Shown: piece after piece, positions 1 to 64,000 of the stretch | Layout of the letters: each line of letters starts with the position of its first letter | Numbering within the stretch: position 1 is the stretch's first letter | NCBI RefSeq assembly: GCF_000147875.1 | Contig: NC_014507.1 | Coordinates: 1,860,001-1,924,000, forward strand | Source: Methanolacinia petrolearia DSM 11571 | GTDB taxonomy: Archaea; Halobacteriota; Methanomicrobia; Methanomicrobiales; Methanomicrobiaceae | Direction: 5' to 3' | Length of the DNA: 64,000 nt | Program-made: the position numbers and the translations under genes | Notes under the pieces: generated by a model | Told to the model about the DNA's origin: nothing | Databases searched by the model: none | The model's input: the letters and a program-made list of their open reading frames with translations, nothing else

Positions 1-406
1 AAAAACCATGAAGGCTCACGTTAATGTGTACATTGCGTTCGTGAGATAAGGCCTGGATTTGATCTGTGGTAATTACGGTAGCATTGGTACAAATTCCTAC
101 ACTAATGTCTGCATTACTCAGCAGTTTAACGAAATCAATTATATTTGGATGTAGAAAAGGTTCACCCCCAGTGAGCGTAACACGTGAAACACGACACTGC
201 TTTAATCGAGGTACGACAAAATCCTGAAAATCTTCTAATGTCATTGTTTCGCCTTGATTATCCGCAGAGGTAAAACAATGGACACAACGGGCATTGCAAA
301 TGTCTGTAATTCGAATCAATGCTTTTCTAAAAGGCGGTTCAACAGAGGAACGAAAAAAACATGAAGATGCAATATTTTTTCTGATTAAGCCCCGGCAATT
401 CTCCAT
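1..406 (-). CDS. Radical SAM protein, 5' part only (runs off window start)
   Basis: The minus strand from the ATG at 404-406 is open for 135 codons and is cut by the window edge. Near residue 38 lies ICNARCVHC, the CxxxCxxC motif that binds the [4Fe-4S] cluster and S-adenosylmethionine in radical SAM enzymes. TLTGGEPFLHPN, the GGE motif contacting the SAM amino group, follows near residue 80. A GGTGAG Shine-Dalgarno sequence lies about 8 nt upstream, and an in-frame stop just before it fixes the start. The order of motifs resembles SPASM/twitch-type peptide- or cofactor-modifying enzymes, but the C-terminal half is missing, so the substrate is unknown. Codons are more AT-rich (ATT, TTA, ACA) than in neighbouring housekeeping genes, which may indicate transfer. 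Confidence 0.85.
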   Translation of the reverse strand, partial: MENCRGLIRKNIASSCFFRSSVEPPFRKALIRITDICNARCVHCFTSADNQGETMTLEDFQDFVVPRLKQCRVSRVTLTGGEPFLHPNIIDFVKLLSNADISVGICTNATVITTDQIQALSHERNVHINVSLHGF

Positions 407-907
407 GCTATTCCCTCACCATTGATACTACCAGAACCAAATCCATGTCAGATGATTTTTTGTTTGGTACTAAATACTTTTCTCTCATGATGAAAATCAT
501 TGAAAATTGATATTTGGTATGATTTTTGAGCAGGTGATTTTCCATAAACCGCCAGGTAAATTGTAAAGTAAAGCTTAAATAGAGCCTAAATACGGCGAAA
601 ATTACTATTTTTTGCATCCACACAGAAGCGCTGTACTCCACGATCTCCTGCCTGTTCGATATAAACATCGTCTGAAAAAAACAGGGCAATAACAGGCCGT
701 TATATCCCTGCAGTTTGAGGTTTAATCAGCCTAAAATCCATATATTGGCGATATTTAAAACTGCCACCCAAAACCCGGATTAAAACGTGAAAATAAGCTC
801 AGATTACAGGTTTTCAGGCCACATCATAAGCATAAAACAGGTCTAATCCCCGACGGGATGGGAGTCCTGGTTTTCCAAATCACCCAAAAAAAGAGTTCTG
901 AAAAAAA
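407..907. other. Intergenic region holding R1 copy A
   Basis: This 501-bp gap lies upstream of the radical SAM gene and downstream of the HVO_0476-type gene. Its main content is R1 copy A at about 545-812. A 93-codon minus-strand frame crosses it, but that frame is explained by the repeat. The segment 813-907 is AT-rich with no feature I recognise. Confidence 0.6.
545..812 (-). repeat. R1 dispersed structured repeat, copy A
   Basis: Read on the minus strand this copy has the R1 core: GATATAACGG, then CCCTG, a T7 run, CAGACGATGTTTATATCGAA, CAGG, GGAGATCGTGGAGT, and GCTTCTGTGTGGATG. The core hairpin pairs CCTG with CAGG around an inner CGAT/ATCG stem. The upstream arm shares GAGCTTATTT and GCCAATATAT with copy E. 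On the plus strand, GTAAAGTAAAGCTTAAATAG at 566-585 looks like an archaeal BRE/TATA box, suggesting a plus-strand transcript through the element. Four other copies lie in this window (about 25.1, 26.9, 36.0 and 40.8 kb). No reading frame is conserved between copies. Confidence 0.75.
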
Positions 908-1483
908 TTAAACCTTTGTACCGTATATCCGCTTTATTTTCCTTGCATAGGCCTTCCAGCCCTCTTTTCTCATGACCGATCCCGACCTGAGTTTGATATG
1001 CGTTATCCTGAATCGAAGACCTTCCTCGTTGCAGACCTCATCGACCGCGAAATCCCTTTCACCATCTGTTTCAATATAAATCGGAATTGTCTTCCACCCG
1101 GCATGAACGGAGGCACGCACTACGACCTTTTCCACAATCCTTGTCCAGAGAGTCTCTATATCCGAGGCTTTCGCCTTTGTAAGACGCCTGGGGCCGGACT
1201 CTATACCGGTCACCTCGACTCCTACAGGTTCGTCGCCGACTTCAGCTACAATAATATCTCCTATTTCGACGATTTCATCCTCAAACATCTCGACAAGGCC
1301 TTTTTGGGACTCGCCTTCCCCGCTTACGATCGTCTTTATCGTAATTTCTTTCGGCACTTTAGGCTTTTCTTCATGGCGTACGTTCCCGCAGATATTGCAA
1401 CGCACCAGCAGATCGCTACCCTCTTTCAGGATCTCATGATCGGTTTCCTCTCCGCACGAAGGACAAAAAAATTCGGAATTCAT
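908..1483 (-). CDS. HVO_0476-type zinc-ribbon protein
   Basis: This is a 191-residue protein. An N-terminal zinc ribbon uses C7-x2-C10 and C29-x2-C32 (CPSC and CNIC). An acidic, beta-rich central part follows (residues 45-115), then a basic C-terminus. The layout matches a small euryarchaeal family annotated after haloarchaeal HVO_0476, whose function is not established. A nucleic-acid or ribosome-linked role is inference from the zinc ribbon and basic tail. It stands alone, is divergent from the DUF371 gene, and is separated from the radical SAM gene by R1-A. Confidence 0.7.
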   Translation of the reverse strand: MNSEFFCPSCGEETDHEILKEGSDLLVRCNICGNVRHEEKPKVPKEITIKTIVSGEGESQKGLVEMFEDEIVEIGDIIVAEVGDEPVGVEVTGIESGPRRLTKAKASDIETLWTRIVEKVVVRASVHAGWKTIPIYIETDGERDFAVDEVCNEEGLRFRITHIKLRSGSVMRKEGWKAYARKIKRIYGTKV

Positions 1484-1540
1484 TACCTTATAATGTAGGC
1501 AGAATATGAAATATATTCTTGCAGACCAAATTTATTCAAA

Positions 1541-2086
1541 ATGCCTGAACATGACCCGTGCAACACGATAAAAGAATTAAAAGCTGTTGAAATAATCCAT
1601 TGCAGGGGGCATCCGAATGTTACAGGGACACACAGATCGACTTTCGAGATCACAAAGGAGCCCGAAGTCTCAAGAACCGGCACATGCATCATAGGAGTTT
1701 CTTCGGACAAAGGGGCAAAAGATCTCTCGGAAAAATTCAAAAAAATTCTTGCCGACGAGCGATCCGAACTAACTGCCGTTTTTGAGGTCGGCGGGTCGCA
1801 TTTTCAGGTCCGCTCGTTCGGTTCTGCAGGAATAACCCTTGAACATGAAACAGACCTTGTTTGGAGAAGAAGCAGTTTTACGTGTGGAAGAACAGTCGGG
1901 GTATATTCAGACTATACAGCCGGACAGATCCCGCGTGATATTATAAAAAAGATACAGGAAGGCGCGGAGATTACAGTAATACTTACTGTCCGGCTGAATC
2001 CTGAAGCTCGGTCACCTTCAGTTCCGCATCTTCCAGGTATTTTTCACAGCTTTGAAGAATCTCCATGCCGCGCCTGTAGAGAGTGA
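1541..2086 (+). CDS. DUF371 family protein with read-through tail
   Basis: This 181-residue protein matches the archaeal DUF371 family: IIHCRGHPNVTGTHRSTFEIT near residue 18, then TCIIGVSSDKGAKDLSEKFK and WRRSSF. Family members are usually about 140 residues and end after a strand like EITVILTV, here near residue 150. The last 30 or so residues have no family character and overlap the convergent xseB gene by about 100 bp, so the tail probably results from loss of the ancestral stop codon. Function is unknown. The gene is plus-strand and convergent with xseB. Confidence 0.75.
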   Translation: MPEHDPCNTIKELKAVEIIHCRGHPNVTGTHRSTFEITKEPEVSRTGTCIIGVSSDKGAKDLSEKFKKILADERSELTAVFEVGGSHFQVRSFGSAGITLEHETDLVWRRSSFTCGRTVGVYSDYTAGQIPRDIIKKIQEGAEITVILTVRLNPEARSPSVPHLPGIFHSFEESPCRACRE

Positions 2087-2174
2087 GACTCTCTTCAAGG
2101 CCAGCCTCCCTGTTCTCAATCTTCCCGATAATCTCTTTCAATTCGTTTATCTGCTCTTCATATGTTTTTTCCAT
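1983..2174 (-). CDS. xseB: Exonuclease VII small subunit
   Basis: This is a 63-residue all-helical protein with the family signature YEEQINELKEIIGKIE and LEESLTLYRRGMEIL near residues 5-42. In bacteria several XseB subunits bind the C-terminal arm of XseA to form exonuclease VII, which degrades single-stranded DNA from both ends to short oligonucleotides. The gene follows xseA with a 17-bp overlap, so the two are almost certainly co-transcribed and translationally coupled. Exonuclease VII is a bacterial enzyme, rare in archaea. Its 3' end overlaps the tail of the convergent DUF371 gene. Confidence 0.9.
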   Translation of the reverse strand: MEKTYEEQINELKEIIGKIENREAGLEESLTLYRRGMEILQSCEKYLEDAELKVTELQDSAGQ

Positions 2175-3399
2175 GATTCACATCCTCTATAACTGCTTTG
2201 CATTCTCCATCCTTCAGGACTATTTCAACCCGGTCATCCCTGAAAAGATCTGCCGCGGATCTCACAACAGAATCATTCTTGCGGACTATACAATATCCTC
2301 TCTCAAGCGGTTTTTTCGGGTCAGATGCAGCCAGCGAAGCCCGCAGAAGCCCGAGGGACATCCTTTGCCTTTCAATATAACCGTTCATCGAATGATTCAG
2401 GCGGCCGAAGAGATCGTCAAGTCTCTGGAACTCTTCATTAATCAGCTGTTCAAACTTTTTCGGTTGCAGTCTCAGCCTGAAACCCTCGAGCAATTCCCTC
2501 TCCCTCGTGATCCTGTCGGTCACTGAGTTCATGAGCGTCTTTTCATATGATCTCAGCTGGTTCTCCAGTTCGCATCTGTCCGGGACCACGATCTCTGCAG
2601 CCGCCGACGGTGTCGGAGCCCTGACATCCGCTGCAAGATCGACAAGCGTGAAATCGATCTCATGGCCGACCGCACTTACAACAGGGGTCTTGCATTCAAA
2701 TACCGCTCTTACGACGTCCGGGTGATTAAACGGGAACAGATCCTCAAAACTGCCTCCGCCCCTTCCGACGATTATAACATCCACAAGACCGTCGATGCGG
2801 CGTATGGCCCTTGCGATATCAGCATGTGCGTTGTCCCCCTGGACAAGCGCCGGCGACAGGATAATCTCAACGGGGTACCTGCGGGAGATCACATTTTCTA
2901 TATCGCGCCTTGCAGCACCCGAAGGAGAAGACACAACTCCTACCTTTCTGGGAAATTGGGGAAGCATCTTCTTGAATACTTCATCGAAAAGACCTTCTTC
3001 CGCAAGCTCTCTCTTCCATCTCTCCACGAGAAAATGCTTGTCGCCTGCACCCGCGGCACTCAGTTCCCTTACAATAAACTGGTACTTCCCGTGAGGCTCA
3101 TAGACCTCGACCGAACCGTATGCACGAACTTTCATGCCGTTTTCAGGCCTGAATCCCACTTCCCGGGCGGAGCTGCGCCACATTGCACAGTTTATAAGAT
3201 ACTCTCTCCCGTAAACCGATTCTGTCATGGAGAAATACAGATGGCCCGAGGCATGATTCTTAAGGTTTGTCATCTCCCCCTCGATCCATATCCCACGGAG
3301 CGAGTCATCATCAAGCCTGCTTTTTATAATTGCAGAGATCTCGGAGACGGACTTTATCTTATTCTCCCCGGAATCCTCCTCTATGCCGAACCAGTCCAT
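2158..3399 (-). CDS. xseA: Exonuclease VII large subunit
   Basis: This 413-residue catalytic subunit has an N-terminal OB-fold for single-stranded DNA (about residues 15-110). The conserved nuclease core follows: VGVVSSPSGAARRDI (near 153), IIVGRGGGSFEDLFPFN (near 208) and AVGHEIDFTLVDLAADVRAPTPSAAAE (near 243). A helical arm comes next, where XseB binds. The length is slightly below the bacterial norm of 440-460. Together with xseB it forms a two-gene operon on the minus strand. The intact motifs indicate an active enzyme, and the bacterial-type pair suggests ancient lateral transfer. Confidence 0.93.
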   Translation of the reverse strand: MDWFGIEEDSGENKIKSVSEISAIIKSRLDDDSLRGIWIEGEMTNLKNHASGHLYFSMTESVYGREYLINCAMWRSSAREVGFRPENGMKVRAYGSVEVYEPHGKYQFIVRELSAAGAGDKHFLVERWKRELAEEGLFDEVFKKMLPQFPRKVGVVSSPSGAARRDIENVISRRYPVEIILSPALVQGDNAHADIARAIRRIDGLVDVIIVGRGGGSFEDLFPFNHPDVVRAVFECKTPVVSAVGHEIDFTLVDLAADVRAPTPSAAAEIVVPDRCELENQLRSYEKTLMNSVTDRITRERELLEGFRLRLQPKKFEQLINEEFQRLDDLFGRLNHSMNGYIERQRMSLGLLRASLAASDPKKPLERGYCIVRKNDSVVRSAADLFRDDRVEIVLKDGECKAVIEDVNHGKNI

Positions 3400-3475
3400 C
3401 GATAATAATAGAGTCGCGATTTATGATATGAATTATGCAACAGAAATTTAAAGGCTGTTTGATCATAATTATCTC

Positions 3476-3958
3476 ATGGAAATTATATACTGCCCAAACT
3501 GCGGCTGTAAATTAAATAAGGGCGATAAATTCTGTACTAAGTGCGGTTCGGGATTTCCTTCGGGAGACGTACAGCTGAAGGTCCCGGCGGTTTCATTGAT
3601 CCTCTCGGCCTTCTACCCCGGACTGGGACAGATGTACAACGGGGATAAACTCTCAAAAGGCCTCCTGATCTTCTTCGGCTTTGCCATAGGTTCGCTCTTC
3701 TTCTTCATACCCGGGGTCCTTGTCTGGATATTCGGGATGTATGATGCCTATAAAAAATCCGGACGGATACAGAAAGGCGAGGCCGAGTATTCACCTGCCA
3801 GGAATAAGGATATCGCTCTTATAATCTTCATACCGCTGATCGTCCTTATACTGATACTTGGAATAACGATCTATGCAGTTTATTTCTACTACGGAAGCCC
3901 GGAAACGCTGCTTAACAAGATCGAATACTATTCACAATACCTGAAATCAAGAATATAA
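3476..3958 (+). CDS. Zinc-ribbon membrane protein with TM2-like domain
   Basis: This 160-residue protein begins with a zinc ribbon, C6-x2-C9 and C20-x2-C23 (YCPNC and FCTKC). Three hydrophobic segments follow, roughly residues 38-55, 62-88 and 110-135. PGLGQMYNGDKLSKG near residue 49 is the typical start of a TM2-type helical hairpin, and WIFGMYDAYKKS ends it. Such proteins occur widely in archaea and bacteria without a defined function. The gene is monocistronic, about 75 bp downstream of the divergent xseA start. Confidence 0.75.
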   Translation: MEIIYCPNCGCKLNKGDKFCTKCGSGFPSGDVQLKVPAVSLILSAFYPGLGQMYNGDKLSKGLLIFFGFAIGSLFFFIPGVLVWIFGMYDAYKKSGRIQKGEAEYSPARNKDIALIIFIPLIVLILILGITIYAVYFYYGSPETLLNKIEYYSQYLKSRI

Positions 3959-4015
3959 TCCCCTTTTTGCCCCGAGGCATCAGTTATATATGATATCATC
4001 AATAATTTTGAATCA

Positions 4016-4837
4016 ATGCCAAAATATTCAGTTTCAAGCATGTTTTTTCATGAATATTTATGTGCTGAAATATTCTCTTTCGTGGAAAAATCCGGATGCA
4101 ATGCAATAGAATTCTGGCCCGAAACTCCCGACTTCTGGCTTCACGGGAAAAACCATGAAGATATAAAAGAAATCTTCAGCAGACATCCGGAACTCGAATC
4201 CATCACGATTCACGCACCTGTTCTCGACCTGAATCCATGTTCGGTGAACCCTGACGTCGCCGAGATCTCGACAAAGAATACTCTCGAAGCGATAAGACTT
4301 GCAGAAATACTCGGTGCAGAGGCGGTAACGATTCACCCCGGGAGAAGAACTGCAAAGAGGCCGGCAGGAAAGAGAGACATGGAGCGTTTCCAAAGATACA
4401 TTGACAGGGTTCATGACACAGCAATAGAGACAGGGGTGAAAGTCGCACTTGAAAACATGCCCCCGAAGATCAATTCGCTGTTCTCGGAACCAAAACAGAT
4501 GAAGGATATACTCAAACAGGAAGAATGGCTTTATTTTACATTCGATATCGCACATGCCATTACAAACGATAATGCAAAGGCCATGGAATTCATCAACTCC
4601 GCATTCGACAGAATCATCAATATCCACGTCAGCAGGAACTCCGGAGTTAAAAACCACTTCCCGCTCGACGACGATCCCTTTACAGGAGAAATCCTGGGCG
4701 ATCTCTCGAACAGGGGATATGAAGGATTCCTTACTCTCGAACTCGAGGACCTGAACCTTGACAGGACGGCCACTGCCGAAGAAAAGATCTCGATTGTCAA
4801 AAAAGACGTCAGTTACATCAAAAGTTTCTTCAACTGA
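4016..4837 (+). CDS. Sugar phosphate isomerase/epimerase-like TIM barrel
   Basis: This 273-residue protein belongs to the xylose isomerase-like TIM barrel (AP endonuclease 2) superfamily. Putative metal ligands are on the barrel strands: ITIHAPV, AVTIHPG, VALENMPP, YFTFDIAHA, IINIHVSR and FLTLELED. The superfamily includes sugar isomerases, inosose dehydratases and endonuclease IV; DNA repair motifs of Nfo are not evident, so an isomerase role is more likely. A TATA-like TTATATATG at about 3982-3991 lies 25-30 bp before the ATG, consistent with a leaderless transcript. The substrate cannot be read from the sequence. Confidence 0.75.
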   Translation: MPKYSVSSMFFHEYLCAEIFSFVEKSGCNAIEFWPETPDFWLHGKNHEDIKEIFSRHPELESITIHAPVLDLNPCSVNPDVAEISTKNTLEAIRLAEILGAEAVTIHPGRRTAKRPAGKRDMERFQRYIDRVHDTAIETGVKVALENMPPKINSLFSEPKQMKDILKQEEWLYFTFDIAHAITNDNAKAMEFINSAFDRIINIHVSRNSGVKNHFPLDDDPFTGEILGDLSNRGYEGFLTLELEDLNLDRTATAEEKISIVKKDVSYIKSFFN

Positions 4838-4944
4838 TAATCATTCCAATCCCAATTTCCCGTGATAATAACCAATATCAGCGTAATAATTTTATTGTCT
4901 CAGGTCAACTATTGATTAGAAATCTGAATATGAATAAAAATTCT

Positions 4945-4958
4945 GCCGCCGGGGCGGC
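4945..4958. repeat. GC-rich perfect palindrome before the CNNM gene
   Basis: GCCGCC-GG-GGCGGC is a 14-bp palindrome in AT-rich surroundings. It ends directly before a GTG (4959) and 10 bp before the more likely ATG start of the downstream gene. It could form a short hairpin at the 5' end of the message and so affect initiation. Nothing else in the sequence tests this. Confidence 0.5.
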
Positions 4959-4967
4959 GTGGAACAA

Positions 4968-6233
4968 ATGAACGTAGCTTATTTAGGAATATTTCTTTTT
5001 GTTTTGTGCCTCATTCTGTCCGCTTTTTTCTCCGCGTCCGAAGTCGCACTAATTGGTATAAATCATGCAAAGGTCAGACAGCTTCTTGAACTGAAGAAGA
5101 AAGGATCTATTGCTCTTGAAAAAATAAAGGAAAACACGGACCATCTCCTGATAACCATACTTATCGGAAACAACCTCGTAAACATCGCTGCGGCGTCAAT
5201 TGCAACGGCGATCGCAATCGAGATCTACGGGGATATTGGTATCGGAATAGCAACGGGACTCGTGACAATCCTGATGCTCATATTCGGAGAGATCGGCCCG
5301 AAGACATATGCCGCAAGGCACCCGGAGAAAGTCGCTCTTTTTTCCGCAAAAATAATCCTTACGCTCTCGTATATTCTCACACCGGTAATCCTGATCTACG
5401 ACGGCTTCAAAAAGCTCTTCAAAATCGAGGAAAACCTCGGCCATCCGATAGTTACTGAGGAAGAGATAAAGCAGTGGATAGACGCCGGAGAAGAATCCGG
5501 GACTATCGAAGAGGAAGAGCACCAGATGCTCCACCGGGTCTTCAGGTTCACCGATACATATGCAAGAGAAGCAATGACCCCGAGGGGCGACGTAATCATG
5601 ATAAGCGACAGCAGCACTCTCGAGGACGCGATAAGCATATTCAACGATACAGGATTCTCAAGGCTACCGGTATATCATGAGCAGATGGACAACATCATCG
5701 GGACACTGAATGTAAAGGATGCATTCGCAGCGGTATACAACAAAAAAACCGATACCAGGATCATCGATCTGCTGCATGAAGCCCACTTCGTTCCGGAGAG
5801 CAAGAAGATCGACGAACTCTTAAACGAACTCCAGATGAAGAAGAACCATCTTGCGATGGTAATCGACGAATACGGGACCTATGTAGGCATAATCACAATA
5901 GAGGATATACTTGAGGAGCTCGTCGGCGACATTCTCGACGAATTCGATGTAGAGGAACCGGAGGTCCAGACGATAGACGATGGCGTATTCCTGATAGATG
6001 CCGGCGCATGGGTCGACAGGATCAACGAAGACCTGAAGATCAATCTGCCAACCGACGAATCATATGAAACTATAGGAGGCCTTCTCATTGACAGGCTCGG
6101 ACACATCCCGAAACGCGGGGAAGTAATAAGGCTTGAAGACCAGGACATCGAGATGAGGGTCATGAAGATGAGGGGAAGGAGAATCATCGACGTGAAACTC
6201 ATAATCCCCACCGGGAATTCCCACACAGAATAA
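4968..6233 (+). CDS. CNNM/CorC-type transporter (DUF21-CBS-CorC_HlyC)
   Basis: This is a protein of about 421 residues. An N-terminal DUF21 membrane domain (residues 5-185) begins LGIFLFVLCLILSAFFSASEVALIGI and includes NNLVNIAAASIATAIA. A pair of CBS domains follows (about 200-325; EAMTPRGDVIMIS and NHLAMVIDEYGTYVGIIT). A C-terminal CorC/HlyC domain ends it (IGGLLIDRLGHIPKRGEV). CNNM relatives export Mg2+ with Na+; a divalent cation role here is family inference. A GTG at 4959 could add three residues. The old name hemolysin is misleading. It precedes purN by 19 bp and may be read through into it. Confidence 0.85.
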   Translation: MNVAYLGIFLFVLCLILSAFFSASEVALIGINHAKVRQLLELKKKGSIALEKIKENTDHLLITILIGNNLVNIAAASIATAIAIEIYGDIGIGIATGLVTILMLIFGEIGPKTYAARHPEKVALFSAKIILTLSYILTPVILIYDGFKKLFKIEENLGHPIVTEEEIKQWIDAGEESGTIEEEEHQMLHRVFRFTDTYAREAMTPRGDVIMISDSSTLEDAISIFNDTGFSRLPVYHEQMDNIIGTLNVKDAFAAVYNKKTDTRIIDLLHEAHFVPESKKIDELLNELQMKKNHLAMVIDEYGTYVGIITIEDILEELVGDILDEFDVEEPEVQTIDDGVFLIDAGAWVDRINEDLKINLPTDESYETIGGLLIDRLGHIPKRGEVIRLEDQDIEMRVMKMRGRRIIDVKLIIPTGNSHTE

Positions 6234-6252
6234 TTATTCCTTTTGACTGCCA

Positions 6253-6882
6253 ATGATAATGGATATGAAAAATATCGCCGTTCTTGCTTCAGGAAGAGGT
6301 ACAAATTTTCAGGCAATAATCGACGGTGTTGATTCTGGATTGATTAAAGGCAGGATCTGCTGCCTGATTACCGATAATCCATCGGCATACTCAATAGAAA
6401 GGGCCGAAAAAGCAGGTATACCGGTAAAAGTTATCGATTTCAGCAGTTTCGGGGACCGAACTGATTACAATTCGGCGCTTTGCAGGGGAATGGAAGAGAC
6501 AGGTGCAGACCTTTTCGTTCTGGCCGGGTATATGAGGCTTCTCGACGATGATACTGTCAGGCAGTTTCCCGGAAAGATGATAAATATCCATCCGGCACTT
6601 CTTCCGTCGTTTAAGGGTCTTCACGCCCATAAACAGGCGATAGAATACGGCGTAAAAATATCAGGGTGTACGGTGCATTTTGTGGATGAAGAGATGGACC
6701 ACGGAGCAATAATTGCCCAAAGTCCCGTTCCCGTAATGGACGACGATACCGAGGATTCCCTCGCTGAAAGAATCCTGAAAGAGGAGCATAAGGCGCTCCA
6801 GAGATCCGTTGCTCTGTTCTGTGAAGACCTGCTGAGGATAGAGAACAGGAAAGTAAAAATTCTTTCCGCGAAAAAAGACTGA
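6253..6882 (+). CDS. purN: Phosphoribosylglycinamide formyltransferase
   Basis: This 209-residue enzyme converts GAR to formyl-GAR with 10-formyl-tetrahydrofolate in purine synthesis. Visible are the N-terminal VLASGRGTNFQAII phosphate-binding loop and the catalytic Asn-His pair in MINIHPALLPSFKG (near residues 113-115). VHFVDEEMDHGAIIAQ carries the catalytic Asp. The family usually begins right at KNIAVLASG, so internal ATG codons at 6259 or 6265 are alternative starts. Methanogens often use the formate-dependent PurT, so a folate-type PurN implies a formyl-pterin donor. It is the first gene of a block with rnp4 and yhbY. Confidence 0.92.
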   Translation: MIMDMKNIAVLASGRGTNFQAIIDGVDSGLIKGRICCLITDNPSAYSIERAEKAGIPVKVIDFSSFGDRTDYNSALCRGMEETGADLFVLAGYMRLLDDDTVRQFPGKMINIHPALLPSFKGLHAHKQAIEYGVKISGCTVHFVDEEMDHGAIIAQSPVPVMDDDTEDSLAERILKEEHKALQRSVALFCEDLLRIENRKVKILSAKKD

Positions 6883-6901
6883 TACCATATTGTCACAACT
6901 T

Positions 6902-7216
6902 ATGGCACCACGCAGGAATAAAAACACGGAAAGAAAGATCGCGGAAGAGAGGATCGAGAGACTGTTTGAAGCCGCACACACGGTCTATGAAAAAGATCCG
7001 TCGCTTTCCGGCAGGTATGTAATTCTCGCGATAAAGATCGCGATGAAATACAGGGTGAAGATACCTGACCGTTACAGGCACAGCTATTGCAGGAAATGCT
7101 TCAGCTTCTTTTCACCCGGAAACAACACAAGAACGAGAATAAACAGCGGAAAAGTCACACTTACCTGCACGAACTGCGGGTATATCAGGAGATATCCGAT
7201 AAAGGAAAGAAGATGA
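6902..7216 (+). CDS. rnp4: RNase P protein component 4 (Rpp21)
   Basis: This protein of about 104 residues has an N-terminal helical pair (KIAEERIERLFEAAHTVY) and a C-terminal zinc ribbon, SYCRKCFSFFSPG and LTCTNCGYIRRYP. These are the marks of archaeal Rpp21, which pairs with Rpp29 on the RNase P RNA specificity domain during tRNA 5' maturation. A TTG at 6890 would add four residues, but homologues begin near MAPRRNKNTERK, so the ATG is preferred. It overlaps the yhbY start as ATGA, indicating coupled translation. Confidence 0.93.
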   Translation: MAPRRNKNTERKIAEERIERLFEAAHTVYEKDPSLSGRYVILAIKIAMKYRVKIPDRYRHSYCRKCFSFFSPGNNTRTRINSGKVTLTCTNCGYIRRYPIKERR

Positions 7217-7452
7217 AGAAGGAAGAGAAGACTGCAGGACTGCAGCAACTGAAAGCCACAGTATGGATCGGCAAAAAAGGGATCACCGAAAGTACGATAG
7301 ATGAAATTAAAATGCAGATTAAGGAAAGAAAGATCATAAAGATCAAATGGCTCAGAAATAGCGAGGTCGATCCTGAAGAAGTTGCCAGGATGGCAGGTGC
7401 CGTACTAATACAGAAAAGAGGGAGGACGATGATTCTCTCCAAAAATAAATAA
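7213..7452 (+). CDS. YhbY/CRM-domain RNA-binding protein
   Basis: The real coding region is 79 codons from the ATG that overlaps the rnp4 stop (ATGA). The sequence fits the CRM (YhbY) fold: LKATVWIGKKGITESTIDEI, then IIKIKWLRNSEVDPEEVARMAGAVLIQKRGRTMIL. Bacterial YhbY associates with pre-50S ribosomal particles, and plant CRM proteins act in intron splicing. The coupling to an RNase P subunit suggests an RNA-processing or ribosome assembly role (inference). A longer upstream frame exists but overlaps rnp4 and is not needed. Confidence 0.88.
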   Translation: MKKEEKTAGLQQLKATVWIGKKGITESTIDEIKMQIKERKIIKIKWLRNSEVDPEEVARMAGAVLIQKRGRTMILSKNK

Positions 7453-7512
7453 TAATCACAAGAGTAACTTTGTCAAAATCTCTTTTTGGAAAATATATAA
7501 TAGCTGACCGGT

Positions 7513-7694
7513 CAAATATATAGAGACTGCTAATTTGCTTATGGAAATTATCTGACGGACGGGAATTTAAAGTGGATTCGTATTCCCGTCGAATCGTCCA
7601 TGAAACAGTTGTTTCAGGATATTTCCAGTGAAAAAATCATGCTTTTGAAAGACAAGGCATGATCTCTTTAGCATCATTTAGAGAGTGGTTGAAA
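7513..7694 (+). promoter_or_regulatory. Promoter and long structured leader of the S19e operon
   Basis: A TATA-like AAATATATAG lies at about 7514-7523, giving an expected transcript start near 7540 and a 5' leader of about 150 nt. The leader contains three perfect inverted repeats: GACGGGAAT/ATTCCCGTC (7558-7566 and 7582-7590), TGAAACA/TGTTTCA (7601-7607 and 7610-7616) and ATCATGC/GCATGAT (7636-7642 and 7657-7663). A 20-codon ORF sits across the last two. Such leaders are common sites of r-protein autoregulation in bacteria; the role here is inferred. Confidence 0.5.
7600..7662 (+). CDS. Possible 20-codon leader peptide ORF upstream of S19e
   Basis: The ATG at 7600 opens a 20-codon frame (starts MKQLFQDISSEK) that ends in TGA at 7660-7662. 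That stop overlaps an ATG at 7659 as ATGA, and the latter frame runs in phase into S19e, adding 12 residues to its N-terminus. Both start and end lie within hairpins. It may be chance: no Shine-Dalgarno sequence is obvious. It is listed because ATGA couplings are used throughout this operon. Confidence 0.25.
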   Translation: MKQLFQDISSEKIMLLKDKA

Positions 7695-8144
7695 ATGACA
7701 ACTGTATATGATATCCCACCGGATCTTCTTATCAGAAAAGTGGCTGGCGAGCTCAAAGAGCTTGACGCGATAGAAGCTCCGGAATGGGCAGGATTTGCAA
7801 AGACAGGCGTCCACAAAGAGATGCCTCCGAAAGATGAAGACTGGTGGTACATACGTGCGGCATCACTGCTTCGCAGAGTGTACATCGACGGTCCCGTAGG
7901 AGTCCAGAGACTCAGGTCCTTCTACGGCGGGAAAATGGACAGGGGCTCGATGCCCTCAAGTTTCAGGAAGGGATCGGGATCGGTTACACGCAAGATCCTC
8001 CAGCAGCTTGAAACGGCCGGGTACATTGAGAACACACCTGAAGGAAGGAGAGTATCCCCTGCAGGCAGGTCATTCCTTGACGGCGCAGCAAACAGCCTGA
8101 AGGAAACTGTTGCCGAATCAATTCCGGCAATAGCAAAGTACTGA
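7695..8144 (+). CDS. rps19e: 30S ribosomal protein S19e
   Basis: This 149-residue archaeal/eukaryotic small-subunit protein has typical S19e features: MTTVYDIPPDLLIRKVAGELK, then WAGFAKTGVHKEMPPKDEDWWYIRAASLLRRVYIDGPVGVQRLR. A winged-helix-like C-terminal half contains KGSGSVTRKILQQLE. S19e acts in late maturation of the small subunit. The ATG at 7695 gives the usual family length; an in-frame ATG at 7659 would add 12 atypical residues. It is the first gene of a long operon. Confidence 0.96.
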   Translation: MTTVYDIPPDLLIRKVAGELKELDAIEAPEWAGFAKTGVHKEMPPKDEDWWYIRAASLLRRVYIDGPVGVQRLRSFYGGKMDRGSMPSSFRKGSGSVTRKILQQLETAGYIENTPEGRRVSPAGRSFLDGAANSLKETVAESIPAIAKY

Positions 8145-8160
8145 AAGGAGAGTTAAAAAG

Positions 8161-8508
8161 ATGGTTGACGACGAACTTGCGGAAATTCGCAGAAGAAAGA
8201 TGCAGGAGCTTCAGAGGCAGCAGATGGACCAGCAGGGAATGGAGGAAGAAATGGCCCGCCAGAAACAGGCTGAAGCCCAGATGCATATGATGCTTATGAA
8301 GATCCTCGAGCCAGAAGCCCGGGAACGTTTAAACACCATCAAACTGACAAAACCGGAATTCGCGCAGGCTGTGGAGCAGCAGCTGATTATGCTTGCCCAG
8401 AGCGGCCGTATAAGAGATCGAATCAGCGACGAACAGCTAAAGACGATCTTAAACCAGCTTATTCCGAACAAAAGAGAGATTAACATCACTCGTAAGCATA
8501 AACTATGA
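8161..8508 (+). CDS. PDCD5-family DNA-binding protein
   Basis: This 115-residue protein has the PDCD5/TFAR19 pattern: a charged N-terminal helix rich in Gln and Arg (EIRRRKMQELQRQQMDQQ), then a three-helix core (LMKILEPEARERLNTIKLTKPEFAQAVEQQLIMLAQSGRI) and a basic tail. Archaeal members bind DNA in vitro and lie next to rps19e in many archaea; a translation or proteostasis link is possible. It has its own ribosome site (AAAGGAGAG) and overlaps the next gene by ATGA. Confidence 0.92.
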   Translation: MVDDELAEIRRRKMQELQRQQMDQQGMEEEMARQKQAEAQMHMMLMKILEPEARERLNTIKLTKPEFAQAVEQQLIMLAQSGRIRDRISDEQLKTILNQLIPNKREINITRKHKL

Positions 8509-9098
8509 AAGCCGGAATACTCTTCAGCGGAGGAAAAGACAGTTCTCTTGCGGCCCTCATGATATCAAGGGATTACGAAGCCGAACTGAATACGTTCGTA
8601 TTCGACGGCGACAGAAAGATCCCTAGTATCGAAAAGGCAGCTGAAGCTTTAGGACTTCCGCTTATTAAAAGAGTATTTGACGAAGGACTGCTTGAAAAAG
8701 TAATGGAGATGATGGTAAATGACGGGTTCCCGAACTCTGCCATCAACCTTGTTCACAGGAGCGCCATCTGTTCCCTCTCAAGGGAATACGATGTTATAGG
8801 GGACGGGACGCGGCTGAATGACCGTGTTCCTATGCTTGATTACGCCGAAGTGCAGAGCATCGAAGCTAAATATCAATGCGCCCTCGTGCGGCCTCTGCTT
8901 GGATATGGAAGACGTGAAGTAAACCGCCTTGCAGGTAAACATTTCACCGTTGAATACGGTGAAACGGGTACTATCGAGAACGGGGATTACGAAAACGAAA
9001 TCCGAACAGCATTCAGTGTTCAAGGCCTCGATCCTTACGAAATATTTCCCAGCCACCATGAGCAGTCACTCGTTACCGGAAAGGCATTACGGAGCTAA
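8505..9098 (+). CDS. PP-loop ATP pyrophosphatase-like protein (adenine nucleotide alpha hydrolase)
   Basis: This 197-residue protein opens with [16 protein letters not shown], the PP-loop that binds ATP in N-type ATP pyrophosphatases, which adenylate substrates such as tRNA bases. Also visible are [29 protein letters not shown] and [13 protein letters not shown]. Its constant position between PDCD5 and L39e in archaeal genomes suggests a translation-related role such as tRNA or rRNA modification, but the substrate is unknown. It overlaps the previous gene by 4 nt (ATGA). Confidence 0.8.
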
Positions 9099-9111
9099 AG
9101 GGTGTGTAAAA

Positions 9112-9264
9112 ATGAGTAAAGTAACCAAAGCGAGAAAAATAAGACTTGCAAAGGCATGCGAACAGAACAGGCGCGTGCCGGCATGGGTAATGATTAAGAC
9201 GAAGAGGCATGTTGTATCCCATCCCAGGAGACGCAACTGGAGAAGAAGCAAACTGAAGGTGTGA
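9112..9264 (+). CDS. rpl39e: 50S ribosomal protein L39e
   Basis: This 50-residue, very basic protein ([20 protein letters not shown], then [11 protein letters not shown] and [14 protein letters not shown]) is the small L39e subunit lining the nascent peptide exit tunnel. The ATG at 9112 gives the exact family length; a longer upstream frame is an artefact of the overlapping alpha hydrolase gene. It sits 6 bp before L31e. Confidence 0.96.
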
Positions 9265-9270
9265 TGAAAA

Positions 9271-9534
9271 ATGGCAGATATCTTAAAGGAACAGATCTAT
9301 GTCATACCGCTTCGTGATGTCAAGAGAGCACCGCGGTGGAAGAGGAGTCCCAGGGCAATCAAAGAGATCAGGGAATTCCTTGCAAAACACATGAAAAGCG
9401 AAGACATCAAAATCGACAAGAGCATCAACGAAAAGATATGGGAACACGGATGTGAAAAACCACCGAGAAAGATCCGCATCCGTGCAATGAAATTCGAGGA
9501 CGGCCAGGTTCAGGCTGAACTTGCCGAAGAGTGA
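9271..9534 (+). CDS. rpl31e: 50S ribosomal protein L31e
   Basis: This 87-residue protein matches L31e: [43 protein letters not shown], then [28 protein letters not shown]31e lies near the exit tunnel on the large subunit, where SRP and chaperones dock. The gene is in the conserved order L39e-L31e-aIF6-L18Ae-prefoldin, with only one base between its stop and the next ATG. Confidence 0.96.
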
Positions 9535-9535
9535 A

Positions 9536-10192
9536 ATGGTTGAAACGATCAGCTTCGCAGGCGACGAGCATATAGGCGTATACACCCGTGTATTTGAGGA
9601 CGTTGCATTTGTCCCTCTGGACGCAACCGAGGAGTACATAGGTTCCGTGGAGAAAAGACTGGGTGTTGAAGTTGTTCAGACCACAATACAGGGCTGTTCG
9701 ATAATCGGGTCCCTCCTTGCGGGAAACAGCAGCGGGATGATTGTCAGCGGTCTTGCATCGACTGAAGAAATCAATCTTCTCAAAAAGTACAGTAAGGTAA
9801 TGCTTCTCGAGCGGACCATGAACGCCGCGGGAAACATCATCCTTGCAAACGATCATTTTGCCGCAGTACACCCGGAGATATCCGAGAGAACTGCCGAAAA
9901 GATATCGGAGTTCCTGGAAGTCCCGGTTCTTATGATGAACATCGGCAAAATACCTACCGTGGGAATGGCTGCAGTCGCGACAAACAGAGGAGTCATACTC
10001 AATCCCGGAGCATCGGCAACGGAAATAGCCGAGATCGAAGAGATTACCGAACTGCCTGTCGGAACCGGAACGGTCAACATGGGCAGTACTCTCATAGGGA
10101 CCGGACTCCTTGCAAACAGCAAAAGCTACCTTGCCGGCATCTCGACGAGCGGTTATGAACTTGGAAGGATTGAAGAAGTATTTGGATTTTAA
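9536..10192 (+). CDS. eif6: Translation initiation factor aIF6 (ribosome anti-association)
   Basis: This 218-residue protein has the fivefold pseudo-symmetric IF6 fold, seen as repeated GxSxxG-type strands: GCSIIGSLLAGNSSGMIVS, NAAGNIILANDHFAAVHP, GTVNMGSTLIGTGLLANSK. aIF6 binds the 50S subunit, blocks joining to 30S and takes part in large-subunit maturation. Start: the ATG one base after the L31e stop; a frame extended further upstream overlaps L31e and is not needed. Confidence 0.95.
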   Translation: MVETISFAGDEHIGVYTRVFEDVAFVPLDATEEYIGSVEKRLGVEVVQTTIQGCSIIGSLLAGNSSGMIVSGLASTEEINLLKKYSKVMLLERTMNAAGNIILANDHFAAVHPEISERTAEKISEFLEVPVLMMNIGKIPTVGMAAVATNRGVILNPGASATEIAEIEEITELPVGTGTVNMGSTLIGTGLLANSKSYLAGISTSGYELGRIEEVFGF

Positions 10193-10206
10193 CGGAGTAG
10201 TTTGAA

Positions 10207-10398
10207 ATGGACATGAAAAATTTTGAAGTTACAGGAAGTTTTAAAAACGGACTGGAGTGGCAGCCCTTTACAAAAGTGATCTCCGCTCCAAACGAAATCC
10301 AGGCAACCGAAAGCACATATAATATTTTCGGGAGCAAACACAGATTAAAGAGAAATTATATCAAAATTGACAGTATCAAACTTATTAATGGTGAGTAA
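10207..10398 (+). CDS. rpl18a: 50S ribosomal protein L18Ae (LX)
   Basis: This 63-residue single-domain form of L18Ae/LX has FEVTGSFKNGLEWQPFTKVISAPNEIQATESTYNIFGSKHRLKRNYIKID. Archaeal LX binds on the solvent side near aIF6 and 5S rRNA, matching its position directly downstream of the aIF6 gene. Its 3' end overlaps the likely start of prefoldin alpha by about 11 nt. Confidence 0.93.
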   Translation: MDMKNFEVTGSFKNGLEWQPFTKVISAPNEIQATESTYNIFGSKHRLKRNYIKIDSIKLINGE

Positions 10399-10834
10399 TT
10401 TGGATAATGTCGACCCCCGGGAGATTGAGATGCTCCAGCAGTATCTCAATGAATTCGGGCAGCAGGCCGAAGCCTACACCGCACAACTGCAGATACTGGA
10501 ACAAAGACGAATCGAATCCCTGACGGCGATAGAGACGATAAAAAATATCGGCTCGCAACCGGACAACACGATGCTTCTTGAGATCGGGGGAGGTGCGTCC
10601 ATGAAAGTGAAAGCACTCGAACCCGACAATGTTTTTGTAAATATCGGCTCGAATGTCATTGTCGAAAAGACCAGCGACGAATCAGTCAGCTATCTTGAAG
10701 ACAGGATCATCGAACTCGAGGCACTTGAGAAGAAGGTATCCGAAACGATAACCGAGATCCGCAAACAGGCGTCTGATGTCGCCAAAAAAATGGAAGATCT
10801 CTACAAAAAATACCAGGCGCAGTCAGGAAACTGA
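10388..10834 (+). CDS. pfdA: Prefoldin subunit alpha
   Basis: This protein of about 148 residues has two long coiled-coil helices (residues 15-45 and 95-145) around a beta hairpin (LLEIGGGASMKVKALEPDNVFVNIGSNVIVEKT), as in prefoldin alpha. Two alpha and four beta subunits form the jellyfish-shaped chaperone that delivers unfolded proteins to the thermosome. A TTG at 10400 preceded by GGTGAG is a good alternative start and would avoid overlapping the L18Ae coding region. It is followed by ftsY after 6 bp. Confidence 0.9.
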   Translation: MVSNLDNVDPREIEMLQQYLNEFGQQAEAYTAQLQILEQRRIESLTAIETIKNIGSQPDNTMLLEIGGGASMKVKALEPDNVFVNIGSNVIVEKTSDESVSYLEDRIIELEALEKKVSETITEIRKQASDVAKKMEDLYKKYQAQSGN

Positions 10835-10840
10835 TTATCC

Positions 10841-11926
10841 ATGTTTAAATCTCTTAAGGACAGGCTGAAGGGAGTTTCGAAGAAATTCGGTTCCAATATA
10901 GACGAAGCGATAGAGAAAGAGTCGCAGCTTTCGGAAGCCGACAACCGTATACCGGAAATGCCGGAGGAACCGAAGCCCGAACTTTCCGAAGAAAAAGATC
11001 AGCCCGTGATCCAGACTGAGAAAAAACCTGAAAAAAAAGCAGGTTTCGGCAGCAAGATCAAAGTCCTTGTTACAGAGAGGGAAGTCCTTATCACTGAAAA
11101 GGACATCTCGGAACCCCTGGAAGAGCTTGAACTTATTCTTCTTGAAAACGATGTCGCATTCGACACCACCGAGGCTATAATCAGCCATATGAAGGATGAC
11201 CTCGCAGGACAGAGAAGAAAGATCGGAACCAGTTCCGAGAAATTCGTTACAGATGCACTCAAAGACGCTCTCCTGGAAGTCCTCGGGGAAGGTTTTCTGC
11301 TTACCGATTACATAGACTCGCATGAAAAGCCCGTAAAGGTTCTTTTCACCGGCGTCAACGGCGCAGGGAAGACGACAACGATTGCAAAGGTCGCCTTCTA
11401 CCTGAAAAGCAAAGGCTACTCGGTTGTTATCGGATCGGGCGACACATTTCGTGCAGGTGCCAACCAGCAGATGAAGACCCACGCCGATCGAATAGGAGTC
11501 AAGGTTATCAGCCACCAGGAGGGAGCAGATCCCTCAGCTGTTCTTTTTGACACCGTAAATTACGCAAAGGCGCACAACATCGATGTTGTCCTTGCCGATA
11601 CCGCAGGAAGGTTCCACAATAAAGGGAACCTGATGAAGCAGCTCGAAAAGATCCGCCGCGTGATGAATCCCGACATAGTTGCATATGTCGACGAGGCAGT
11701 CGCAGGCAACGATGCGGTGATACGTGCGGAAGAGTTCAACTCGGCTGTGGGAACCGACGTGGTCGTTCTTACAAAAGCAGACATGGACACAAAGGGCGGT
11801 GCGGCGATTTCAATTGCACATACGATCGGCAAACCGCTTATGTTCCTAGGAATGGGGCAGGGCTACGACGACATTGTCCCGTTCGAACCTGAAAAAATGG
11901 TTGAAGAACTTCTGGAGGAGGATTAA
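10841..11926 (+). CDS. ftsY: Signal recognition particle receptor FtsY
   Basis: This 361-residue SRP GTPase has an acidic, charged N-terminal region (residues 20-65) followed by the N domain and G domain. GTPase motifs are [16 protein letters not shown] (G1, near 166), [25 protein letters not shown] (G3) and [11 protein letters not shown] (G4). FtsY docks ribosome-SRP complexes at the membrane and is reciprocally activated with SRP54, encoded immediately downstream. There are two bases between the two genes, so their expression is tied. Confidence 0.96.
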
Positions 11927-11928
11927 TT

Positions 11929-13254
11929 ATGCTCGATCGTCTGGGCTCGGGATTAAAGGATGCGTTAAAGAAACTTGCCGGAAAGACAGTCATCGACAAG
12001 GCTGCGGTAGAGGAGCTTGTAAAGGATCTCCAGAGAGTGCTCCTGCAGGCCGATGTAAACGTCAAGCTTGTAATGAACCTCTCGAAGGCCATTAAGCAGC
12101 GCTCGCTCGAAGAAGAGCCACCCAAGGGAATGAGCGTCCGGGAACACGTCTTAAGGATCGTGTACCAGGAGCTCGTAAATCTCATGGGTGAGGAGATCGA
12201 GGTAACGCTCGGTCCGCAGACGATCCTCATGGCTGGTCTCCAGGGTAGCGGAAAGACGACCACGACAGGAAAACTCAGCAGGTACTTCCAGAAGAAAGGG
12301 CTGAGAGTCGGTGTTATCTGTGCGGATGTCTTCAGGCCCGGTGCATACGACCAGTTAAAGACACTCTGCGACAAGGTAAACGTCCCCTGCTACGGCGAAC
12401 CGGGAGAGATCAATGCCGTTAAGATCGTCGAAAACGGCATGAAGCAGCTCAAGAACGCCGAGGTCCTGATCATCGATACGCAGGGCCGCCACGCACTCGA
12501 AGACGAGCTCATCGACGAGATTATCAAAATAAACGATCTCTCGAAGGCGTCGCACAGGTGGCTCGTTCTCGACGCGGCACTCGGTCAGCAGGCGCGCGAG
12601 CAGGCTGCAAGATTCCACGATGCAATCAACATCGACGGTGTCATCATCACGAAGATGGACGGAACTGCAAAGGGCGGCGGTGCATTATCGGCCGTAGCTG
12701 AAACAGGATCAGGTATCGTGTTTGTCGGAAGCGGAGAGACGATAGACGATCTCGAACGCTTCGATCCCGACAGTTTCATCTCAAGACTCCTCGGGATGGG
12801 AGACCTGAAGTCCCTCATCGAACGCGCAGAGGAGGCTATCAACGCTGAAGAAGTCGATGTAAACGCCATGATGAAGGGCAAGTTCACCCTCAGGGACATG
12901 TACAAGCAGCTTGAATCCCTGAAGAAGATGGGGCCCTTAAAACAGGTCATGTCGATGCTTCCGCTCGGAAACATAGAGATCCCCGAGGATGCCTTCGACA
13001 CCACCGGAAAGAAGATGGAAGCCTACAAGGTAATCATGGACTCCATGACAAACGAGGAGCTTGACGATCCCTCCGTTATTCATGCATCGAGAATCCAGAG
13101 GATTGCCACGGGCGCAGGAGTCTCCCAGGAAGAAGTAAGGGAACTCCTCAAGTACCATAAAACGATGCAGCGCACTCTTAAAGGATTTAAGGGGATGGGC
13201 GGCGGCAAATTCAACATGCAGCGGATGATGAAGAAGTTCGGCGGCGGGATGTAA
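11929..13254 (+). CDS. srp54: Signal recognition particle protein SRP54
   Basis: This 441-residue protein has the N domain (1-90), the G domain with [14 protein letters not shown] (near 103), [24 protein letters not shown] and [11 protein letters not shown], and a methionine-rich M domain (about 300-441). The M domain ends [14 protein letters not shown] and binds 7S RNA and signal peptides. The G3 motif reads DTQGR where most family members have DTAGR. It is co-transcribed with ftsY. The SRP RNA itself was not found in the window. Confidence 0.96.
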
Positions 13255-13260
13255 GGGCTG

Positions 13261-13830
13261 ATGAAAAGATTTCTTATTATCGGCCACAAGGCTGTTACCG
13301 AAGGCGGTTTTTCCCTTAACGACATGCCGGGTGGAGCAGGGAGGATGGATGTCCTGTGCAGGTGCGTCAACTCCTGCTTCTTCCTCTCCCACGATCTCCG
13401 GAGGGATGTCGAATGCTATCTTCTCCTCCTCGGAGAACCCAATCCCCCGAAGACAATCCTCATCAAGGGAAACGAAGTTCGCTATCTCAATCCCGACGAG
13501 AGGAGTGCAGGTTCGCTGATAAAAAAAGCGCTTCAGGTTGTCTGCGGAGAGGAGTTCATCGAATCCACAAAGGGCATATATATAAGGAACGGCGGACTGG
13601 AAAGACTCCTGAATGAGATCGACTTTTCAGTTCTCGATGAAAACGGAACGGACATCCGCAGTGTAGAGGAGATTCCGGAGAACTACATACTCTCGGATCA
13701 CATGAATTTTTCAGAGGAAGAAGAGAGTCTGATAAAGGACCTCCCGAAGATCTCCGCCGGGCCGAAGGTGCTGCACGCGGATCATACCGTTATCGTAATC
13801 CTCAATGAACACGACAGGAGAGAAAAATGA
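13261..13830 (+). CDS. trmY: tRNA (pseudouridine-54 N1)-methyltransferase TrmY
   Basis: This 189-residue SPOUT-fold protein has FLIIGHKAVTEGGFSLNDMPGGAGRMDVLCRCVNSCFFLSHDLR and a C-terminal segment (ISAGPKVLHADHTVIVILNEHDRR) forming the trefoil-knot SAM site. TrmY methylates N1 of pseudouridine at position 54 of archaeal tRNAs, making m1-pseudouridine. It overlaps by 4 nt the gene for Pus10, the enzyme that makes pseudouridine 54, so product and substrate enzymes are coupled. It follows srp54 by 6 bp. Confidence 0.92.
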   Translation: MKRFLIIGHKAVTEGGFSLNDMPGGAGRMDVLCRCVNSCFFLSHDLRRDVECYLLLLGEPNPPKTILIKGNEVRYLNPDERSAGSLIKKALQVVCGEEFIESTKGIYIRNGGLERLLNEIDFSVLDENGTDIRSVEEIPENYILSDHMNFSEEEESLIKDLPKISAGPKVLHADHTVIVILNEHDRREK

Positions 13831-15086
13831 GCGACATACTTGAGAAGGTCGGCGAGATCCTCGAATACGGACCCGTATGCGATCACTGCCTGGGCAGGTT
13901 CTTCGGAAAGCTCTCCCACGGACTCGGAAACGAGGAGCGGGGAAGATCTCTCAGGATCGCATACTCGCTTGAGAAGAATATCCCCTACCTGCAGGAGACT
14001 GAAAAATGTTGGATCTGCAGCAACATCTTTGACACTGCCGAAGAGTGGGCGAAGAAGATCGCGGACGCTCTTTCCGGGATCGAATTTGAAACGATGCTCG
14101 TCGGGTGCCGTGTGCCTCCCCTTGCCGCAGAGAGCGAGGAGATGGTCTGGACCGATCTCGGACTAGAATCGCCCGAACCCCTGAAGGCCGAATTCAACAG
14201 GGAGACAGGAAAGATCGTCAGCTGCATCACCGGTAAGCAGGTCGACTTCAAGAGGCCCGATGTCGTTGCAGTATGCAATATCCCTGAAGGAACGGTTGAA
14301 ATCGAGATCAATCCCCTCTACATCTACGGCAGGTACTGCAAGTACGAAAGAGGAATTCCCCAGACACGCTGGCATTGCAGGGTGTGCAGGGGCAAAGGAT
14401 GCGAAAGGTGCAACTTCACCGGCAAGATGTATGCGGACTCGGTCGAGGAGCTTATCGGAAGACCTGCAATAGAAGTCTTCAAATCGAAAGATGCCGTCCT
14501 GCACGGGGCCGGCAGGGAAGATATCGACGCAAGGATGCTCGGTACCGGCAGACCTTTCGTAATCGAGATAGTCGAGCCGACGATCAGATCGTTCGATCCC
14601 GAAGAGCTTGAAAAAACAATCAATGAAAGCGCCGGAGGAAGGGTTTCCGTAACTATAGATCACATAAGCGATCGCAAAGAGGTGGAAACCCTTAAATCGG
14701 GAAAAGCTCATAAAAAGTACAGCATTCTGGTGGAAGTAGAAGGCGAATTTTCGGCAGATGAAGTCAAATCTGCCTTAAACAGCCTCCGTGGGGCTATAAT
14801 TAATCAGCGCACCCCGGAAAGGGTTTCTCACCGAAGGGCAGACAAGGTCAGAAAACGTCAGTGCATCGACATCAGCTGTACTGGTGTAGAGGACGGCAGC
14901 TTCAGGATTGAAGTGCTTGGAGACGCCGGACTCTACATCAAGGAACTGATATCTGGCGATGAAGGACGGACAAGTCCGAGCCTTTCGGAGATAATCAACC
15001 GCCCCGCCCGGGTAAAAAGCCTGGATGTTGTAATGGTCGAGAGCGTTGTTTCCGAAACCAGAACCGGCGAAATTATTCAAAATTAA
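13827..15086 (+). CDS. pus10: tRNA pseudouridine(54/55) synthase Pus10
   Basis: This 419-residue protein starts with a zinc-binding part, CDHCLGRFFGKLSHG (near 17) and CWICSNIF (near 62), then a THUMP-containing region. A second Cys cluster lies in WHCRVCRGKGCERCNFTGK. The catalytic domain (from about 200) contains AGREDIDARMLGTGRPFVIEI, where the Asp of DARML is the expected nucleophile, and CIDISCTGVEDGSFRIEVLGDAGLYIKELISGDEGRTSPSLSE. Pus10 makes pseudouridine 54 and 55 in archaeal tRNA. Coupled to trmY upstream by ATGA. Confidence 0.94.
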   Translation: MSDILEKVGEILEYGPVCDHCLGRFFGKLSHGLGNEERGRSLRIAYSLEKNIPYLQETEKCWICSNIFDTAEEWAKKIADALSGIEFETMLVGCRVPPLAAESEEMVWTDLGLESPEPLKAEFNRETGKIVSCITGKQVDFKRPDVVAVCNIPEGTVEIEINPLYIYGRYCKYERGIPQTRWHCRVCRGKGCERCNFTGKMYADSVEELIGRPAIEVFKSKDAVLHGAGREDIDARMLGTGRPFVIEIVEPTIRSFDPEELEKTINESAGGRVSVTIDHISDRKEVETLKSGKAHKKYSILVEVEGEFSADEVKSALNSLRGAIINQRTPERVSHRRADKVRKRQCIDISCTGVEDGSFRIEVLGDAGLYIKELISGDEGRTSPSLSEIINRPARVKSLDVVMVESVVSETRTGEIIQN

Positions 15087-15099
15087 GGAGAGAATCAAA

Positions 15100-15393
15100 A
15101 TGGCACATCACTTTGGTCAGAGAAAAAAGACCCGCTATAAATACAAGAAAGAACTCAGAAAGAGAGGAATGGCTCCTGTAACTTCAATTATTCAGGAATT
15201 CGAGGAAGGCCAGAAGGTACACATCGTAATCGATTCCAGCGTGCAGAAAGGCATGCCCCACCGCAGGTTCCAGGGAAGAACCGGCGAAATTATCGGGAAG
15301 CAGGGTCACGCATGGGTCCTTGAGATCAACGACGGCAATTCCAGAAAGACTGTAGTCGCAAGACCGCAACATCTAAAACCACAAAAGCAGTAA
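15100..15393 (+). CDS. rpl21e: 50S ribosomal protein L21e
   Basis: This 97-residue basic protein starts AHHFGQRKKTRYKYKKELRKRGM and includes HIVIDSSVQKGMPHRRFQGRTGEIIGKQGHAWVLEI, as in L21e. A clear AAGGAGAG lies 7 nt before the ATG at 15100; a longer frame upstream overlaps pus10 and is not used. It opens the conserved L21e-RpoF-DUF655-RsmA string seen in many euryarchaea. Confidence 0.96.
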   Translation: MAHHFGQRKKTRYKYKKELRKRGMAPVTSIIQEFEEGQKVHIVIDSSVQKGMPHRRFQGRTGEIIGKQGHAWVLEINDGNSRKTVVARPQHLKPQKQ

Positions 15394-15411
15394 TCATTCA
15401 TAGTGGTTGGC

Positions 15412-15762
15412 ATGAAAGTAAAAGGAATAGATAGCGAAGAGAGGATAACCCTTCAGGAAACGAGGGAGATGCTGCTGAAGGTCGAGGCGGACCGTCTCGG
15501 TGCAGGCAAAGAAATGTCATACGAGCTTCGCAGAAGCATTGAGCATGCCAATCATCTCTCAAAGACAAGTGCGGAAAAATCCAGGGAACTTGTCGAGAAA
15601 CTCCTTTCGCTGGAAAAAATAAAGCCTGACATTGCATTCAGGATCGCAAGCATAATGCCCAGAACAAGAGACGAACTCAGGGCAATCTATGCAAAAGAGC
15701 GCTTCACCCTTTCAGGTGAGGAGCTCGATGAGATCCTGGACCTTGTCGAGCAGCACTTTTAA
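15412..15762 (+). CDS. rpoF: DNA-directed RNA polymerase subunit F (Rpb4)
   Basis: This protein of about 116 residues is the HRDC-like Rpb4 subunit: ERITLQETREMLLKVEADR, helical repeats LSKTSAEKSRELVEKLLSLEKIKPDIAFRIASIMPRTRDELRAIYAKERFTLSGEELDEILDLV. With RpoE it forms the polymerase stalk that binds emerging RNA and TFE. A GTG at 15403 could add three residues. It lies between L21e and DUF655 as in other archaea. Confidence 0.93.
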   Translation: MKVKGIDSEERITLQETREMLLKVEADRLGAGKEMSYELRRSIEHANHLSKTSAEKSRELVEKLLSLEKIKPDIAFRIASIMPRTRDELRAIYAKERFTLSGEELDEILDLVEQHF

Positions 15763-15785
15763 TTTTTTTTGGGGGTGTTCCTCTT

Positions 15786-16346
15786 ATGCGTTCAGATAAA
15801 AAAGAGCTTTATGCAGTAGTTTTAGATTATCTTCCTATGGGACACGGCGATGCACGCCGGCCCCAGTTCAAGAAAGAGCCTTTGGTACAGGCAGTAGGTA
15901 CAGATCAGTACAAACTCCTGGAGCTGGTTCCCAAGAATGCCGAGATAAAAACTGAAGAGACAGTATATATCGGTGACAAGGAAAGAGATAAAATTGAACG
16001 TGTAAAGCGCAGGATCGGATACGAGGACCTCACCCAGACAGCCAAGCTCGAACTCCCGTACGCAATTGAAAAGATCGTACTGGAGAACGAGCAGAAATAT
16101 GTAGATTTCTTCAACAAGGCTGTACCGATTACATCAAAGCAGCATATGCTCCATCTTCTCCCGGGGATCGGGAAGAAACTCATGTGGGAAATTCTCGACG
16201 AGAGGAACAAGAAACCGTTCGAGAATTTTGCCGACATAAGCGAGAGAATCAAGACCATTCCCCACCCGGAGCAGATGATAATCAAAAGAATAGTCGAAGA
16301 GATCGAAGATCCAAACATAAAATATCATCTTTTCACTTCAAAATGA
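15786..16346 (+). CDS. DUF655 RNA-binding-like protein
   Basis: This 186-residue protein has an OB-like N-terminal half (ELYAVVLDYLPMGHGDARRP, LVQAVGTDQYKLLELVPKN) and a C-terminal helix-hairpin-helix part (MLHLLPGIGKKLMWEILDERNKKPFENFADISERI). The family is archaeal, is always near rpoF and rsmA, and has no defined function; an RNA- or DNA-binding role is inferred from the folds. The stop overlaps the rsmA ATG (ATGA). A GGGGGTG stretch near 15771 may be the ribosome binding site. Confidence 0.88.
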   Translation: MRSDKKELYAVVLDYLPMGHGDARRPQFKKEPLVQAVGTDQYKLLELVPKNAEIKTEETVYIGDKERDKIERVKRRIGYEDLTQTAKLELPYAIEKIVLENEQKYVDFFNKAVPITSKQHMLHLLPGIGKKLMWEILDERNKKPFENFADISERIKTIPHPEQMIIKRIVEEIEDPNIKYHLFTSK

Positions 16347-17116
16347 GTGCTCCTCATGACCAGCACTTCCTGACCGATCCCGATGCGATCAGGAAAATTG
16401 CCCATTTTTCAGATATCAAAGATCAGACTGTCCTCGAGATCGGCCCGGGGAAAGGAGCGCTTACAAAAGAGCTGCTTGAAAGAGGAGCGAAGGTAATCGC
16501 TATCGAGATCGATCCGAAGATGATCGAGATCCTGGGATCGCGTTTTGCGGACGAGATCGATTCAGGCCGGCTGAATCTGTTAAACGAAGATGCAGTCAGA
16601 TGTGATTACCCCGATTTCGATATCGTTATTGCAAATCTTCCATACTCCGCATCGTCGAAGATTACCTTCAGGCTCCTCGAGCACGGGTTCAAGGAGGCGG
16701 TACTTATGTACCAGAAAGAGTTCGCCCTCCGCATGATGGCACTGCCGGGGACCAGCAACTGCGGAAGACTCTCGGTTATGGTCCAGACATACGCAAAGGT
16801 CATGCCTCTTCTCAACCTGCCTCCAGAAGCCTTCTCCCCGCCTCCCGCCGTCGATTCGATGGTTGTGAGAATTACGATGAAAGAGGAACTTACATACCCG
16901 GTGGATGATCCGGAATTCTACTCGATACTTGTAAGGGAGCTGTTTTCACACAGGAGAAAGACCCTGAAGAAATCGCTCAAATCCTCAAGGTCGGTGATAG
17001 GCGAAAAGAGATATGAAAGGATTGTCAGTATGCTTCCTGATGAAATGCTTAAAAAGAGAGCCGAGGAACTTTCCCTGAAGGATTTTTCCAATATCTCAAA
17101 TATTGCAACAAAATAA
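16343..17116 (+). CDS. rsmA: 16S rRNA dimethyladenosine transferase RsmA/KsgA
   Basis: This 257-residue enzyme has a SAM-binding Rossmann fold (QTVLEIGPGKGALTKELLERGAKVIAIEIDPKM), the NLPYSASSKI catalytic motif IV, and QKEFALRMMALPGTSNCGRLSVMVQ followed by FSPPPAVDSMVVRI. It dimethylates two adjacent adenines in helix 45 of 16S rRNA, a late 30S checkpoint. The ATG at 16343 overlaps the DUF655 stop. A longer frame upstream lies inside DUF655 and is rejected. Confidence 0.96.
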   Translation: MSAPHDQHFLTDPDAIRKIAHFSDIKDQTVLEIGPGKGALTKELLERGAKVIAIEIDPKMIEILGSRFADEIDSGRLNLLNEDAVRCDYPDFDIVIANLPYSASSKITFRLLEHGFKEAVLMYQKEFALRMMALPGTSNCGRLSVMVQTYAKVMPLLNLPPEAFSPPPAVDSMVVRITMKEELTYPVDDPEFYSILVRELFSHRRKTLKKSLKSSRSVIGEKRYERIVSMLPDEMLKKRAEELSLKDFSNISNIATK

Positions 17117-17117
17117 T

Positions 17118-18854
17118 TCAGATCCAACGGACCTCTTTTCCTGTAAGGGCATCGATTGAGACCGTTTTCTCTTCATGATCGGCTGCGATCCTGATCTCGT
17201 ATACGGGATAATAGAATGTTTTGAATTCGACGATCTCGGATGTCGGCTCTATCGCCTTTAGAATTGTCCTCACATCATCCTTCTGAACAGTCTCTTCGAT
17301 TACCTCTCCCTCCTCGGGCAGGCCGAACCTGAAATCCGTCTTTACAATCCTCGTGGAAAGAGCGGGGAGCCTCCTTTTTACAAGCGGGACATATTTTATC
17401 TCGCCGGATTCCCCTACAGCTTCACCGTTCGTGAGAAGTTTGCGTTCAAGCAGGGATGCCACCGCCTTCTCGACGGCTTTTCTTGGAAAACGCGTTCTCG
17501 CCTCGATCTCTACGGATGTCTCACCCGCCAGGGGCATGCCGTCTAGAACAAGGATGGAATCTTCATCAAGCCCAATGTACTCGCTGAAACACCGCCTGAA
17601 CGTGATCCCTCCTGCAATATCGACACAGTCGCCTGTCAGCCCGTCTAAAAAGAAAGAATTCTCAATGGTCGAGCCGCTCCTGATGATCCTGCTCTTGATG
17701 TACCTGACAAGAACAAAATAAACAGGCCTGAAGGATAACTCGGCAGCAATCAGTCTTTCATCCGTTCCGATTCCAAACCGGCGTTTTTTTAGTCTTGAAT
17801 ATGCGATATCAAGAACCTCGTCCCTTGAAAGGGTCGGAACGATGCAGTTCTTACCGCCCTTTGCATCGATCGAGGACTTTGCTCTCGGCTTCCTCTTTTT
17901 GTTCTTCTGTTCCGGAGGTTTATTGTCAACAGGCTCTGCAGGGGAAACCGATCCAGTCTCTTTTTTAGCACCGTCATCGATTGCCGCATCGGAGTCCAGC
18001 TTGAATGAAACTTCATCCTCGGGTTCGTCCTCAGGAACAGTTTCGGATGTGATCTCTTTCTCCTCAAGAAGAGGTGTGAGGCCCCTGTGTTTCGTAAGCC
18101 TCTTCCCGAATCTCATCTTCGTCTTTTCATGGGTGACTGTCCCCATCACGAAGAAATCACCGGGTGTAAGAGTTGTCAGCTCCTCAACCTCCTGCTTGGA
18201 GCTGAAGAATAAACCCACGGCCTTAAGATCGTTTTCAATGGATAGTTTTCCGATGATCTGGTTGTTGCACTGGGAAAGAACGTTCTTGGTGACTATTGCA
18301 GGCCGTTGCGTCGCCACAAGAAGCCCCAGGCCTCTCTTTCTCCCACGGCGGGATATCTCCTCTATCTTCTTTATCGAATCCTTGGACTGGGGAATGAATT
18401 TGTCGGCCTCTTCGACTATCAGTAAGTACGGTTTTCTCTGCTCGGTCGATACGTCATAGAGTATATTTACAAGACGGGTGACCCGTGGGATCATGTCGAC
18501 CTCCGAGACATCAAAGATTACAGGGCGGCTCTCGGCGACCGCTCTCTCCATAAGATGCTTGAGATTGACCCTCTCGATATCGTAGTCCATCTCTATATCT
18601 TCGCACTCTGAATCCGCTCCTTCCGCCCCAACCCACCAGATATTATCGAATTTTTCCTTCAGCGAATAGTATTCACCCTCGGTATCGATCAGGCAGAAAC
18701 CGATCCCGGCTTCGCACATCTTCTCACATAATACAGCAATACTCCAGCTCTTCCCGGCCCCCGACTGTGCGATAATGCACGTCCTCCCGGTTACCAGCTC
18801 CTGGGCATCGACACTAAAGTCCCTTCCCCCTGCTTTACCTATCCTAAGCTGCAT
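17118..18854 (-). CDS. HerA-like ATPase with C-terminal extension
   Basis: This 578-residue protein has an N-terminal HerA/FtsK-type ATPase core (residues 15-260): Walker A AQSGAGKS near 30, IGFCLIDTEGEYYSLK, Walker B YLLIVEEADKF near 145, and a Gln sensor in GLGLLVATQRPAIV. An acidic/basic linker (about 275-345) leads to a C-terminal domain of unknown type with ARTRFPRKAVEKAVASLLERKLL, winged-helix-like. Relatives translocate DNA or remodel nucleoprotein. NurA is not encoded nearby, so a recombination role is uncertain. Transcribed against its neighbours, it sits between rsmA and hemK2. Confidence 0.75.
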   Translation of the reverse strand: MQLRIGKAGGRDFSVDAQELVTGRTCIIAQSGAGKSWSIAVLCEKMCEAGIGFCLIDTEGEYYSLKEKFDNIWWVGAEGADSECEDIEMDYDIERVNLKHLMERAVAESRPVIFDVSEVDMIPRVTRLVNILYDVSTEQRKPYLLIVEEADKFIPQSKDSIKKIEEISRRGRKRGLGLLVATQRPAIVTKNVLSQCNNQIIGKLSIENDLKAVGLFFSSKQEVEELTTLTPGDFFVMGTVTHEKTKMRFGKRLTKHRGLTPLLEEKEITSETVPEDEPEDEVSFKLDSDAAIDDGAKKETGSVSPAEPVDNKPPEQKNKKRKPRAKSSIDAKGGKNCIVPTLSRDEVLDIAYSRLKKRRFGIGTDERLIAAELSFRPVYFVLVRYIKSRIIRSGSTIENSFFLDGLTGDCVDIAGGITFRRCFSEYIGLDEDSILVLDGMPLAGETSVEIEARTRFPRKAVEKAVASLLERKLLTNGEAVGESGEIKYVPLVKRRLPALSTRIVKTDFRFGLPEEGEVIEETVQKDDVRTILKAIEPTSEIVEFKTFYYPVYEIRIAADHEEKTVSIDALTGKEVRWI

Positions 18855-18946
18855 CTTTCTAACAATACTTAGTAATCAAAAGGTTTTAAGAATATTTATG
18901 AAAATATTATTCTGCAATTTCCCTGTGATTGCCGGATCTGGCAGAT

Positions 18947-19519
18947 ATGACTGAATTATTCTACCACGAGCAGGTCTATCGGCCTGAAGAAGATACATTT
19001 TTGCTGTCTGAAGCAGTCATGCACGAGATCAAATCCACGGACCGGGTAATAGAGATCGGAACAGGCAGCGGATTCATTTCGTCGGGAATCCGGGAAAGAT
19101 CAGAGCAGGTGATTGCAACCGATATCAATCCCTATGCATGCACCACTGCAAAGAAAAACGGTGTGGAGGTTGTAAGGACGGACCTGTTTTCGGGAATCTG
19201 CGGTACATTCGATCTCGTGATCTTCAACCCGCCGTACCTGCCTACAAAGGCCGAAGAACGGATCGACGACTGGCTGGAGTACGCACTTGACGGTGGCGAG
19301 GACGGAAGAACCACGATTCAAAAATTCGCCGAACAGCTCGGTTCAGTCCTGTCAAAGACGGGCAGATGCCTGATCCTCATCTCGTCGCTTACCGGGACGG
19401 ACGAGGTCAGGAAGATCTTTTCAGACCTGGGATTTCTCTCTTTTATTGTCGCAGAGAAAAAAGTAGAGGATGAAAGGTTGTACGTTCTCAGGGTCATACG
19501 AGATCTGTGCAGACTCTGA
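18947..19519 (+). CDS. HemK2/PrmC-like protein methyltransferase
   Basis: This protein of about 190 residues has class I methyltransferase motifs: RVIEIGTGSGFISSGI (motif I), VIATDINPYACTTAKKNG, and FDLVIFNPPYLPT, where NPPY binds the glutamine side chain to be methylated. It fits the archaeal HemK2/Mtq2 group, which methylates Gln in the GGQ of release factor aRF1, or Lys in some homologues. A TTG at 18929 could add six residues. In many euryarchaea this gene follows rsmA directly. Confidence 0.85.
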   Translation: MTELFYHEQVYRPEEDTFLLSEAVMHEIKSTDRVIEIGTGSGFISSGIRERSEQVIATDINPYACTTAKKNGVEVVRTDLFSGICGTFDLVIFNPPYLPTKAEERIDDWLEYALDGGEDGRTTIQKFAEQLGSVLSKTGRCLILISSLTGTDEVRKIFSDLGFLSFIVAEKKVEDERLYVLRVIRDLCRL

Positions 19520-19602
19520 ACCAAAGGCTTTACTCCTTTAAATCGCTCTAAGAGGGGTAAATATTAATATAATCATGCCGTATTTGTTGTTGGAGGGTAT
19601 TT

Positions 19603-20175
19603 ATGACTGACGTAGTTATAGTGGAAGAAGATGGTTTCTCTCCCGTAAACTGGTGGATCTTCCTTCTTCAGGGCCTTATTGCGGTAATTTTCGGTTTAAT
19701 TCTGATGGTGTGGGCACCGGCGGTTTTCAACCTGATCTCGTACTTCCTCGGTGCACTGATAGTATTATACAGCATCTCGATAATCATCAAGGGTGCTGTA
19801 GGCGTTGGACAGGGAAGCGGAAAATCAAGAGCTCTGCTGGTAATTCTCGGAATTATCGGTATAATAATCGGACTGCTTGTTCTCCTGAACATCGAGATTA
19901 TGTGGCTGACGATAGCCGTATTTATTGCCATATGGGCATTCATATCCGGTTTCGGAGATCTCTGGCTCGGGTTTACAGCCGAGAAGGAGAGCGGATGGTA
20001 CAGGGTTCTTCTTATAATCACAGGAATCATAGCGCTGGCAATCGGATTCTTCGTTATCCTGATGCCGCTTCTTATGGATTATGTCTTTGTTATGGTTCTC
20101 GGAGCATTCTTATTTGTGCTTGGAATTGTAAGCATCATAACCGGCTTTATTGTCCAGGCAAAATTAAAGGGATAA
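19603..20175 (+). CDS. DUF308 (HdeD-like) membrane protein
   Basis: This 190-residue protein has about six hydrophobic segments in paired repeats (residues 16-36, 42-62, 78-97, 100-122, 135-157, 162-184), with the DUF308 pattern LQGLIAVIFGLILMVWAPAVFNLISYFLGALIVLYSI. HdeD, a bacterial relative, gives acid resistance at high cell density; archaeal function is unknown. A GGAGGGTAT sequence precedes the ATG. The gene is convergent with mutL, only 4 bp apart. Confidence 0.82.
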   Translation: MTDVVIVEEDGFSPVNWWIFLLQGLIAVIFGLILMVWAPAVFNLISYFLGALIVLYSISIIIKGAVGVGQGSGKSRALLVILGIIGIIIGLLVLLNIEIMWLTIAVFIAIWAFISGFGDLWLGFTAEKESGWYRVLLIITGIIALAIGFFVILMPLLMDYVFVMVLGAFLFVLGIVSIITGFIVQAKLKG

Positions 20176-20179
20176 CCCT

Positions 20180-22036
20180 TTAACTTCTTTTAAACATAGA
20201 GTCCAGCCGAGATTTCGAAAAAGAGATCATGGTCGGCCTTCCGTGAGGACATGAATACGGATTTTTCGTTCTCGACAGCTGATCGACAAGTCTCTCCATC
20301 TGCTCCACGGATAACGAAGTTCCCGCTTTTATTGCAGCTTTGCATGCGATAGTGGAGGAGATTTTTTCTTTCAGAATGTCAAGAGACTGCGCCCTGCCCC
20401 CTTCGAGCAGATCGTTTACGATATCTCTCAGTGTTTCGGTACCGGCTTTTTTCCCGAGAATTACCGGGACGGCCCTGAGAGCATAGGTGTCCTTCCCGAA
20501 CTCCTCGAGGAAGAAACCCTCCTCCTCAAGAAGCTGAAGGTTTTCTGAAAGTGCTGCGGACTCGGACGGCTTAAACGGGATCACAGAAGGAACGAGAAGC
20601 TCCTGTGAGATGTGGCCCGAGTTCCTCTTCTCGCAGACCATCTCATACATTATCCTCTCGTGGGCGGCATGCTGATCGATTATCACCATTTCGTCCTCGT
20701 CGCTTCCCCGCATCTGTGTTACTATATATGAATCGTCGACCTGCCCTATGACCTTCATGTAAGGAAGTTTTCTGTCATCCTCTTCAGATTCTGCGGCATC
20801 TGCGGACGAACGAAGCCTTGAATCGGTAGTAGAATATTCTGCCAGGGAATGGTCGGATCTGTTCTCCTTAATTTTGTTTGTCCTTCCCGAATAGGGATTA
20901 TAAACCGGATCTTCGGACGATACGCAAAATAACGGTTTCTGAGAGGTATCGTCGACAACGGAAACTTTCCGGATGATGTTTTTATTTCCCGCACCATACG
21001 AAAACAGCAGGTTCCTGGAGTCCAGCGCCTCCCTGACTGAAGCTACAATCTCTTCTGTTATCTCTTTCTCTCTTGAGAAACGGACTTCTTTTTTAGCCGG
21101 GTGGACGTTTACGTCTACGACTTTCCTGTCAATCCTGATATTCAGGAAACATACCGGGTATCTCTCCCGCGGGAGAAGGGTGCCGTATGCCCTCTTCACC
21201 GCCTGGACGAGAGGAAGGGAATAAACCGGCCGGTTGTTTACGGATATGATGATCTTCCTGGAATTCGGAGCATCAAGGGAGGGAGGTGCACAGAAGCCGT
21301 CGACTTTCATGAACGTCTGAAGGCTCTTTACCGGGATCATCTCCTTTGCGTATTCGGTTCCGTAAACATACGTGATAGTATCGAGAACCGACCCGGATTT
21401 TCCTGTAGAAAGGCTGACTTTGCCGTTATGCAGGAGCTGAAATGAGATGCCGCTGTTGGCAAGCGATGCCTCTTCGACGACCCTGAATATATGGGTGAAT
21501 TCGGTCTTTACAGATTTCAGGAATTTTTTTCTGACGGGCGTATTGAAGAACAGTTTTTCAACGAAGATGCTTGTTCCGTCCGGAGCGCTCACAGGGGACT
21601 GCTCGACTACGTCACCACCCTCTATTACGATCTTTGTACCCGGAGACGGTTCAAGTGTCCTTTGTTTTGTGATCATCGTGACCTTCGATACGGCCGCTAT
21701 ACTTGCAAGCGCCTCACCGCGAAAGCCCATTGTCGAGATCTCATAGAGATCGGATATTTTTGAGATTTTGCTTGTTGCATGCCTCGAAAACGAGATAAGG
21801 GCTGAATCGGCATCCATTCCGTATCCGTCGTCGGATATCCTGATCTTTGCTATTCCGTTGTTGTCGGAGGTTATCTCAACCTTTATTGAAGTTGCTTCCG
21901 CATCGAGCGAATTTTCAACCAGCTCCTTTACAACGGAGGCCGGCCTTTCGATTACTTCGCCGGCCGCTATCTTGTTGATCGTTGCATTGCTCAGGATGTG
22001 TATCTTTCCGGACTCACGGGATTCAGGACTGGTCAT
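20180..22036 (-). CDS. mutL: DNA mismatch repair protein MutL (endonuclease type)
   Basis: This 618-residue protein has an N-terminal GHKL ATPase (residues 10-330): VVKELVENSLDAEAT, RISDDGYGMD and TMGFRGEALASIAAV. A linker rich in Ser, Asp and Asn follows (about 345-420). The C-terminal domain carries DQHAAHERIMYE near 470, matching the DQHAx2Ex4E endonuclease site, together with ACKAAIKAG and CPHGRPTMI. It should therefore nick DNA by itself, as in organisms without MutH. It overlaps mutS by 4 nt. The bacterial-type pair suggests ancestral lateral transfer. Confidence 0.95.
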   Translation of the reverse strand: MTSPESRESGKIHILSNATINKIAAGEVIERPASVVKELVENSLDAEATSIKVEITSDNNGIAKIRISDDGYGMDADSALISFSRHATSKISKISDLYEISTMGFRGEALASIAAVSKVTMITKQRTLEPSPGTKIVIEGGDVVEQSPVSAPDGTSIFVEKLFFNTPVRKKFLKSVKTEFTHIFRVVEEASLANSGISFQLLHNGKVSLSTGKSGSVLDTITYVYGTEYAKEMIPVKSLQTFMKVDGFCAPPSLDAPNSRKIIISVNNRPVYSLPLVQAVKRAYGTLLPRERYPVCFLNIRIDRKVVDVNVHPAKKEVRFSREKEITEEIVASVREALDSRNLLFSYGAGNKNIIRKVSVVDDTSQKPLFCVSSEDPVYNPYSGRTNKIKENRSDHSLAEYSTTDSRLRSSADAAESEEDDRKLPYMKVIGQVDDSYIVTQMRGSDEDEMVIIDQHAAHERIMYEMVCEKRNSGHISQELLVPSVIPFKPSESAALSENLQLLEEEGFFLEEFGKDTYALRAVPVILGKKAGTETLRDIVNDLLEGGRAQSLDILKEKISSTIACKAAIKAGTSLSVEQMERLVDQLSRTKNPYSCPHGRPTMISFSKSRLDSMFKRS

Positions 22037-24678
22037 TTTTTATTTCCTCCGGCTTCTTCTCTCAACTGGTATATTACTGCAAGCGCCTCTCTCGGGGTCA
22101 GCGAATCGGGATCCAGATCTTTTACTTTCTTCAGGAGAGATTTCGTATTCTCATCCAGTGCCGGTTCCACGGCGGTTGGCTGGTCAACGAGAAGCATCTG
22201 GGTATAACGCGGCTGGATTCTTCCCCCGGTGCAGTACTCCTTCTCCTGCTCCTCCCGCAGTATCTCCTCGGATCTCTTTAGCACTTTCCTGGGAATTCCC
22301 GCAAGTTTTGCCACATGGATACCATAGCTCTTGTCGCTCGCACCGGGGATCAGTTTCCTGAGGAATACTATATCAGATCCTGTATCCTTTACAGCAAAAT
22401 GATAGTTCTTCACCCTCTTCATCTTTCCCTCGATGTCCACCATCTCATGGAAGTGAGTGGCAAAAAGTGTTCTCGGCCCGGAACTCCCGCTCCCGTGCAG
22501 GTATTCTATAACTGCGCATGCAATGGAATATCCGTCAAGCGTACTTGTTCCCCTCCCTATCTCGTCGAGGATTACAAGGCTTTTGTCCGTTACATTGTTG
22601 AGTATGTTCGCAAGCTCAAGCATCTCGACCATGAACGTGCTCTGGCCGCTCGATAGATCGTCGAAAGCACCAACACGGGTGAATATCCTGTCGATAATTC
22701 CGATTACGGCACCTGACGCAGGGACGAAGCATCCTGCCTGGGCCATAATGCATAAAAGAGCCACTTCACGCATGTAGGTCGATTTTCCGGCCATGTTGGC
22801 GCCGGTTATTATCAGGATCTGGTTGTCCGAGGAATCGATCCCTGCATCGTTCGGGACAAAACCGGAGGACTGGTTCCTCTCTACAACCGGGTGCCGGCCG
22901 TCGCTTATCAGGAGTCTTGCCGAATCCTCGATCACGGGACGGACGTAATTGAAGTTCGATGACAGATGGGCAAAGTCCGCCAGGACATCAAGCCGGCCGA
23001 TCATTTTTGCAGTTTCAAGGATCTCTTCGACTTTTTCCCTGAGTTCAGTCAGGATTCCGTCATACAAATCCTGTTCGAGTGCGATAAATCTCTCTTCCGC
23101 ATTGACGATAAGCGACTCTTTCTCCTGCAGTTGGGGAAGAGTAAACCTTTCCCCATTGGCAGTGGTCTGTTTTCTCTGGTACTCCTGGGGAACAAGTTTG
23201 AGATTGGACTTTGTCACTTCTATATAATAACCGAAGACTTTGTTGTAGCTGACCTTCAGCGATTTAATCCCGGTCCGGTCCCTCTCGTCCTGCTGGAACT
23301 GGGCTATCCACTCCTTTGCAGAACCCGACGAGTCCCTGAGTTCGTCAAGATCATGATTGTAGCCTTTCTTGATCACACCGCCGGTTCTCGCCAGCACGGG
23401 GGGTTCGTCCTCGATGGATCTCTCAATCAGTTCAACGCATTCGTCGAGAGATTCAATCGAACCGAGCGAACAGGATATAAGTTCAGGGGTTACTGCTCCT
23501 TCCTCCGAAAATAATGATCTGATCTCGGGAATTTTTGCAAGGGAATTCTTTAATGTGACGAGTTCTCTCGGACCTGCATTCCCGTAGGAGATCCTCGCTG
23601 CGATTCTTTCAATATCCGCGTAACGGTGCAGGAGAAATCGCAATGATTCACGGATGTACAGGTTATTGAAGAAGAACTCTACTGCATTGAGCCTTGAATT
23701 TATATTGTCCCGGTCTACAAGCGGGGCCGTGAGCCATGATCTCAGAACCCTGCTCCCCATCGGTGTTTTAGTCTCGTCAAGGATATCGTAAAGTGAATTC
23801 TTACCCTGCCGTGTTCTTATATTCTCCAGGACCTCCAGGTTCCTCAGAGTGATTGCATCGAGAACCATGCTCCCGGAAGGAAGTCTGGTTGAAAAGCCCC
23901 TGATGTGGGAAAGATCCGATTTCTGCGTTTCGCACGCATATGAAAGGCATGCACCCGCAGCGCATACGGACAGGTCCATTCCCATGCAGCCGTATCCTTC
24001 GAGAGAATTCACCTCAAATTTTTCGAGCAGATAATTCCTTGCTGTGTCTATATCGAAATGAAGTGTATCATACCCGGTCACAAGAACGTTTCTGCCCGTG
24101 ATATAATCAGAAATTTTCTTTGGACAATTTTCCGGGACAATGCACTCCGACGGTCTGTAGCGTGCAATCTCCGAATTTATCTGCGAGAACATTTCTCCAT
24201 TGCCGGACCCAGAGATAAAAAACTCTCCCGTGGAAATATCAAGGAAGGCAAATCCCAGGTCTTCTCCGTCCCTGCCCGGCATAACTGACATCAGGTAACT
24301 GGGGCCCGAATTCTCGATCATTCCCGAATCGATAATTGTTCCCGGGGTTATTATCCTGACAACGTCACGTTTTACGATGCCCTTGGCCTTTTTCGGGTCC
24401 TCTATCTGATCGCAGACTGCCACCCTGTAACCCTTCTTTACAAGGCGCGAGATATACGATTCACCCGCGTGAATCGGAACACCTGCAAGCGGCATTTTTT
24501 CGCCGTTCTTGTCCCTGCCGCGTGAAGTCAGTGTAATATCCAGTTCACGCGACACGACTTCGGCATCCTCTCCAAAAGTCTCGTAGAAATCACCCATCTG
24601 GAAAAAAAGAACTGTGCCGGGGTGTTTCGACTTCATTTCGTAGAACTGTCTCATAGCAGGTGTCGGGCCGTCTGTCAT
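22033..24678 (-). CDS. mutS: DNA mismatch recognition protein MutS
   Basis: This 881-residue protein has the mismatch-reading FYE of FFQMGDFYETF near residue 30, connector and lever domains, and a C-terminal ABC-type ATPase: ITGANMAGKSTYMREVALL (Walker A), LSSGQSTFMVEM, LVILDEIGRGTSTLDG (Walker B) and TLFATHFHEM. The length and architecture match bacterial MutS1, active with MutL in post-replicative repair. It is the upstream gene of a mutS-mutL operon on the minus strand; a noncoding region of 925 bp precedes it. Confidence 0.96.
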   Translation of the reverse strand: MTDGPTPAMRQFYEMKSKHPGTVLFFQMGDFYETFGEDAEVVSRELDITLTSRGRDKNGEKMPLAGVPIHAGESYISRLVKKGYRVAVCDQIEDPKKAKGIVKRDVVRIITPGTIIDSGMIENSGPSYLMSVMPGRDGEDLGFAFLDISTGEFFISGSGNGEMFSQINSEIARYRPSECIVPENCPKKISDYITGRNVLVTGYDTLHFDIDTARNYLLEKFEVNSLEGYGCMGMDLSVCAAGACLSYACETQKSDLSHIRGFSTRLPSGSMVLDAITLRNLEVLENIRTRQGKNSLYDILDETKTPMGSRVLRSWLTAPLVDRDNINSRLNAVEFFFNNLYIRESLRFLLHRYADIERIAARISYGNAGPRELVTLKNSLAKIPEIRSLFSEEGAVTPELISCSLGSIESLDECVELIERSIEDEPPVLARTGGVIKKGYNHDLDELRDSSGSAKEWIAQFQQDERDRTGIKSLKVSYNKVFGYYIEVTKSNLKLVPQEYQRKQTTANGERFTLPQLQEKESLIVNAEERFIALEQDLYDGILTELREKVEEILETAKMIGRLDVLADFAHLSSNFNYVRPVIEDSARLLISDGRHPVVERNQSSGFVPNDAGIDSSDNQILIITGANMAGKSTYMREVALLCIMAQAGCFVPASGAVIGIIDRIFTRVGAFDDLSSGQSTFMVEMLELANILNNVTDKSLVILDEIGRGTSTLDGYSIACAVIEYLHGSGSSGPRTLFATHFHEMVDIEGKMKRVKNYHFAVKDTGSDIVFLRKLIPGASDKSYGIHVAKLAGIPRKVLKRSEEILREEQEKEYCTGGRIQPRYTQMLLVDQPTAVEPALDENTKSLLKKVKDLDPDSLTPREALAVIYQLREEAGGNKK

Positions 24679-24843
24679 CCTTGATTATTAGTATCGGTTT
24701 CGAGGGATATGACTGTTTTGAGAACAATCCGAAAGTGATCGCAATAAACCAAATAATGATATCATCGATCTTTCAGGTGTGATCAGTTTGACAATTTTCA
24801 TGAAAAATAGTGCTTCAAATTTAATTTCCTAAGTCCCCTTCGT

Positions 24844-24866
24844 AAATATAGCATCATATGGTTTAT
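24844..24866 (+). repeat. 23-bp inverted repeat, left copy
   Basis: The 23 bases beginning AAATATAGCATCATATGG occur here and, perfectly inverted, at 27648-27670. The pair encloses 2.8 kb containing the recombinase gene, R1-B, R1-C and R2 copy 1. No further similarity extends clearly beyond the 23 bp on either side, and I saw no other copy in the window. Confidence 0.7.
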
Positions 24867-25084
24867 TGAGATCAAAATTCCTGCAGGTGGCTGAAACAAA
24901 ATAACCAGAATTTGTAAATTTTATCAAAAAAGGCATCCTGAAATCCCTTGAAAAGAAAATTCATGGATCTTTTCTTTGTGACGACAGAGATTGCCTAAAT
25001 TTTATTTTGAGAATGAGACAAATTTGAAGCATTCTAACCTGCAGGATTTTTTTCAGTAGGAAATGCAAATACTTCGTGAATCAC

Positions 25085-25245
25085 CAAACTGTAAAATCAA
25101 ATTTAAGCAAATCTGAAATTCGACGAAAAGACAAAATTTTAACGTCCTCACAGAAGCCCTGTATTCAACGATCTCATGCCCGTTCGATATAAGCATCGTC
25201 TGAAAAAAATACCGGAATAACGTGCCGTTATATCAATGCAATCCG
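25085..25245 (-). repeat. R1 dispersed structured repeat, copy B
   Basis: On the minus strand this copy reads GATATAACGGCACGTTATTCC, then a T7 run, CAGACGATGCTTATATCGAA, CGGGCATGAGATCGTTGAAT and AGGGCTTCTGTGAGGACG. The outer stem has shrunk to CCG/CGG but keeps pairing, and the inner CGAT/ATCG stem is intact. The long upstream arm present in copies A, D and E is missing. It lies 430 bp upstream of mutS and is inverted relative to copy C on the other side of the recombinase. Confidence 0.7.
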
Positions 25246-25250
25246 ATTTA

Positions 25251-25304
25251 CATGAAAATCACGTCGTGATTACATGAAACAGTGCATGAAACCTGTGTTT
25301 CATG
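25251..25304. repeat. CATGAAA iteron cluster with dyad
   Basis: Within 54 bp there are three direct CATGAAA units (25251, 25273, 25285) and one inverted GTTTCATG (25297-25304). Between the first two lies the perfect dyad AATCACG-T-CGTGATT (25257-25271). Such clusters are typical of protein binding sites for regulators, recombinases or replication initiators. The function here is unknown. Confidence 0.55.
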
Positions 25305-25546
25305 AACGCTTTTATACACAGGCAATCCCACGAAAATAAAATCAACAATTTTCGGATCGCGTTGATCCGTTTTTTCCCGGATTCACTATAGCAAAATTCG
25401 GTTTATCAGATAAGTATCATTGCATCTGGACTGAAACCCGGAACCCATGAAAATTCGATCATGGCTCATTCCATAGTGAAAATCCAGGTACCGATCAGGA
25501 TCGAATTACCAAAAATACCTGAAATTCGGGGTGTCTGACGTTTTGT

Positions 25547-25566
25547 CGCAGAATAGGTATTCTGCG
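25547..25566. promoter_or_regulatory. 20-bp perfect palindrome upstream of the recombinase
   Basis: CGCAGAATAGGTATTCTGCG is fully self-complementary and lies 38 bp before the recombinase ATG, directly upstream of a weak TATA-like CTTATTTAT (about 25570-25578). The position suits an operator for autoregulation or a recombination site used by the encoded enzyme. It does not have the usual 11-6-11 layout of Xer dif sites. Confidence 0.5.
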
Positions 25567-25603
25567 CAAAGCTTATTTATTCACAGGAAATAAAGAATAA
25601 AGC

Positions 25604-26512
25604 ATGGAAGGGGATTATTTTTCGGAATGGCTCAAAAGGTTCAGTCACCACCTCCGAATGAGGAATTTTTCCCCAAGAACGATAGCCAGCTACGAAGGGG
25701 CAGTAAAGAAATTCGGTTACTACCTGTGGATAAGGCGAAACATGGGACAGGAAAAACTGGTAATCTACTGGAACGATCTCGCAAACGCCAGACTGGATAC
25801 TGAGATCGATACGACACCGATGATGATCAACGATTTTCTTGCATTTCTGACGTCATTACGGGACTATAAAGCAACCACACTTCAAAGGATCATCTCCTCC
25901 CTCAGCTCATTTTACAGGTACTGCTATACCCAGGGAGTAGTTGATTCGAACCCCCTTGCTGCCATCGACAGGCCGAAGATAAAGGAAAAAGAGCTGAGAT
26001 ACCTTAAACACAACCAGGTCTTATCGCTCTTTAATTCGATAAACAACGAAAGAGACAGGCTCATCATAAGAACAATATACGCGACCGGTGTCCGTGTATC
26101 TGAACTTTGTTCGATAAATATCGAGGATATCGACTTTGAAGACCGCATCATCAGGGTAAAAGGAAAAGGAGGTAAAATCCGGACCGTTTTCATCGACGAA
26201 GACACCCTGCAGGACATTAATCATTATACATCAGGCAGGATCTCAGGGCCGCTTTTTGAAGGACAACAGGGAAAGAACATATCCCCGCGGACGGTTCAGC
26301 ACATATTCGAAAGATATGCCCCCACAGGAATTACGCCGCATAAAATAAGGCACAGTTACGCAAGCGAATTGTACAGGAGGTCCAAAAATTTGAGAGTTGT
26401 CCAGGAAAACCTGGGCCACAGTTCGATCCAGACGACCGAGGTATACCTGCATACGGATATAGATGAGAGAAGAGAGGTCTATAAGAAATATTTCCCCCTT
26501 TCAAAGGAATAA
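25604..26512 (+). CDS. Tyrosine recombinase (XerA/XerC-like integrase)
   Basis: This 302-residue protein has an N-terminal SAM-like core-binding domain (residues 5-110; FSPRTIASYEGAVKKFGYYL) and a C-terminal catalytic domain. Catalytic residues are visible: Arg in ATGVRVSELCSI, Lys in VKGKGGKIRTVFI, HKIRH with His and Arg, GHSSIQTTEVYLH with His and the Tyr nucleophile. All five positions are intact. The compact size resembles archaeal XerA, which resolves chromosome dimers at dif, but flanking repeats also fit an integrated element. No other phage or plasmid genes are nearby. Confidence 0.88.
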   Translation: MEGDYFSEWLKRFSHHLRMRNFSPRTIASYEGAVKKFGYYLWIRRNMGQEKLVIYWNDLANARLDTEIDTTPMMINDFLAFLTSLRDYKATTLQRIISSLSSFYRYCYTQGVVDSNPLAAIDRPKIKEKELRYLKHNQVLSLFNSINNERDRLIIRTIYATGVRVSELCSINIEDIDFEDRIIRVKGKGGKIRTVFIDEDTLQDINHYTSGRISGPLFEGQQGKNISPRTVQHIFERYAPTGITPHKIRHSYASELYRRSKNLRVVQENLGHSSIQTTEVYLHTDIDERREVYKKYFPLSKE

Positions 26513-26804
26513 GCCTAAATTCTTCGTTTATTCAGATTAGATCTGTTCATATTCCACGACCATTTTTCCGGAGATCTGAAACAATAACATCCTAAAATTC
26601 GATTTAAAATGAGATGAAAAATATCAAATCCGGACTCATCTGAATCTTACTTTTTTGGAGACACCAGGAGTCACAAAAATCCCGGATCCAACTTTGATTA
26701 TGATATTAGACCCATTTCGGTTATAATTTTTATTCCACGGATTCAGGGTCTCTGGCACTCTGTAAAATTTTCAGAAGAGCATAGGCTTGCAACAGAAAAA
26801 AAAT

Positions 26805-26955
26805 ACATCGATATAACAGCACGAGAATGCTCTCTTTTTTTAGGCGATGTTGTTGCCGGAGAGGCAGAAAATAACGCAATACAGGGCTTCTATGCGGACG
26901 TAAAAATTCGCGTTCTCACTGCTTTTAACGATTTATTTAAGTTTTACGTTATAGT
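26805..26955 (+). repeat. R1 dispersed structured repeat, copy C
   Basis: This is the most diverged copy: CGATATAACAGCACGAGAATG, then CTCTC, a T7 run, GGCGATGTTGTTGCC, GAGAG and AGGGCTTCTATGCGGACG. The outer stem is now CTCTC/GAGAG and the inner one GGC/GCC extended by GU pairs, so pairing is kept while bases differ from the other copies. It ends with an AT-rich TTTATTTAAG box and lies 44 bp before R2 copy 1. Confidence 0.65.
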
Positions 26956-26998
26956 CCTTTGATGTCTGAAATCTTTTTTACTGAAAAAAATCTCCTGG

Positions 26999-27342
26999 AA
27001 TACTATGGCTCTTCGTTAATCTGTGTGGATATAAAAGCAAGTATCATTACTTCTGACAACCCCTCGCCGCGAACCGCACAGCAGGTTCGCGGATCGGCCC
27101 CGACCTCGGGGCCTCTCAATTGTGATAGGCCGCACAGGGGATAGACACGTATCCCCTGAGCGGCGAGATGCGGTAAATTCATAGTGTGTATAGGAGCGAA
27201 ATATGTCAAAAAACAAATTCAGAAGCTCAGGGGACCCTCGCCGGTTCTCTGAGCGTGCCATGAGATGGTTATCTTAAGGCAAGGCCCTTGGGTAAGGCCG
27301 TCCAGCGGCCTTGGCCGCTGGTGCCGGGGTCGCCTGAGAAAG
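26999..27342 (+). ncRNA. R2 putative structured RNA, copy 1
   Basis: This GC-rich element stands out from AT-rich DNA. Its closed core (27055-27334, 280 nt) begins GACAACCCC and ends GGGGTCGCC, which can pair. Internal perfect hairpins are CGCGAACC/GGTTCGCG (from 27067), GGCCCCGA/TCGGGGCC, CAGGGGATA/TATCCCCTG, GCTCAGGGGACC/GGTTCTCTGAGC and CCAGCGGCC/GGCCGCTGG. Copy 2 near 53.3 kb has matching hairpins with compensatory changes. The conserved 5' part starts ATGGCTCTTC. No coding frame is shared. Strand is chosen from the shared order and an upstream TATA-like box; I do not recognise the family. Confidence 0.7.
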
Positions 27343-27647
27343 ACATGGTCATCAAGAGTCAAAAAGTTTGTTGGGATTAGGACAAGGAGTGGCGGGTCCT
27401 GATTTTTATATCAAATAAAACCTCATAGAGAGATTTCATAGGATTTCAACAAAGTAAAGTCGAAATTTCTTTTTTTTGACGATGATAGATCTACAGATCG
27501 ATAATATCGTAATTTCTGTTTGTACATTTTTTCGAATATCAGGAGAATAGAAAAAAATTAATTTAAGCCCGGATGTTCCCCGAATTTTGGTAAAAATTAA
27601 TAATTTTTGAAATTTTTCAGACAGTCAACGTGAGCTCCAACAATCGC

Positions 27648-27670
27648 ATAAACCATATGATGCTATATTT
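27648..27670 (-). repeat. 23-bp inverted repeat, right copy
   Basis: This is the exact reverse complement of 24844-24866. It may mark the right limit of an accessory element or be a protein binding site. No target-site duplication is visible next to either copy. Confidence 0.7.
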
Positions 27671-27810
27671 TTGCCTTGAGAGAAATTCAAAATAAAACCG
27701 TCGAGTCAAACAAAAACCCGAAATCAAAAAACGGTTTATCGGATCTCCTGCATCAGCTCCGGAGATACCGGGAAAAATTGAATAAAACAAAACACCCCAT
27801 ATAATGAATA

Positions 27811-28626
27811 ATGGAAGAAGAACCTGAATCTCAGGATTTCAATAACATAGATCCGGTGGAAGTTGATCCTGAAAAGGACAGCATCGAACAGCCGGACCCT
27901 GGCGATATACCGGATATCGATATAAATAACGAAGAGACGGATGATACCGCAGACAAACACAAAACAACAGAGCCCGGGATCCTTAATCTAAACGAAATTG
28001 ATAATCCGATGGATCAGCCTGAAAGGAAACCTCTCTCTGAAGAGGATCTTCAAAGAATAAACAAATATAAAAAATTCAAAAAAGTTGACGGTTCGGCATA
28101 CAGGCGTGTAAACCAGTTTCTAAGAAAACACACATATATCACTGCAAGAGAATGGGCAATCGCGAGGCTATGTTCAGATTTTACAACAAGGGGCGGAGCC
28201 GAGATGACATTTATCGGCGAAAACCTTCCCAATCTCGTCCCGTTCATGATTGATACATATACCCCGCAGGCAGTCAACCAGGCAAGAAGCTCCTTCAAAC
28301 GAAAGGTGCGGAAATCAGGTGCAACCTTTTTTTATGGAGCATTATGCGGTTTTTTTACAGCCGACGAACTTGACGACATTCTTTTTGAATCCAGTGAAAT
28401 CGCCCGTTTCCTCCTTGAGATCGAGGGTACTGCCGTAGATATCGATGACGAGATCGATATCGAAGACAGGATTACTGAGGTGATGAGAAGCGTGGCCGAA
28501 GCAGCATCGATGCTCAGAACCGGTAATTCCCCTAATTCCGACAATTCGGAAAAAAGAGACAGGAAAATATCCCTGGATGAGCCTGAAGATGACGATGAAG
28601 AATACCCCGATGACATCAATGAATGA
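27811..28626 (+). CDS. DUF5806 family protein with acidic flanks
   Basis: This 271-residue protein has a very acidic N-terminus (residues 1-80, mostly Glu, Asp, Pro and Asn), a conserved core (about 83-235) and an acidic tail. The core contains YKKFKKVDGSAYRRVNQFLRKHTYITAREWAIARLCSDF and YTPQAVNQARSSFKRKVRKSGATFFYGALCGFFTADELDDI. It matches a euryarchaeal family without known function (DUF5806) also common in haloarchaea. The helical core suggests a nucleic-acid or protein binding role, untested. Confidence 0.75.
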   Translation: MEEEPESQDFNNIDPVEVDPEKDSIEQPDPGDIPDIDINNEETDDTADKHKTTEPGILNLNEIDNPMDQPERKPLSEEDLQRINKYKKFKKVDGSAYRRVNQFLRKHTYITAREWAIARLCSDFTTRGGAEMTFIGENLPNLVPFMIDTYTPQAVNQARSSFKRKVRKSGATFFYGALCGFFTADELDDILFESSEIARFLLEIEGTAVDIDDEIDIEDRITEVMRSVAEAASMLRTGNSPNSDNSEKRDRKISLDEPEDDDEEYPDDINE

Positions 28627-28917
28627 AATCATATTCTTCAGGCATTCCCAATCCCAAAAAAAGTCCTTTTCTTGTTCCATTTTTCAAATACAAAAATAAT
28701 CAGATGAATTGTCCCGGTTAAAATCTGTACCGTCCGGTAAAGTAGAAACTGTTCATACACCAATTGCTGCGATATATTTCAATTCAGTATAGACATGAAT
28801 ATTTTTCATCCCCGGGATCTTGCCACGCCTACAAGTAAAATCAAATTTGAATCAACTGTTGTTATACAAATATCCAAAAACAGATTTACCTTCCACTTCA
28901 TATCATATACCGGTACA

Positions 28918-30273
28918 ATGGCTTCAGAAAAAGCAGAAAAGAAATTATTCGGAACAAACGGTGCAAGAGGGGTTACCGGAAAGGACATGACACCCGATCT
29001 TGTCATGAGAATCGGTCTTTCACTGAGCAAAATAAGAAAAGGGAAGATTGCAGTCGGCATGGACACCCGGACTTCGGGCCCCTCCCTGAAATCTGCCATA
29101 AAAGCCGGACTGCTTGCGGGCGGATGCGATGTCGTCGACCTGGGAATTTTACCCACGCCTGCCCTGCAGTATATTGTAAAATTACATTTCGATGCAGGCG
29201 CCATGATTACTGCATCCCATAATCCCCCTGAATATAACGGCGTTAAAATAATCGACTCGGACGGAACGGAATTCAGCGATGAAGATACGATAAAACTTGA
29301 AGGGATCCTTTTCTCGGGCGATTATGAGCTCAAAGAATGGACAGGAGTAGGTAAGGAATCCTGTGCAAACGAGATGCTCGATGAATACACTGATGCTATA
29401 TGCAGCCGGATCGAAAAACTTGAAAAACCGCTGACCGTTGCAGTCGATCCCGGATCGGGCCCCGCATGCCTGACGACCGAAAAAATTCTCACCGGAATCG
29501 GATGCAGGGTTCATACTATAAACGGGCAGATGGACGGATTCTTCCCGGGGAGAATGCCCGAACCCTCACCCGAGGGTTTGAAGCCCCTTGCAGAACTTGT
29601 ACTTGCAACAAATTCCGCTTTCGGGGTAGCGCATGACGGAGATGCGGACAGGGCCGTGTTCATAGACGACAAAGGTGAATACCTTGAAGAGAACGAAGAA
29701 TTCGCCCTCATGCAGAAATATGCCTGCCGCAACAACCCCGGGGGAGTTGTAGTAACGCCTGTAAGCACTTCAAAGGTTGCAGAAATTATAGCGGCCGAAT
29801 ACAACTGCCGTGTCGAGTATACCAGAGTGGGAAGCATCTCAGTTGCAAGGAAGATGATTGAACTTGCAGAAAAAGGGGAAAACGTCGTATTCGGCGGAGA
29901 AGGAAACGGCGGACTGATATTCCCCGGACACCAGCACTGCCGTGACGGAGGGATGACGGCGGCAGCAATGGCCTCTTTGATCTCAACAGAAGGAAGACCA
30001 CTCTCTGAATTAAGAAAAGATCTTCCCAAACTCGTAATGCTCAAGGATAAGATATTCAGCGACAATCATACCGAAATTCTGAATAAAGCGACCAAATCAT
30101 TTTCAGGTGAAGAGATCGATCTTACCGACGGAGTAAGAATCAACAGAAAAGACGGCAGATGGGCTCTGCTCCGCCCGTCCGGAACGGAGCCGTTTATGAG
30201 ATTATATGTAGAGGCGCCTGAAAAAGATGCAGCAGAGTCATTCAGGGAAGAGATCCTGAAATCAATAAACTAA
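28918..30273 (+). CDS. glmM: Phosphoglucosamine/phosphohexomutase
   Basis: This 451-residue alpha-D-phosphohexomutase has the N-terminal KLFGTNGARGVTG, the phosphoserine loop MITASHNPPEYNG (near 95), the metal-binding AHDGDADRAVF (near 240), the sugar loop GGEGNGGLIF and the phosphate-binding RPSGTEPFMRLY near the end. The archaeal family interconverts glucosamine-6-P and glucosamine-1-P for UDP-GlcNAc, though phosphomannomutase activity is possible. A frame reaching back to 28795 adds 41 non-family residues; the ATG at 28918 fits the family start. Confidence 0.9.
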   Translation: MASEKAEKKLFGTNGARGVTGKDMTPDLVMRIGLSLSKIRKGKIAVGMDTRTSGPSLKSAIKAGLLAGGCDVVDLGILPTPALQYIVKLHFDAGAMITASHNPPEYNGVKIIDSDGTEFSDEDTIKLEGILFSGDYELKEWTGVGKESCANEMLDEYTDAICSRIEKLEKPLTVAVDPGSGPACLTTEKILTGIGCRVHTINGQMDGFFPGRMPEPSPEGLKPLAELVLATNSAFGVAHDGDADRAVFIDDKGEYLEENEEFALMQKYACRNNPGGVVVTPVSTSKVAEIIAAEYNCRVEYTRVGSISVARKMIELAEKGENVVFGGEGNGGLIFPGHQHCRDGGMTAAAMASLISTEGRPLSELRKDLPKLVMLKDKIFSDNHTEILNKATKSFSGEEIDLTDGVRINRKDGRWALLRPSGTEPFMRLYVEAPEKDAAESFREEILKSIN

Positions 30274-30344
30274 ACAGATTACTTTTTTTAAAAAAAATAT
30301 AACAATAAATTATTCTTCTTTTTAATTTTGAGATTATGAGTGAC

Positions 30345-30377
30345 AAGTATTACAATTAATTCGAATCAGTAATACTT
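30345..30377 (+). promoter_or_regulatory. Inverted repeat operator ahead of the nickel/cobalt transporter
   Basis: AAGTATTAC, 15 nt, GTAATACTT forms a perfect 9-bp dyad 39 bp before nikM. A TATA-like TTATTTACA follows directly (about 30377-30386), so a bound repressor would block TBP/TFB. The layout resembles bacterial NikR operators (GTATGA, 16 nt, TCATAC), and nickel control is a reasonable inference. No nikR gene is in the window. Confidence 0.55.
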
Positions 30378-30415
30378 ATTTACAATAATGTCATATTGCT
30401 TAATTGTTGGTAAAG

Positions 30416-31066
30416 ATGCATATTCCTGACGCATTTATGCCGCTGCCACAAGCAGCAGTTTACTGGTTGCTGGCAATAATTTTTATTGCCCTCGCACTCA
30501 AATGGGCGCGAAAAGAATTGAATGAAGATAAAATTCCTCTTGTTGCTGTTCTTGCCGCTGGAATTTTTGCCATACAGGCATTTAACCTGCCTGTAGGTAT
30601 GGGAACCTCGGGGCACCTTGTAGGAGGAGCCCTCGCTGCAATAGTCCTCGGTTCTCCATACGCTGCAGTATTCATACTGACGATTGTCCTTATCATCCAG
30701 GGAGTAATATTCGGTGACGGAGGGATTACCACCATGGGTGCCAACATCATCAACATGGGCGTTATCGGTGGTTTTGTCGGATTTTATTCGTTCCAGGGAC
30801 TCAAATCGGTAACAAAGAACGTTTATATCTCTGCCGGAATTGCAGCATGGCTTGCATGCTTCATAGCCGCGCTTGCATGTGCAATTGAGATGGCAATCGC
30901 CGGAACATTCCCGCTCATTGCCGGAATGACAGCAATGGGTATCTACCATGCTGCAATAGGCGTGATTGAAGGTATCATTACTGCGGTTGCGATATACCTC
31001 ATACATAATGTAAGACCGGATCTACTGTCATTTGACACGAAAAGCGGTACGGAGGCACCGGCATGA
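30416..31066 (+). CDS. nikM: ECF transporter substrate-binding membrane protein NikM/CbiM
   Basis: This protein of about 216 residues begins [12 protein letters not shown]; the free N-terminal Met-His of this family is part of the metal site, so the ATG at 30416 is preferred over a TTG 12 bp upstream. It has about six membrane segments and the conserved [17 protein letters not shown] and [18 protein letters not shown]. It is the metal-specific S component of a NikMNQO/CbiMNQO importer. Nickel for F430 and hydrogenases or cobalt for corrinoids are both plausible; the PDGLE partner favours nickel. Confidence 0.9.
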
Positions 31067-31404
31067 TGGACAATAAGAAATTTATGATCATAGGTATCAT
31101 CGTTGCCCTGATTATTGGGATCCTGGCGGTATTCCTTGCATCAGGTGATCCCGACGGTCTGGAGAGCACCGCGCTTGTAGTACAGGATGAAAAATCTATT
31201 CTCGGTGCATCGCCCGAAGACGGGGATGCCGAGGCAATAGGTACCGGAACATTCACATATGAGTCTCCGCTTCCCGACTATACGATGGGTGAAAGTGCCG
31301 GAACGGCAGGTGCTATTGTCGCCCTGATCATAGGAATCTTCATCACCTTTGGTCTGATCATAGGCGTAACCTGGGCGGTCACATCAAAAACCTCAAAATC
31401 ATAG
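31063..31404 (+). CDS. nikN: PDGLE-domain subunit of the nickel/cobalt ECF transporter
   Basis: This 113-residue protein has two membrane helices (about 6-24 and 82-106) around an extracellular stretch with [11 protein letters not shown] near residue 29, the motif that names the PDGLE family. It overlaps nikM by 4 nt (ATGA). This subunit is associated with NikM-type importers and is thought to help metal loading. It is followed 18 bp later by the ATPase gene. Confidence 0.88.
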
Positions 31405-31422
31405 AAAACAACCTTTTTTTAA

Positions 31423-32256
31423 ATGCATATTCTGGAAACACGAAACCTGAAGTACTCATATAATAACGACATAGAGGCACTGAAGGGAATAAATTTTATC
31501 GCCGGCAGAAAGCAGAAGATCGCGATAATAGGTGCGAACGGCGCAGGCAAGAGCACCCTGTTCAAACACTTCAACGGAATCCTGACACCATCCTCCGGCG
31601 AAGTTCTTGTCCACGGTGAGCCAATATCAAAATCCAATTTAAAGGAGATTAGGAAGACTGTAGGGATCGTTTTCCAGAACTCTGATGACCAGATCTTCTC
31701 TCCGACCGTCGAAGAGGATATTGCATTCGGGCCAACCAATCTCGGCCTTGATGAAGAGACAATTCAGCACAGGGTAAACGAGACACTAAGACTTCTGTCG
31801 ATCGAACACCTCAGGGACAGGGTTCCGCATCATCTCAGCGGAGGAGAGAAAAAAAGAGTTGCCATTGCAGGAGTCCTTGCAATGGAGCCCCAGGTTATCG
31901 TCCTCGACGAGCCTACCGCGGGGCTCGATCCCCGCGGGGTAAAAGATCTGATAGGTTTCTTAAACGAGCTTCCGGAAAAATACGGTATGACGATTATCTT
32001 CTCCACGCATTCCGTAGAACTTGTACCGGAGATTGCCGATTATGTATATGTTCTGGATAAAGGGGCGATTGTTGCACAGGGCGGAGTCAGGGATGTGTTC
32101 GGCAACGAGGAACTTCTGAATGAAATAGGCCTCGAAGTGCCTGTTTTCCCAAGACTGATCAAATCTCTCAACAGGAGAGGAATGAATATCGATATGGCAT
32201 TTACATTTGATGAAACAGAAGATGCCATTGCAAGGGAATTCAGCAGATTGAAATGA
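31423..32256 (+). CDS. nikO: ECF transporter ATPase (NikO/CbiO)
   Basis: This 277-residue ABC ATPase has Walker A GANGAGKSTLFKHF (near 38), the Q-loop VFQNSDDQIFSPTVEEDIAFG, the signature HLSGGEKKRVAIA, Walker B VIVLDEPTAGLD and the H-loop FSTHS. The Q-loop FQNxDDQ pattern is characteristic of the CbiO/EcfA group. It powers metal uptake with the T component encoded next; the two genes overlap by 4 nt. Confidence 0.94.
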   Translation: MHILETRNLKYSYNNDIEALKGINFIAGRKQKIAIIGANGAGKSTLFKHFNGILTPSSGEVLVHGEPISKSNLKEIRKTVGIVFQNSDDQIFSPTVEEDIAFGPTNLGLDEETIQHRVNETLRLLSIEHLRDRVPHHLSGGEKKRVAIAGVLAMEPQVIVLDEPTAGLDPRGVKDLIGFLNELPEKYGMTIIFSTHSVELVPEIADYVYVLDKGAIVAQGGVRDVFGNEELLNEIGLEVPVFPRLIKSLNRRGMNIDMAFTFDETEDAIAREFSRLK

Positions 32257-33071
32257 TCGAAGAATTGTATGCCATCGAAAAACTGGCAATGGGAACCAGC
32301 CCAATACACATTCTCGATTCAAGAATAAAGATCATAATCTGTTTTGCCGCAATTATTGCAATGGTTGCATATCCATATTCTGTTTCCGTATGGATTCCGG
32401 GGTTGCTCTTCTTTTTATTCTTCCTGATGCTCTGGGTGATCTCGGAGCTGCCCGTAACAACATACCTGAAAAGACTGGTTATGATCCTGCCGTTCGGGAT
32501 ATTTATTATACTCTTCCAGATATTCTTTGAAAACAGTCACTATGATACTTTTACAGTGCTGGTGCCCCTTCCGCTCGGCATAAACATATACAGCGAATCC
32601 GTCGAATTCGCAGCGATACTGTTTGTAAAATTCATCATATGCATCTCCTTCATAATTCTTCTGTCATCAACCACCCCGATGCAGAACCTGCTCACGGGCG
32701 CCAGAAGGCTGGGGCTTCCGCCGGAATTCGCCCTTGTAATTGGCCTCATGATCAGGTACCTTTTCGTCTTTGCTGAAATGTTCGGCAGGGTGATGAATGT
32801 ATTCGAGACAAAATGCTTCAACTCCTTCGACAGATCCCTGCCGTACAAGTACAGGCTGAAGATACTCGGATATACTGTGGGAACGATGTTCATCAGGTCA
32901 TATGAACAGGGGGAGCGGACATATATCAGCATGCTATGCAGGGGCTACTCGAAGGATTCATACCTTCAGATCAGCAAAAAGGAGATCAAACCGGGGGAAT
33001 GGATTATTGTCTGTATTGCCCTTATGTTCATTATCATGGTTCCGCTGGTCGGATATTTTTCAGGAATTTAG
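32253..33071 (+). CDS. nikQ: ECF transporter transmembrane component (NikQ/CbiQ)
   Basis: This 272-residue membrane protein has about five helices (residues 25-60, 68-90, 105-130, 150-175, 245-268) and the EcfT signatures ARRLGLPPEFALVIGLMIRYLFVFAEM and SMLCRGY, the coupling helices that contact the ATPase. It begins EELYAIEKLAMGTSPIHILDSRIKI. As last gene of the transporter operon it is convergent with mntP, overlapping by 4 nt at the stops. Confidence 0.9.
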   Translation: MIEELYAIEKLAMGTSPIHILDSRIKIIICFAAIIAMVAYPYSVSVWIPGLLFFLFFLMLWVISELPVTTYLKRLVMILPFGIFIILFQIFFENSHYDTFTVLVPLPLGINIYSESVEFAAILFVKFIICISFIILLSSTTPMQNLLTGARRLGLPPEFALVIGLMIRYLFVFAEMFGRVMNVFETKCFNSFDRSLPYKYRLKILGYTVGTMFIRSYEQGERTYISMLCRGYSKDSYLQISKKEIKPGEWIIVCIALMFIIMVPLVGYFSGI

Positions 33072-33619
33072 ATACTCTCAATAATAATTTTTATTCCAAG
33101 GAGAATCAGTATACATCCTCCGATTATCTCCGCTCTCTTCCCGATCACATCGCCGAACTTTCCGCCCAGGTTATACCCTGCCAGAGAAAGAACCAGTGTT
33201 ACGATCGCGATAATAAATGCAGGAGCAAGAATATCCATATCCAGAAATGCGAATGAAAGACCCACAGCAAGCGAATCGATACTTGTGGCGATGCCGAGGA
33301 TAATAAGAACCAGGGGGGCAGTCAGATCGAATACCTTCTCTTCAGTGCCGTAGAATCCTTCATAAATCATCTTCAGGCCGATTGCCAGTAGAAGAATAAA
33401 TGCAATCCAGTGATCGTAACTCGATATGAGATCATTGAAATTTCTTCCGGCGAACCAGCCGAGGATACACATTCCTCCCTGGAATCCGCCGAATACAACG
33501 GCCAGTTTTATTGAAGTAGGAAATTTATTTGATCTCTCGCATACTCCTGCAGATACTGAAACGGCAAAGGCATCCATAGCAAGCCCAACGGCTATAGCAA
33601 AAATGAATAATGTATCCAT
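33068..33619 (-). CDS. mntP: Manganese efflux pump MntP
   Basis: This 183-residue protein has six membrane helices and duplicated acidic membrane motifs: AVGLAMDAFAVSVSAG (first repeat) and GIATSIDSLAVGLSFAF (second repeat), as in MntP (formerly DUF204). In Escherichia coli this protein exports Mn2+ and is controlled by a yybP-ykoY riboswitch; no such element was recognised here. Mn2+ specificity is therefore family inference. Minus strand, convergent with the nickel/cobalt transporter. Confidence 0.88.
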   Translation of the reverse strand: MDTLFIFAIAVGLAMDAFAVSVSAGVCERSNKFPTSIKLAVVFGGFQGGMCILGWFAGRNFNDLISSYDHWIAFILLLAIGLKMIYEGFYGTEEKVFDLTAPLVLIILGIATSIDSLAVGLSFAFLDMDILAPAFIIAIVTLVLSLAGYNLGGKFGDVIGKRAEIIGGCILILLGIKIIIESI

Positions 33620-33628
33620 ATTCCGGGC

Positions 33629-33898
33629 CTAATTTTTTCTATACTTTGCCGCTTCCTCAGGATTTCTCACCTTAAGGAGGAATGTCCCGTGGCAGGGCTT
33701 TGTATACGGAAATATGAGGTCCTCTCCGTCAAGAGCAATATATACAGGAGGTATCCCGATTATATGAACATCAAAGATCTTGTGACCCGGTTTTACCTCA
33801 TGAAGTTCGGAATAGTGCTTCTTCTGGTACTCGCGGCATTCCGCAAAACTTGCATTCCTTAGCAAGACCTCATATGGCGTCTTTTCTATACAGCCCAT
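33629..33898 (-). CDS. DUF1894 methanogen-specific protein
   Basis: This 89-residue protein matches DUF1894: MGCIEKTPYEVLLRNASFAECREYQKK, then PGHKIFDVHIIGIPPVYIALDGEDLIFPYTKPCHGTFLLKV. The family is found in methanogens and has no defined role. The gene overlaps the DUF1890 gene upstream by 13 bp, so the two proteins probably work together. The conserved Cys residues (C3, C21 and C69 of PCHGTF) could bind metal, but this is speculative. Confidence 0.82.
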   Translation of the reverse strand: MGCIEKTPYEVLLRNASFAECREYQKKHYSELHEVKPGHKIFDVHIIGIPPVYIALDGEDLIFPYTKPCHGTFLLKVRNPEEAAKYRKN

Positions 33899-34353
33899 TT
33901 CATCACCCTGTCTATCTCTTTAATAAGCGGTTTGGGATTATGAACGGCCTCGGCCGAGATAATTCTTGAAGAAAAGTCTATCAGTTTCACCATCTCATCG
34001 TACTCTTTTCCAAAGACCACAGGGATAACTTCGCACTCAAGAATTTCGTTCATTGTTGCGGCATATGCAACTCCCGAATCGTTGTGGATGAACACAAAAC
34101 AGAGATCGTAATTCTCTCCTTCATCGACAATTCTGGCAACTTCGGAATCGATGTTCTTCAACTCTCCTATATAATACAGGCCGGGATCTGAATATTTTAT
34201 GATCATATCGGCTGCAGGTGTTCCGGCAGCAACAGGTTTGTAGCCCTCCTCCTTCAGCTTATATGAAATATAGAGCACAGCAGGAGTCTGAACAGGTACC
34301 TGCGGACACCCCATAACAAGAAGAACTTTTTTTTCATCTTCAGTACTCATCAT
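33886..34353 (-). CDS. DUF1890 methanogen-specific protein
   Basis: This protein of about 155 residues has a Rossmann-like pattern: KKVLLVMGCPQVPVQTPAVLYISYKLKEEGYKPVAAGTPAA, then YDLCFVFIHNDSGVAYAATMNEILECEVIPVVFG. It matches DUF1890, restricted to methanogens and encoded next to DUF1894. The function is unknown; association with one-carbon metabolism is plausible only from distribution. A run of ATG codons (and a TTG at 34356) leaves the exact start uncertain by one or two residues. Confidence 0.82.
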   Translation of the reverse strand: MMSTEDEKKVLLVMGCPQVPVQTPAVLYISYKLKEEGYKPVAAGTPAADMIIKYSDPGLYYIGELKNIDSEVARIVDEGENYDLCFVFIHNDSGVAYAATMNEILECEVIPVVFGKEYDEMVKLIDFSSRIISAEAVHNPKPLIKEIDRVMKWAV

Positions 34354-34439
34354 CAATCACACGGACCAATTTTATTCGGTTTCACTCTTATTTATACATA
34401 TAAATATTAAATATTATAATACCCCGATAACCGACCCGG

Positions 34440-34874
34440 ATGAGTAAAATGAAAGATACGAATATAGAGATCTCAATTATAAAGGACTGGAACATCGAAG
34501 AGATTATTGATCTCTACAGAGAAGGAGGATGGTGGAAGGAAGAATGGGATCCGGATGAGATCAAACCGCTGATCAGCGGAAGCTTCCTGTTTGCAGTAGC
34601 CATCAACAAAAAGAACAGGGCAGTAGGTATGGGGAGAGTGATCTCGGACGGTTCATCGGACGGATATGTTCAGGATCTTGTGGTCCGTTCGGATTACAGG
34701 GGTACTGGTCTTGGCAGACGCATTTTAAAGACCCTGGTTGCTGAATCCAGGAAACGCGGGTTAAGCTGGATAGGTCTTATAGCCGAACCAGGAACCTCGA
34801 AGTTTTATGAAAAGGAAGGATTTTCAATAATGGACGATCATATTCCAATGGTTTTAAGGTTCTACGATGATTGA
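34440..34874 (+). CDS. GNAT family N-acetyltransferase
   Basis: This 144-residue protein has the GNAT acetyl-CoA motif VVRSDYRGTGLGRRILKTLVAESRKRGLSWIGLIAEPG, with FYEKEGF near the end. The N-terminus (DWNIEEIIDLYREGGWW) is typical of a small subfamily of uncharacterised acetyltransferases. It overlaps the next gene by 8 nt. TATA-like AT-rich DNA (ATATAAATATTAAATATT) lies at about 34395-34415. Substrate unknown. Confidence 0.85.
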   Translation: MSKMKDTNIEISIIKDWNIEEIIDLYREGGWWKEEWDPDEIKPLISGSFLFAVAINKKNRAVGMGRVISDGSSDGYVQDLVVRSDYRGTGLGRRILKTLVAESRKRGLSWIGLIAEPGTSKFYEKEGFSIMDDHIPMVLRFYDD

Positions 34875-35772
34875 TATTAAGGATTTCAGGGACGTGACCC
34901 TCAAAGATAAAGCTTTTTTCAAAGATTTTTTTTCAAAGTACCCATCCGAACACAGCGACAATACATTTCCGACAATGGTGTGCTGGTCGGAATATGCGCA
35001 CTACAGGTTTGTAAACGTCGGAGGTGCGGTCATTATTTCATCCGAGATCGACGGAGACTATTCATTCAGGGGGCCTTTCGGAGAATATGACAATTCATTA
35101 TTGATCGATACTCTGAAACTTGCAAAAGAATACGGAACAGACCACGCATATGAAATATTTGACAAAAATACATTTCTGAGAGTCCTTAAATATATTCCAA
35201 AGGATGTAATAGTTCCCGAACGGGATTTCTTCGACTATGTATACGATACCGAACTGCTTGCCGATCTTCCAGGAAAGGATTTTTTCAATATCAGGAAGCA
35301 GATCAACAAATTCAAGAATAAATGCAGTTACAAGATCGAGGATATCTCAGAGGAAAGCCTTGAAAGCATTCATAAATTCCTTATAAAATGGTGCGAATGG
35401 AAGCATTGCGAAGAGAATAGCGTTCTGAATTACGAGATGAGCGCCCTGCAGTATGCAGTCGATCACTATAAAGAACTGGAGCTTTCCGGGATTATCATCA
35501 AAAACGAGGAAGACATTATTGCCCTTTCGATATATGAGGAATTGAACTCCGACAATATTGTGGTTCATTTTGAGAAAGGACTGCCGAAATGCAGCGGGAG
35601 CTATAAAATAATCAATAATGAAACCGCGAAAAAACTCAAAGGAAAATATAAATTTATCAACAGGGAATCCGATCTCGGTCTGCCCGGTTTAAGGGAAGCC
35701 AAGATGAGGTATCACCCCGATCACTTTTCAAAAGTGTATGTTGTAAAGGCGGAGAATATTCCGGATTTTTAA
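34867..35772 (+). CDS. DUF2156 (LPG synthase C-terminal-like) protein
   Basis: This 301-residue protein belongs to DUF2156, a double-GNAT fold related to the catalytic domain of aminoacyl-phosphatidylglycerol synthases. It shows FPTMVCWSEYAHYRF near residue 37, GPFGEY, KQINKFKNKCSY, and a C-terminal INRESDLGLPGLREAKMRYHPDHFSKVY. It lacks the membrane domain of MprF, so it is soluble. It probably transfers an aminoacyl or acyl group. Translationally coupled to the upstream GNAT gene. Confidence 0.8.
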   Translation: MIDIKDFRDVTLKDKAFFKDFFSKYPSEHSDNTFPTMVCWSEYAHYRFVNVGGAVIISSEIDGDYSFRGPFGEYDNSLLIDTLKLAKEYGTDHAYEIFDKNTFLRVLKYIPKDVIVPERDFFDYVYDTELLADLPGKDFFNIRKQINKFKNKCSYKIEDISEESLESIHKFLIKWCEWKHCEENSVLNYEMSALQYAVDHYKELELSGIIIKNEEDIIALSIYEELNSDNIVVHFEKGLPKCSGSYKIINNETAKKLKGKYKFINRESDLGLPGLREAKMRYHPDHFSKVYVVKAENIPDF

Positions 35773-36276
35773 TATTTAGATTGAAAATTTTTTCCAAAGG
35801 TTGCTTTAAAAAAATTTGGGAGATAATCGTCGGGTATTCATATCCTTTCGTGAGATGAATGTCATCACAAAAACCGGCATTTTGAGCTTATTTCACCCTT
35901 TTGGCCGGCGTTTTAGAGTATGATTATAAAAAACGCCGATCTGCCGTTTTTTTAAGGATTTAAGCCCGGATCACATCGAAATAACGGCACGAGAATGACC
36001 TCTTTTTTTCAGACGATGTTTATATCGAAGAGGAAGGAGATCGTGGAATCTCAGGCTTCTGTGTGGATGTAAAAGATCGTAATTCCCGCTGTTTTCATCC
36101 CCTATATATGCTTTACTTTACAATTTGACGATTGTCTGAAGATCAGATCAATCCAAAAATCTCACAGAAGATCTAATTTCAGCTACTTCCATAAAACTTC
36201 GTCACCCGGTACCCCTCCAAAAAAAGTAAATCCTATTTAATAAATTTCAGTTTACATTCAGTGAGGACGATTAAAA
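35773..36276. other. Intergenic region with R1 copy D
   Basis: This 504-bp gap separates the DUF2156 gene from the secreted-protein locus. R1 copy D fills about 35881-36130. The remaining bases are AT-rich with no recognisable feature, except the start of the 613-bp duplication near 36268. Confidence 0.6.
35881..36130 (+). repeat. R1 dispersed structured repeat, copy D
   Basis: This is a full-length copy. The upstream arm has GAGCTTATTTCACCCTTTTGG and a hairpin AAAAAACG/CGTTTTTT (about 35928-35953). The core is AATAACGGCACGAGAATGA, CCTC, T7, CAGACGATGTTTATATCGAA, GAGG, AAGGAGATCGTGGAATC and GGCTTCTGTGTGGATG. The outer stem CCTC/GAGG replaces CCCTG/CAGGG of copy E. The 3' box CTATATATGCTTTACTTTAC reads as a BRE/TATA box on the minus strand, and the AAAAAACG arm then becomes a stem with a T-run, like a terminator of that transcript. 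Confidence 0.75.
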
Positions 36277-36880
36277 TTATGATTTACAACCCGGTATATA
36301 AGACGGATATGGCCTATATGCTGAATAGATCATGCATGAATTATTTATCTTAACAAACATCCTTGGACTTGACAAGCATGTGTCCGCTTCAGAGTCACTC
36401 AGGTAAAATTCAATCTGGATAGAATAATTGTACCTTTCATCAAAACCAATTCCGGAGAATTTGATTGAATCAATGCTTTTATTCTCCAAAAACTCGATAA
36501 CCCGTGAATCATTGAGAGCCACATTCAGGGCGGTAAGATCTGTTACATTTGCCGGGCACGTATTAATTACAGCCTCTTCACCCTGATCGGATTGCACCGG
36601 GAGAAAATATCCAGCCAACAATCCCATAAAAAAGGTTATTATAAGGATAGGTATCCATTTTTTTACGTTATCCATGACTTCACCTGGTAAGCTTCAGACC
36701 ACCATGAAACAGGAAAAGGATATTCCAATTGTGGCGTTCCTGCAGAGCAATTGGTTAAATGGTCTTTAGTAGTATCGGGGAGGTTTCCGTTCCACCACAG
36801 AGAATTGGAATTATAACTGGTAAAAATGTATGCGTCACAGAAATATGATTCAGATACTGAATTAAAAGTATCTCCGTTGA
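36268..36880. repeat. Duplicated 613-bp segment, copy 1
   Basis: This segment is closely similar to 38727-39340. It carries a complete 132-residue protein gene and the last part of a larger secreted-protein gene. Similarity starts abruptly at GATTAAAATTATGATTT and ends near 36880, where the reading frame of the truncated gene loses its parent sequence. The complete parent gene is next to copy 2, so copy 1 is the derived one. Confidence 0.8.
36277..36675 (-). CDS. Signal-anchored hypothetical protein, duplicate copy 1
   Basis: This 132-residue protein has an N-terminal membrane anchor (KKWIPILIITFFMGLLAGYF, residues 5-24) and an extracellular part with six cysteines, NTCPANVT and SEADTCLSSPR among them. 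I do not recognise the family. Its paralogue at 38736-39134 is almost identical over the first 71 residues, differs sharply in residues 72-90 and converges again at the C-terminus. It overlaps by 13 nt the truncated gene fragment upstream, mimicking the arrangement in the intact copy. Confidence 0.7.
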   Translation of the reverse strand: MDNVKKWIPILIITFFMGLLAGYFLPVQSDQGEEAVINTCPANVTDLTALNVALNDSRVIEFLENKSIDSIKFSGIGFDERYNYSIQIEFYLSDSEADTCLSSPRMFVKINNSCMIYSAYRPYPSYIPGCKS

Positions 36881-36887
36881 AATACAA
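36663..36887 (-). pseudogene. Truncated C-terminal copy of the 339-residue secreted protein
   Basis: These 74 codons match the last 70 or so residues of the gene at 39122-40141 (GDTFNSVSESYFCDAYIFTSYNS, then LWWNGNLPDTTKDHLTNCSAG and WWSEAYQVKSWIT), but the signal peptide and the first three quarters are absent. The open frame starts at a chance ATG at the duplication junction, so this is a remnant, not a functional secreted protein. A few residue changes since duplication show that the event is recent but not immediate. Confidence 0.75.
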
Positions 36888-36924
36888 CTTATCAAAATCA
36901 GGTATATTAAAGAATTTTCTTATT

Positions 36925-37656
36925 TTAGTTAGGAACTCTTCTTATCCTGATGTTTTCTGAGCCATAAATCTTAACAAACTCAAGATTTCCAGTATCTCCG
37001 CCATAGTATAGCATTTCGTCCCATAATGCACTATCGGCAGAGTTCCTGACGGTGAAATTTTCCTTAAGGCCGTCCATATAGTAATCCGACCATTTTTTTG
37101 AGTTTTCCATCAACAATACTGAGTCAAATCCAAGAACAGATTTCGCACCTTTACGGTATGTTTCATATGCGACATTTCCGAATCTGCTGTCAGAAGCTGA
37201 GCCAAATGAAATATAAACCGCCATGTTCAGTTCGTTCAATTCGTTTTCATCCATCTCGGAAATATCATCCTGAGTGACACACGAGGAAGAATCAAAGCAC
37301 AAGGCAGAGGGGCAGCCATGCCCGATATAATAAATCACGGATGAATTTGATAGATTCGTCAACATAAGGTCCGGATCCGATTCAAGATAATAGTCTGATG
37401 AATATCCGATTTCGTTTAGTATCCTGTCAGCATGAATTGTCGTGGCGCTCACATCCCTTCCATAAACCTCTTCTTCTACCCACGGATATCCTCCATAGCA
37501 CCTGGCGTTTGTATTGTTTGAAAGAGCAGGGCTAGTGCTGAAACTTTGAACATTATCTCCCGGGACATTATTTCCAAGGATTATGTATGTAAAAATAATG
37601 AATACGATGGTAATCGTTATCAGGACCGATAAAAAAAGGGTAATTTTTTTCTTCAT
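36925..37656 (-). CDS. Secreted caspase-like (C25/CHAT-type) fold protein, nucleophile apparently lost
   Basis: This 243-residue protein starts with a membrane anchor (TLFLSVLITITIVFIIFTYIIL, residues 5-27). The C-terminal part suggests a caspase/gingipain-like fold: SVIYYIGHGCPSALCF near residue 109 supplies the His-Gly of the dyad, and MAVYISFGSASDSRFGNVAYETYRKGAKSVLGF near 145 is where the Cys nucleophile strand normally ends. There the sequence reads SFGSASDS without Cys, so catalysis is doubtful. The fold call is inference from pattern only. It may be a binding or regulatory relative. Confidence 0.5.
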   Translation of the reverse strand: MKKKITLFLSVLITITIVFIIFTYIILGNNVPGDNVQSFSTSPALSNNTNARCYGGYPWVEEEVYGRDVSATTIHADRILNEIGYSSDYYLESDPDLMLTNLSNSSVIYYIGHGCPSALCFDSSSCVTQDDISEMDENELNELNMAVYISFGSASDSRFGNVAYETYRKGAKSVLGFDSVLLMENSKKWSDYYMDGLKENFTVRNSADSALWDEMLYYGGDTGNLEFVKIYGSENIRIRRVPN

Positions 37657-37667
37657 TACTTCTGCCT

Positions 37668-38501
37668 CTACATGTAAGGATTTTTTAAAAGAACATCTCC
37701 GTTATGTGCATCGATTACGGCCTGTCCTCCACTGGCATATCCCCATGAATCCAGTCCATTATCTATATTGATATACCATGCAAGGTGCTGTTCTCCATCA
37801 AAATAGCTGACACATAATTTATTTTCGTATTCATAATTCCTGCCGGAATTTGCAGGAAGACTGAGCGCAGGTACCGCCTTTTCCATTGCTTCGCTTTCGC
37901 TTATTTCAGGCTCGAGCGACACTTCGGTTTCCCTTTCAACACCGATGTATCCTGCAATTTCTCCACCTTCTACGGCAATAATTACATAATTGGATGTATA
38001 GACCTCAGTGTTAAATAGGGAATTTTCAACTTCGTACCATTTGAAGAGATATCTTGCTCTTCCGTTATTCCCTTCAATTTTTTCCGAACCGGTTAATACC
38101 ATGTTCAGGTTATCAAATGCCGGGTAGTGTTCCTGTTCAAACTCTTTGGCAAGTTTCAGATTTTCATCCTTCGATAGGTCGCTTCTGCCGGAACTTGAAT
38201 CATCCTGGTAAAACCATGCCGATTCAACCTCTCCATTTTTTTTATAAACTTTGAAATTCCCTTCATCTGTTTCAAATTCGTAATAATCACCTGCAGATGT
38301 AGCGAAATCTCCTGAGGAGATGATCTTAACATTTGCATAAGATCGTTCATTATCAATTGAAGATAAAAAAGTTCTCAAACTTTCTTCTGCTTCACCGATT
38401 CCTATTTCATGGTCTGTACTGCTTTGCGACTGGGCATAGCATAGCGATGCCATAGAACTCAGCAATATTAAAACTACCATACATTTTGAAATTCTGTTCA
38501 T
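37668..38501 (-). CDS. Secreted protein with PepSY-like repeats
   Basis: This 277-residue protein has a clear signal peptide (CMVVLILLSSMASLCYA, residues 7-23). The mature part has PepSY-like units: residues 36-100 (AEESLRTFLSSIDN, YYEFETDEGNFKVYKKNGEVESAW) and 205-277 (SESEAMEKAVPAL, HLAWYINIDN, GGQAVIDAHNGDVLLKN). PepSY domains often inhibit or accompany secreted peptidases, which fits the adjacent caspase-like gene 12 bp downstream. A joint function of the two is inference. Confidence 0.65.
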   Translation of the reverse strand: MNRISKCMVVLILLSSMASLCYAQSQSSTDHEIGIGEAEESLRTFLSSIDNERSYANVKIISSGDFATSAGDYYEFETDEGNFKVYKKNGEVESAWFYQDDSSSGRSDLSKDENLKLAKEFEQEHYPAFDNLNMVLTGSEKIEGNNGRARYLFKWYEVENSLFNTEVYTSNYVIIAVEGGEIAGYIGVERETEVSLEPEISESEAMEKAVPALSLPANSGRNYEYENKLCVSYFDGEQHLAWYINIDNGLDSWGYASGGQAVIDAHNGDVLLKNPYM

Positions 38502-38726
38502 CTTCTCTCACCTTAATCGAAATATTAACCTGATTGTCGTCCCCTTCAATTGATTATTAGACAGAACTTTATAATTGCGATATCTTGGAGATACGGCCCA
38601 CCATGCTGTGTCAAAAGAGTTCTCTATGTTTTGTCCGTTGTCCTGAATATCGAAAAATCTCTTCACCTGAAACTTCCCCATGGAGAAATCTATTCGCTTT
38701 AATAAATCATGTTTTTATATCCTGAC

Positions 38727-39340
38727 CGATTAAAATTATGATTTGCAACCCGGTATATAAGACGGATATGGCTTATATACTGAATAGATCATGCATGAAT
38801 TATTTACATCAACATACATCCTCGGACTCGACAAACAGGTGTCTGCTTCCGATTCGCTCAGGTAAAACCCAACCTGGATTAAATTCTTATTTTCTTCATC
38901 ATGACTTACTCTATATAATGTGATTGAATCAATGCTTTTATTCTCCAAAAACCCGATAACCCGTGAATCGTTGAGAGCCACATTCAGGGCGGTAAGATCT
39001 GTTACATTTGCCGGGCACGTATTAATTACAGCCTCTTCACCCTGATCGGATTGCACCGGGAGAAAATATCCAGCCAACAATCCTACAAAAAAAGTTATGA
39101 TAAGGATAGGTATCCATTTTTTTACGTTATCCATGACTTCACCTGATAAGCTTCAGACCACCACGGAACAGAAAAAGGATAATTCAATTGTGGCGCTCCT
39201 GCAGAACAATTGGTTAAATGGTCTTTAGTAGCATCGGGGAGGTTCCCGTTCCACCACAGAGTACTGGAATTATAACTGGTAAAAAGGTATGAGTCACAGA
39301 AATATGATTCAGAGACTGAATTAAAAGTATCTCCGTCGAA
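38727..39340. repeat. Duplicated 613-bp segment, copy 2 (parental side)
   Basis: This copy includes the complete 132-residue gene and the 3' part of the intact 339-residue secreted-protein gene. It is the likely source of the segment at 36268-36880. The two copies are in direct orientation about 2.46 kb apart and enclose the caspase-like and PepSY genes, so recombination between them could delete or amplify these. Confidence 0.8.
38736..39134 (-). CDS. Signal-anchored hypothetical protein, duplicate copy 2
   Basis: This is the 132-residue paralogue of the protein at 36277-36675, with the same anchor (ILIITFFVGLLAGYFLP) and cysteine pattern. Residues 72-90 read TLYRVSHDEENKNLIQVGF here and are unrelated in copy 1, whereas both sides are near-identical. 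The start overlaps the stop of the 339-residue secreted protein by 13 nt, suggesting co-translation and perhaps a physical partnership. No family recognised. Confidence 0.7.
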   Translation of the reverse strand: MDNVKKWIPILIITFFVGLLAGYFLPVQSDQGEEAVINTCPANVTDLTALNVALNDSRVIGFLENKSIDSITLYRVSHDEENKNLIQVGFYLSESEADTCLSSPRMYVDVNNSCMIYSVYKPYPSYIPGCKS

Positions 39341-40141
39341 AGCAAAATACTCATGGTTTTCATCCACATCACCATAACAAAATGGTAAATGTCCGGTTCT
39401 AATTTCCGATCCCTGCCACAATATCATATACGGATAACCCTCAGATGTCGGTGATGTGCTAATATAAATCTCAAAATTATAGTCCCTAAATCCACTTGTG
39501 AATGTTCGATGAGCAATATATTTCTCATCTCCATAAGCTGTACTGTCATAAGTGTAAACTGTATATTCCGATGGATCTCCTCCTACTGCCGGGGATTGTT
39601 TGGTTACCCCTACCTCTATCCACGTATCAACTCCACTAATATTTTGTCCTATATGGGATGTAAAATAATGATAGATCGTTCCGTCGGAAGAAACCTCCAA
39701 ATACCCCGGATGATTATTCCCGTTGATTCCATTATAATGATAATTATCAATGCGGGCTCCCGCGTCTGCCTGTACCTGAACTGTTTTTAATGAATTGGTT
39801 TTGTCCATACTTTCTGAGATAGATCTATATTGATGTAACTGGGTTAGTCTCTCAGAAATCTTTTTGCTCTCTGTCTCAGTCATTCCATCCAGGTATGTTA
39901 CTTCCGGCATTTTTTCTATCATTTCCGAGATTTCTTTGTCACTTAATCTGTTTCCTTCTTCATCAAAAAGAAACGGACTTCTCTTTAATTGCGTATCGAT
40001 TCCTACTATGTCTCCACCGGAGGAGAAATTTTCATTTAAATTATTTTCAGATTCAGCGCTAACGACCGGAACGAAGATCGCACCGGCGAGTGCCATTACC
40101 AATAGCAGGATTAAAACCTGCATACCGAATTTTATGTTCAT
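39122..40141 (-). CDS. Secreted hypothetical protein, 339 residues
   Basis: The ATG at 40141 is preceded by GGGTGA at the right distance and gives a signal peptide (MQVLILLLVMALAGAIFVPVVSA). A helical N-terminal part follows (residues 30-110, with DKEISEMIEKMPEVTYLDGMTETESKKISERLTQL). The C-terminal part is rich in beta strands, aromatic residues and Asn (VSSDGTIYHYFTSHIGQNISG, WWNGNLPDATKDHLTNCSAG). The latter resembles plant-neprosin-type domains only superficially. No family assigned. A frame extended to 40201 lacks support. Confidence 0.7.
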   Translation of the reverse strand: MNIKFGMQVLILLLVMALAGAIFVPVVSAESENNLNENFSSGGDIVGIDTQLKRSPFLFDEEGNRLSDKEISEMIEKMPEVTYLDGMTETESKKISERLTQLHQYRSISESMDKTNSLKTVQVQADAGARIDNYHYNGINGNNHPGYLEVSSDGTIYHYFTSHIGQNISGVDTWIEVGVTKQSPAVGGDPSEYTVYTYDSTAYGDEKYIAHRTFTSGFRDYNFEIYISTSPTSEGYPYMILWQGSEIRTGHLPFCYGDVDENHEYFAFDGDTFNSVSESYFCDSYLFTSYNSSTLWWNGNLPDATKDHLTNCSAGAPQLNYPFSVPWWSEAYQVKSWIT

Positions 40142-41056
40142 TTTTTCACCCGTTATCAGTTTTACCGGCATGCAAACCTTAATCTGCCATAATGTTGACA
40201 TAGGAGATGCCGGTATTGTTACTCGGCAAATGAAGGATCTAACTGCGGGTTTTGTACGAAGTTTAGGACCTGCAATCTGATCCTTTACTCAGCCTTTCTT
40301 TTAGTTTTTAAAAGGGGGTTTTGTGGAGGTGTATTCCTCATCCGCCCCAGTTGAAAATGGACTGTAAGTCTATATACCAATTTTCACCATGCTCTTGAAC
40401 AATCCATTCGGAAGTTAATAGAAAAAGTTTAATCGTATTGTTATTTGATGATGCATTATCTACGGGAACCAGTTTTCATACGTTTTTTAGAGAGATCACA
40501 AGCATACAGAGATTGATTTCTTCTGCGCGTGTTTACTGGTATAAACGAGAGCGGTTTTCAATCTTTTGATCCTCAAAGGCTCTTTGATCAGACTCCCAAT
40601 CTAATCATCCGGAGTGTCCTACTTATTTCCGCAAAATGAATGCCGCCCAAAAAACGCCAATTTGAGCTTATTTCGCTCTTTTGACCAGTGATCTTGAGGG
40701 TGGATTCCAATAACGCCAATATATCGACTATATTGGGATTAAAGCCAGAATTGCATCGATATAACGGCACGTGATTGCCCTGTTTTTTTCAGACGATGTT
40801 TATGTTGAACAGGGAGGAGATCGTGGAATCTGGAGCTTCTGTGTGGATGCCAAAAAGGGGTTTTTCGCCGTTCCCATGACCTATTTAAACTTTACTTTAT
40901 AATTTAGCGACGGTTTGAAACAATTGCTCTTCGAAAAATATTCACCGGACAATATCTTTGCACAGGGGATCATTATCAAAAAAATGTAATCCCGAGACCT
41001 CCGGTAAAGATCAGAACCCGGAGATCTACTTTAGCAAGTTTTTTTTGAGGCAGTTA
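40142..41056. other. Intergenic region with R1 copy E
   Basis: No gene is visible in this 915-bp stretch between the secreted-protein locus and the aconitase X gene. R1 copy E occupies about 40661-40910. The part from 40142 to 40600 is AT-rich and unremarkable. Confidence 0.6.
40661..40910 (+). repeat. R1 dispersed structured repeat, copy E
   Basis: This full-length copy has GAGCTTATTTCGCTCTTTTGA, a hairpin CCAATATA/TATATTGG (40717-40737), then CGATATAACGGCACGTGATTG, CCCTG, T7, CAGACGATGTTTATGTTGAA, CAGGG, AGGAGATCGTGGAATC and GCTTCTGTGTGGATG. The outer stem CCCTG/CAGGG is perfect. In the inner stem ATCG has become GTTG, which still pairs with CGAT through GU pairs. The right end CTATTTAAACTTTACTTTAT is a BRE/TATA-like box on the minus strand. 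Confidence 0.75.
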
Positions 41057-42220
41057 TTATCTAACAGCCTCTTCTATGCACTCTTCAAGGCTTCCCAGTC
41101 TTGCCTCGGCGCCGCACATATTCGGGACATAGGCAAATGCCTTGCCGGAATCGACCATTATCGTATCGAATTTATCCATCGCAGGAGAGACCACGATGCA
41201 GGTATCCTCGATAACCTTCGCCCCTGTCTTTTGAATCTTCGAGACTATACCGGCGTTTGCATCCTTCACGCCTTTCGACGAGAAGATGTAGAGAGGTTTT
41301 TTCACCTTCCTGCCTGCAAGCAATTCGGAAATTTTTAAAAGCTCTTCAGCCGAGCAGTGAGGGCACCCGACAGCCACCGCATCGATCTCCTTTTCCTTAA
41401 ACAACGATTCTATCTCGGATGCCTCTATCACGATCTTTTCCGAGGGTTCCGGAGCAAATGTCGGCAGTCTCGCCTCGGGCGTTATCCCCTTTACATGATA
41501 CAGGGCGACTGCTCCGGTTGCCGCCATCGCCGCTCCCAGGGCCTTGAGCTGATCTCTCGATGCGCGTATGTTCGTAAAGTACGGGATCCTGTTTCCAACC
41601 TCTTTTCCTGCAAGATATCCTATCGCACCGAAATGCCCGGCGTGAAGAGCGTCCGAATCCTCGACCTCAACTGTAACCTGAGGCATACGATTTTTGAACA
41701 GGTGCAGCCCGTACTTGGGAGTTTTACCGATAATTGCCGCTGCAAGTGCGGACGGCCCGCCCTCGCGGTTCGTCTTCGCGCCGATAACCGAGTTGACATA
41801 CGAGACTGCAGACGATTCGGACCATGCAAGATGGTCCTGCATCGTCAGGTTCGTATAAAGGTAATAAGGAGTACAGGTGCACTCCATCTTCACGCCAAGC
41901 TTCCTGTACGCATCCATTACTGCCAGCTGTTTATCTGCGAACTCCTTTGAGATCCCTATATCGCGCCAGTTGTCACGGGGCATACCCACCGGATTTAAGA
42001 CCGAAAGGACAGCGACACGCGCATCAAGATTTCTCAGCCATTCAAGGCCCCACTCGCCTATAGTCTTATACGACGCCCCGCTGATCTGGGCACTCGTTAT
42101 CGGTACCAGCTCCTCCGCCCCGAAGACCTTCCCCAGAGCAACGAGGATCTCCATCATCTTCTGTCTTGTCTCGCCGTACTCACCGGCCAGTATATTCTCG
42201 TCTTCCCTGTCAAGCTGCAT
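41057..42220 (-). CDS. Aconitase X large subunit (phosphomevalonate dehydratase)
   Basis: This 387-residue protein matches the aconitase X catalytic (large) subunit: LVPITSAQISGASYKTIGEWGLEWL, CTCTPYYLYTN near 124, AWSESSAVSYVNSVIGAKTNREGGPSAL and VAVGCPHCSAEELLKI, with cysteines for the Fe-S cluster. In archaea, aconitase X dehydrates mevalonate 5-phosphate to trans-anhydromevalonate 5-phosphate, the first step of the modified mevalonate route described in Aeropyrum. The neighbouring UbiD and UbiX genes support this. The small subunit (DUF126) is not next to it. Confidence 0.9.
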   Translation of the reverse strand: MQLDREDENILAGEYGETRQKMMEILVALGKVFGAEELVPITSAQISGASYKTIGEWGLEWLRNLDARVAVLSVLNPVGMPRDNWRDIGISKEFADKQLAVMDAYRKLGVKMECTCTPYYLYTNLTMQDHLAWSESSAVSYVNSVIGAKTNREGGPSALAAAIIGKTPKYGLHLFKNRMPQVTVEVEDSDALHAGHFGAIGYLAGKEVGNRIPYFTNIRASRDQLKALGAAMAATGAVALYHVKGITPEARLPTFAPEPSEKIVIEASEIESLFKEKEIDAVAVGCPHCSAEELLKISELLAGRKVKKPLYIFSSKGVKDANAGIVSKIQKTGAKVIEDTCIVVSPAMDKFDTIMVDSGKAFAYVPNMCGAEARLGSLEECIEEAVR

Positions 42221-42226
42221 GTTTTA

Positions 42227-43471
42227 TCAATCCCACCCGGCTCTAACGAAATTCTTCTCTTCTCCCATAACCATCGTTGCATCGACCCCGATTTTTACAT
42301 TTGTACCGTCACCGATCCTGCACGGATCAAGCGATGAACCCCTGGCTCCTTCGATAACCATAAGGTCCCGGTCACCCCTGACACGGGTCGCGATTGCGTA
42401 CTCGACATCCTCCATATCGTATATGTCGATATCTTCATCCACGATTACGACATGCTTCAGCGAGGTATGTGCGGCAAAAGCAGCCATGATCGCATTCTTC
42501 GCATCTCCCTGCGTATTCTTCCGTACCTGGACTACTCCGTGAAGGTACCCGCAGCCGCCGGTCGTAAGAGACACGTTGCGAACCGTCGTAACCTCTCCCA
42601 CGGCACGATAGATCTTCGGCTCATAGGGCATTCCCATCAGGAGTTTGTGCTCGTTGCCTCCCGGGAGAATCCCATGAAATATCGGATCATTCCTCAGGTG
42701 CATTCCTGTAAGCTCGATAACAGGGGCGGGCCTTACGGGATCATAGGTTCCCGTGATATCGACAAAGGGGCCCTCGTCGGTTTTATCTCCGGTGATATAA
42801 CCCTCGAGGACTATCTCGGCATCGGGAACATGAACGCCGTTTTCACACTCGAAGACATTCATCTCACCGCCGGAGAGTTCGGCGGCATATTGCAATTCTT
42901 TTCCGGTCGGAACACGTGTGCACGATGCAAACGTAACTCGCGGATGCGTCCCTATGGTTATCGCTACGGGCAGGCGATCGCCGTTTTCGAGCGCGGCCCT
43001 TAAGAGATTGTATGTATGGCGGCCCTCGACAAGTCGTGCGACCAGTCTCTTTTCATCGAGCACAAGCATCCTGTGAATCGATGCATTCGTGACTCCGCCG
43101 TACTCGGAAAAGACGATGGCTGAAGTAAGATATCTCCCGGCATCGAGAGGATAATGGCGCATAACCGGAAGACTGAAGAGATCGGGCGGATGCATATTGA
43201 GCTGCCCGGCATTATTCACGACACCGTCGTAGCCTGCCGATGAAAGGCTCCTTACGACATCCTTCTCATCATACCCGAGGGCAAGCGATATGGCCTTCCT
43301 CGATGCTGTAACGTTCATCACACCGCGATGAACTTTGTCAAGCTTGTGGAAGAAGAGAAGTTTATCGGTCTCCGCCGCCATCTTGGGCGCTTCGTATACC
43401 GACGAGACCTCTTCCTCTACATCGGTTACAAGATCCTTTTCCCTCATCAATTCTATAAAATCACGCATCAT
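42227..43471 (-). CDS. UbiD-family decarboxylase (probable anhydromevalonate phosphate decarboxylase)
   Basis: This protein of about 414 residues has UbiD features: RDFIELMREKDLVTDVEEEVSS, GVTNASIHRMLVLDEKRLVARLVEGRHTYNLL, IGTHPRVTFASCTRVPTGKELQYA, EIVLEGYITGDKTDEGPFVDITGTYDPVRPAPVIELTG and VVIVDEDIDIYD. UbiD enzymes use prenylated FMN made by UbiX, encoded just upstream. Next to aconitase X it is best read as the decarboxylase giving isopentenyl phosphate. GGAGTGG precedes an ATGATG pair, so the start could be 43468; the frame back to 43498 overlaps ubiX. Confidence 0.9.
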   Translation of the reverse strand: MMRDFIELMREKDLVTDVEEEVSSVYEAPKMAAETDKLLFFHKLDKVHRGVMNVTASRKAISLALGYDEKDVVRSLSSAGYDGVVNNAGQLNMHPPDLFSLPVMRHYPLDAGRYLTSAIVFSEYGGVTNASIHRMLVLDEKRLVARLVEGRHTYNLLRAALENGDRLPVAITIGTHPRVTFASCTRVPTGKELQYAAELSGGEMNVFECENGVHVPDAEIVLEGYITGDKTDEGPFVDITGTYDPVRPAPVIELTGMHLRNDPIFHGILPGGNEHKLLMGMPYEPKIYRAVGEVTTVRNVSLTTGGCGYLHGVVQVRKNTQGDAKNAIMAAFAAHTSLKHVVIVDEDIDIYDMEDVEYAIATRVRGDRDLMVIEGARGSSLDPCRIGDGTNVKIGVDATMVMGEEKNFVRAGWD

Positions 43472-44012
43472 ATCCACTCCATCGAAATCCCAGATCATGT
43501 TCGACTCCCAGGTGATCGAGAGCTCTTGCGACGACCATATCTACAAGATCTTCGATCTTTGTCGGTTTCATATAAAATCCCGGGGCCATCATCATTATCG
43601 TCGCACCCGCTTCATCGGCACCCAACATATTTTTGAGATGAATTCTTGAAAGAGGCATCTCCCTCGGCATAAGAATGCATTTCCTTCTCTCTTTGAGGCA
43701 TACGTCCGCTGCACGTGTGATCAGATTTTCAGAGTAGCCGGAACTGACAGCCGCAAGAGTCTTCATGCTGCACGGGCAGATAATCATCCCTTCATAACGG
43801 AAAGAACCGCTTGCGACATCAGCGAACATGTCCTCCTCTCCGACATAGACTCCGTTAAAACCCGAGAGATCGACACCTTCATATTCCGCTATCTTCTTTG
43901 CAATATCAGATATGATGATATGGACCTCTCCCTTCTCAGTAAGAACTTCAAGAAGCCTCTTTGCGTACGCCATACCGCTGGCGCCGGTTACTGCCACTAC
44001 ATATCTTTTCAT
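43461..44012 (-). CDS. ubiX: Flavin prenyltransferase UbiX
   Basis: This protein of about 183 residues is a flavin prenyltransferase: KRYVVAVTGASGMAYAKRLLEVL, GMIICPCSMKTLAAVSSGYSENLITRAADVCLKERRKCILMPREMPLSRIHLKNML and GATIMMMAPGFY. It attaches dimethylallyl phosphate to FMN to form the cofactor of UbiD, encoded downstream with an 11-nt overlap. The ATG at 44012 has GGAGAG 8 nt upstream; a GTG at 44021 is too close to that site. Confidence 0.94.
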   Translation of the reverse strand: MKRYVVAVTGASGMAYAKRLLEVLTEKGEVHIIISDIAKKIAEYEGVDLSGFNGVYVGEEDMFADVASGSFRYEGMIICPCSMKTLAAVSSGYSENLITRAADVCLKERRKCILMPREMPLSRIHLKNMLGADEAGATIMMMAPGFYMKPTKIEDLVDMVVARALDHLGVEHDLGFRWSGYDA

Positions 44013-44046
44013 GGGGTGCACTCTCCAAATCTGATTGAACGGATCA

Positions 44047-45252
44047 TTATATATTTAGCTTGTTCTGCTTAGTAGGTTTACTAATATTCAGGATTTCGGT
44101 CGCCGCACTCTCCACAGCTTTGCGATACTCAGGGAGAGTGTATACTCCCATCCTCCACTGGATTCTTCTCGTGTCGTTGAGAGTATTCAGCAAAGGCGAC
44201 ATCTCCTCGAGTGAGACCAGGTCGTTCCTGTTCTCGACCATAACGTCTATCGACATGGGAGACGGAAAGGACGGAATATCCACCAGAACGAAATCTTCAT
44301 TCACTCCCGCGATCTCCGCAATCTCTGTGGCAATCCTTCTCTCGTCTATCAAATCTGAGCTTCGCAGGACTGACGACATCCGGATCTGGTCCAAACCGAC
44401 ATAGATCGAACGCTTGTAAAGGGACCTCCTCATCAGGCTCTTCATCAGAGTTGAAGCGCTTTCGGATTCGGAATTCATGAGCTCGACAGAGAACGACCCG
44501 TCATCCATGGACAGGAGTTCATTCGCCCGGTCGCTCCCGGTGGCTTCCAGGTGCCTGACTGCCGCCGCTTTGACCATCGATTCCGCAATCCTTGATACAT
44601 GGTGAAAGTATATGGTAGGCCTCATCAAAGTCCTGGCAATAAGAAGCGACTCGGCGGCGATAATTCCGGTATCCTTCAACGCAAGACCGTTTTCAGAGAG
44701 AATCGTACTCTGTATAAGCCTCTGTGCATCAACCGTACCGTAAGGAACGCCTGTATAATGCGCATCCCTCATCAGGTAGTCCATCCTGTCTACATCCAGA
44801 TCGCCATGAATTATCCCGGCCAGCTTATGCTTTCCTTCGATCATCCGGCAGATCTCGGACGGATCAAGCCCGATCTTCTCGACGGCCCCGGATATTTCAG
44901 TCTCATGGAGCATATGCTCCACTTCATGATGGCTTCTTCCGATATACTCCTCGATCAGCGGTTCGGTTGCATGCGAGAAAGGCCCGTGGCCGATATCATG
45001 CAAAATCCCTGAAACCATCGAGAGAAGGACATCATTATCATCGAGCTTCAGCCTTTTTGCAAGAATTCCGGCGAGGTGCATCGTCCCGAGGGAATGCTCG
45101 AAACGTGTGTGGTTTGCGCCGGGATACACCATATCCGAAAAGCCGAGCTGCCTGATGTGCCTGAGCCTCTGAACCTGCGGAGAATCAAGTAAAGGGAGAA
45201 TTTTTTCATTTACGCTGATATAACCGTGAACAGGATCCTTTATCGTCTTCAT
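44047..45252 (-). CDS. HD-domain phosphohydrolase (SAMHD1/YdhJ-like)
   Basis: This 401-residue protein starts KTIKDPVHGYISVNEKILPLLDSPQVQRLRHIRQLGFSDMVYPGANHTRFEHSLG, where the His of TRFEHS begins the HD metal site. ILHDIGHGPFSHATE gives the HD pair and HGDLDVDRMDYLMRDAHYTG the last Asp. This is the SAMHD1-like branch, often a dNTP triphosphohydrolase, possibly with allosteric nucleotide sites. The archaeal substrate is not known. Minus strand, divergent from cofD. Confidence 0.85.
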   Translation of the reverse strand: MKTIKDPVHGYISVNEKILPLLDSPQVQRLRHIRQLGFSDMVYPGANHTRFEHSLGTMHLAGILAKRLKLDDNDVLLSMVSGILHDIGHGPFSHATEPLIEEYIGRSHHEVEHMLHETEISGAVEKIGLDPSEICRMIEGKHKLAGIIHGDLDVDRMDYLMRDAHYTGVPYGTVDAQRLIQSTILSENGLALKDTGIIAAESLLIARTLMRPTIYFHHVSRIAESMVKAAAVRHLEATGSDRANELLSMDDGSFSVELMNSESESASTLMKSLMRRSLYKRSIYVGLDQIRMSSVLRSSDLIDERRIATEIAEIAGVNEDFVLVDIPSFPSPMSIDVMVENRNDLVSLEEMSPLLNTLNDTRRIQWRMGVYTLPEYRKAVESAATEILNISKPTKQNKLNI

Positions 45253-45387
45253 CCGCTTTCTACATTTTAAATGATTTATATAATCAGATATAATTATTGG
45301 AACAATTGCCCCGAAATCGAAGAAATCTCATCCGGGCGGAGTCGCTATTAATGCCATTTATATACCAATTCTTTTAAATATTCACTG

Positions 45388-46287
45388 ATGAAAGTTGCAT
45401 TCCTCTCCGGGGGGACAGGGACTCCAAAACTTATCAGGGGGTTTAGAAATCACCTGAGCGACAATGATATCTCCGTTATTGTTAACACCGCGGAGGATAT
45501 GTGGATATACGGAAGCCATCTCTCGCCCGATATCGATACGGTGATGTACCTCTTCGCGGGAATCCTGAATACTGATTCCTGGTGGGGCATAAAAGGCGAC
45601 ACCACGATAACAAATGACACACTGAAAGATCTCGGAGAAGATGTCTATCTTACGCTCGGCGACAGGGACAGGGCATTAAATATTGCAAGGGCACGGATGC
45701 TTAATTCAGGGATTACCCTTACCGGAGCGACCAGGGAACTTTGCAAAAGACTCGGAATCAGCGCCAATATTCTCCCGATGACCGACTCTGAATATACGAC
45801 ATATATAAAAACCGGAGATCTGCTGATACATTTCCAGGAGTACTGGGTAAAACACCGTGGAAACCTGGACATCGAAGAGGTCGTAAGAGTCGGGGACGAT
45901 CAGGTCTTCGGGACAAAAGAGACCATAGATGCCATCAATAATGCCGACCTCGTAGTAATCGGGCCGTCGAATCCCGTTACGAGCATCTCCCCGATCCTCG
46001 AATGTTCGGGTGTAAAAGATGCGCTGAAGGAGAGCTTTGTAGTCGCCGTCAGCCCTTTCATAGGCAATGAACCTGTGAGCGGACCTGCAAAGGCGCTTAT
46101 GGAGGCCTGGGGAATGACTGCCGATTCGGCAGGGACATACAAATTGTACAATGAATTCACAGATCTTTTTATCCAGGACATCAGGGATACAATAACACTC
46201 AAAGACGGAATAAAACTCGACACCCTGATGAAAACCGAAGATGTGAGTTCGAAACTCGCCGGAGAGATCATATCCAGGGTCTGCTGA
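45388..46287 (+). CDS. cofD: 2-phospho-L-lactate transferase CofD
   Basis: This 299-residue enzyme has the family motifs VAFLSGGTGTPKLIRGF at the start, VNTAEDMWIYGSHLSPDIDTVMYLFAG (residues 35-60), WWGIKGDT, LTLGDRDRA, VVIGPSNPVTSISPIL and GNEPVSGPAKALMEAWG. CofD joins the lactyl-phosphate (or phosphoenolpyruvate) moiety, activated as a guanosine diphospho derivative, to Fo in coenzyme F420 synthesis. All positions look intact, in contrast to the paralogue 1.9 kb downstream. TATA-like TATATACCAATTC lies at about 45358-45370. Confidence 0.94.
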   Translation: MKVAFLSGGTGTPKLIRGFRNHLSDNDISVIVNTAEDMWIYGSHLSPDIDTVMYLFAGILNTDSWWGIKGDTTITNDTLKDLGEDVYLTLGDRDRALNIARARMLNSGITLTGATRELCKRLGISANILPMTDSEYTTYIKTGDLLIHFQEYWVKHRGNLDIEEVVRVGDDQVFGTKETIDAINNADLVVIGPSNPVTSISPILECSGVKDALKESFVVAVSPFIGNEPVSGPAKALMEAWGMTADSAGTYKLYNEFTDLFIQDIRDTITLKDGIKLDTLMKTEDVSSKLAGEIISRVC

Positions 46288-46335
46288 AATAACCCTCTAT
46301 AACTTATTTATCTGCAAAACTCAAACTATTCGCAT

Positions 46336-47259
46336 ATGGCGGATTATTATGCATTCTCAGGTATTGATGATGCAATAGAAAAAACGAAAAGCCTGTTGTG
46401 GCCGTTCAACTGGAGCATATGGTGGAGAATTGCCGTGATCTCCCTTTTCACAGGTTATTTCGGCGGGATCAACTTCCCTTTCTCCTCAAATACGTATTCA
46501 CAACCCTTCGACTCCACACAGGCCTTTACAGGAATGCCGGGGCTGCCCGGCATCATAATATTGCTAATCGCGGCAGTACTCCTGATAGCGGTCGTATTTG
46601 CATTTCTTTCAAGCATCTTTCAGTTTGTATTCGTAAAGTGCCTTTCCGAAAACGAATTCAGGCTGAAGAAATATTTTGGTGAAAATATCGGTCGCGGACT
46701 GAGGCTTTTTGCTTTCTGGATAGTATTAATTCTCGCAACTATCGTATCAGTTCTTGCATTATTCTTATTTGCAATAGCCGCAGGGGGAGCTCTTTCCGTA
46801 CTGATGATAATCCCGGCAATCGGTATTTTTCTCCTTATACTGTTACTGGTAGCAATAATCGCCCTCTTTACCAACGACTTCGTTGTTCCCATCATGATCA
46901 AAGACGATTGCGGGGTTATCGAAGGCTGGAAAAAATGCTGGGGTGTTTTAAGAGCCAGTTTCTCGCAGTCGCTGGTATACCTTGTCATGAGAGTTGTCAT
47001 ATCGATTATCGTTGCAATTATCCTGGTCATTATTTCAGTTGTAGTACTTCTTCTAATCGGCATACCGTTCCTTGCCTTCTTTATCTTTTCAGGAGCGGTG
47101 TTCGGCCTGAGTCCCCTTAATATTACATTGCTTATACTGTTCCTAGTTATTGCAATCCCGGTACTGCTTATCATCTGTGTTCCCTTCAACACTTTTCTCA
47201 GGGTCTACTCACTGAAAGTGCTCGGGAAGATGGATGAGAGATATAATCTGGTCGAATAA
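46336..47259 (+). CDS. Multi-pass membrane protein (DUF7544-like)
   Basis: This 307-residue protein has seven or so hydrophobic segments (about 30-50, 78-100, 130-155, 158-185, 220-245, 247-265, 267-292) and a soluble start (YYAFSGIDDAIEKTKSLLWPFNWSIWWRIAVISLF). The pattern resembles an archaeal family of glycerophosphoryl diester phosphodiesterase membrane-domain-like proteins found in methanogens and haloarchaea. KDDCGVIEGWKKCWGVLR lies between helices. Function unknown. It is placed between cofD and its paralogue, probably in one transcript. Confidence 0.65.
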   Translation: MADYYAFSGIDDAIEKTKSLLWPFNWSIWWRIAVISLFTGYFGGINFPFSSNTYSQPFDSTQAFTGMPGLPGIIILLIAAVLLIAVVFAFLSSIFQFVFVKCLSENEFRLKKYFGENIGRGLRLFAFWIVLILATIVSVLALFLFAIAAGGALSVLMIIPAIGIFLLILLLVAIIALFTNDFVVPIMIKDDCGVIEGWKKCWGVLRASFSQSLVYLVMRVVISIIVAIILVIISVVVLLLIGIPFLAFFIFSGAVFGLSPLNITLLILFLVIAIPVLLIICVPFNTFLRVYSLKVLGKMDERYNLVE

Positions 47260-47300
47260 ATTTGAAAACCTATTTTATTTTTATCACCAACATATAACCG

Positions 47301-48194
47301 ATGATTACCGTCCTTTCAGGCGGAAGCGAGTCACTAAAACTGATCCGTGCAATGAGGCATTTTCTTGACGACGATGAAATCGCGGTCATCGCCAATACAT
47401 CCGATGCCCTGTGGATGGAAGGGACACTTGCCTCGCCTGATATCGACGACCTGATCTTCCTATTCTCCGGGATTCTCAATACTACAAAATGGCACGGAAT
47501 AAAAGGCGATACATATTCGACATGCCTCTTCTTCAGGAAATATTTTGAAGATGAAATTGCCGGTGTCGGAGACAAGGAACGGGCGATACATATTGCCCGG
47601 GGAAGATATATCTCGGAGGGAATCTCAAGTACCCAGGTAACAAAAGAAATCTGCGGGAGATTCGGGATATGTTCCGCAATACTTCCCGCAACTGACAACT
47701 TCATGGGGCTCCGGTGCAAAGTAGGGGATGAAACGATATCTCCCCTGAATCTGAGACAGAGATTCAGCGGTAACGAACTGGATATTATAGAGAGCATAGA
47801 CCTGGAATACTATAACGAACCGGTTCTGGCGGAAGAAGCGTCTTCGGCAATAAAGGAATCCGATGCAGTAGTCATCGGCCCCGGATCTCCCCTGACATCC
47901 GTTCTTCCGATAATCGCCTGCAGGGGAATCAGGAACCTCATGCTTGAAAATTTTACTATAGCCTTTGCTCCGCCTTTTCCGAAAAATGATTCCGGTTTGG
48001 CTTTATCCAATTATAATAAAATTGTCAGGATCTACAAAGATCTCTCGGAACTGCTTATACAGGACAGTCTGGAAGAAGATCGGATTGAAGGGGCCATGCT
48101 GCTCAATACGAAGATGACTTCCAGGCATTCCGCCGAATCACTTGCATGGGATCTCATGTCAGTTATCAGAAGCCATGGAAAGAAGACTGCTTAG
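47301..48194 (+). CDS. Divergent CofD paralogue
   Basis: This 297-residue protein aligns with CofD along its length (VIANTSDALWMEGTLASPDID, FLFSGILNTTKWHGIKGDT, VVIGPGSPLTSVLPII, ELLIQDSLEED) but departs at key places. The N-terminal GGTGTPK is GGSESLK, the Asp pair in NTAEDMW is reduced to NTSDALW, and NEPVSGPA is replaced by PPFPKNDSGLAL. The active site has probably been altered, so it may use another substrate or be regulatory. Close packing with cofD and the membrane gene suggests an F420-linked role (inference). Its 3' end overlaps a convergent gene. Confidence 0.8.
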   Translation: MITVLSGGSESLKLIRAMRHFLDDDEIAVIANTSDALWMEGTLASPDIDDLIFLFSGILNTTKWHGIKGDTYSTCLFFRKYFEDEIAGVGDKERAIHIARGRYISEGISSTQVTKEICGRFGICSAILPATDNFMGLRCKVGDETISPLNLRQRFSGNELDIIESIDLEYYNEPVLAEEASSAIKESDAVVIGPGSPLTSVLPIIACRGIRNLMLENFTIAFAPPFPKNDSGLALSNYNKIVRIYKDLSELLIQDSLEEDRIEGAMLLNTKMTSRHSAESLAWDLMSVIRSHGKKTA

Positions 48195-49418
48195 ATAATC
48201 GAATGCATCCATCAGTGCATCGCCAATCATTGACAGGATCTTTATCGCACTATCCAGGTCCACTTCCGAATGAATTATATCATCGACTCCGCCGAGATCG
48301 CTGTCTCCCCCGAGATCCGATATCAGGTCATCAATTCCGGATGAAGAATCCGATGTACCTGTTGAGGTAGAGGTTGCCGTCGATGTAGACGTTTTTGTAG
48401 ATTTTGTCGAAGTTGCCGTTGCCGCCAGGGTGGGGGACTTCAGATCAAGATCCTCGTTCAGGCTTACGGCATAATCGTACCCCTGTTCCGCCTTTGATTC
48501 GGACTGCTCTGCATAGTCCCTTGCAGAATCATAGTCATCAAGGCTGAATTTATCTTTTGCAAGAACAAGGAGCGTCTCCGCATTATCTATATACGACTGG
48601 ATTACCCACACCCTTGAATCACCGGAGAGACCTTCATCCTCGTATTCCGAGATCATGCCGTTAACAATATCTATCGTAGATTCAGCCTGTTCGATCGAGA
48701 ATTCAGCCCATGCAACATCGATAAGGGAGTAACTCTCATCAATATACGTTTTTGCCGAGGAAAGGAGGATACTTGCAGCAGCCGAATCCGACTCTTCAGC
48801 CTCTTCAATGGCCCCAGATGCAGCATTATATTTCTTCTCTGCCGAACCGGTATCAACACCAAGCCCGGACTTTTCATCGATGTAGCTCTTTAACGATGCA
48901 AGTTCACTCCTGCGGGTTTCAAGAATTCCATCGATATCGGAAGGATTCACAATAGTCGCTTCAACAGCCTCTTCATCGACTGTATCGCCGGCATAATCGT
49001 ACCAGGTCGCCCTGATAATCGTATAGTTTCCGGTCGACGATACCTCAGGAGCGGTTCCGTTCAGGGATATTTTAACCACAGAGGAGTACGAATCGTCATA
49101 ATAGAGTTCAAAGCCGCTTAAACTGACATATCTGCCGGTGTATGAGGGAAGATTGTGCGATACGCCGTCAATTAATATCGATAATGTCCATTTCGGACTG
49201 AGCAGATCCGTATATAGCTGCAGACTCTCGTCATCAGATTCGAAATCATAACTTACCGAATAAACTGCAGTGGCACTCTCACCCGGGGTGAGGACATTTC
49301 CGGGAGATGTACTGCCCCAGACTTCAAGTTCGTCGTCAGCCAGACAGGGAGCAGCAAGACAACAGAGGCTCAAAAATATTAAAAGGGATATTGCAACTTT
49401 ATTTGAGAAATCCGGCAT
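48159..49418 (-). CDS. Secreted helical repeat protein with Ser/Thr-rich linker
   Basis: This protein of about 419 residues has a signal peptide (VAISLLIFLSLCCLAAPCLA, from residue 8) when started at the ATG at 49418. A beta-sandwich-like N-terminal region (residues 30-155; SPGNVLTPGESATAVYSVSYDF) is followed by helical repeats rich in Ala, Glu and Ser (160-330; paired helices ending in DYDSARDYAEQSESKAEQGYDYA). A Ser/Thr linker (335-360) and an acidic C-terminal helix follow. It is probably a cell-envelope protein. A longer frame to 49481 overlaps the universal stress gene. No family assigned. Confidence 0.7.
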   Translation of the reverse strand: MPDFSNKVAISLLIFLSLCCLAAPCLADDELEVWGSTSPGNVLTPGESATAVYSVSYDFESDDESLQLYTDLLSPKWTLSILIDGVSHNLPSYTGRYVSLSGFELYYDDSYSSVVKISLNGTAPEVSSTGNYTIIRATWYDYAGDTVDEEAVEATIVNPSDIDGILETRRSELASLKSYIDEKSGLGVDTGSAEKKYNAASGAIEEAEESDSAAASILLSSAKTYIDESYSLIDVAWAEFSIEQAESTIDIVNGMISEYEDEGLSGDSRVWVIQSYIDNAETLLVLAKDKFSLDDYDSARDYAEQSESKAEQGYDYAVSLNEDLDLKSPTLAATATSTKSTKTSTSTATSTSTGTSDSSSGIDDLISDLGGDSDLGGVDDIIHSEVDLDSAIKILSMIGDALMDAFDYLSSLLSMASDN

Positions 49419-49467
49419 ATTTATGATAATACTCTGAGCAGATTGGATAAATCCTTTTCCATAACAA

Positions 49468-49917
49468 TCAGTTTCTGACAATTATCGTCGTTATATCAGA
49501 ATGTTCAACCACCGAAGAACTGACACTTCCGAGGAAGAACCTGTCAAGACTGCTCTTCCCGGAGGAACCTACAATAATCAGATCCGCCTTAATCTTCTCT
49601 GAAAAATCGACGATCAAATCCCTGGGATCCCCGATCATGAAATGAGTAATAATACTAACTCCTTCATCGGATGCCACCTCTTCAGCATGTGAAAGAACCT
49701 TTTTCGCTTCTTCTTCCATTATTTCATGGTAAGTATTGACATTTCCTTCCGGGGCGGATACACCTCTGTCATAGATCATATTGTGCGTCACGATATGGTG
49801 GACGACATAGAGTGCGTGCAGTTCGGCATTCCGGATTCTTGCCTCATCCACTGCTACATGCAGCGCGTTTTCAGAAAATGGCGATCCGTCAAGTGCAACC
49901 AAGATTTTTTTGAACAT
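49468..49917 (-). CDS. Universal stress protein (UspA family)
   Basis: This protein of about 149 residues has the Usp fold: FKKILVALDGSPFSENALHVAVDEA at the N-terminus and the ATP-binding motif LIIVGSSGKSSLDRFFLGSVSSSVVEHSDITTIIV at the C-terminus (G-x2-G-x9-G-S/T type). The ATG at 49917 starts the typical MFKKILVALDG; the frame can be extended by four residues. Such proteins bind ATP and respond to stress; the specific role is not known. The gene precedes the secreted protein by about 50 bp on the same strand. Confidence 0.9.
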   Translation of the reverse strand: MFKKILVALDGSPFSENALHVAVDEARIRNAELHALYVVHHIVTHNMIYDRGVSAPEGNVNTYHEIMEEEAKKVLSHAEEVASDEGVSIITHFMIGDPRDLIVDFSEKIKADLIIVGSSGKSSLDRFFLGSVSSSVVEHSDITTIIVRN

Positions 49918-50035
49918 AATTTCCCGCAATTAATCTTCGGATCTCCACTTTTAAAAGATTATTGCAACACTCGACAAAGAGGGGATGTGAAAAGCAAAAT
50001 AAAACTGAAGTTACATACCTTAATGCAGAATTTAT

Positions 50036-51325
50036 ATGCGTAAATATTTAAACGAGGTAACACCGGAAACGGAGACTGCAAAAGTCATTGGCTGGGTTCA
50101 TGAAATACGCGACCTTGGTGGTCTGAGCTTCTATATTCTCAGAGACAGGACAGGCTTTCTCCAGGCTACGATAGTCAAAAAGAAGGCTCCCGAAGCGGTA
50201 CTCAATGCTGCCAGGGATGTTTCCAGGGAATCGGTCGTAATGGTCTCGGGAATTGTAAAGCCCACCGAGAAGGCTCCCGGCGGCCGCGAATTAATTCCAG
50301 AGGAATTCGAGATAATCAGCAGGGCCGAAACACCCCTTCCTCTCGATGTTTCTGAAAAAGTTCTGGCAGAAGTGGATACCAGGATCGACAACAGGTACCT
50401 TGATGCAAGAAGACCCAAAATAAATTCCATCTTTTCAATAAGGAGCAATGTCACAAGAGCGTTATATGAATTCATGTTCAGCGAGGGGTTCATAAACATT
50501 ACAACCTCAAAGATCGTGGCTGCCGCAACCGAAGGCGGGACAGAGCTGTTCCCGATTGCATACTTTGACAAAGAGGCCTTTCTCAACCAGAGCCCTCAGC
50601 TCTACAAGCAGATGATGATGGCGGCCGGATTCGATAAAGTGTTTGAGATAGGACCCATATTCAGGGCCGAGGAGCACAATACGACAAGACACCTTAACGA
50701 AGCCACTTCAATAGATGTCGAGGTTTCGTTTGCCGATCACAACGGTGTAATGGAACTCCTGGAAAAAGTCATCATTGCAGCATACGGCGCCGTCGAGAAG
50801 AATTGCCAGAACGAGATCGAGACCCTGGGTATTGAATTCGAAGTCCCGAAGACTCCGTTCCCCAAAGTTACATACGCCGAGGCAATAGACATCGCTGCGA
50901 TATCGATCGACGAGGAGATCAGCTACGGCGACGACCTCTCGACCGCCGCAGAAAGAGCAATCGGCGACGAGATGGGAGAGCACTATTTCATTACCGACTG
51001 GCCGACGTCCATCAAGCCCTATTATGCGATGCCCTATGAAGACGAGCCGGAGATCTGCAAGGCGTTCGATCTCATGCACCCCAAGATGGAGCTCTCAAGC
51101 GGTGCACAGCGTATCCACCAGCATGACCTGCTTGTAGAGCAGATCAGGGAGAAGGGATTGTCGCCCGACAGTTTTGAATTTTACTTGAAACCGTTCAGGT
51201 ACGGAATGCCCCCGCACGCAGGATGGGGTCTCGGTATGGAGAGACTTATTATGACCATGCTTGATCTGCCCAATATCCGCGAGGCAGTACTATTTCCGAG
51301 AGACAGACACAGACTTACACCATGA
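50036..51325 (+). CDS. aspS: Aspartyl-tRNA synthetase
   Basis: This 429-residue class II synthetase is of the archaeal type: an N-terminal OB-fold ([32 protein letters not shown]), motif 2 [27 protein letters not shown] and motif 3 [35 protein letters not shown] at the C-terminus, with HLNEATSID typical for Asp/Asn-tRNA ligases. Whether it also charges tRNA-Asn cannot be settled from sequence by eye. Its stop overlaps the methionine synthase start (ATGA). Confidence 0.95.
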
Positions 51326-52218
51326 AGATAATGGCCAAACCGCTTCCGACGACAGTCGTCGGAAGTTACCCTGCAGTTAAGGCGAAAGGGTTCAAATCAT
51401 TACTGGACCCGGAGAAGGAAGCGCTGGAGACCGCGGTTTCCGACCAGATAGAGGCAGGCATCGACATCATCTCTACCGGCCAGGTCAGAGGGGACATGAT
51501 CTCGACGATAATCTCAAGACTACCGGGCATCAGCGGCCAGGAGGTCAAAGGGCTTATTAAACCTGCATCAGGCCCTATTACAGTATCCGACACAAAATAC
51601 GCAGTTTCAAAGCACGGGAAAGTCAAGGCGATGTTTGCCGGTCCTTCCACTATTGCACACGCCTTAAAGATCAAGACCCCTATGTACAGGGACAGGGACG
51701 AGATCATTCCGGATATCACCAGTGCACTCGTCCGGGAGGCAGGATACCTGCAGGAAACAGGAATTACGATACTCCAGATAGACGAACCGATTTTGTCTAC
51801 CGGAATTGCCAATATGAACGTGGCATATGAATCAATCAGGTCGATTGCCGGCTCCCTCAGGGTGCCAACCTGTCTTCACGTATGCGGAAACATCGGGAGT
51901 ATAATAGACGTTCTCCTGAAGATGCCGGTAGATATTATCGATCTCGAGTTCGCAAACAACCCTGATAATCTCGAGACGATCTCAAAGAATGAAATCCGTG
52001 ATAAAATCATAGGATACGGAGTGGTCGATTCTGCAGATACAAATATCGATCCTGTAAAAACCATTATCTCAAGAATAGAGAAAGGGGTCGACTTATTCGG
52101 GCCTGAAAAATTATTAATCGACCCGGACTGCGGCCTGAGAATGCACGAAAGGTCCGTCGCCTTTGGAAAACTCAAAAATATGACAGAAGCGGCGGAGACA
52201 GTACGCATTCAGTTATAA
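51322..52218 (+). CDS. Core methionine synthase (MetE C-terminal-like)
   Basis: This 298-residue zinc methyltransferase barrel lacks the N-terminal half of bacterial MetE. It begins LPTTVVGSYPA, has LQIDEPILSTG, CLHVCGNIGSI with the His-x-Cys zinc ligands, and LIDPDCGLRM with the final Cys ligand. Archaeal core enzymes of this type methylate homocysteine from methylcobalamin or a corrinoid protein rather than folate. It is translationally coupled to aspS. Confidence 0.88.
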   Translation: MKIMAKPLPTTVVGSYPAVKAKGFKSLLDPEKEALETAVSDQIEAGIDIISTGQVRGDMISTIISRLPGISGQEVKGLIKPASGPITVSDTKYAVSKHGKVKAMFAGPSTIAHALKIKTPMYRDRDEIIPDITSALVREAGYLQETGITILQIDEPILSTGIANMNVAYESIRSIAGSLRVPTCLHVCGNIGSIIDVLLKMPVDIIDLEFANNPDNLETISKNEIRDKIIGYGVVDSADTNIDPVKTIISRIEKGVDLFGPEKLLIDPDCGLRMHERSVAFGKLKNMTEAAETVRIQL

Positions 52219-52233
52219 CCGGTTATAGATAAT

Positions 52234-53253
52234 ATGGATGTAAGATATACAAACAACTTTGATTTTTTGAGGTTTTTTGCGGCTGCATCCATAATATTTT
52301 CACATTGTTTTGCCCTGTACCTCGGCTATTCAAATGTATTCCTCTTCGACTGGCACCTGCTGGTCGGGCAGACAGGCCTTGCAATACTTCTTGTAATCAG
52401 CGGTTACCTGATCACCCAGAGCTGGGACAAAAAACCCCAGTTAAAACTGTTCCTGTGGAAAAGAGCCCTGAGGATAGTTCCGGGACTGATAATATCCATA
52501 TCGATGATAATGCTTATCATCGGACCGCTGAATACGACTTTTTCAATCCAGGAATATTTCGGAAAACTTGCTTCATTTTCAACATGGCTGGCAGTCCCGT
52601 TTTATACCAACGGTTGGGCAATCGGGATCTTTACAAATAATCCGGTAACCTACGTCAATGCACCCCTTTGGACAATCCCCGTTGAATTCAGCCTCTACAT
52701 TCTTGTAGCTCTTCTCGGGGTTATCGGAATCCTCAAAAAAAGATATATCATGCTCCCGTTCATCCTGCTAACGGCTCTCGCGTGGTTCAGCTTTTATGAC
52801 AGTCCTGTGCTGAACAAGATCCGCTTTGCAATCTATTTCTTTATCGGATCGTTCCTTTACATGAACAGGGACAAAATTAAGTTCAGGTGGTGGATAGGCC
52901 TGATATTGTTAATCCCGATATTGCTGACATTCGGAACAGAATATATGTTCATATTCGCGTTTATTGCAATACCTTATTTTGTAATACTGGTTGCATATGC
53001 GAAGATCCCTCACCTGTCCGGGTTCGGAAAATGGGGCGATCCTTCATATGGCATGTATATCTATACATACCCTATCCAGCAGACAATTCTGAACCTATGG
53101 CCGTCTGTTGAGATCTGGCAGCTTATTGCACTATCCTTCGGGTGTGCAATTCCCCTGGCGTATCTCTCGTGGCACCTTGTTGAAAAGAAAGCTTTAGCAC
53201 TAAAAAATATAAAAATAAATTTTAAATCGAAGAGCAAATCGGAGATTGCATAA
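52234..53253 (+). CDS. Acyltransferase 3 family membrane protein
   Basis: This 339-residue protein has about ten membrane helices and opens with NNFDFLRFFAAASIIFSHCFALYLG, where the His in the first helix is the conserved catalytic residue of the acyltransferase 3 (OafA-like) family. Also visible are ISGYLITQSWDKKPQLKLFLWKRALRIVPGL and a final segment GMYIYTYPIQQTI near residue 270. Such enzymes O-acetylate exported sugars or lipids. R2 copy 2 begins at its stop codon. Confidence 0.88.
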   Translation: MDVRYTNNFDFLRFFAAASIIFSHCFALYLGYSNVFLFDWHLLVGQTGLAILLVISGYLITQSWDKKPQLKLFLWKRALRIVPGLIISISMIMLIIGPLNTTFSIQEYFGKLASFSTWLAVPFYTNGWAIGIFTNNPVTYVNAPLWTIPVEFSLYILVALLGVIGILKKRYIMLPFILLTALAWFSFYDSPVLNKIRFAIYFFIGSFLYMNRDKIKFRWWIGLILLIPILLTFGTEYMFIFAFIAIPYFVILVAYAKIPHLSGFGKWGDPSYGMYIYTYPIQQTILNLWPSVEIWQLIALSFGCAIPLAYLSWHLVEKKALALKNIKINFKSKSKSEIA

Positions 53254-53593
53254 TACTAATATGGCTCTTCCCTAATCTGTGCGAAAAGCAAGTTTCACAA
53301 TTTTTGGCAACCCCTCGCCGCGAGCCGCACAGCAGGCTCGCGGATCGGCCCCGACCCCGGGGCCTCTCAACAATGACGATAGCCACTCAGGAGATAGACA
53401 AGTATCCCCTGAGCAGCAAAACGCGGTAAATTGGCGTGTACAGAATAAATGTCACACAGACAGCTCTATTCAACAGCTCAGGGGACCCTTGCCGGTTCCC
53501 TGAGCGTGCCGTGAGATGAGTATCTTAAGGCAAGGCCCCTGGGCAGGGGCCGTCCGGCGGTTCGGCCGCCGGTGCCGGGGTTGCCTGAGTAAG
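53253..53593 (+). ncRNA. R2 putative structured RNA, copy 2
   Basis: The core (53306-53585, 280 nt as in copy 1) is closed by the perfect nine-base pairing GGCAACCCC/GGGGTTGCC. Inner hairpins are CGCGAGCC/GGCTCGCG, GGCCCCGAC/CCGGGGCC, GCTCAGGGGACC/GGTTCCCTGAGC, GGCCCCT/AGGGGCC and CCGGCGG/CCGCCGG. Relative to copy 1, CGCGAACC/GGTTCGCG, CCAGCGG/CCGCTGG and GGCCCTT/AAGGCC change on both strands. CCTTGCC in one apical loop is complementary to GGCAAGG further on, a possible pseudoknot. A TATA-like ATTTTAAATC about 30 bp upstream sits in the end of the acyltransferase gene. Confidence 0.72.
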
Positions 53594-53679
53594 CTTTGGA
53601 TACAATATCCAAAAGTATGTCAGGATATGTACTCTCCCGAAATTATTTCCCCACGTGAAACAACGAAGATCAATTAATA

Positions 53680-54297
53680 TTACACGACCCTGCCGGTCGT
53701 CGAAAGTTCGATTCCTTTATTCAGGATATTATACGGGAACACTCTTTTAGGCAGATCCAGCCCTTTGATCTTATTTACCTGGAGATTTCGCTCGATTTCG
53801 TTCCCGTGTATGCTGAGATTAAGAGTAAAGATGGTGTCGCAGTTCCTTTTGATCAATATCTCTTCATAAGCGGAATGAATTCCGGTATACATTATAAGGA
53901 GAATATTTCCACCCTCTTTCCTAACCTTTCCTGATACTTCATTAAGGAACCCGATGATATCATCAATGCCGTATTTTAAAAGCATCGTAGAGAGAGAATC
54001 GACGACGACCCATTTACCTGTCATATTCGCTGAAATCTCCCCGGGGTTCATCTTCCCGGCGTCCGCCATGCCAGCTTCAACCGCCGAATCAAACATGAAA
54101 TAGGAACTTTTACCTGAGTCGTCTGCCTTCCAGAACTGTTTTGACAATTTTTCGATACCAGTCAGAGGATCACACATTACCAGGATCAGGGAGCCCGCGG
54201 GAATGCCCCCGTCAAGCTGAAAATCAAGCCCGTCAATACCGCTTGAAAGGCTTTTTACTTTGCTGATATCAGGTATCTCCTCTATTCCGTTTGACAT
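53680..54297 (-). CDS. KaiC-like (HTR-type) protein with degenerate P-loop
   Basis: This 205-residue RecA-superfamily protein starts SSGIDGLDFQLDGGIPAGSLILVMCDPLTGIEKLSKQF. The Walker A would be expected after LILVMC, but DPLTGIEKL lacks the GxxxxGKS/T consensus; Walker B (KWVVVDSLSTM near 106) remains. Such proteins are common in methanogens and haloarchaea and are often linked to sensory or gas vesicle (GvpD-like) functions. Loss of the P-loop makes ATP hydrolysis unlikely. It is probably monocistronic. Confidence 0.75.
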   Translation of the reverse strand: MSNGIEEIPDISKVKSLSSGIDGLDFQLDGGIPAGSLILVMCDPLTGIEKLSKQFWKADDSGKSSYFMFDSAVEAGMADAGKMNPGEISANMTGKWVVVDSLSTMLLKYGIDDIIGFLNEVSGKVRKEGGNILLIMYTGIHSAYEEILIKRNCDTIFTLNLSIHGNEIERNLQVNKIKGLDLPKRVFPYNILNKGIELSTTGRVV

Positions 54298-54346
54298 CAG
54301 TACAAGGTGTGTTTTTAATATTAAAAAGATATTTATAAAAAGTACT

Positions 54347-55870
54347 TCAGTTATTTCCGCAGTATCTCTCTACGAGTTCACGCCGGAGCAGTTTCCATCC
54401 GCTGACTCTTGGTAGTGAATCCACGACATAGTATTCCCTGGGGACCTTATATCCCGCAAGACGCAAACGTGCAAATTCATCCATAGAAGACCTGTCGAAT
54501 TCATAACCCTCTTTTATCACGACTACGGCAACAGGAACCTCACCCCTGTGAATGTCGCTGCATCCGAACACAGCAATATCGTCGATAGCAGGATTTTCGA
54601 TCAATGCTTTTTCGACTTCTGTCGGGTATATCTTCCATCCCGACATGACGATCATATCCTTCTTCCTGTCGGTGATCGAGAGCATCCCGTCCTCGTCGAT
54701 ATGGCCTATGTCTCCTGTCAGGAACCAGCCGTCAGGCAGAAAAACCGACTTCGTCTCTTCTTCCATTCCCCAATATCCGCAGGCAACAGCCGGGCCCCTC
54801 AATGCAATCTCGCCGGTCTCCATGTGCTCAAGCTCTGTCGAGGGATCGTTGACATCGACAATCTTCAGCTCGCTGTACCCGACAGGTTTGCCCACGCTCC
54901 TGAATTCATCGGCATAACGATAATCTTCAGGCCGGATTGCAGTACCTGTTCCTACAACGATGGTCTCCGAAAGGCCGTATGCATTTACTACAGGTATTTT
55001 GAAACGGCTGTAGAACTCCTTCCAGATGGCATGGTGGAGCGGCCCCCCTCCGCTGATCATCTCCCTTGCGCTCTTCAGCCGATCCTCGGTTCCGGGAGGG
55101 GTCTTCAGCAGCGAATGGATTACCGGCGGCATACCTGCAACTACGGTTGCAGAATATCTCTCGATAAGATCGATATATTTCCCGAGTTCGAATTTCTCCA
55201 TTACAACCCAGGTGGCACCGGCCCTTAATGCGGATATACCCCATGAAACCCCAACGTGAGCCATCGGGTAGATGCCGAGATAGACATCATCCTCATAATA
55301 ACTAAGAACATCACATTCGGCATCCATTGCCGAGATCCAGTTGCCGTGAGAAAGCATTGCACCCTTCTGCTTCCCCGTGGTTCCGGATGTATACTGAAGC
55401 TGGCAGAGATCATTGAAATCGCAGTCGACAGGACGGACCAGGCATTCGGCATTCGATAACATTTCATTCCATTCCTCACTGCCCATAACATAACTGCGGA
55501 CATTCGGGCCGTTGGATAATGCTTCATTCACCGAATCTGAACCGCTTATATCGGAGATTATCGCTTTCGCACCTGAATTTTCAAGCATATACCTGACTTC
55601 GGCCGGTTTGAGAACAATATTCAAAGGAACTGCAACAGCTCCTATTCTCCAGATTGCCAGGTAAAAAATCAGGTAATCCGGGGAGGAAGGGAGATATATG
55701 CAGACCCTGTCACCTTTTTCAATTCCCCCTGAGACCAGAATCCTCGAGTAACGGTTCACAGCTTCAAAGAGATCCCCGTATGTCAGGGAGGTATTTTGCG
55801 AAGGGCATATGAGTGCCGGTTTATCCTTTAATCTTAGGTTATTATCGATAAATGTGGTGCAATTTGGCAA
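54347..55870 (-). CDS. AMP-dependent acyl-CoA synthetase/ligase
   Basis: This 507-residue adenylate-forming enzyme has LQYTSGTTGKQKGAMLSHGN (A3/P-loop, near 160), NAYGLSETIVVGTG, GWFLTGDIGHIDEDGMLSITDRKKDMIVMSGWKIYPTEVEKALIENPAIDD (A7-A8) and the A10-like Lys in PRVSGWKLLRREL. It forms an acyl-adenylate and then, in most members, a CoA thioester. The substrate, probably a fatty or aromatic acid, is not visible. Monocistronic. Confidence 0.88.
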   Translation of the reverse strand: MPNCTTFIDNNLRLKDKPALICPSQNTSLTYGDLFEAVNRYSRILVSGGIEKGDRVCIYLPSSPDYLIFYLAIWRIGAVAVPLNIVLKPAEVRYMLENSGAKAIISDISGSDSVNEALSNGPNVRSYVMGSEEWNEMLSNAECLVRPVDCDFNDLCQLQYTSGTTGKQKGAMLSHGNWISAMDAECDVLSYYEDDVYLGIYPMAHVGVSWGISALRAGATWVVMEKFELGKYIDLIERYSATVVAGMPPVIHSLLKTPPGTEDRLKSAREMISGGGPLHHAIWKEFYSRFKIPVVNAYGLSETIVVGTGTAIRPEDYRYADEFRSVGKPVGYSELKIVDVNDPSTELEHMETGEIALRGPAVACGYWGMEEETKSVFLPDGWFLTGDIGHIDEDGMLSITDRKKDMIVMSGWKIYPTEVEKALIENPAIDDIAVFGCSDIHRGEVPVAVVVIKEGYEFDRSSMDEFARLRLAGYKVPREYYVVDSLPRVSGWKLLRRELVERYCGNN

Positions 55871-55955
55871 TATTCATCCTCCGACAGATATTCAGTAAAT
55901 TCAATGTATATTTTTGTTCATTGATGTAAAAAGATTAATGGATTGAGAAAAATGG

Positions 55956-58496
55956 TTACTGGTATTCGACAGGCTGGACCTGCCGTGGGAGGCCGCCCTT
56001 GAAATACGTCCGGATATTCTCGTACTGCTCGCGCAGTCTCTCGTTCATCATAGGATGGACCTTTTTGAGAGCTGATTTGAAGTGAGACTCATCAACGGAT
56101 GACTTCCCGTCTCTCATCGCAAACATCGCAGCCTCCCTGCACAGCAGCTCAAGATCCGAGCCGACGTACCCGGAGCTGAGCGCAGCAATCTTATCGATAA
56201 GCTCGTCCCTCTCCGGATCTTTGAGATACAACGCATTCTTACTTAAGAGATCGACGATAAGTTTCCTTCTTTTATAAACCGGGATTGAAATTGTGCTCTG
56301 CTGATTCTCCGCATCCAGGAATCCCTTTAATTCATCAGCCGAAATCTGCCTGTTTGGCATGATATCCTTCTTTTTGCTGAGGTTCTTAAATGCCTCCTCA
56401 AAGAACCTCTCCTCGCCGGATTTAGTCGATTCGATTATCTTGTCGAGAGCTGAGCCCTCTATCGGCATGAAACGGGTATGGATCTGGAGGATTCTCTTCC
56501 GCGAGGCCTCGTCAGGCTCCCCGACATACACCAGGCGATCAAATCTTCCTGCACGGAGTAGCGCTGGATCGATCATATCCGGGCGGTTTGTAGCCCCCAT
56601 AATGACGACGCCACGCATATCCTCCAGCCCGTCGAATTCTGTCAGGATCTGGTTTACAACACTCTCCATTACATGCGAGTCGGACCCTCTTCCGCGCACG
56701 GGGGTAAGGGAGTCCAGTTCGTCAAAGAAGATGATGGACGGTGAGACCTGCCTTGCCTTCCTGAAAATTTCACGCACGGCCCTCTCGCTTTCACCCACCC
56801 ATTTTGACAACAGTTGCGGACCTCTTACAGGGATGAAATTCGCACCGCTCTCATTTGCAACGGCTTTGGCTATGAGGGTCTTTCCCGTTCCGGGCGGTCC
56901 GTACAGGAGGACTCCTCTCGGCGGCTCAATGCCGAGGTCTTCAAAGCGGCCGGGCTTCGTGAGTGGGTACTCGACAGCCTCGCGCACCTCTTCCTTCTCC
57001 TTCTGGAGACCCCCTACATCATTCCAGTGAACATGGGAAACCTCAAGGAACACCTCGCGCATCGCACTGGGATTGATATCCTTTAAGGCGTTATGGAAAT
57101 CCTCCACCCTGATCTCCATCGATTCGAGGATCTCCTGCGAGATCTCCTCTATCTCAAGGTCGATATCGGGCAGGTATCTCCTCAGGGCGCGCAACGCTGC
57201 CTCCCTGGCAAGTGCTGCAAGATCGGCGCCCACGAATCCGGTAGTAAGCGAAGAAAATTCCTTCAGCAGGTTCTCCCTGCTGCGGGACATTTCACTCTCA
57301 AGGCTCTTGAGTTCCTCTTCAAGCTCATCCTTCTCAAGGCCCGAACTCTCATCGATCTTCTTCCTGACCTCGATTATCCTCTTCTCCCCTTCCGTCGGCA
57401 TCCCGCGTACATGAATTCTCAGAATTTCAAGGCGGTCGGATTCATCGGGCGGTCCGATCTCGATCTCCCTGTCGAACCTGCCGGGTCTTCTCAGAGCGGG
57501 ATCTATTGCATCAAGACGGTTCGTAGCTCCGATTACGACGACCTGTCCTCTCTCCTCAAGGCCGTCCATCATGGTCAGGAGCTGCGCAACAACTCTTCTC
57601 TCGACCTCTCCGGTTACATCCTCACGCCGGGGAGCTATCGAATCAAGTTCGTCGATAAAAATTATCGAAGGGGCATTATCCTCGGCCTCGTCGAAAATCT
57701 CCCTGAGCCTCTGCTCGCTTTCGCCGTAATATTTGGATATGACTTCAGGGCCCGCTATTGAGATAAAATGTGCACCGCTCTCGTTGGCTACAGCCTTTGC
57801 TATGAGAGTCTTCCCGGTTCCGGGAGGGCCGTACAGGAGGACACCTTTCGGCGGATCGATCCCGAGCTTCCTGAACAGTTCCGGATGCCTCATAGGAAGC
57901 TCGATCGTCTCCCTTACATCCTGAAGTTCCCCTTTGAGACCGCCGATATCCTCGTATGATATCAGTTTGATGCCTTCAAATCCCTCGGCAGGCTTGTCTG
58001 AAAATTCGACATCTGTCTCCTTAGAAATAATCACAGACTCTTCGGGTTCGATACTTACTACCTTGAAAGCAACGGTTTGGGGCTGCATAAAAGGCAGGCC
58101 GGCAAGAACAGGTACACGATCCCCCTTGCATACCGGGAAATCGATAAGCTTGGTCACAGCATTATTGTAATTTATCGGAAGTTGTTTTGGAAGATCCTCG
58201 GGTGGTGCAAGAACGACCCTCTTTGCCGCCACTACATTTTCAACAGCATCGATCTCCACCTTTTCACCAATGCTGATGCCTGCATTTGCCCGGATGAAAC
58301 TATCTATTCTGATCTTATTCTTATTCCAGTCATTGACCATCTGGCGCCATACTTTTGCAACAGTCCGCCTTTTTCCATTTATATATATTAGATCCCCTGG
58401 AGAAAGGTGAAGCTGGAGCATTGTTTCGGGATCGAGCCTGGCACGTCCGGTTCCCTGATCCTCAGGATAAGCGCTGTCGACTTTCAGATTTATCAT
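55956..58496 (-). CDS. Cdc48/VCP-type AAA ATPase with extra insertions
   Basis: This 846-residue protein has an N-terminal substrate-adaptor domain (1-180), and D1 and D2 AAA domains, each with [18 protein letters not shown] (Walker A). Walker B is [12 protein letters not shown] in D1 and [12 protein letters not shown] in D2; Arg-finger motifs are intact. Archaeal homologues unfold proteins for the proteasome. Unusual: a coiled insertion of about 40 residues ([20 protein letters not shown] region, near 375-415) in D1 and one of about 80 at the matching position in D2 ([15 protein letters not shown] to [12 protein letters not shown]). This makes it longer than most archaeal Cdc48. Confidence 0.94.
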
Positions 58497-58549
58497 AAAC
58501 TCACCTTAACACAAGATATTATGTAATTACGTATAAGTACATGTTACAT

Positions 58550-59716
58550 ATGCGTATCCTTGTATTTGATCCCTTTCACGGAGCGGCAGGCGATATGATC
58601 ACCGGTTCGCTCCTTGACCTCGGCGCAGACAAAGAGAGTGTAATAAAGGTGATGTCCTCGGTTGTTGCGCCGCCAGGGATCGACAGGGTAAAAAGGTGCG
58701 GCATATCTGCAATAGGAATTCAGACCAACTCGGGTCATTCACACAGAACCCTGGAAGAGGTTCTGGAGATCGTTGAAAAGGCCGATGCACCGAAAAATGC
58801 AATAGAGATGGCCAAACGGGTGTTCAAAAGACTGGCGGCAGGAGAGGGAGAGATCCACGGGGAAAATCCTCATTTCCACGAAGTGGGTGCGGATGATGCA
58901 ATTGCCGATGTCCTCGGTGCATGCACCGCTTTTTGCTCACTTAATATCGATGCCACAGCAGTCCTGCCCGTTGCAACGGGGAGGGGCTATATCAAATCCG
59001 CCCACGGCAGTTACCCTAATCCCGCTCCTGCAACACTTGCAATATTAAAAAACGGAAATATTCCCGTAAAAATCACTGATGACGAATCCGAATTGTGTAC
59101 TCCCACCGGGGCCGCCCTCCTGGCCGAATTCAGATCAAAGGAGAGTCCTGACATCACAGGCCCTGTAAAAGCCATAGGATACGGGGCGGGAAAAAGAGAC
59201 CCGGAAGACACGCCGAACGTATTAAGGACATTTATAGTTGAATCCGAAGTTCTCAACCATGACGTGATAGAGATCCTGGAGACAAATGTCGACGATGCGA
59301 CCGGGGAACTCATCTCGCATGTTATACAGAGACTTCTGGAAGCAGGAGCATCCGATGCATGTGCAATCCCTGTAATAATGAAGAAAGGCAGGCCGGGATA
59401 CCTGATGAAGGTGATAAGCAAAAGCCATGATACCCACAGGTTTATTGAAATACTCTCGGAAGAACTGGGGACGCTTGGTATCAGGCACATGCAGAATATC
59501 CACAGATCGATATTGGAAAGGGAGATCGTAGAGGTCTCTTTTCCCTATGAAAATTCCACGTACAATATAAGAGTAAAAGTGGGTTACATCAATGGAACGC
59601 CGGTCACAGTCAAGGCCGAATACGAGGATTTAAAAAAGGCATCCGCATCCTGTAAACTCCCCCTGAAGACGATAGCACGATATGCGGAAGACAAGGCATT
59701 GAAAGATATAGAATAA
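58550..59716 (+). CDS. larC: LarC-type nickel insertion protein
   Basis: This protein of about 388 residues starts MRILVFDPFHGAAGDMITGSLLDLG and contains PHFHEVGADDAIADVLGACTAF (His-rich metal site), ELCTPTGAALLAEF, ETNVDDATGELISHVIQRLLEAGASDA, then KKGRPGYLMKVI. It is the LarC family (TIGR00299), which inserts nickel into the pyridinium pincer cofactor of lactate racemase. LarA, LarB and LarE are not in the window, so the recipient enzyme is unknown. The ATG at 58541 would add three residues. AT-rich DNA before it fits a leaderless start. Confidence 0.88.
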   Translation: MRILVFDPFHGAAGDMITGSLLDLGADKESVIKVMSSVVAPPGIDRVKRCGISAIGIQTNSGHSHRTLEEVLEIVEKADAPKNAIEMAKRVFKRLAAGEGEIHGENPHFHEVGADDAIADVLGACTAFCSLNIDATAVLPVATGRGYIKSAHGSYPNPAPATLAILKNGNIPVKITDDESELCTPTGAALLAEFRSKESPDITGPVKAIGYGAGKRDPEDTPNVLRTFIVESEVLNHDVIEILETNVDDATGELISHVIQRLLEAGASDACAIPVIMKKGRPGYLMKVISKSHDTHRFIEILSEELGTLGIRHMQNIHRSILEREIVEVSFPYENSTYNIRVKVGYINGTPVTVKAEYEDLKKASASCKLPLKTIARYAEDKALKDIE

Positions 59717-59729
59717 TCCCGGATGTTCT

Positions 59730-60410
59730 ATGCAGGAAGACAAGATAAATACAGGATCACCCGAATTCGACGATCTTATCGGGGGAGGCCTTGAAAAAAA
59801 AATGATCACGCAGGTATATGGTGAGCCCGCAAGCGGAAAAAGCACAATATGCCTGATGACTGCAATAGAACAACTCAAAGCCGGAAAAAAAGTCATATAC
59901 ATCGATACCGAAGGATTTTCAGTTGAAAGATTCAGGCAGATTGCAGGCGAAGATAACCAAACTCTTGCAGAAGATCTTATAATCTTCGAACCGGTCGATT
60001 TCGACCTGCAGGGACTAATGATCGGGGAATGCGACAAATTACTGAAGACTGAAACCGATATCGGCCTGATAGTACTTGATTCGGCTACTGCGTTATACAG
60101 GGTTGAGGGAGGGCGATCCGGCGAGAGCCAGAGAAAACTGGGCAGCCAGATGATCAGGCTGCTCGGCTTTGCACGCAGGTACGACATTCCCGTCCTTGTA
60201 TCAAATCAGGTGTTTATGGATATTGACCAGAATGCAGTCTCCGGCCTGGGGGGAACATCTCTGAGGCATATCTCAAAGGTAATAATAAGACTTGAAAAAA
60301 AGAACGGATCAAGGACAGCTTTTCTTGAAAAGCACAGGTCTAAAAAAGAAGGAGATTTTCTGGATTTTATTATTGAAGAAAAGGGAATCAGGCCCATATC
60401 CGGCCTGTAA
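59730..60410 (+). CDS. radB: DNA repair/recombination protein RadB
   Basis: This 226-residue RecA/RadA paralogue has Walker A YGEPASGKSTICL near residue 30 and Walker B IGLIVLDSATALYR near 112; the N-terminal HhH domain of RadA is missing, which defines RadB. L2-loop-like text IDQNAVSGLGGTSLRHISK is present. RadB is thought to modulate RadA filaments in homologous recombination. It follows larC by 13 bp; its 3' end overlaps the convergent dapF by 23 bp. Confidence 0.92.
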   Translation: MQEDKINTGSPEFDDLIGGGLEKKMITQVYGEPASGKSTICLMTAIEQLKAGKKVIYIDTEGFSVERFRQIAGEDNQTLAEDLIIFEPVDFDLQGLMIGECDKLLKTETDIGLIVLDSATALYRVEGGRSGESQRKLGSQMIRLLGFARRYDIPVLVSNQVFMDIDQNAVSGLGGTSLRHISKVIIRLEKKNGSRTAFLEKHRSKKEGDFLDFIIEEKGIRPISGL

Positions 60411-61248
60411 AAACAGTCGCCGCCGGACCTTCCATAAAGGCAACATCCTCTTCCAGGTATATTACAAGAGGCCCGCCGACAGTATTCACCTTTACCCTGC
60501 TGCCGGTTTTTCCTAATTTATATGCTACGGCTGCACTTGCAGTCGAGCCTGTACCGCAGCTCAATGTCTCCGATTCAACGCCTCTTTCATATGTGCGGAT
60601 CGATATCTCGTCCTTCCCTGTTATCTCCACGAAATTGACATTCGCACCATTGGGGAACGATTCATGATACCTGATTGAAGGAGCAATCTCTTCGATCGAC
60701 AGTTTTTCAACCGAATCAACGAAGATGACTGCATGGGGGACACCGGTATTCACCGCATAAACATCATAGCCGTTGATCTTCCTGAGATATTCTCCCCCTC
60801 CCTTCGCCGGGATTTCGCTGCACTCATAGAGCACCTTTCCCATATCTATCTTCGCGATGAATTCATTATTCTCGTTATAGCCGAGTTCCACGGGCAGGTT
60901 TCCCGCAAGAGTTTCGACTACGCAGGTTTCCGTAATGTAATCGTTGTCATACGCGTACTTTACCAGACAGCGGATACCGTTTCCGCACATCTCGGCCTCG
61001 CTCTTGTCAGGCTGCATTATCCTCATCCTGATATTCGCCTTATCCGACTTCGAGAGAAACAGGACGCCGTCGGCGCCGATCCCAAACCGCCTGTCACAAT
61101 AAAGAGCTGCAAACTCGGCCTTCATAGGATCGGGAATTACCTCCCCGTCAGTCTCGTCGATTAGAATGAAATCGTTCCCATTTCCCTGGATCTTGACGAA
61201 TGGGATTACAAAGGCTTCTGATTCGTTATCTTCAGTATTATCCGGCAT
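60388..61248 (-). CDS. dapF: Diaminopimelate epimerase
   Basis: This 286-residue enzyme has both catalytic cysteines: EMCGNGIRCLVKYAY (near 88) and ETLSCGTGSTASAAVAYKLG (near 230), in the two pseudo-symmetric halves of the fold. It epimerises LL- to meso-diaminopimelate in lysine synthesis. The start gives KIQGNGNDFILIDETDG near residue 19, as in the family; the N-terminus is about 15 residues longer than usual. Confidence 0.95.
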   Translation of the reverse strand: MPDNTEDNESEAFVIPFVKIQGNGNDFILIDETDGEVIPDPMKAEFAALYCDRRFGIGADGVLFLSKSDKANIRMRIMQPDKSEAEMCGNGIRCLVKYAYDNDYITETCVVETLAGNLPVELGYNENNEFIAKIDMGKVLYECSEIPAKGGGEYLRKINGYDVYAVNTGVPHAVIFVDSVEKLSIEEIAPSIRYHESFPNGANVNFVEITGKDEISIRTYERGVESETLSCGTGSTASAAVAYKLGKTGSRVKVNTVGGPLVIYLEEDVAFMEGPAATVFTGRIWA

Positions 61249-61337
61249 AAACGACCCTGTTAAAATTACTTCATATCATATGACATAAAGCTGTTATTAA
61301 CTTTTTTAGGGCCTCTGATAAAAATAGATATTGGAGA

Positions 61338-61739
61338 TTACTCCCTTAGAACAACATTACTTTTTGCTGACTTCGCGCCGAAGAATTTCTTCGCGTACTC
61401 TACGACGTCTTCGGGATTATATTCCTTGCAGCTGAAGACATCGATATATGCAGCATTCGTCGAATTTGCGAAATGACCTGATATCAGCGATGTTTCGATC
61501 AGCTGTGTCATCGAATAACCTGCAACCTTGTCATTCGGACCGAAGTGCACAACTTCAGTCTCACCGAATCTCTTCATATCGATAAGATCGCAAAGTTCGA
61601 CAACGAACTGCTTTATTTTTCCTGCGTCCCTTATTGTATCCGGGTTGCATCCGTACAGGTCTACGTTTGTGGCGAGACCCCAAGCATTCTCCTCGGAGAA
61701 TGCATCCCTTGCTTTCTGAGCTTCAACATTCTTAACCAT
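61338..61739 (-). CDS. S-adenosylmethionine decarboxylase-like proenzyme
   Basis: This protein of about 133 residues resembles the small AdoMet decarboxylase family (SpeH): WGLATNVDLYGCNPDTIRD, FVVELCDLIDM, and AGYSMTQLIETSLISGHFANSTNAAYIDVFSCKEY. The usual Glu-Ser cleavage site that makes the pyruvoyl group may be represented by ETS in LIETSLISGHF, with a Thr between the Glu and Ser. It is either a real decarboxylase for polyamine synthesis or a specialised paralogue of methanogens. An extended GGAGGGAT ribosome site favours the ATG at 61739; GTG 61766 and ATG 61751 are alternatives. Confidence 0.72.
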   Translation of the reverse strand: MVKNVEAQKARDAFSEENAWGLATNVDLYGCNPDTIRDAGKIKQFVVELCDLIDMKRFGETEVVHFGPNDKVAGYSMTQLIETSLISGHFANSTNAAYIDVFSCKEYNPEDVVEYAKKFFGAKSAKSNVVLRE

Positions 61740-61927
61740 CCGGTTTTTCATCCCTCCGAACAGCACTAATTAGCCAAATATTTAAACTGCGTATAAACGG
61801 ATAAACCTTTTGCAAGCAACATAAAACCGCCCTTTTTTAAATCCGGATGTTTTAAACCCACAGAATCAATATTTGGCCAAATAAAGTCCAATATATTGAA
61901 ATTGGCGCGATTAAAATGGAAATAAAT

Positions 61928-63133
61928 TTATTTTGAACCCCATTTTTCCAAAGCCCTCCGCAGCTCAATGTGATCCTTTGCATAGTCCTCAGGAAGGCAT
62001 CCTTCCATGTATGCATCGACTGCCTGGCGCATAGCAGCGGCCCCTGATCTCGTGCCATCCGGGTGTCCGTGGATACCCCCCCCCGCCTGCAGTACTATAT
62101 CCGTCCCGAGAGTTTCAAGTTCGGCACGAACCTTCCCCGGGTGCAGACCACCGCTGGATACGGGGAACACAGGTCTGAACCCAAACATGGAGCCGGTCAG
62201 CATTTTGTTGTCTCCAAGGATCTCCGAGGGATCATGACCCATCTTTCCGCTCACAGTTCCTGTATGGAGCTGATCTCCTCCGGCCATTCGCACGAGTTTT
62301 GCAATAGGACGCATTGCAATGCCGTGCTCCGGGTTTCTCGTCATCGCAGCGTGCATCGTCCTGTGGATATGCAGGGGAACATTTCCCGTGTTTAATTCGG
62401 AAAGAGCCTGGACTGCAGAAAAGCCACATGTGATGACATCTATCATAAGGGTGTTTGCACCACACTCAAGCGCCTGTTCGGCACGTTCTACGATCCTGTC
62501 CGCCCTGTCCGAGACATTAACTGCATAAAGGATCTTTCTTCCTGTCTCGCTCATGGCATCGTCAAGCCTTGCCATTACCTCCTCCACACGATCTTTCATC
62601 GGGCAGAACTCCTGATCTGTCAGGGTTTCATCGTCCTTGATGAAGTCTACTCCGCCGACAGCGGCTTCATATGCCACATGTGCAGTATCCTTCGGGTTCA
62701 GGCCCACCTTGGGCTTTATTATCGTTCCGACATGAGGCCTTCGTGATTTTTCAGTTCCTATGAGCTTTCGGACTCCTTCCATTCCGAAAACAGGTCCTGA
62801 AAAGTTACAAAGCTGCTCAGGGAACTCAACATCAAGAAGGCGAACGGAACAAAGTCTGCCAAGACCGAAAAGATTTCCGGCAACAACTGAGAGGTACTGG
62901 GGAATATTCCCCTTTTCAAATATCTCTCCCGGATATCTTATTTTTGTGAGATAACCGTCCCTGTAGCTTTCAAGCGATTCCACGTGCCCGTCAAGCCTTC
63001 TTACATAATCGGCCCTTGTGGTGAGATCTGTCCATGTACCTGTCGTCTCTTCATCGGATATGGCCTGGGCGGCAAATTCAGGAGTGGTATTTTCATCGGG
63101 TATAAAATAATAAACTGCAATAACATCCTGCAT
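61928..63133 (-). CDS. rbcL: Form III ribulose-bisphosphate carboxylase (RuBisCO)
   Basis: This 401-residue protein has the complete active site: GTIIKPKVGLNPKD (first catalytic Lys), GGVDFIKDDE (Lys carbamylation and Mg2+ ligands), HIHRTMHAA, loop 6 GKMGHDPSEIL, PVSSGGLHPG, and GGGIHGHPDG. The length (shorter than plant RuBisCO) and lack of any small subunit mark the archaeal form III enzyme. In methanogens it acts in AMP/nucleoside ribose recycling or in a reductive hexulose-phosphate cycle rather than the Calvin cycle. AMP phosphorylase and ribose-1,5-bisphosphate isomerase are not in the window. Confidence 0.96.
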   Translation of the reverse strand: MQDVIAVYYFIPDENTTPEFAAQAISDEETTGTWTDLTTRADYVRRLDGHVESLESYRDGYLTKIRYPGEIFEKGNIPQYLSVVAGNLFGLGRLCSVRLLDVEFPEQLCNFSGPVFGMEGVRKLIGTEKSRRPHVGTIIKPKVGLNPKDTAHVAYEAAVGGVDFIKDDETLTDQEFCPMKDRVEEVMARLDDAMSETGRKILYAVNVSDRADRIVERAEQALECGANTLMIDVITCGFSAVQALSELNTGNVPLHIHRTMHAAMTRNPEHGIAMRPIAKLVRMAGGDQLHTGTVSGKMGHDPSEILGDNKMLTGSMFGFRPVFPVSSGGLHPGKVRAELETLGTDIVLQAGGGIHGHPDGTRSGAAAMRQAVDAYMEGCLPEDYAKDHIELRRALEKWGSK

Positions 63134-63226
63134 AATGCACTACCATCTATAATATCATATTAAAAAACTTTGTCAAAGAGACAATATTGAAAGGTTTACA
63201 TTCTGATATACTAATAGAGAATTAAC

Positions 63227-64000
63227 ATGAGTCTTGCAGTGGTTTTCGACAGCGCAGGCACCCTGCTGTATACGCTGAGAGTTGCAAAGGATATCCCAAA
63301 AGACAGAATCGTTGAAGGAGTTGAGACCACAACCCTGACATGTTCTGAAAAAGGAAGGTCTCTCATTCTTCTGTATGTCAATTCAAAGGAGTTCATCGAA
63401 GCAAAACCTGAAATGCTCCTCTCCGAATACCTCACACAAAAAGAGGTCTCTTTCGGTGTCGCATGCTCGAGCATCGTTACGACCACCGAAGAGATCTCCG
63501 AATTGCTATACGGGGACAAAAAAGCGACCTGCGAAGATCTCCAGACCTGTATCCGGAAGGTCTGGAGCTGCTGCAAAAAAATGCCTGTAGTGGCCCTCAA
63601 CAACGGCGTAATAGTAAATAAAAACATTAATTCAATCGAATTTGCCATTACCTCCGGGGGGAGACCTTTCCCCAATGCAAAAGATACAATACGTCTTCTT
63701 CACGAGAATAATATTGCATCATATGTTGCATCCGGAGACAGGACAGATAAACTAATAAAAATGGCCGATTATCTCGGCATTCCCCACGGGAATGTATTCG
63801 GAGTGGCCACCCCCGCCATGAAAGCGCAGATTGTTTCAGGCCTGAAGGAACAATATGACAAAGTAATAATGGTCGGCGACGGCATCAACGATCTGACGGC
63901 GATGAAAAAGGCCGACATCGCGATTCTGACCGAAGAGCAATACGATAAGAAACCGAAAGTCCTTGAGGATGCAGCAGATTATATCATCAAAGATGTTTCG
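63227..64000 (+). CDS. HAD-superfamily protein, soluble P-type ATPase-like (partial)
   Basis: This reading frame, 258 codons so far, runs off the right edge. Motif I is VVFDSAGTLLYT: the second Asp of the usual DxDGT is Ala, as also seen in phosphonatases. Motif III/IV IIMVGDGINDLTAMKKADIAI is like that of P-type ATPases (GDGINDAPAL), but membrane segments are absent, so this is a soluble relative. SGDRTDKLIKMADYLGI supplies the Thr/Ser motif II. The C-terminus is missing. The substrate is unknown. Confidence 0.8.
   Translation, partial: MSLAVVFDSAGTLLYTLRVAKDIPKDRIVEGVETTTLTCSEKGRSLILLYVNSKEFIEAKPEMLLSEYLTQKEVSFGVACSSIVTTTEEISELLYGDKKATCEDLQTCIRKVWSCCKKMPVVALNNGVIVNKNINSIEFAITSGGRPFPNAKDTIRLLHENNIASYVASGDRTDKLIKMADYLGIPHGNVFGVATPAMKAQIVSGLKEQYDKVIMVGDGINDLTAMKKADIAILTEEQYDKKPKVLEDAADYIIKDVS

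Follow-up and report, generated by a model that had tools for sequence, protein, structure and literature searches.

A conserved CofD-fold paralogue beside cofD in Methanolacinia petrolearia and its relatives, altered in its ligand motifs and possibly a partner of the CofC/CofD step

CofD builds coenzyme F420, which is used in methane making. In the single-contig genome of Methanolacinia petrolearia DSM 11571 (2,843,290 bases), a second gene of the CofD family lies shortly downstream of cofD. The locus was analyzed within a stretch of 64,000 nucleotides (positions 1860001-1924000; hereafter the window, to which the coordinates below refer), where the following genes were found:

45388..46287, + strand: cofD, encoding a canonical 2-phospho-L-lactate transferase of 299 aa with every CofD motif present
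46336..47259, + strand: DUF7544 membrane protein of 307 aa, between cofD and the paralogue
47301..48194, + strand: CofD paralogue of 297 aa, with a predicted CofD fold and without the ligand motifs

The three genes lie on the same strand, separated by gaps of 48 nt (cofD to DUF7544) and 41 nt (DUF7544 to the paralogue). No other CofD-family genes were found in the M. petrolearia genome, and the CofC gene is located elsewhere, away from the cofD locus. Families of the order are labeled f1 to f6 in the following, where f1 is the window's own family, Methanomicrobiaceae, f4 the Methanoculleus family, and f6 Methanocorpusculum and Methanocalculus (rows identical to the named ones); f3 is presumably Methanofollis. 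Upstream of cofD lies a divergent HD-domain gene, with UbiX-like, UbiD-like, and aconitase X genes farther out; this block (41057-45252, - strand) recurs beside cofD in several families of the order, and we take its aconitase X, UbiD-like, and UbiX-like genes to resemble a variant of the archaeal mevalonate pathway. On the other side, a convergent ORF (48159-49481, - strand, 440 aa, no Pfam match) overlaps the 3' end of the paralogue by 36 bases; it has a Thr/Ser-rich stretch near its end and recurs beside the paralogue in f1 loci only. A scan with sigma-70 and terminator models, which are unsuited to archaea, gave no excess over shuffled sequences. In three of the genomes compared (G006, G017, and G025), cofD shares 4 nt with DUF7544, and DUF7544 another 4 nt with the paralogue, which suggests coupled expression; the window has no such overlaps. 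DUF7544 was considered as a functional partner and thought unlikely to be one, since f3, f4, and f6 genomes have members of the family at a distance from cofD, and it thus probably acts outside the F420 pathway.

The window CofD and the paralogue align over their full length (37% identity, E 1e-59), and both exceed the 30-bit gathering cut-off of the Pfam CofD model (PF01933), with 154 bits for CofD and 85.1 bits for the paralogue. An earlier note on this DNA had described a tandem CofD copy whose active-site motifs are changed and which only a membrane protein, here identified as DUF7544, separates from cofD; in these respects it is confirmed. Against the NCBIfam model for F420 CofD (TIGR01819, cut-off 257.45 bits), the window CofD scored 328.5 bits and the paralogue 153.2 bits, below the level of the equivalog; against the GlmR/YvcK model (TIGR01826, cut-off 196) the paralogue reached 34.8 bits. 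An AlphaFold model of the paralogue (pLDDT 92.7, pTM 0.91) had M. mazei CofD (3c3d, TM 0.87) as its best match in the PDB, and the predicted structure is thus of the CofD fold. The GGTGTPK, HFQ(E/D)xW, and SGPA motifs, near-invariant in CofD, are absent from the window paralogue. As Pfam and simple similarity both name the protein CofD, it is an annotation hazard.

The following features of the paralogue were assigned by comparison with CofD and FbiA:

47319..47339, + strand: GGSESLK (residues 7-13), where CofD has the nucleotide loop GGTGTPK
47403..47405, + strand: codon of D35, matching metal ligand D45 of FbiA; acid kept
47439..47441, + strand: codon of D47, the counterpart of FbiA metal ligand D57 and of D46 in M. 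mazei CofD; acid kept
47739..47759, + strand: SPLNLRQ (residues 147-153), where CofD has HFQEYWV; part of the subdomain of the deazaflavin pocket
47970..48008, + strand: residues 224-236, a shorter counterpart of PFIGNEPVSGPA...LM, which is taken to be the loop that encloses GDP
48135..48152, + strand: ESLAWD, in the C-terminal helix (residues 279-284)

The loss of both GGTGTPK and NEPVSGPA stated in the earlier note is thus correct, the NEPVSGPA loop being gone, with a deletion at that site. Not mentioned in the note are a larger loss, that of HFQEYW (CofD residues 148-153), the loss of D94, and the conserved ESLAWD at the C-terminus. The same note had reported the loss of one acid of an Asp pair; the change is real (E36-D37 in the window CofD, D35-A36 in the paralogue), but does not concern a metal ligand. 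In FbiA, the catalytic metal is described as held by D45 and D57 (PMC7253369), and D46 of M. mazei CofD, the counterpart of FbiA D57, as important for activity (PMC8498797). In our alignment these metal-ligand columns hold E36 and D48 in the window CofD and D35 and D47 in the paralogue, so that the acid lost, in the column of FbiA D46, is the neighbor of a ligand and not a ligand. With both metal-ligand acids, N32, and S200 retained, residual activity of the window copy is possible.

To what extent these changes are common to the family was assessed with a reference set of 63 positions invariant (at least 98%) in 59 CofDs, 39 of them in ligand segments and 24 elsewhere. Ligand-segment positions were kept at a mean of 0.40 in 27 paralogues and the other positions at 0.78, a gap equaled in 0 of 20,000 shuffles; the ligand segments, comprising those of the FbiA paper together with the N-terminal Gly loop, the GPSNPVTS loop, and the SGPA loop, were declared after the alignment had been seen, and the test is therefore not blind. 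The G027 paralogue fragments, the truncated G021 CofD, and the G024 paralogue (start mis-chosen) were dropped before the counts; the trees and the invariant-position alignment were made without the G024 paralogue and all G027 rows, and with outgroup L144, which has an odd C-terminus. In CofD numbering, Q150 and D94 were kept in none of the 27 paralogues, W153 in two (0.07), H148 at 0.15, and G158 at 0.07; neither the T10-K14 block nor the full SGPA block was found in any (0.04-0.11 per residue for SGPA). Both metal acids are present in the window copy and were found in 13 of the 27, and the D47-equivalent position lacked an acid in eight. Positions that were kept comprise W65, G67, D71, T75, G91, R95, R101, T112, P130, G192, and P193, and the hairpin matching FbiA 69-102 is among the best-kept parts (W65, G67, D71, T75, and G91 at 0.96-1.0; W66 at 0.22). 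In the basal f4 copies (G258 and G288), GGTGTPR and parts of the acid motif are present and HFQEYW, SGPA, and D94 are lost, a pattern indicating that the latter three probably disappeared before the nucleotide loop and the metal acids did. The paralogue very likely lacks CofD activity.

Two CofD-family matches were found in each of 28 of 60 relatives (22 f1 and six f4). Both genes lie within a few kb on one contig in 26 of the 28, as they do in the window; the exceptions are G014, with ~0.6 Mb between them, and G005, in which they are on different short contigs. As the G014 paralogue is kept at that distance from cofD, close linkage is not required. A rearrangement in G014 (L054 and L055) parted cofD-DUF7544 from the paralogue, and each half retains its old outer neighbors. 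Across 232 genomes of the order, with family counts made by hand from the listing and the f5 total obtained by subtraction, two or more matches were present in 22/27 f1 and 35/40 f4 genomes, and elsewhere in 0/11 f2, 0/12 f3, 0/33 f6, and 5/109 f5 genomes. The second matches in the five f5 genomes were rejected as paralogues, being canonical copies or gene fragments, and no paralogue was found in f2, f3, f5, or f6 genomes of the order. Four of the five f1 genomes without two matches have no CofD at all, and in the fifth (G021) the contig ends inside cofD; two of the five such f4 genomes have no CofD-family match. In G010, G018, G026, and G002 (f1, 74-84% complete), CofC is present and a CofD-family match absent, probably owing to a gap over the shared locus. 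Outside the order, a phylum sample of 162 genomes had one match in 154, none in seven, and a split gene in two pieces in one. A contig scan with the window paralogue alone as query returned no relative, and with alignment A1 as query 51 named loci. By these loci, Methanomicrobium, Methanogenium, and Methanoculleus belong to families with the paralogue. Those of the 51 that come from Methanocorpusculum and Methanocalculus have one canonical CofD each, carrying ESLAWD, and were rejected as paralogues. CofC gave one strong match each in 59 of the 60 relatives and in the M. petrolearia genome (two pieces in G027), any second match being weak.

The earlier note held that normal motifs in orthologues would mark this copy as merely decaying. 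Normal motifs are indeed present in the tree-nearest relatives, which are the single CofDs of Methanocorpusculum, Methanocalculus, and Methanofollis, but decay is contradicted by low dN/dS (0.10-0.25 for the paralogue in 12 close pairs, compared with 0.06-0.32 for CofD in the same pairs) and by retention of the paralogue in nearly all Methanomicrobiaceae and Methanoculleus-family genomes in which the locus is assembled, usually beside cofD. Full-length paralogue ORFs occur in 26 aligned genomes of these two families, with W64, D70, T74, R94, T111, P129, A282, and W283 invariant. The paralogue is thus kept by selection across two methanogen families and is not decaying. Slow decay of a gene without present function, for which one might cite the paralogue branches, longer than those of CofD, and two f4 genomes, has only the slimmest chance of being right and is already largely refuted by the selection data. 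In one of these genomes, G289 (L183 ~2500-3320, - strand), the paralogue is frame-broken next to an intact cofD, through real decay or assembly error, and in the other, G290, it is missing; both are incomplete assemblies of small genomes, and the paralogue is accordingly dispensable or replaceable in some lineages.

The phylogeny that the earlier note had proposed as a check was run, and all paralogues formed one clade (100/99) joining the single CofDs of f3 and f6 (98/96). With the C-terminal columns removed, the paralogues grouped with f6 at 100/99 and with f3 and f6 at 82/54; with slow paralogue rows added, the corresponding values were 100/95 and 95/80. A Trp in the C-terminal helix was present in 27/27 paralogues and 18/18 f3/f6 CofDs, and absent from 41 other CofDs (0/28 in f1/f4, 0/6 in f2/f5, and 0/7 in the outgroup). 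Trees and Trp together suggest an old tandem duplication with different fates by lineage, although a younger one is not firmly excluded by the AU tests: a single clade of the paralogues with the f1/f4 CofDs was not rejected with the full alignment (p 0.151) or with the slow rows (p 0.33), the sole rejection (p 0.0115) being obtained with the C-terminus cut. We consider it unlikely that the paralogue is a recent tandem duplicate of the neighboring cofD and not an old lineage to which the one CofD of Methanocorpusculum and that of Methanofollis also belong; the tandem position and the two non-rejections fit such an origin, while the grouping with f3/f6 CofDs in all three trees, the rejection with the C-terminus cut, and the lack of the Trp in f1/f4 CofDs speak against it. 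An independent duplication in f4 was likewise disfavored (AU p 0.025; 0.058 with slow rows). Gene order agrees with a tandem duplication at what would be the ancestral locus: the next gene upstream of cofD is the HD gene in most f1 rows, five of six f5 rows, and G290 (f4), while in G057 (f6) one ORF lies between them. This order-wide comparison relied on a crude ORF caller, which failed on some GC-rich loci (no cofD called in L046, L166, and L167), and several f2-f4 labels were doubtful, so that clear rows only were used. The genes are arranged as cofD-DUF7544-paralogue in f1 and as paralogue-cofD in f4. Subfunctionalisation, with CofD losing what the paralogue keeps, was rejected, as the columns common to the paralogue and f3/f6 and not shared by f1/f4 CofD are E279 and W283 only, which is too few.

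What the selected protein does can be judged from what has and has not been kept. An active transferase using a different donor or acceptor, such as would make a variant F420 or use another guanylylated substrate, would be in keeping with the intact predicted fold, with D35, D47, N32, and S200 of the window copy at metal and ligand positions, with the GGTGTPR of G258 and G288, and with the differing donor preference described for CofD relatives (PMC8764529). Such an enzyme should have a new invariant pocket, yet the ligand segments vary freely in the 27 orthologues, in which no new invariant (polar) set replacing the lost ligand residues was found; among the ligand positions invariant in CofD, only W153 has switched strongly across the lineage (to R, 21/27), both metal acids persist in fewer than half of the copies, and CofC has not been duplicated in step. 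We therefore regard a new transferase as quite improbable, and the variant F420 product and the other nucleotide-activated substrate offered in the earlier note are not upheld. Its third suggestion, binding of Fo without turnover, comes nearer to the evidence. A sensor, store, or carrier of deazaflavin (Fo or F420-0) would explain the preservation of the hairpin, as FbiA 69-102 is described as helping to form the deazaflavin pocket (PMC7253369); in the other half of the pocket (FbiA 145-189) the invariant motif is gone, with H148, Q150, W153, and G158 kept at the low values given above, and this function is accordingly a doubtful candidate, if a better one than a new transferase.

Loss of the substrate-binding parts in a gene that is selectively kept makes a partner or regulator of F420 synthesis likelier than a second enzyme, and with the fold under selection while the ligand parts are lost, protein contact is the simplest role. 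Its most likely place is at the CofC/CofD step, as a regulator or partner, with CofD and CofC as the putative contacts. CofD and FbiA are described as dimeric, with one open and one closed protomer in FbiA (PMC7253369); CofC and FbiD are each reported as inactive without FbiA, with the speculation that the GTP site forms only on CofD/FbiA contact (PMC6450877), and CofC/FbiD are elsewhere thought to be completed by CofD/FbiA (PMC8498797). No fusion pointing to a protein partner was seen. We propose the following course of events. A tandem duplication of cofD at the ancestral locus in early Methanomicrobiales would have left one copy as the working CofD, while in the other the motif of the deazaflavin pocket and the GDP loop may have disappeared early, followed in many lineages by the nucleotide loop and the metal acids. 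This second copy would have retained the fold, the helical hairpin (W-x-G-I-x-G-D-T-x-x-T), the G-D-R helix, and the lineage-specific C-terminal helix (ESLAWD); it would no longer transfer 2-phospho-L-lactate and would act through protein contact, either paired with CofD in a heteromer, of which it would be the non-catalytic half, or as a CofD mimic binding CofC, which could promote or block the CofC-CofD contact. In either form it might tune the amount of the unstable intermediate LPPG made and handed to Fo. This pseudoenzyme proposal is tentative, with a chance of being correct that we put somewhat short of even. A bolder form of it, which we hold to be rather unlikely, is that a heteromer runs the CofD step throughout Methanomicrobiaceae and the Methanoculleus family, the old duplicate being a dedicated non-catalytic subunit on one side of the CofD dimer or on CofC that gates the supply of labile LPPG, while in Methanocorpusculum, Methanocalculus, and Methanofollis the same lineage would still provide the only functional CofD. 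A conserved CofD look-alike with the fold and without the substrate sites is in any case a ready candidate for F420/LPPG control, and allows one lineage to be compared between families in which it is an enzyme and sister families in which it seems to be a pseudoenzyme. We found no earlier report of the paralogue in the open-access literature, to which the search was confined.

Among known systems, CofD (TIGR01819, PF01933; PDB 3c3d, 3c3e, and 3cgw) is closest to the paralogue in predicted fold, full-length homology, locus, and context, but the paralogue falls under the family cut-off and is without the nucleotide loop, HFQEYW, and the SGPA loop, and CofD activity is not predicted for it. FbiA, the bacterial PEP transferase (PDB 6uvx series), has the fold in common with the window paralogue, in which the D45/D57 equivalents are acidic; however, FbiA has HFQEWW and a metal site, and the paralogue family as a whole keeps neither. 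GlmR/YvcK, a UDP-GlcNAc-binding regulator related to CofD, differs in being distant in score and in binding another ligand, whereas the paralogue sits inside the CofD branch. In Listeria, GlmR is described as an accessory uridyltransferase as well (PMC10128056). GlmR is reported to stimulate GlmS directly (PMC7525490), showing that a protein of the CofD fold can regulate another pathway enzyme, and by analogy provides a precedent for a CofD-fold regulator such as the paralogue may be.
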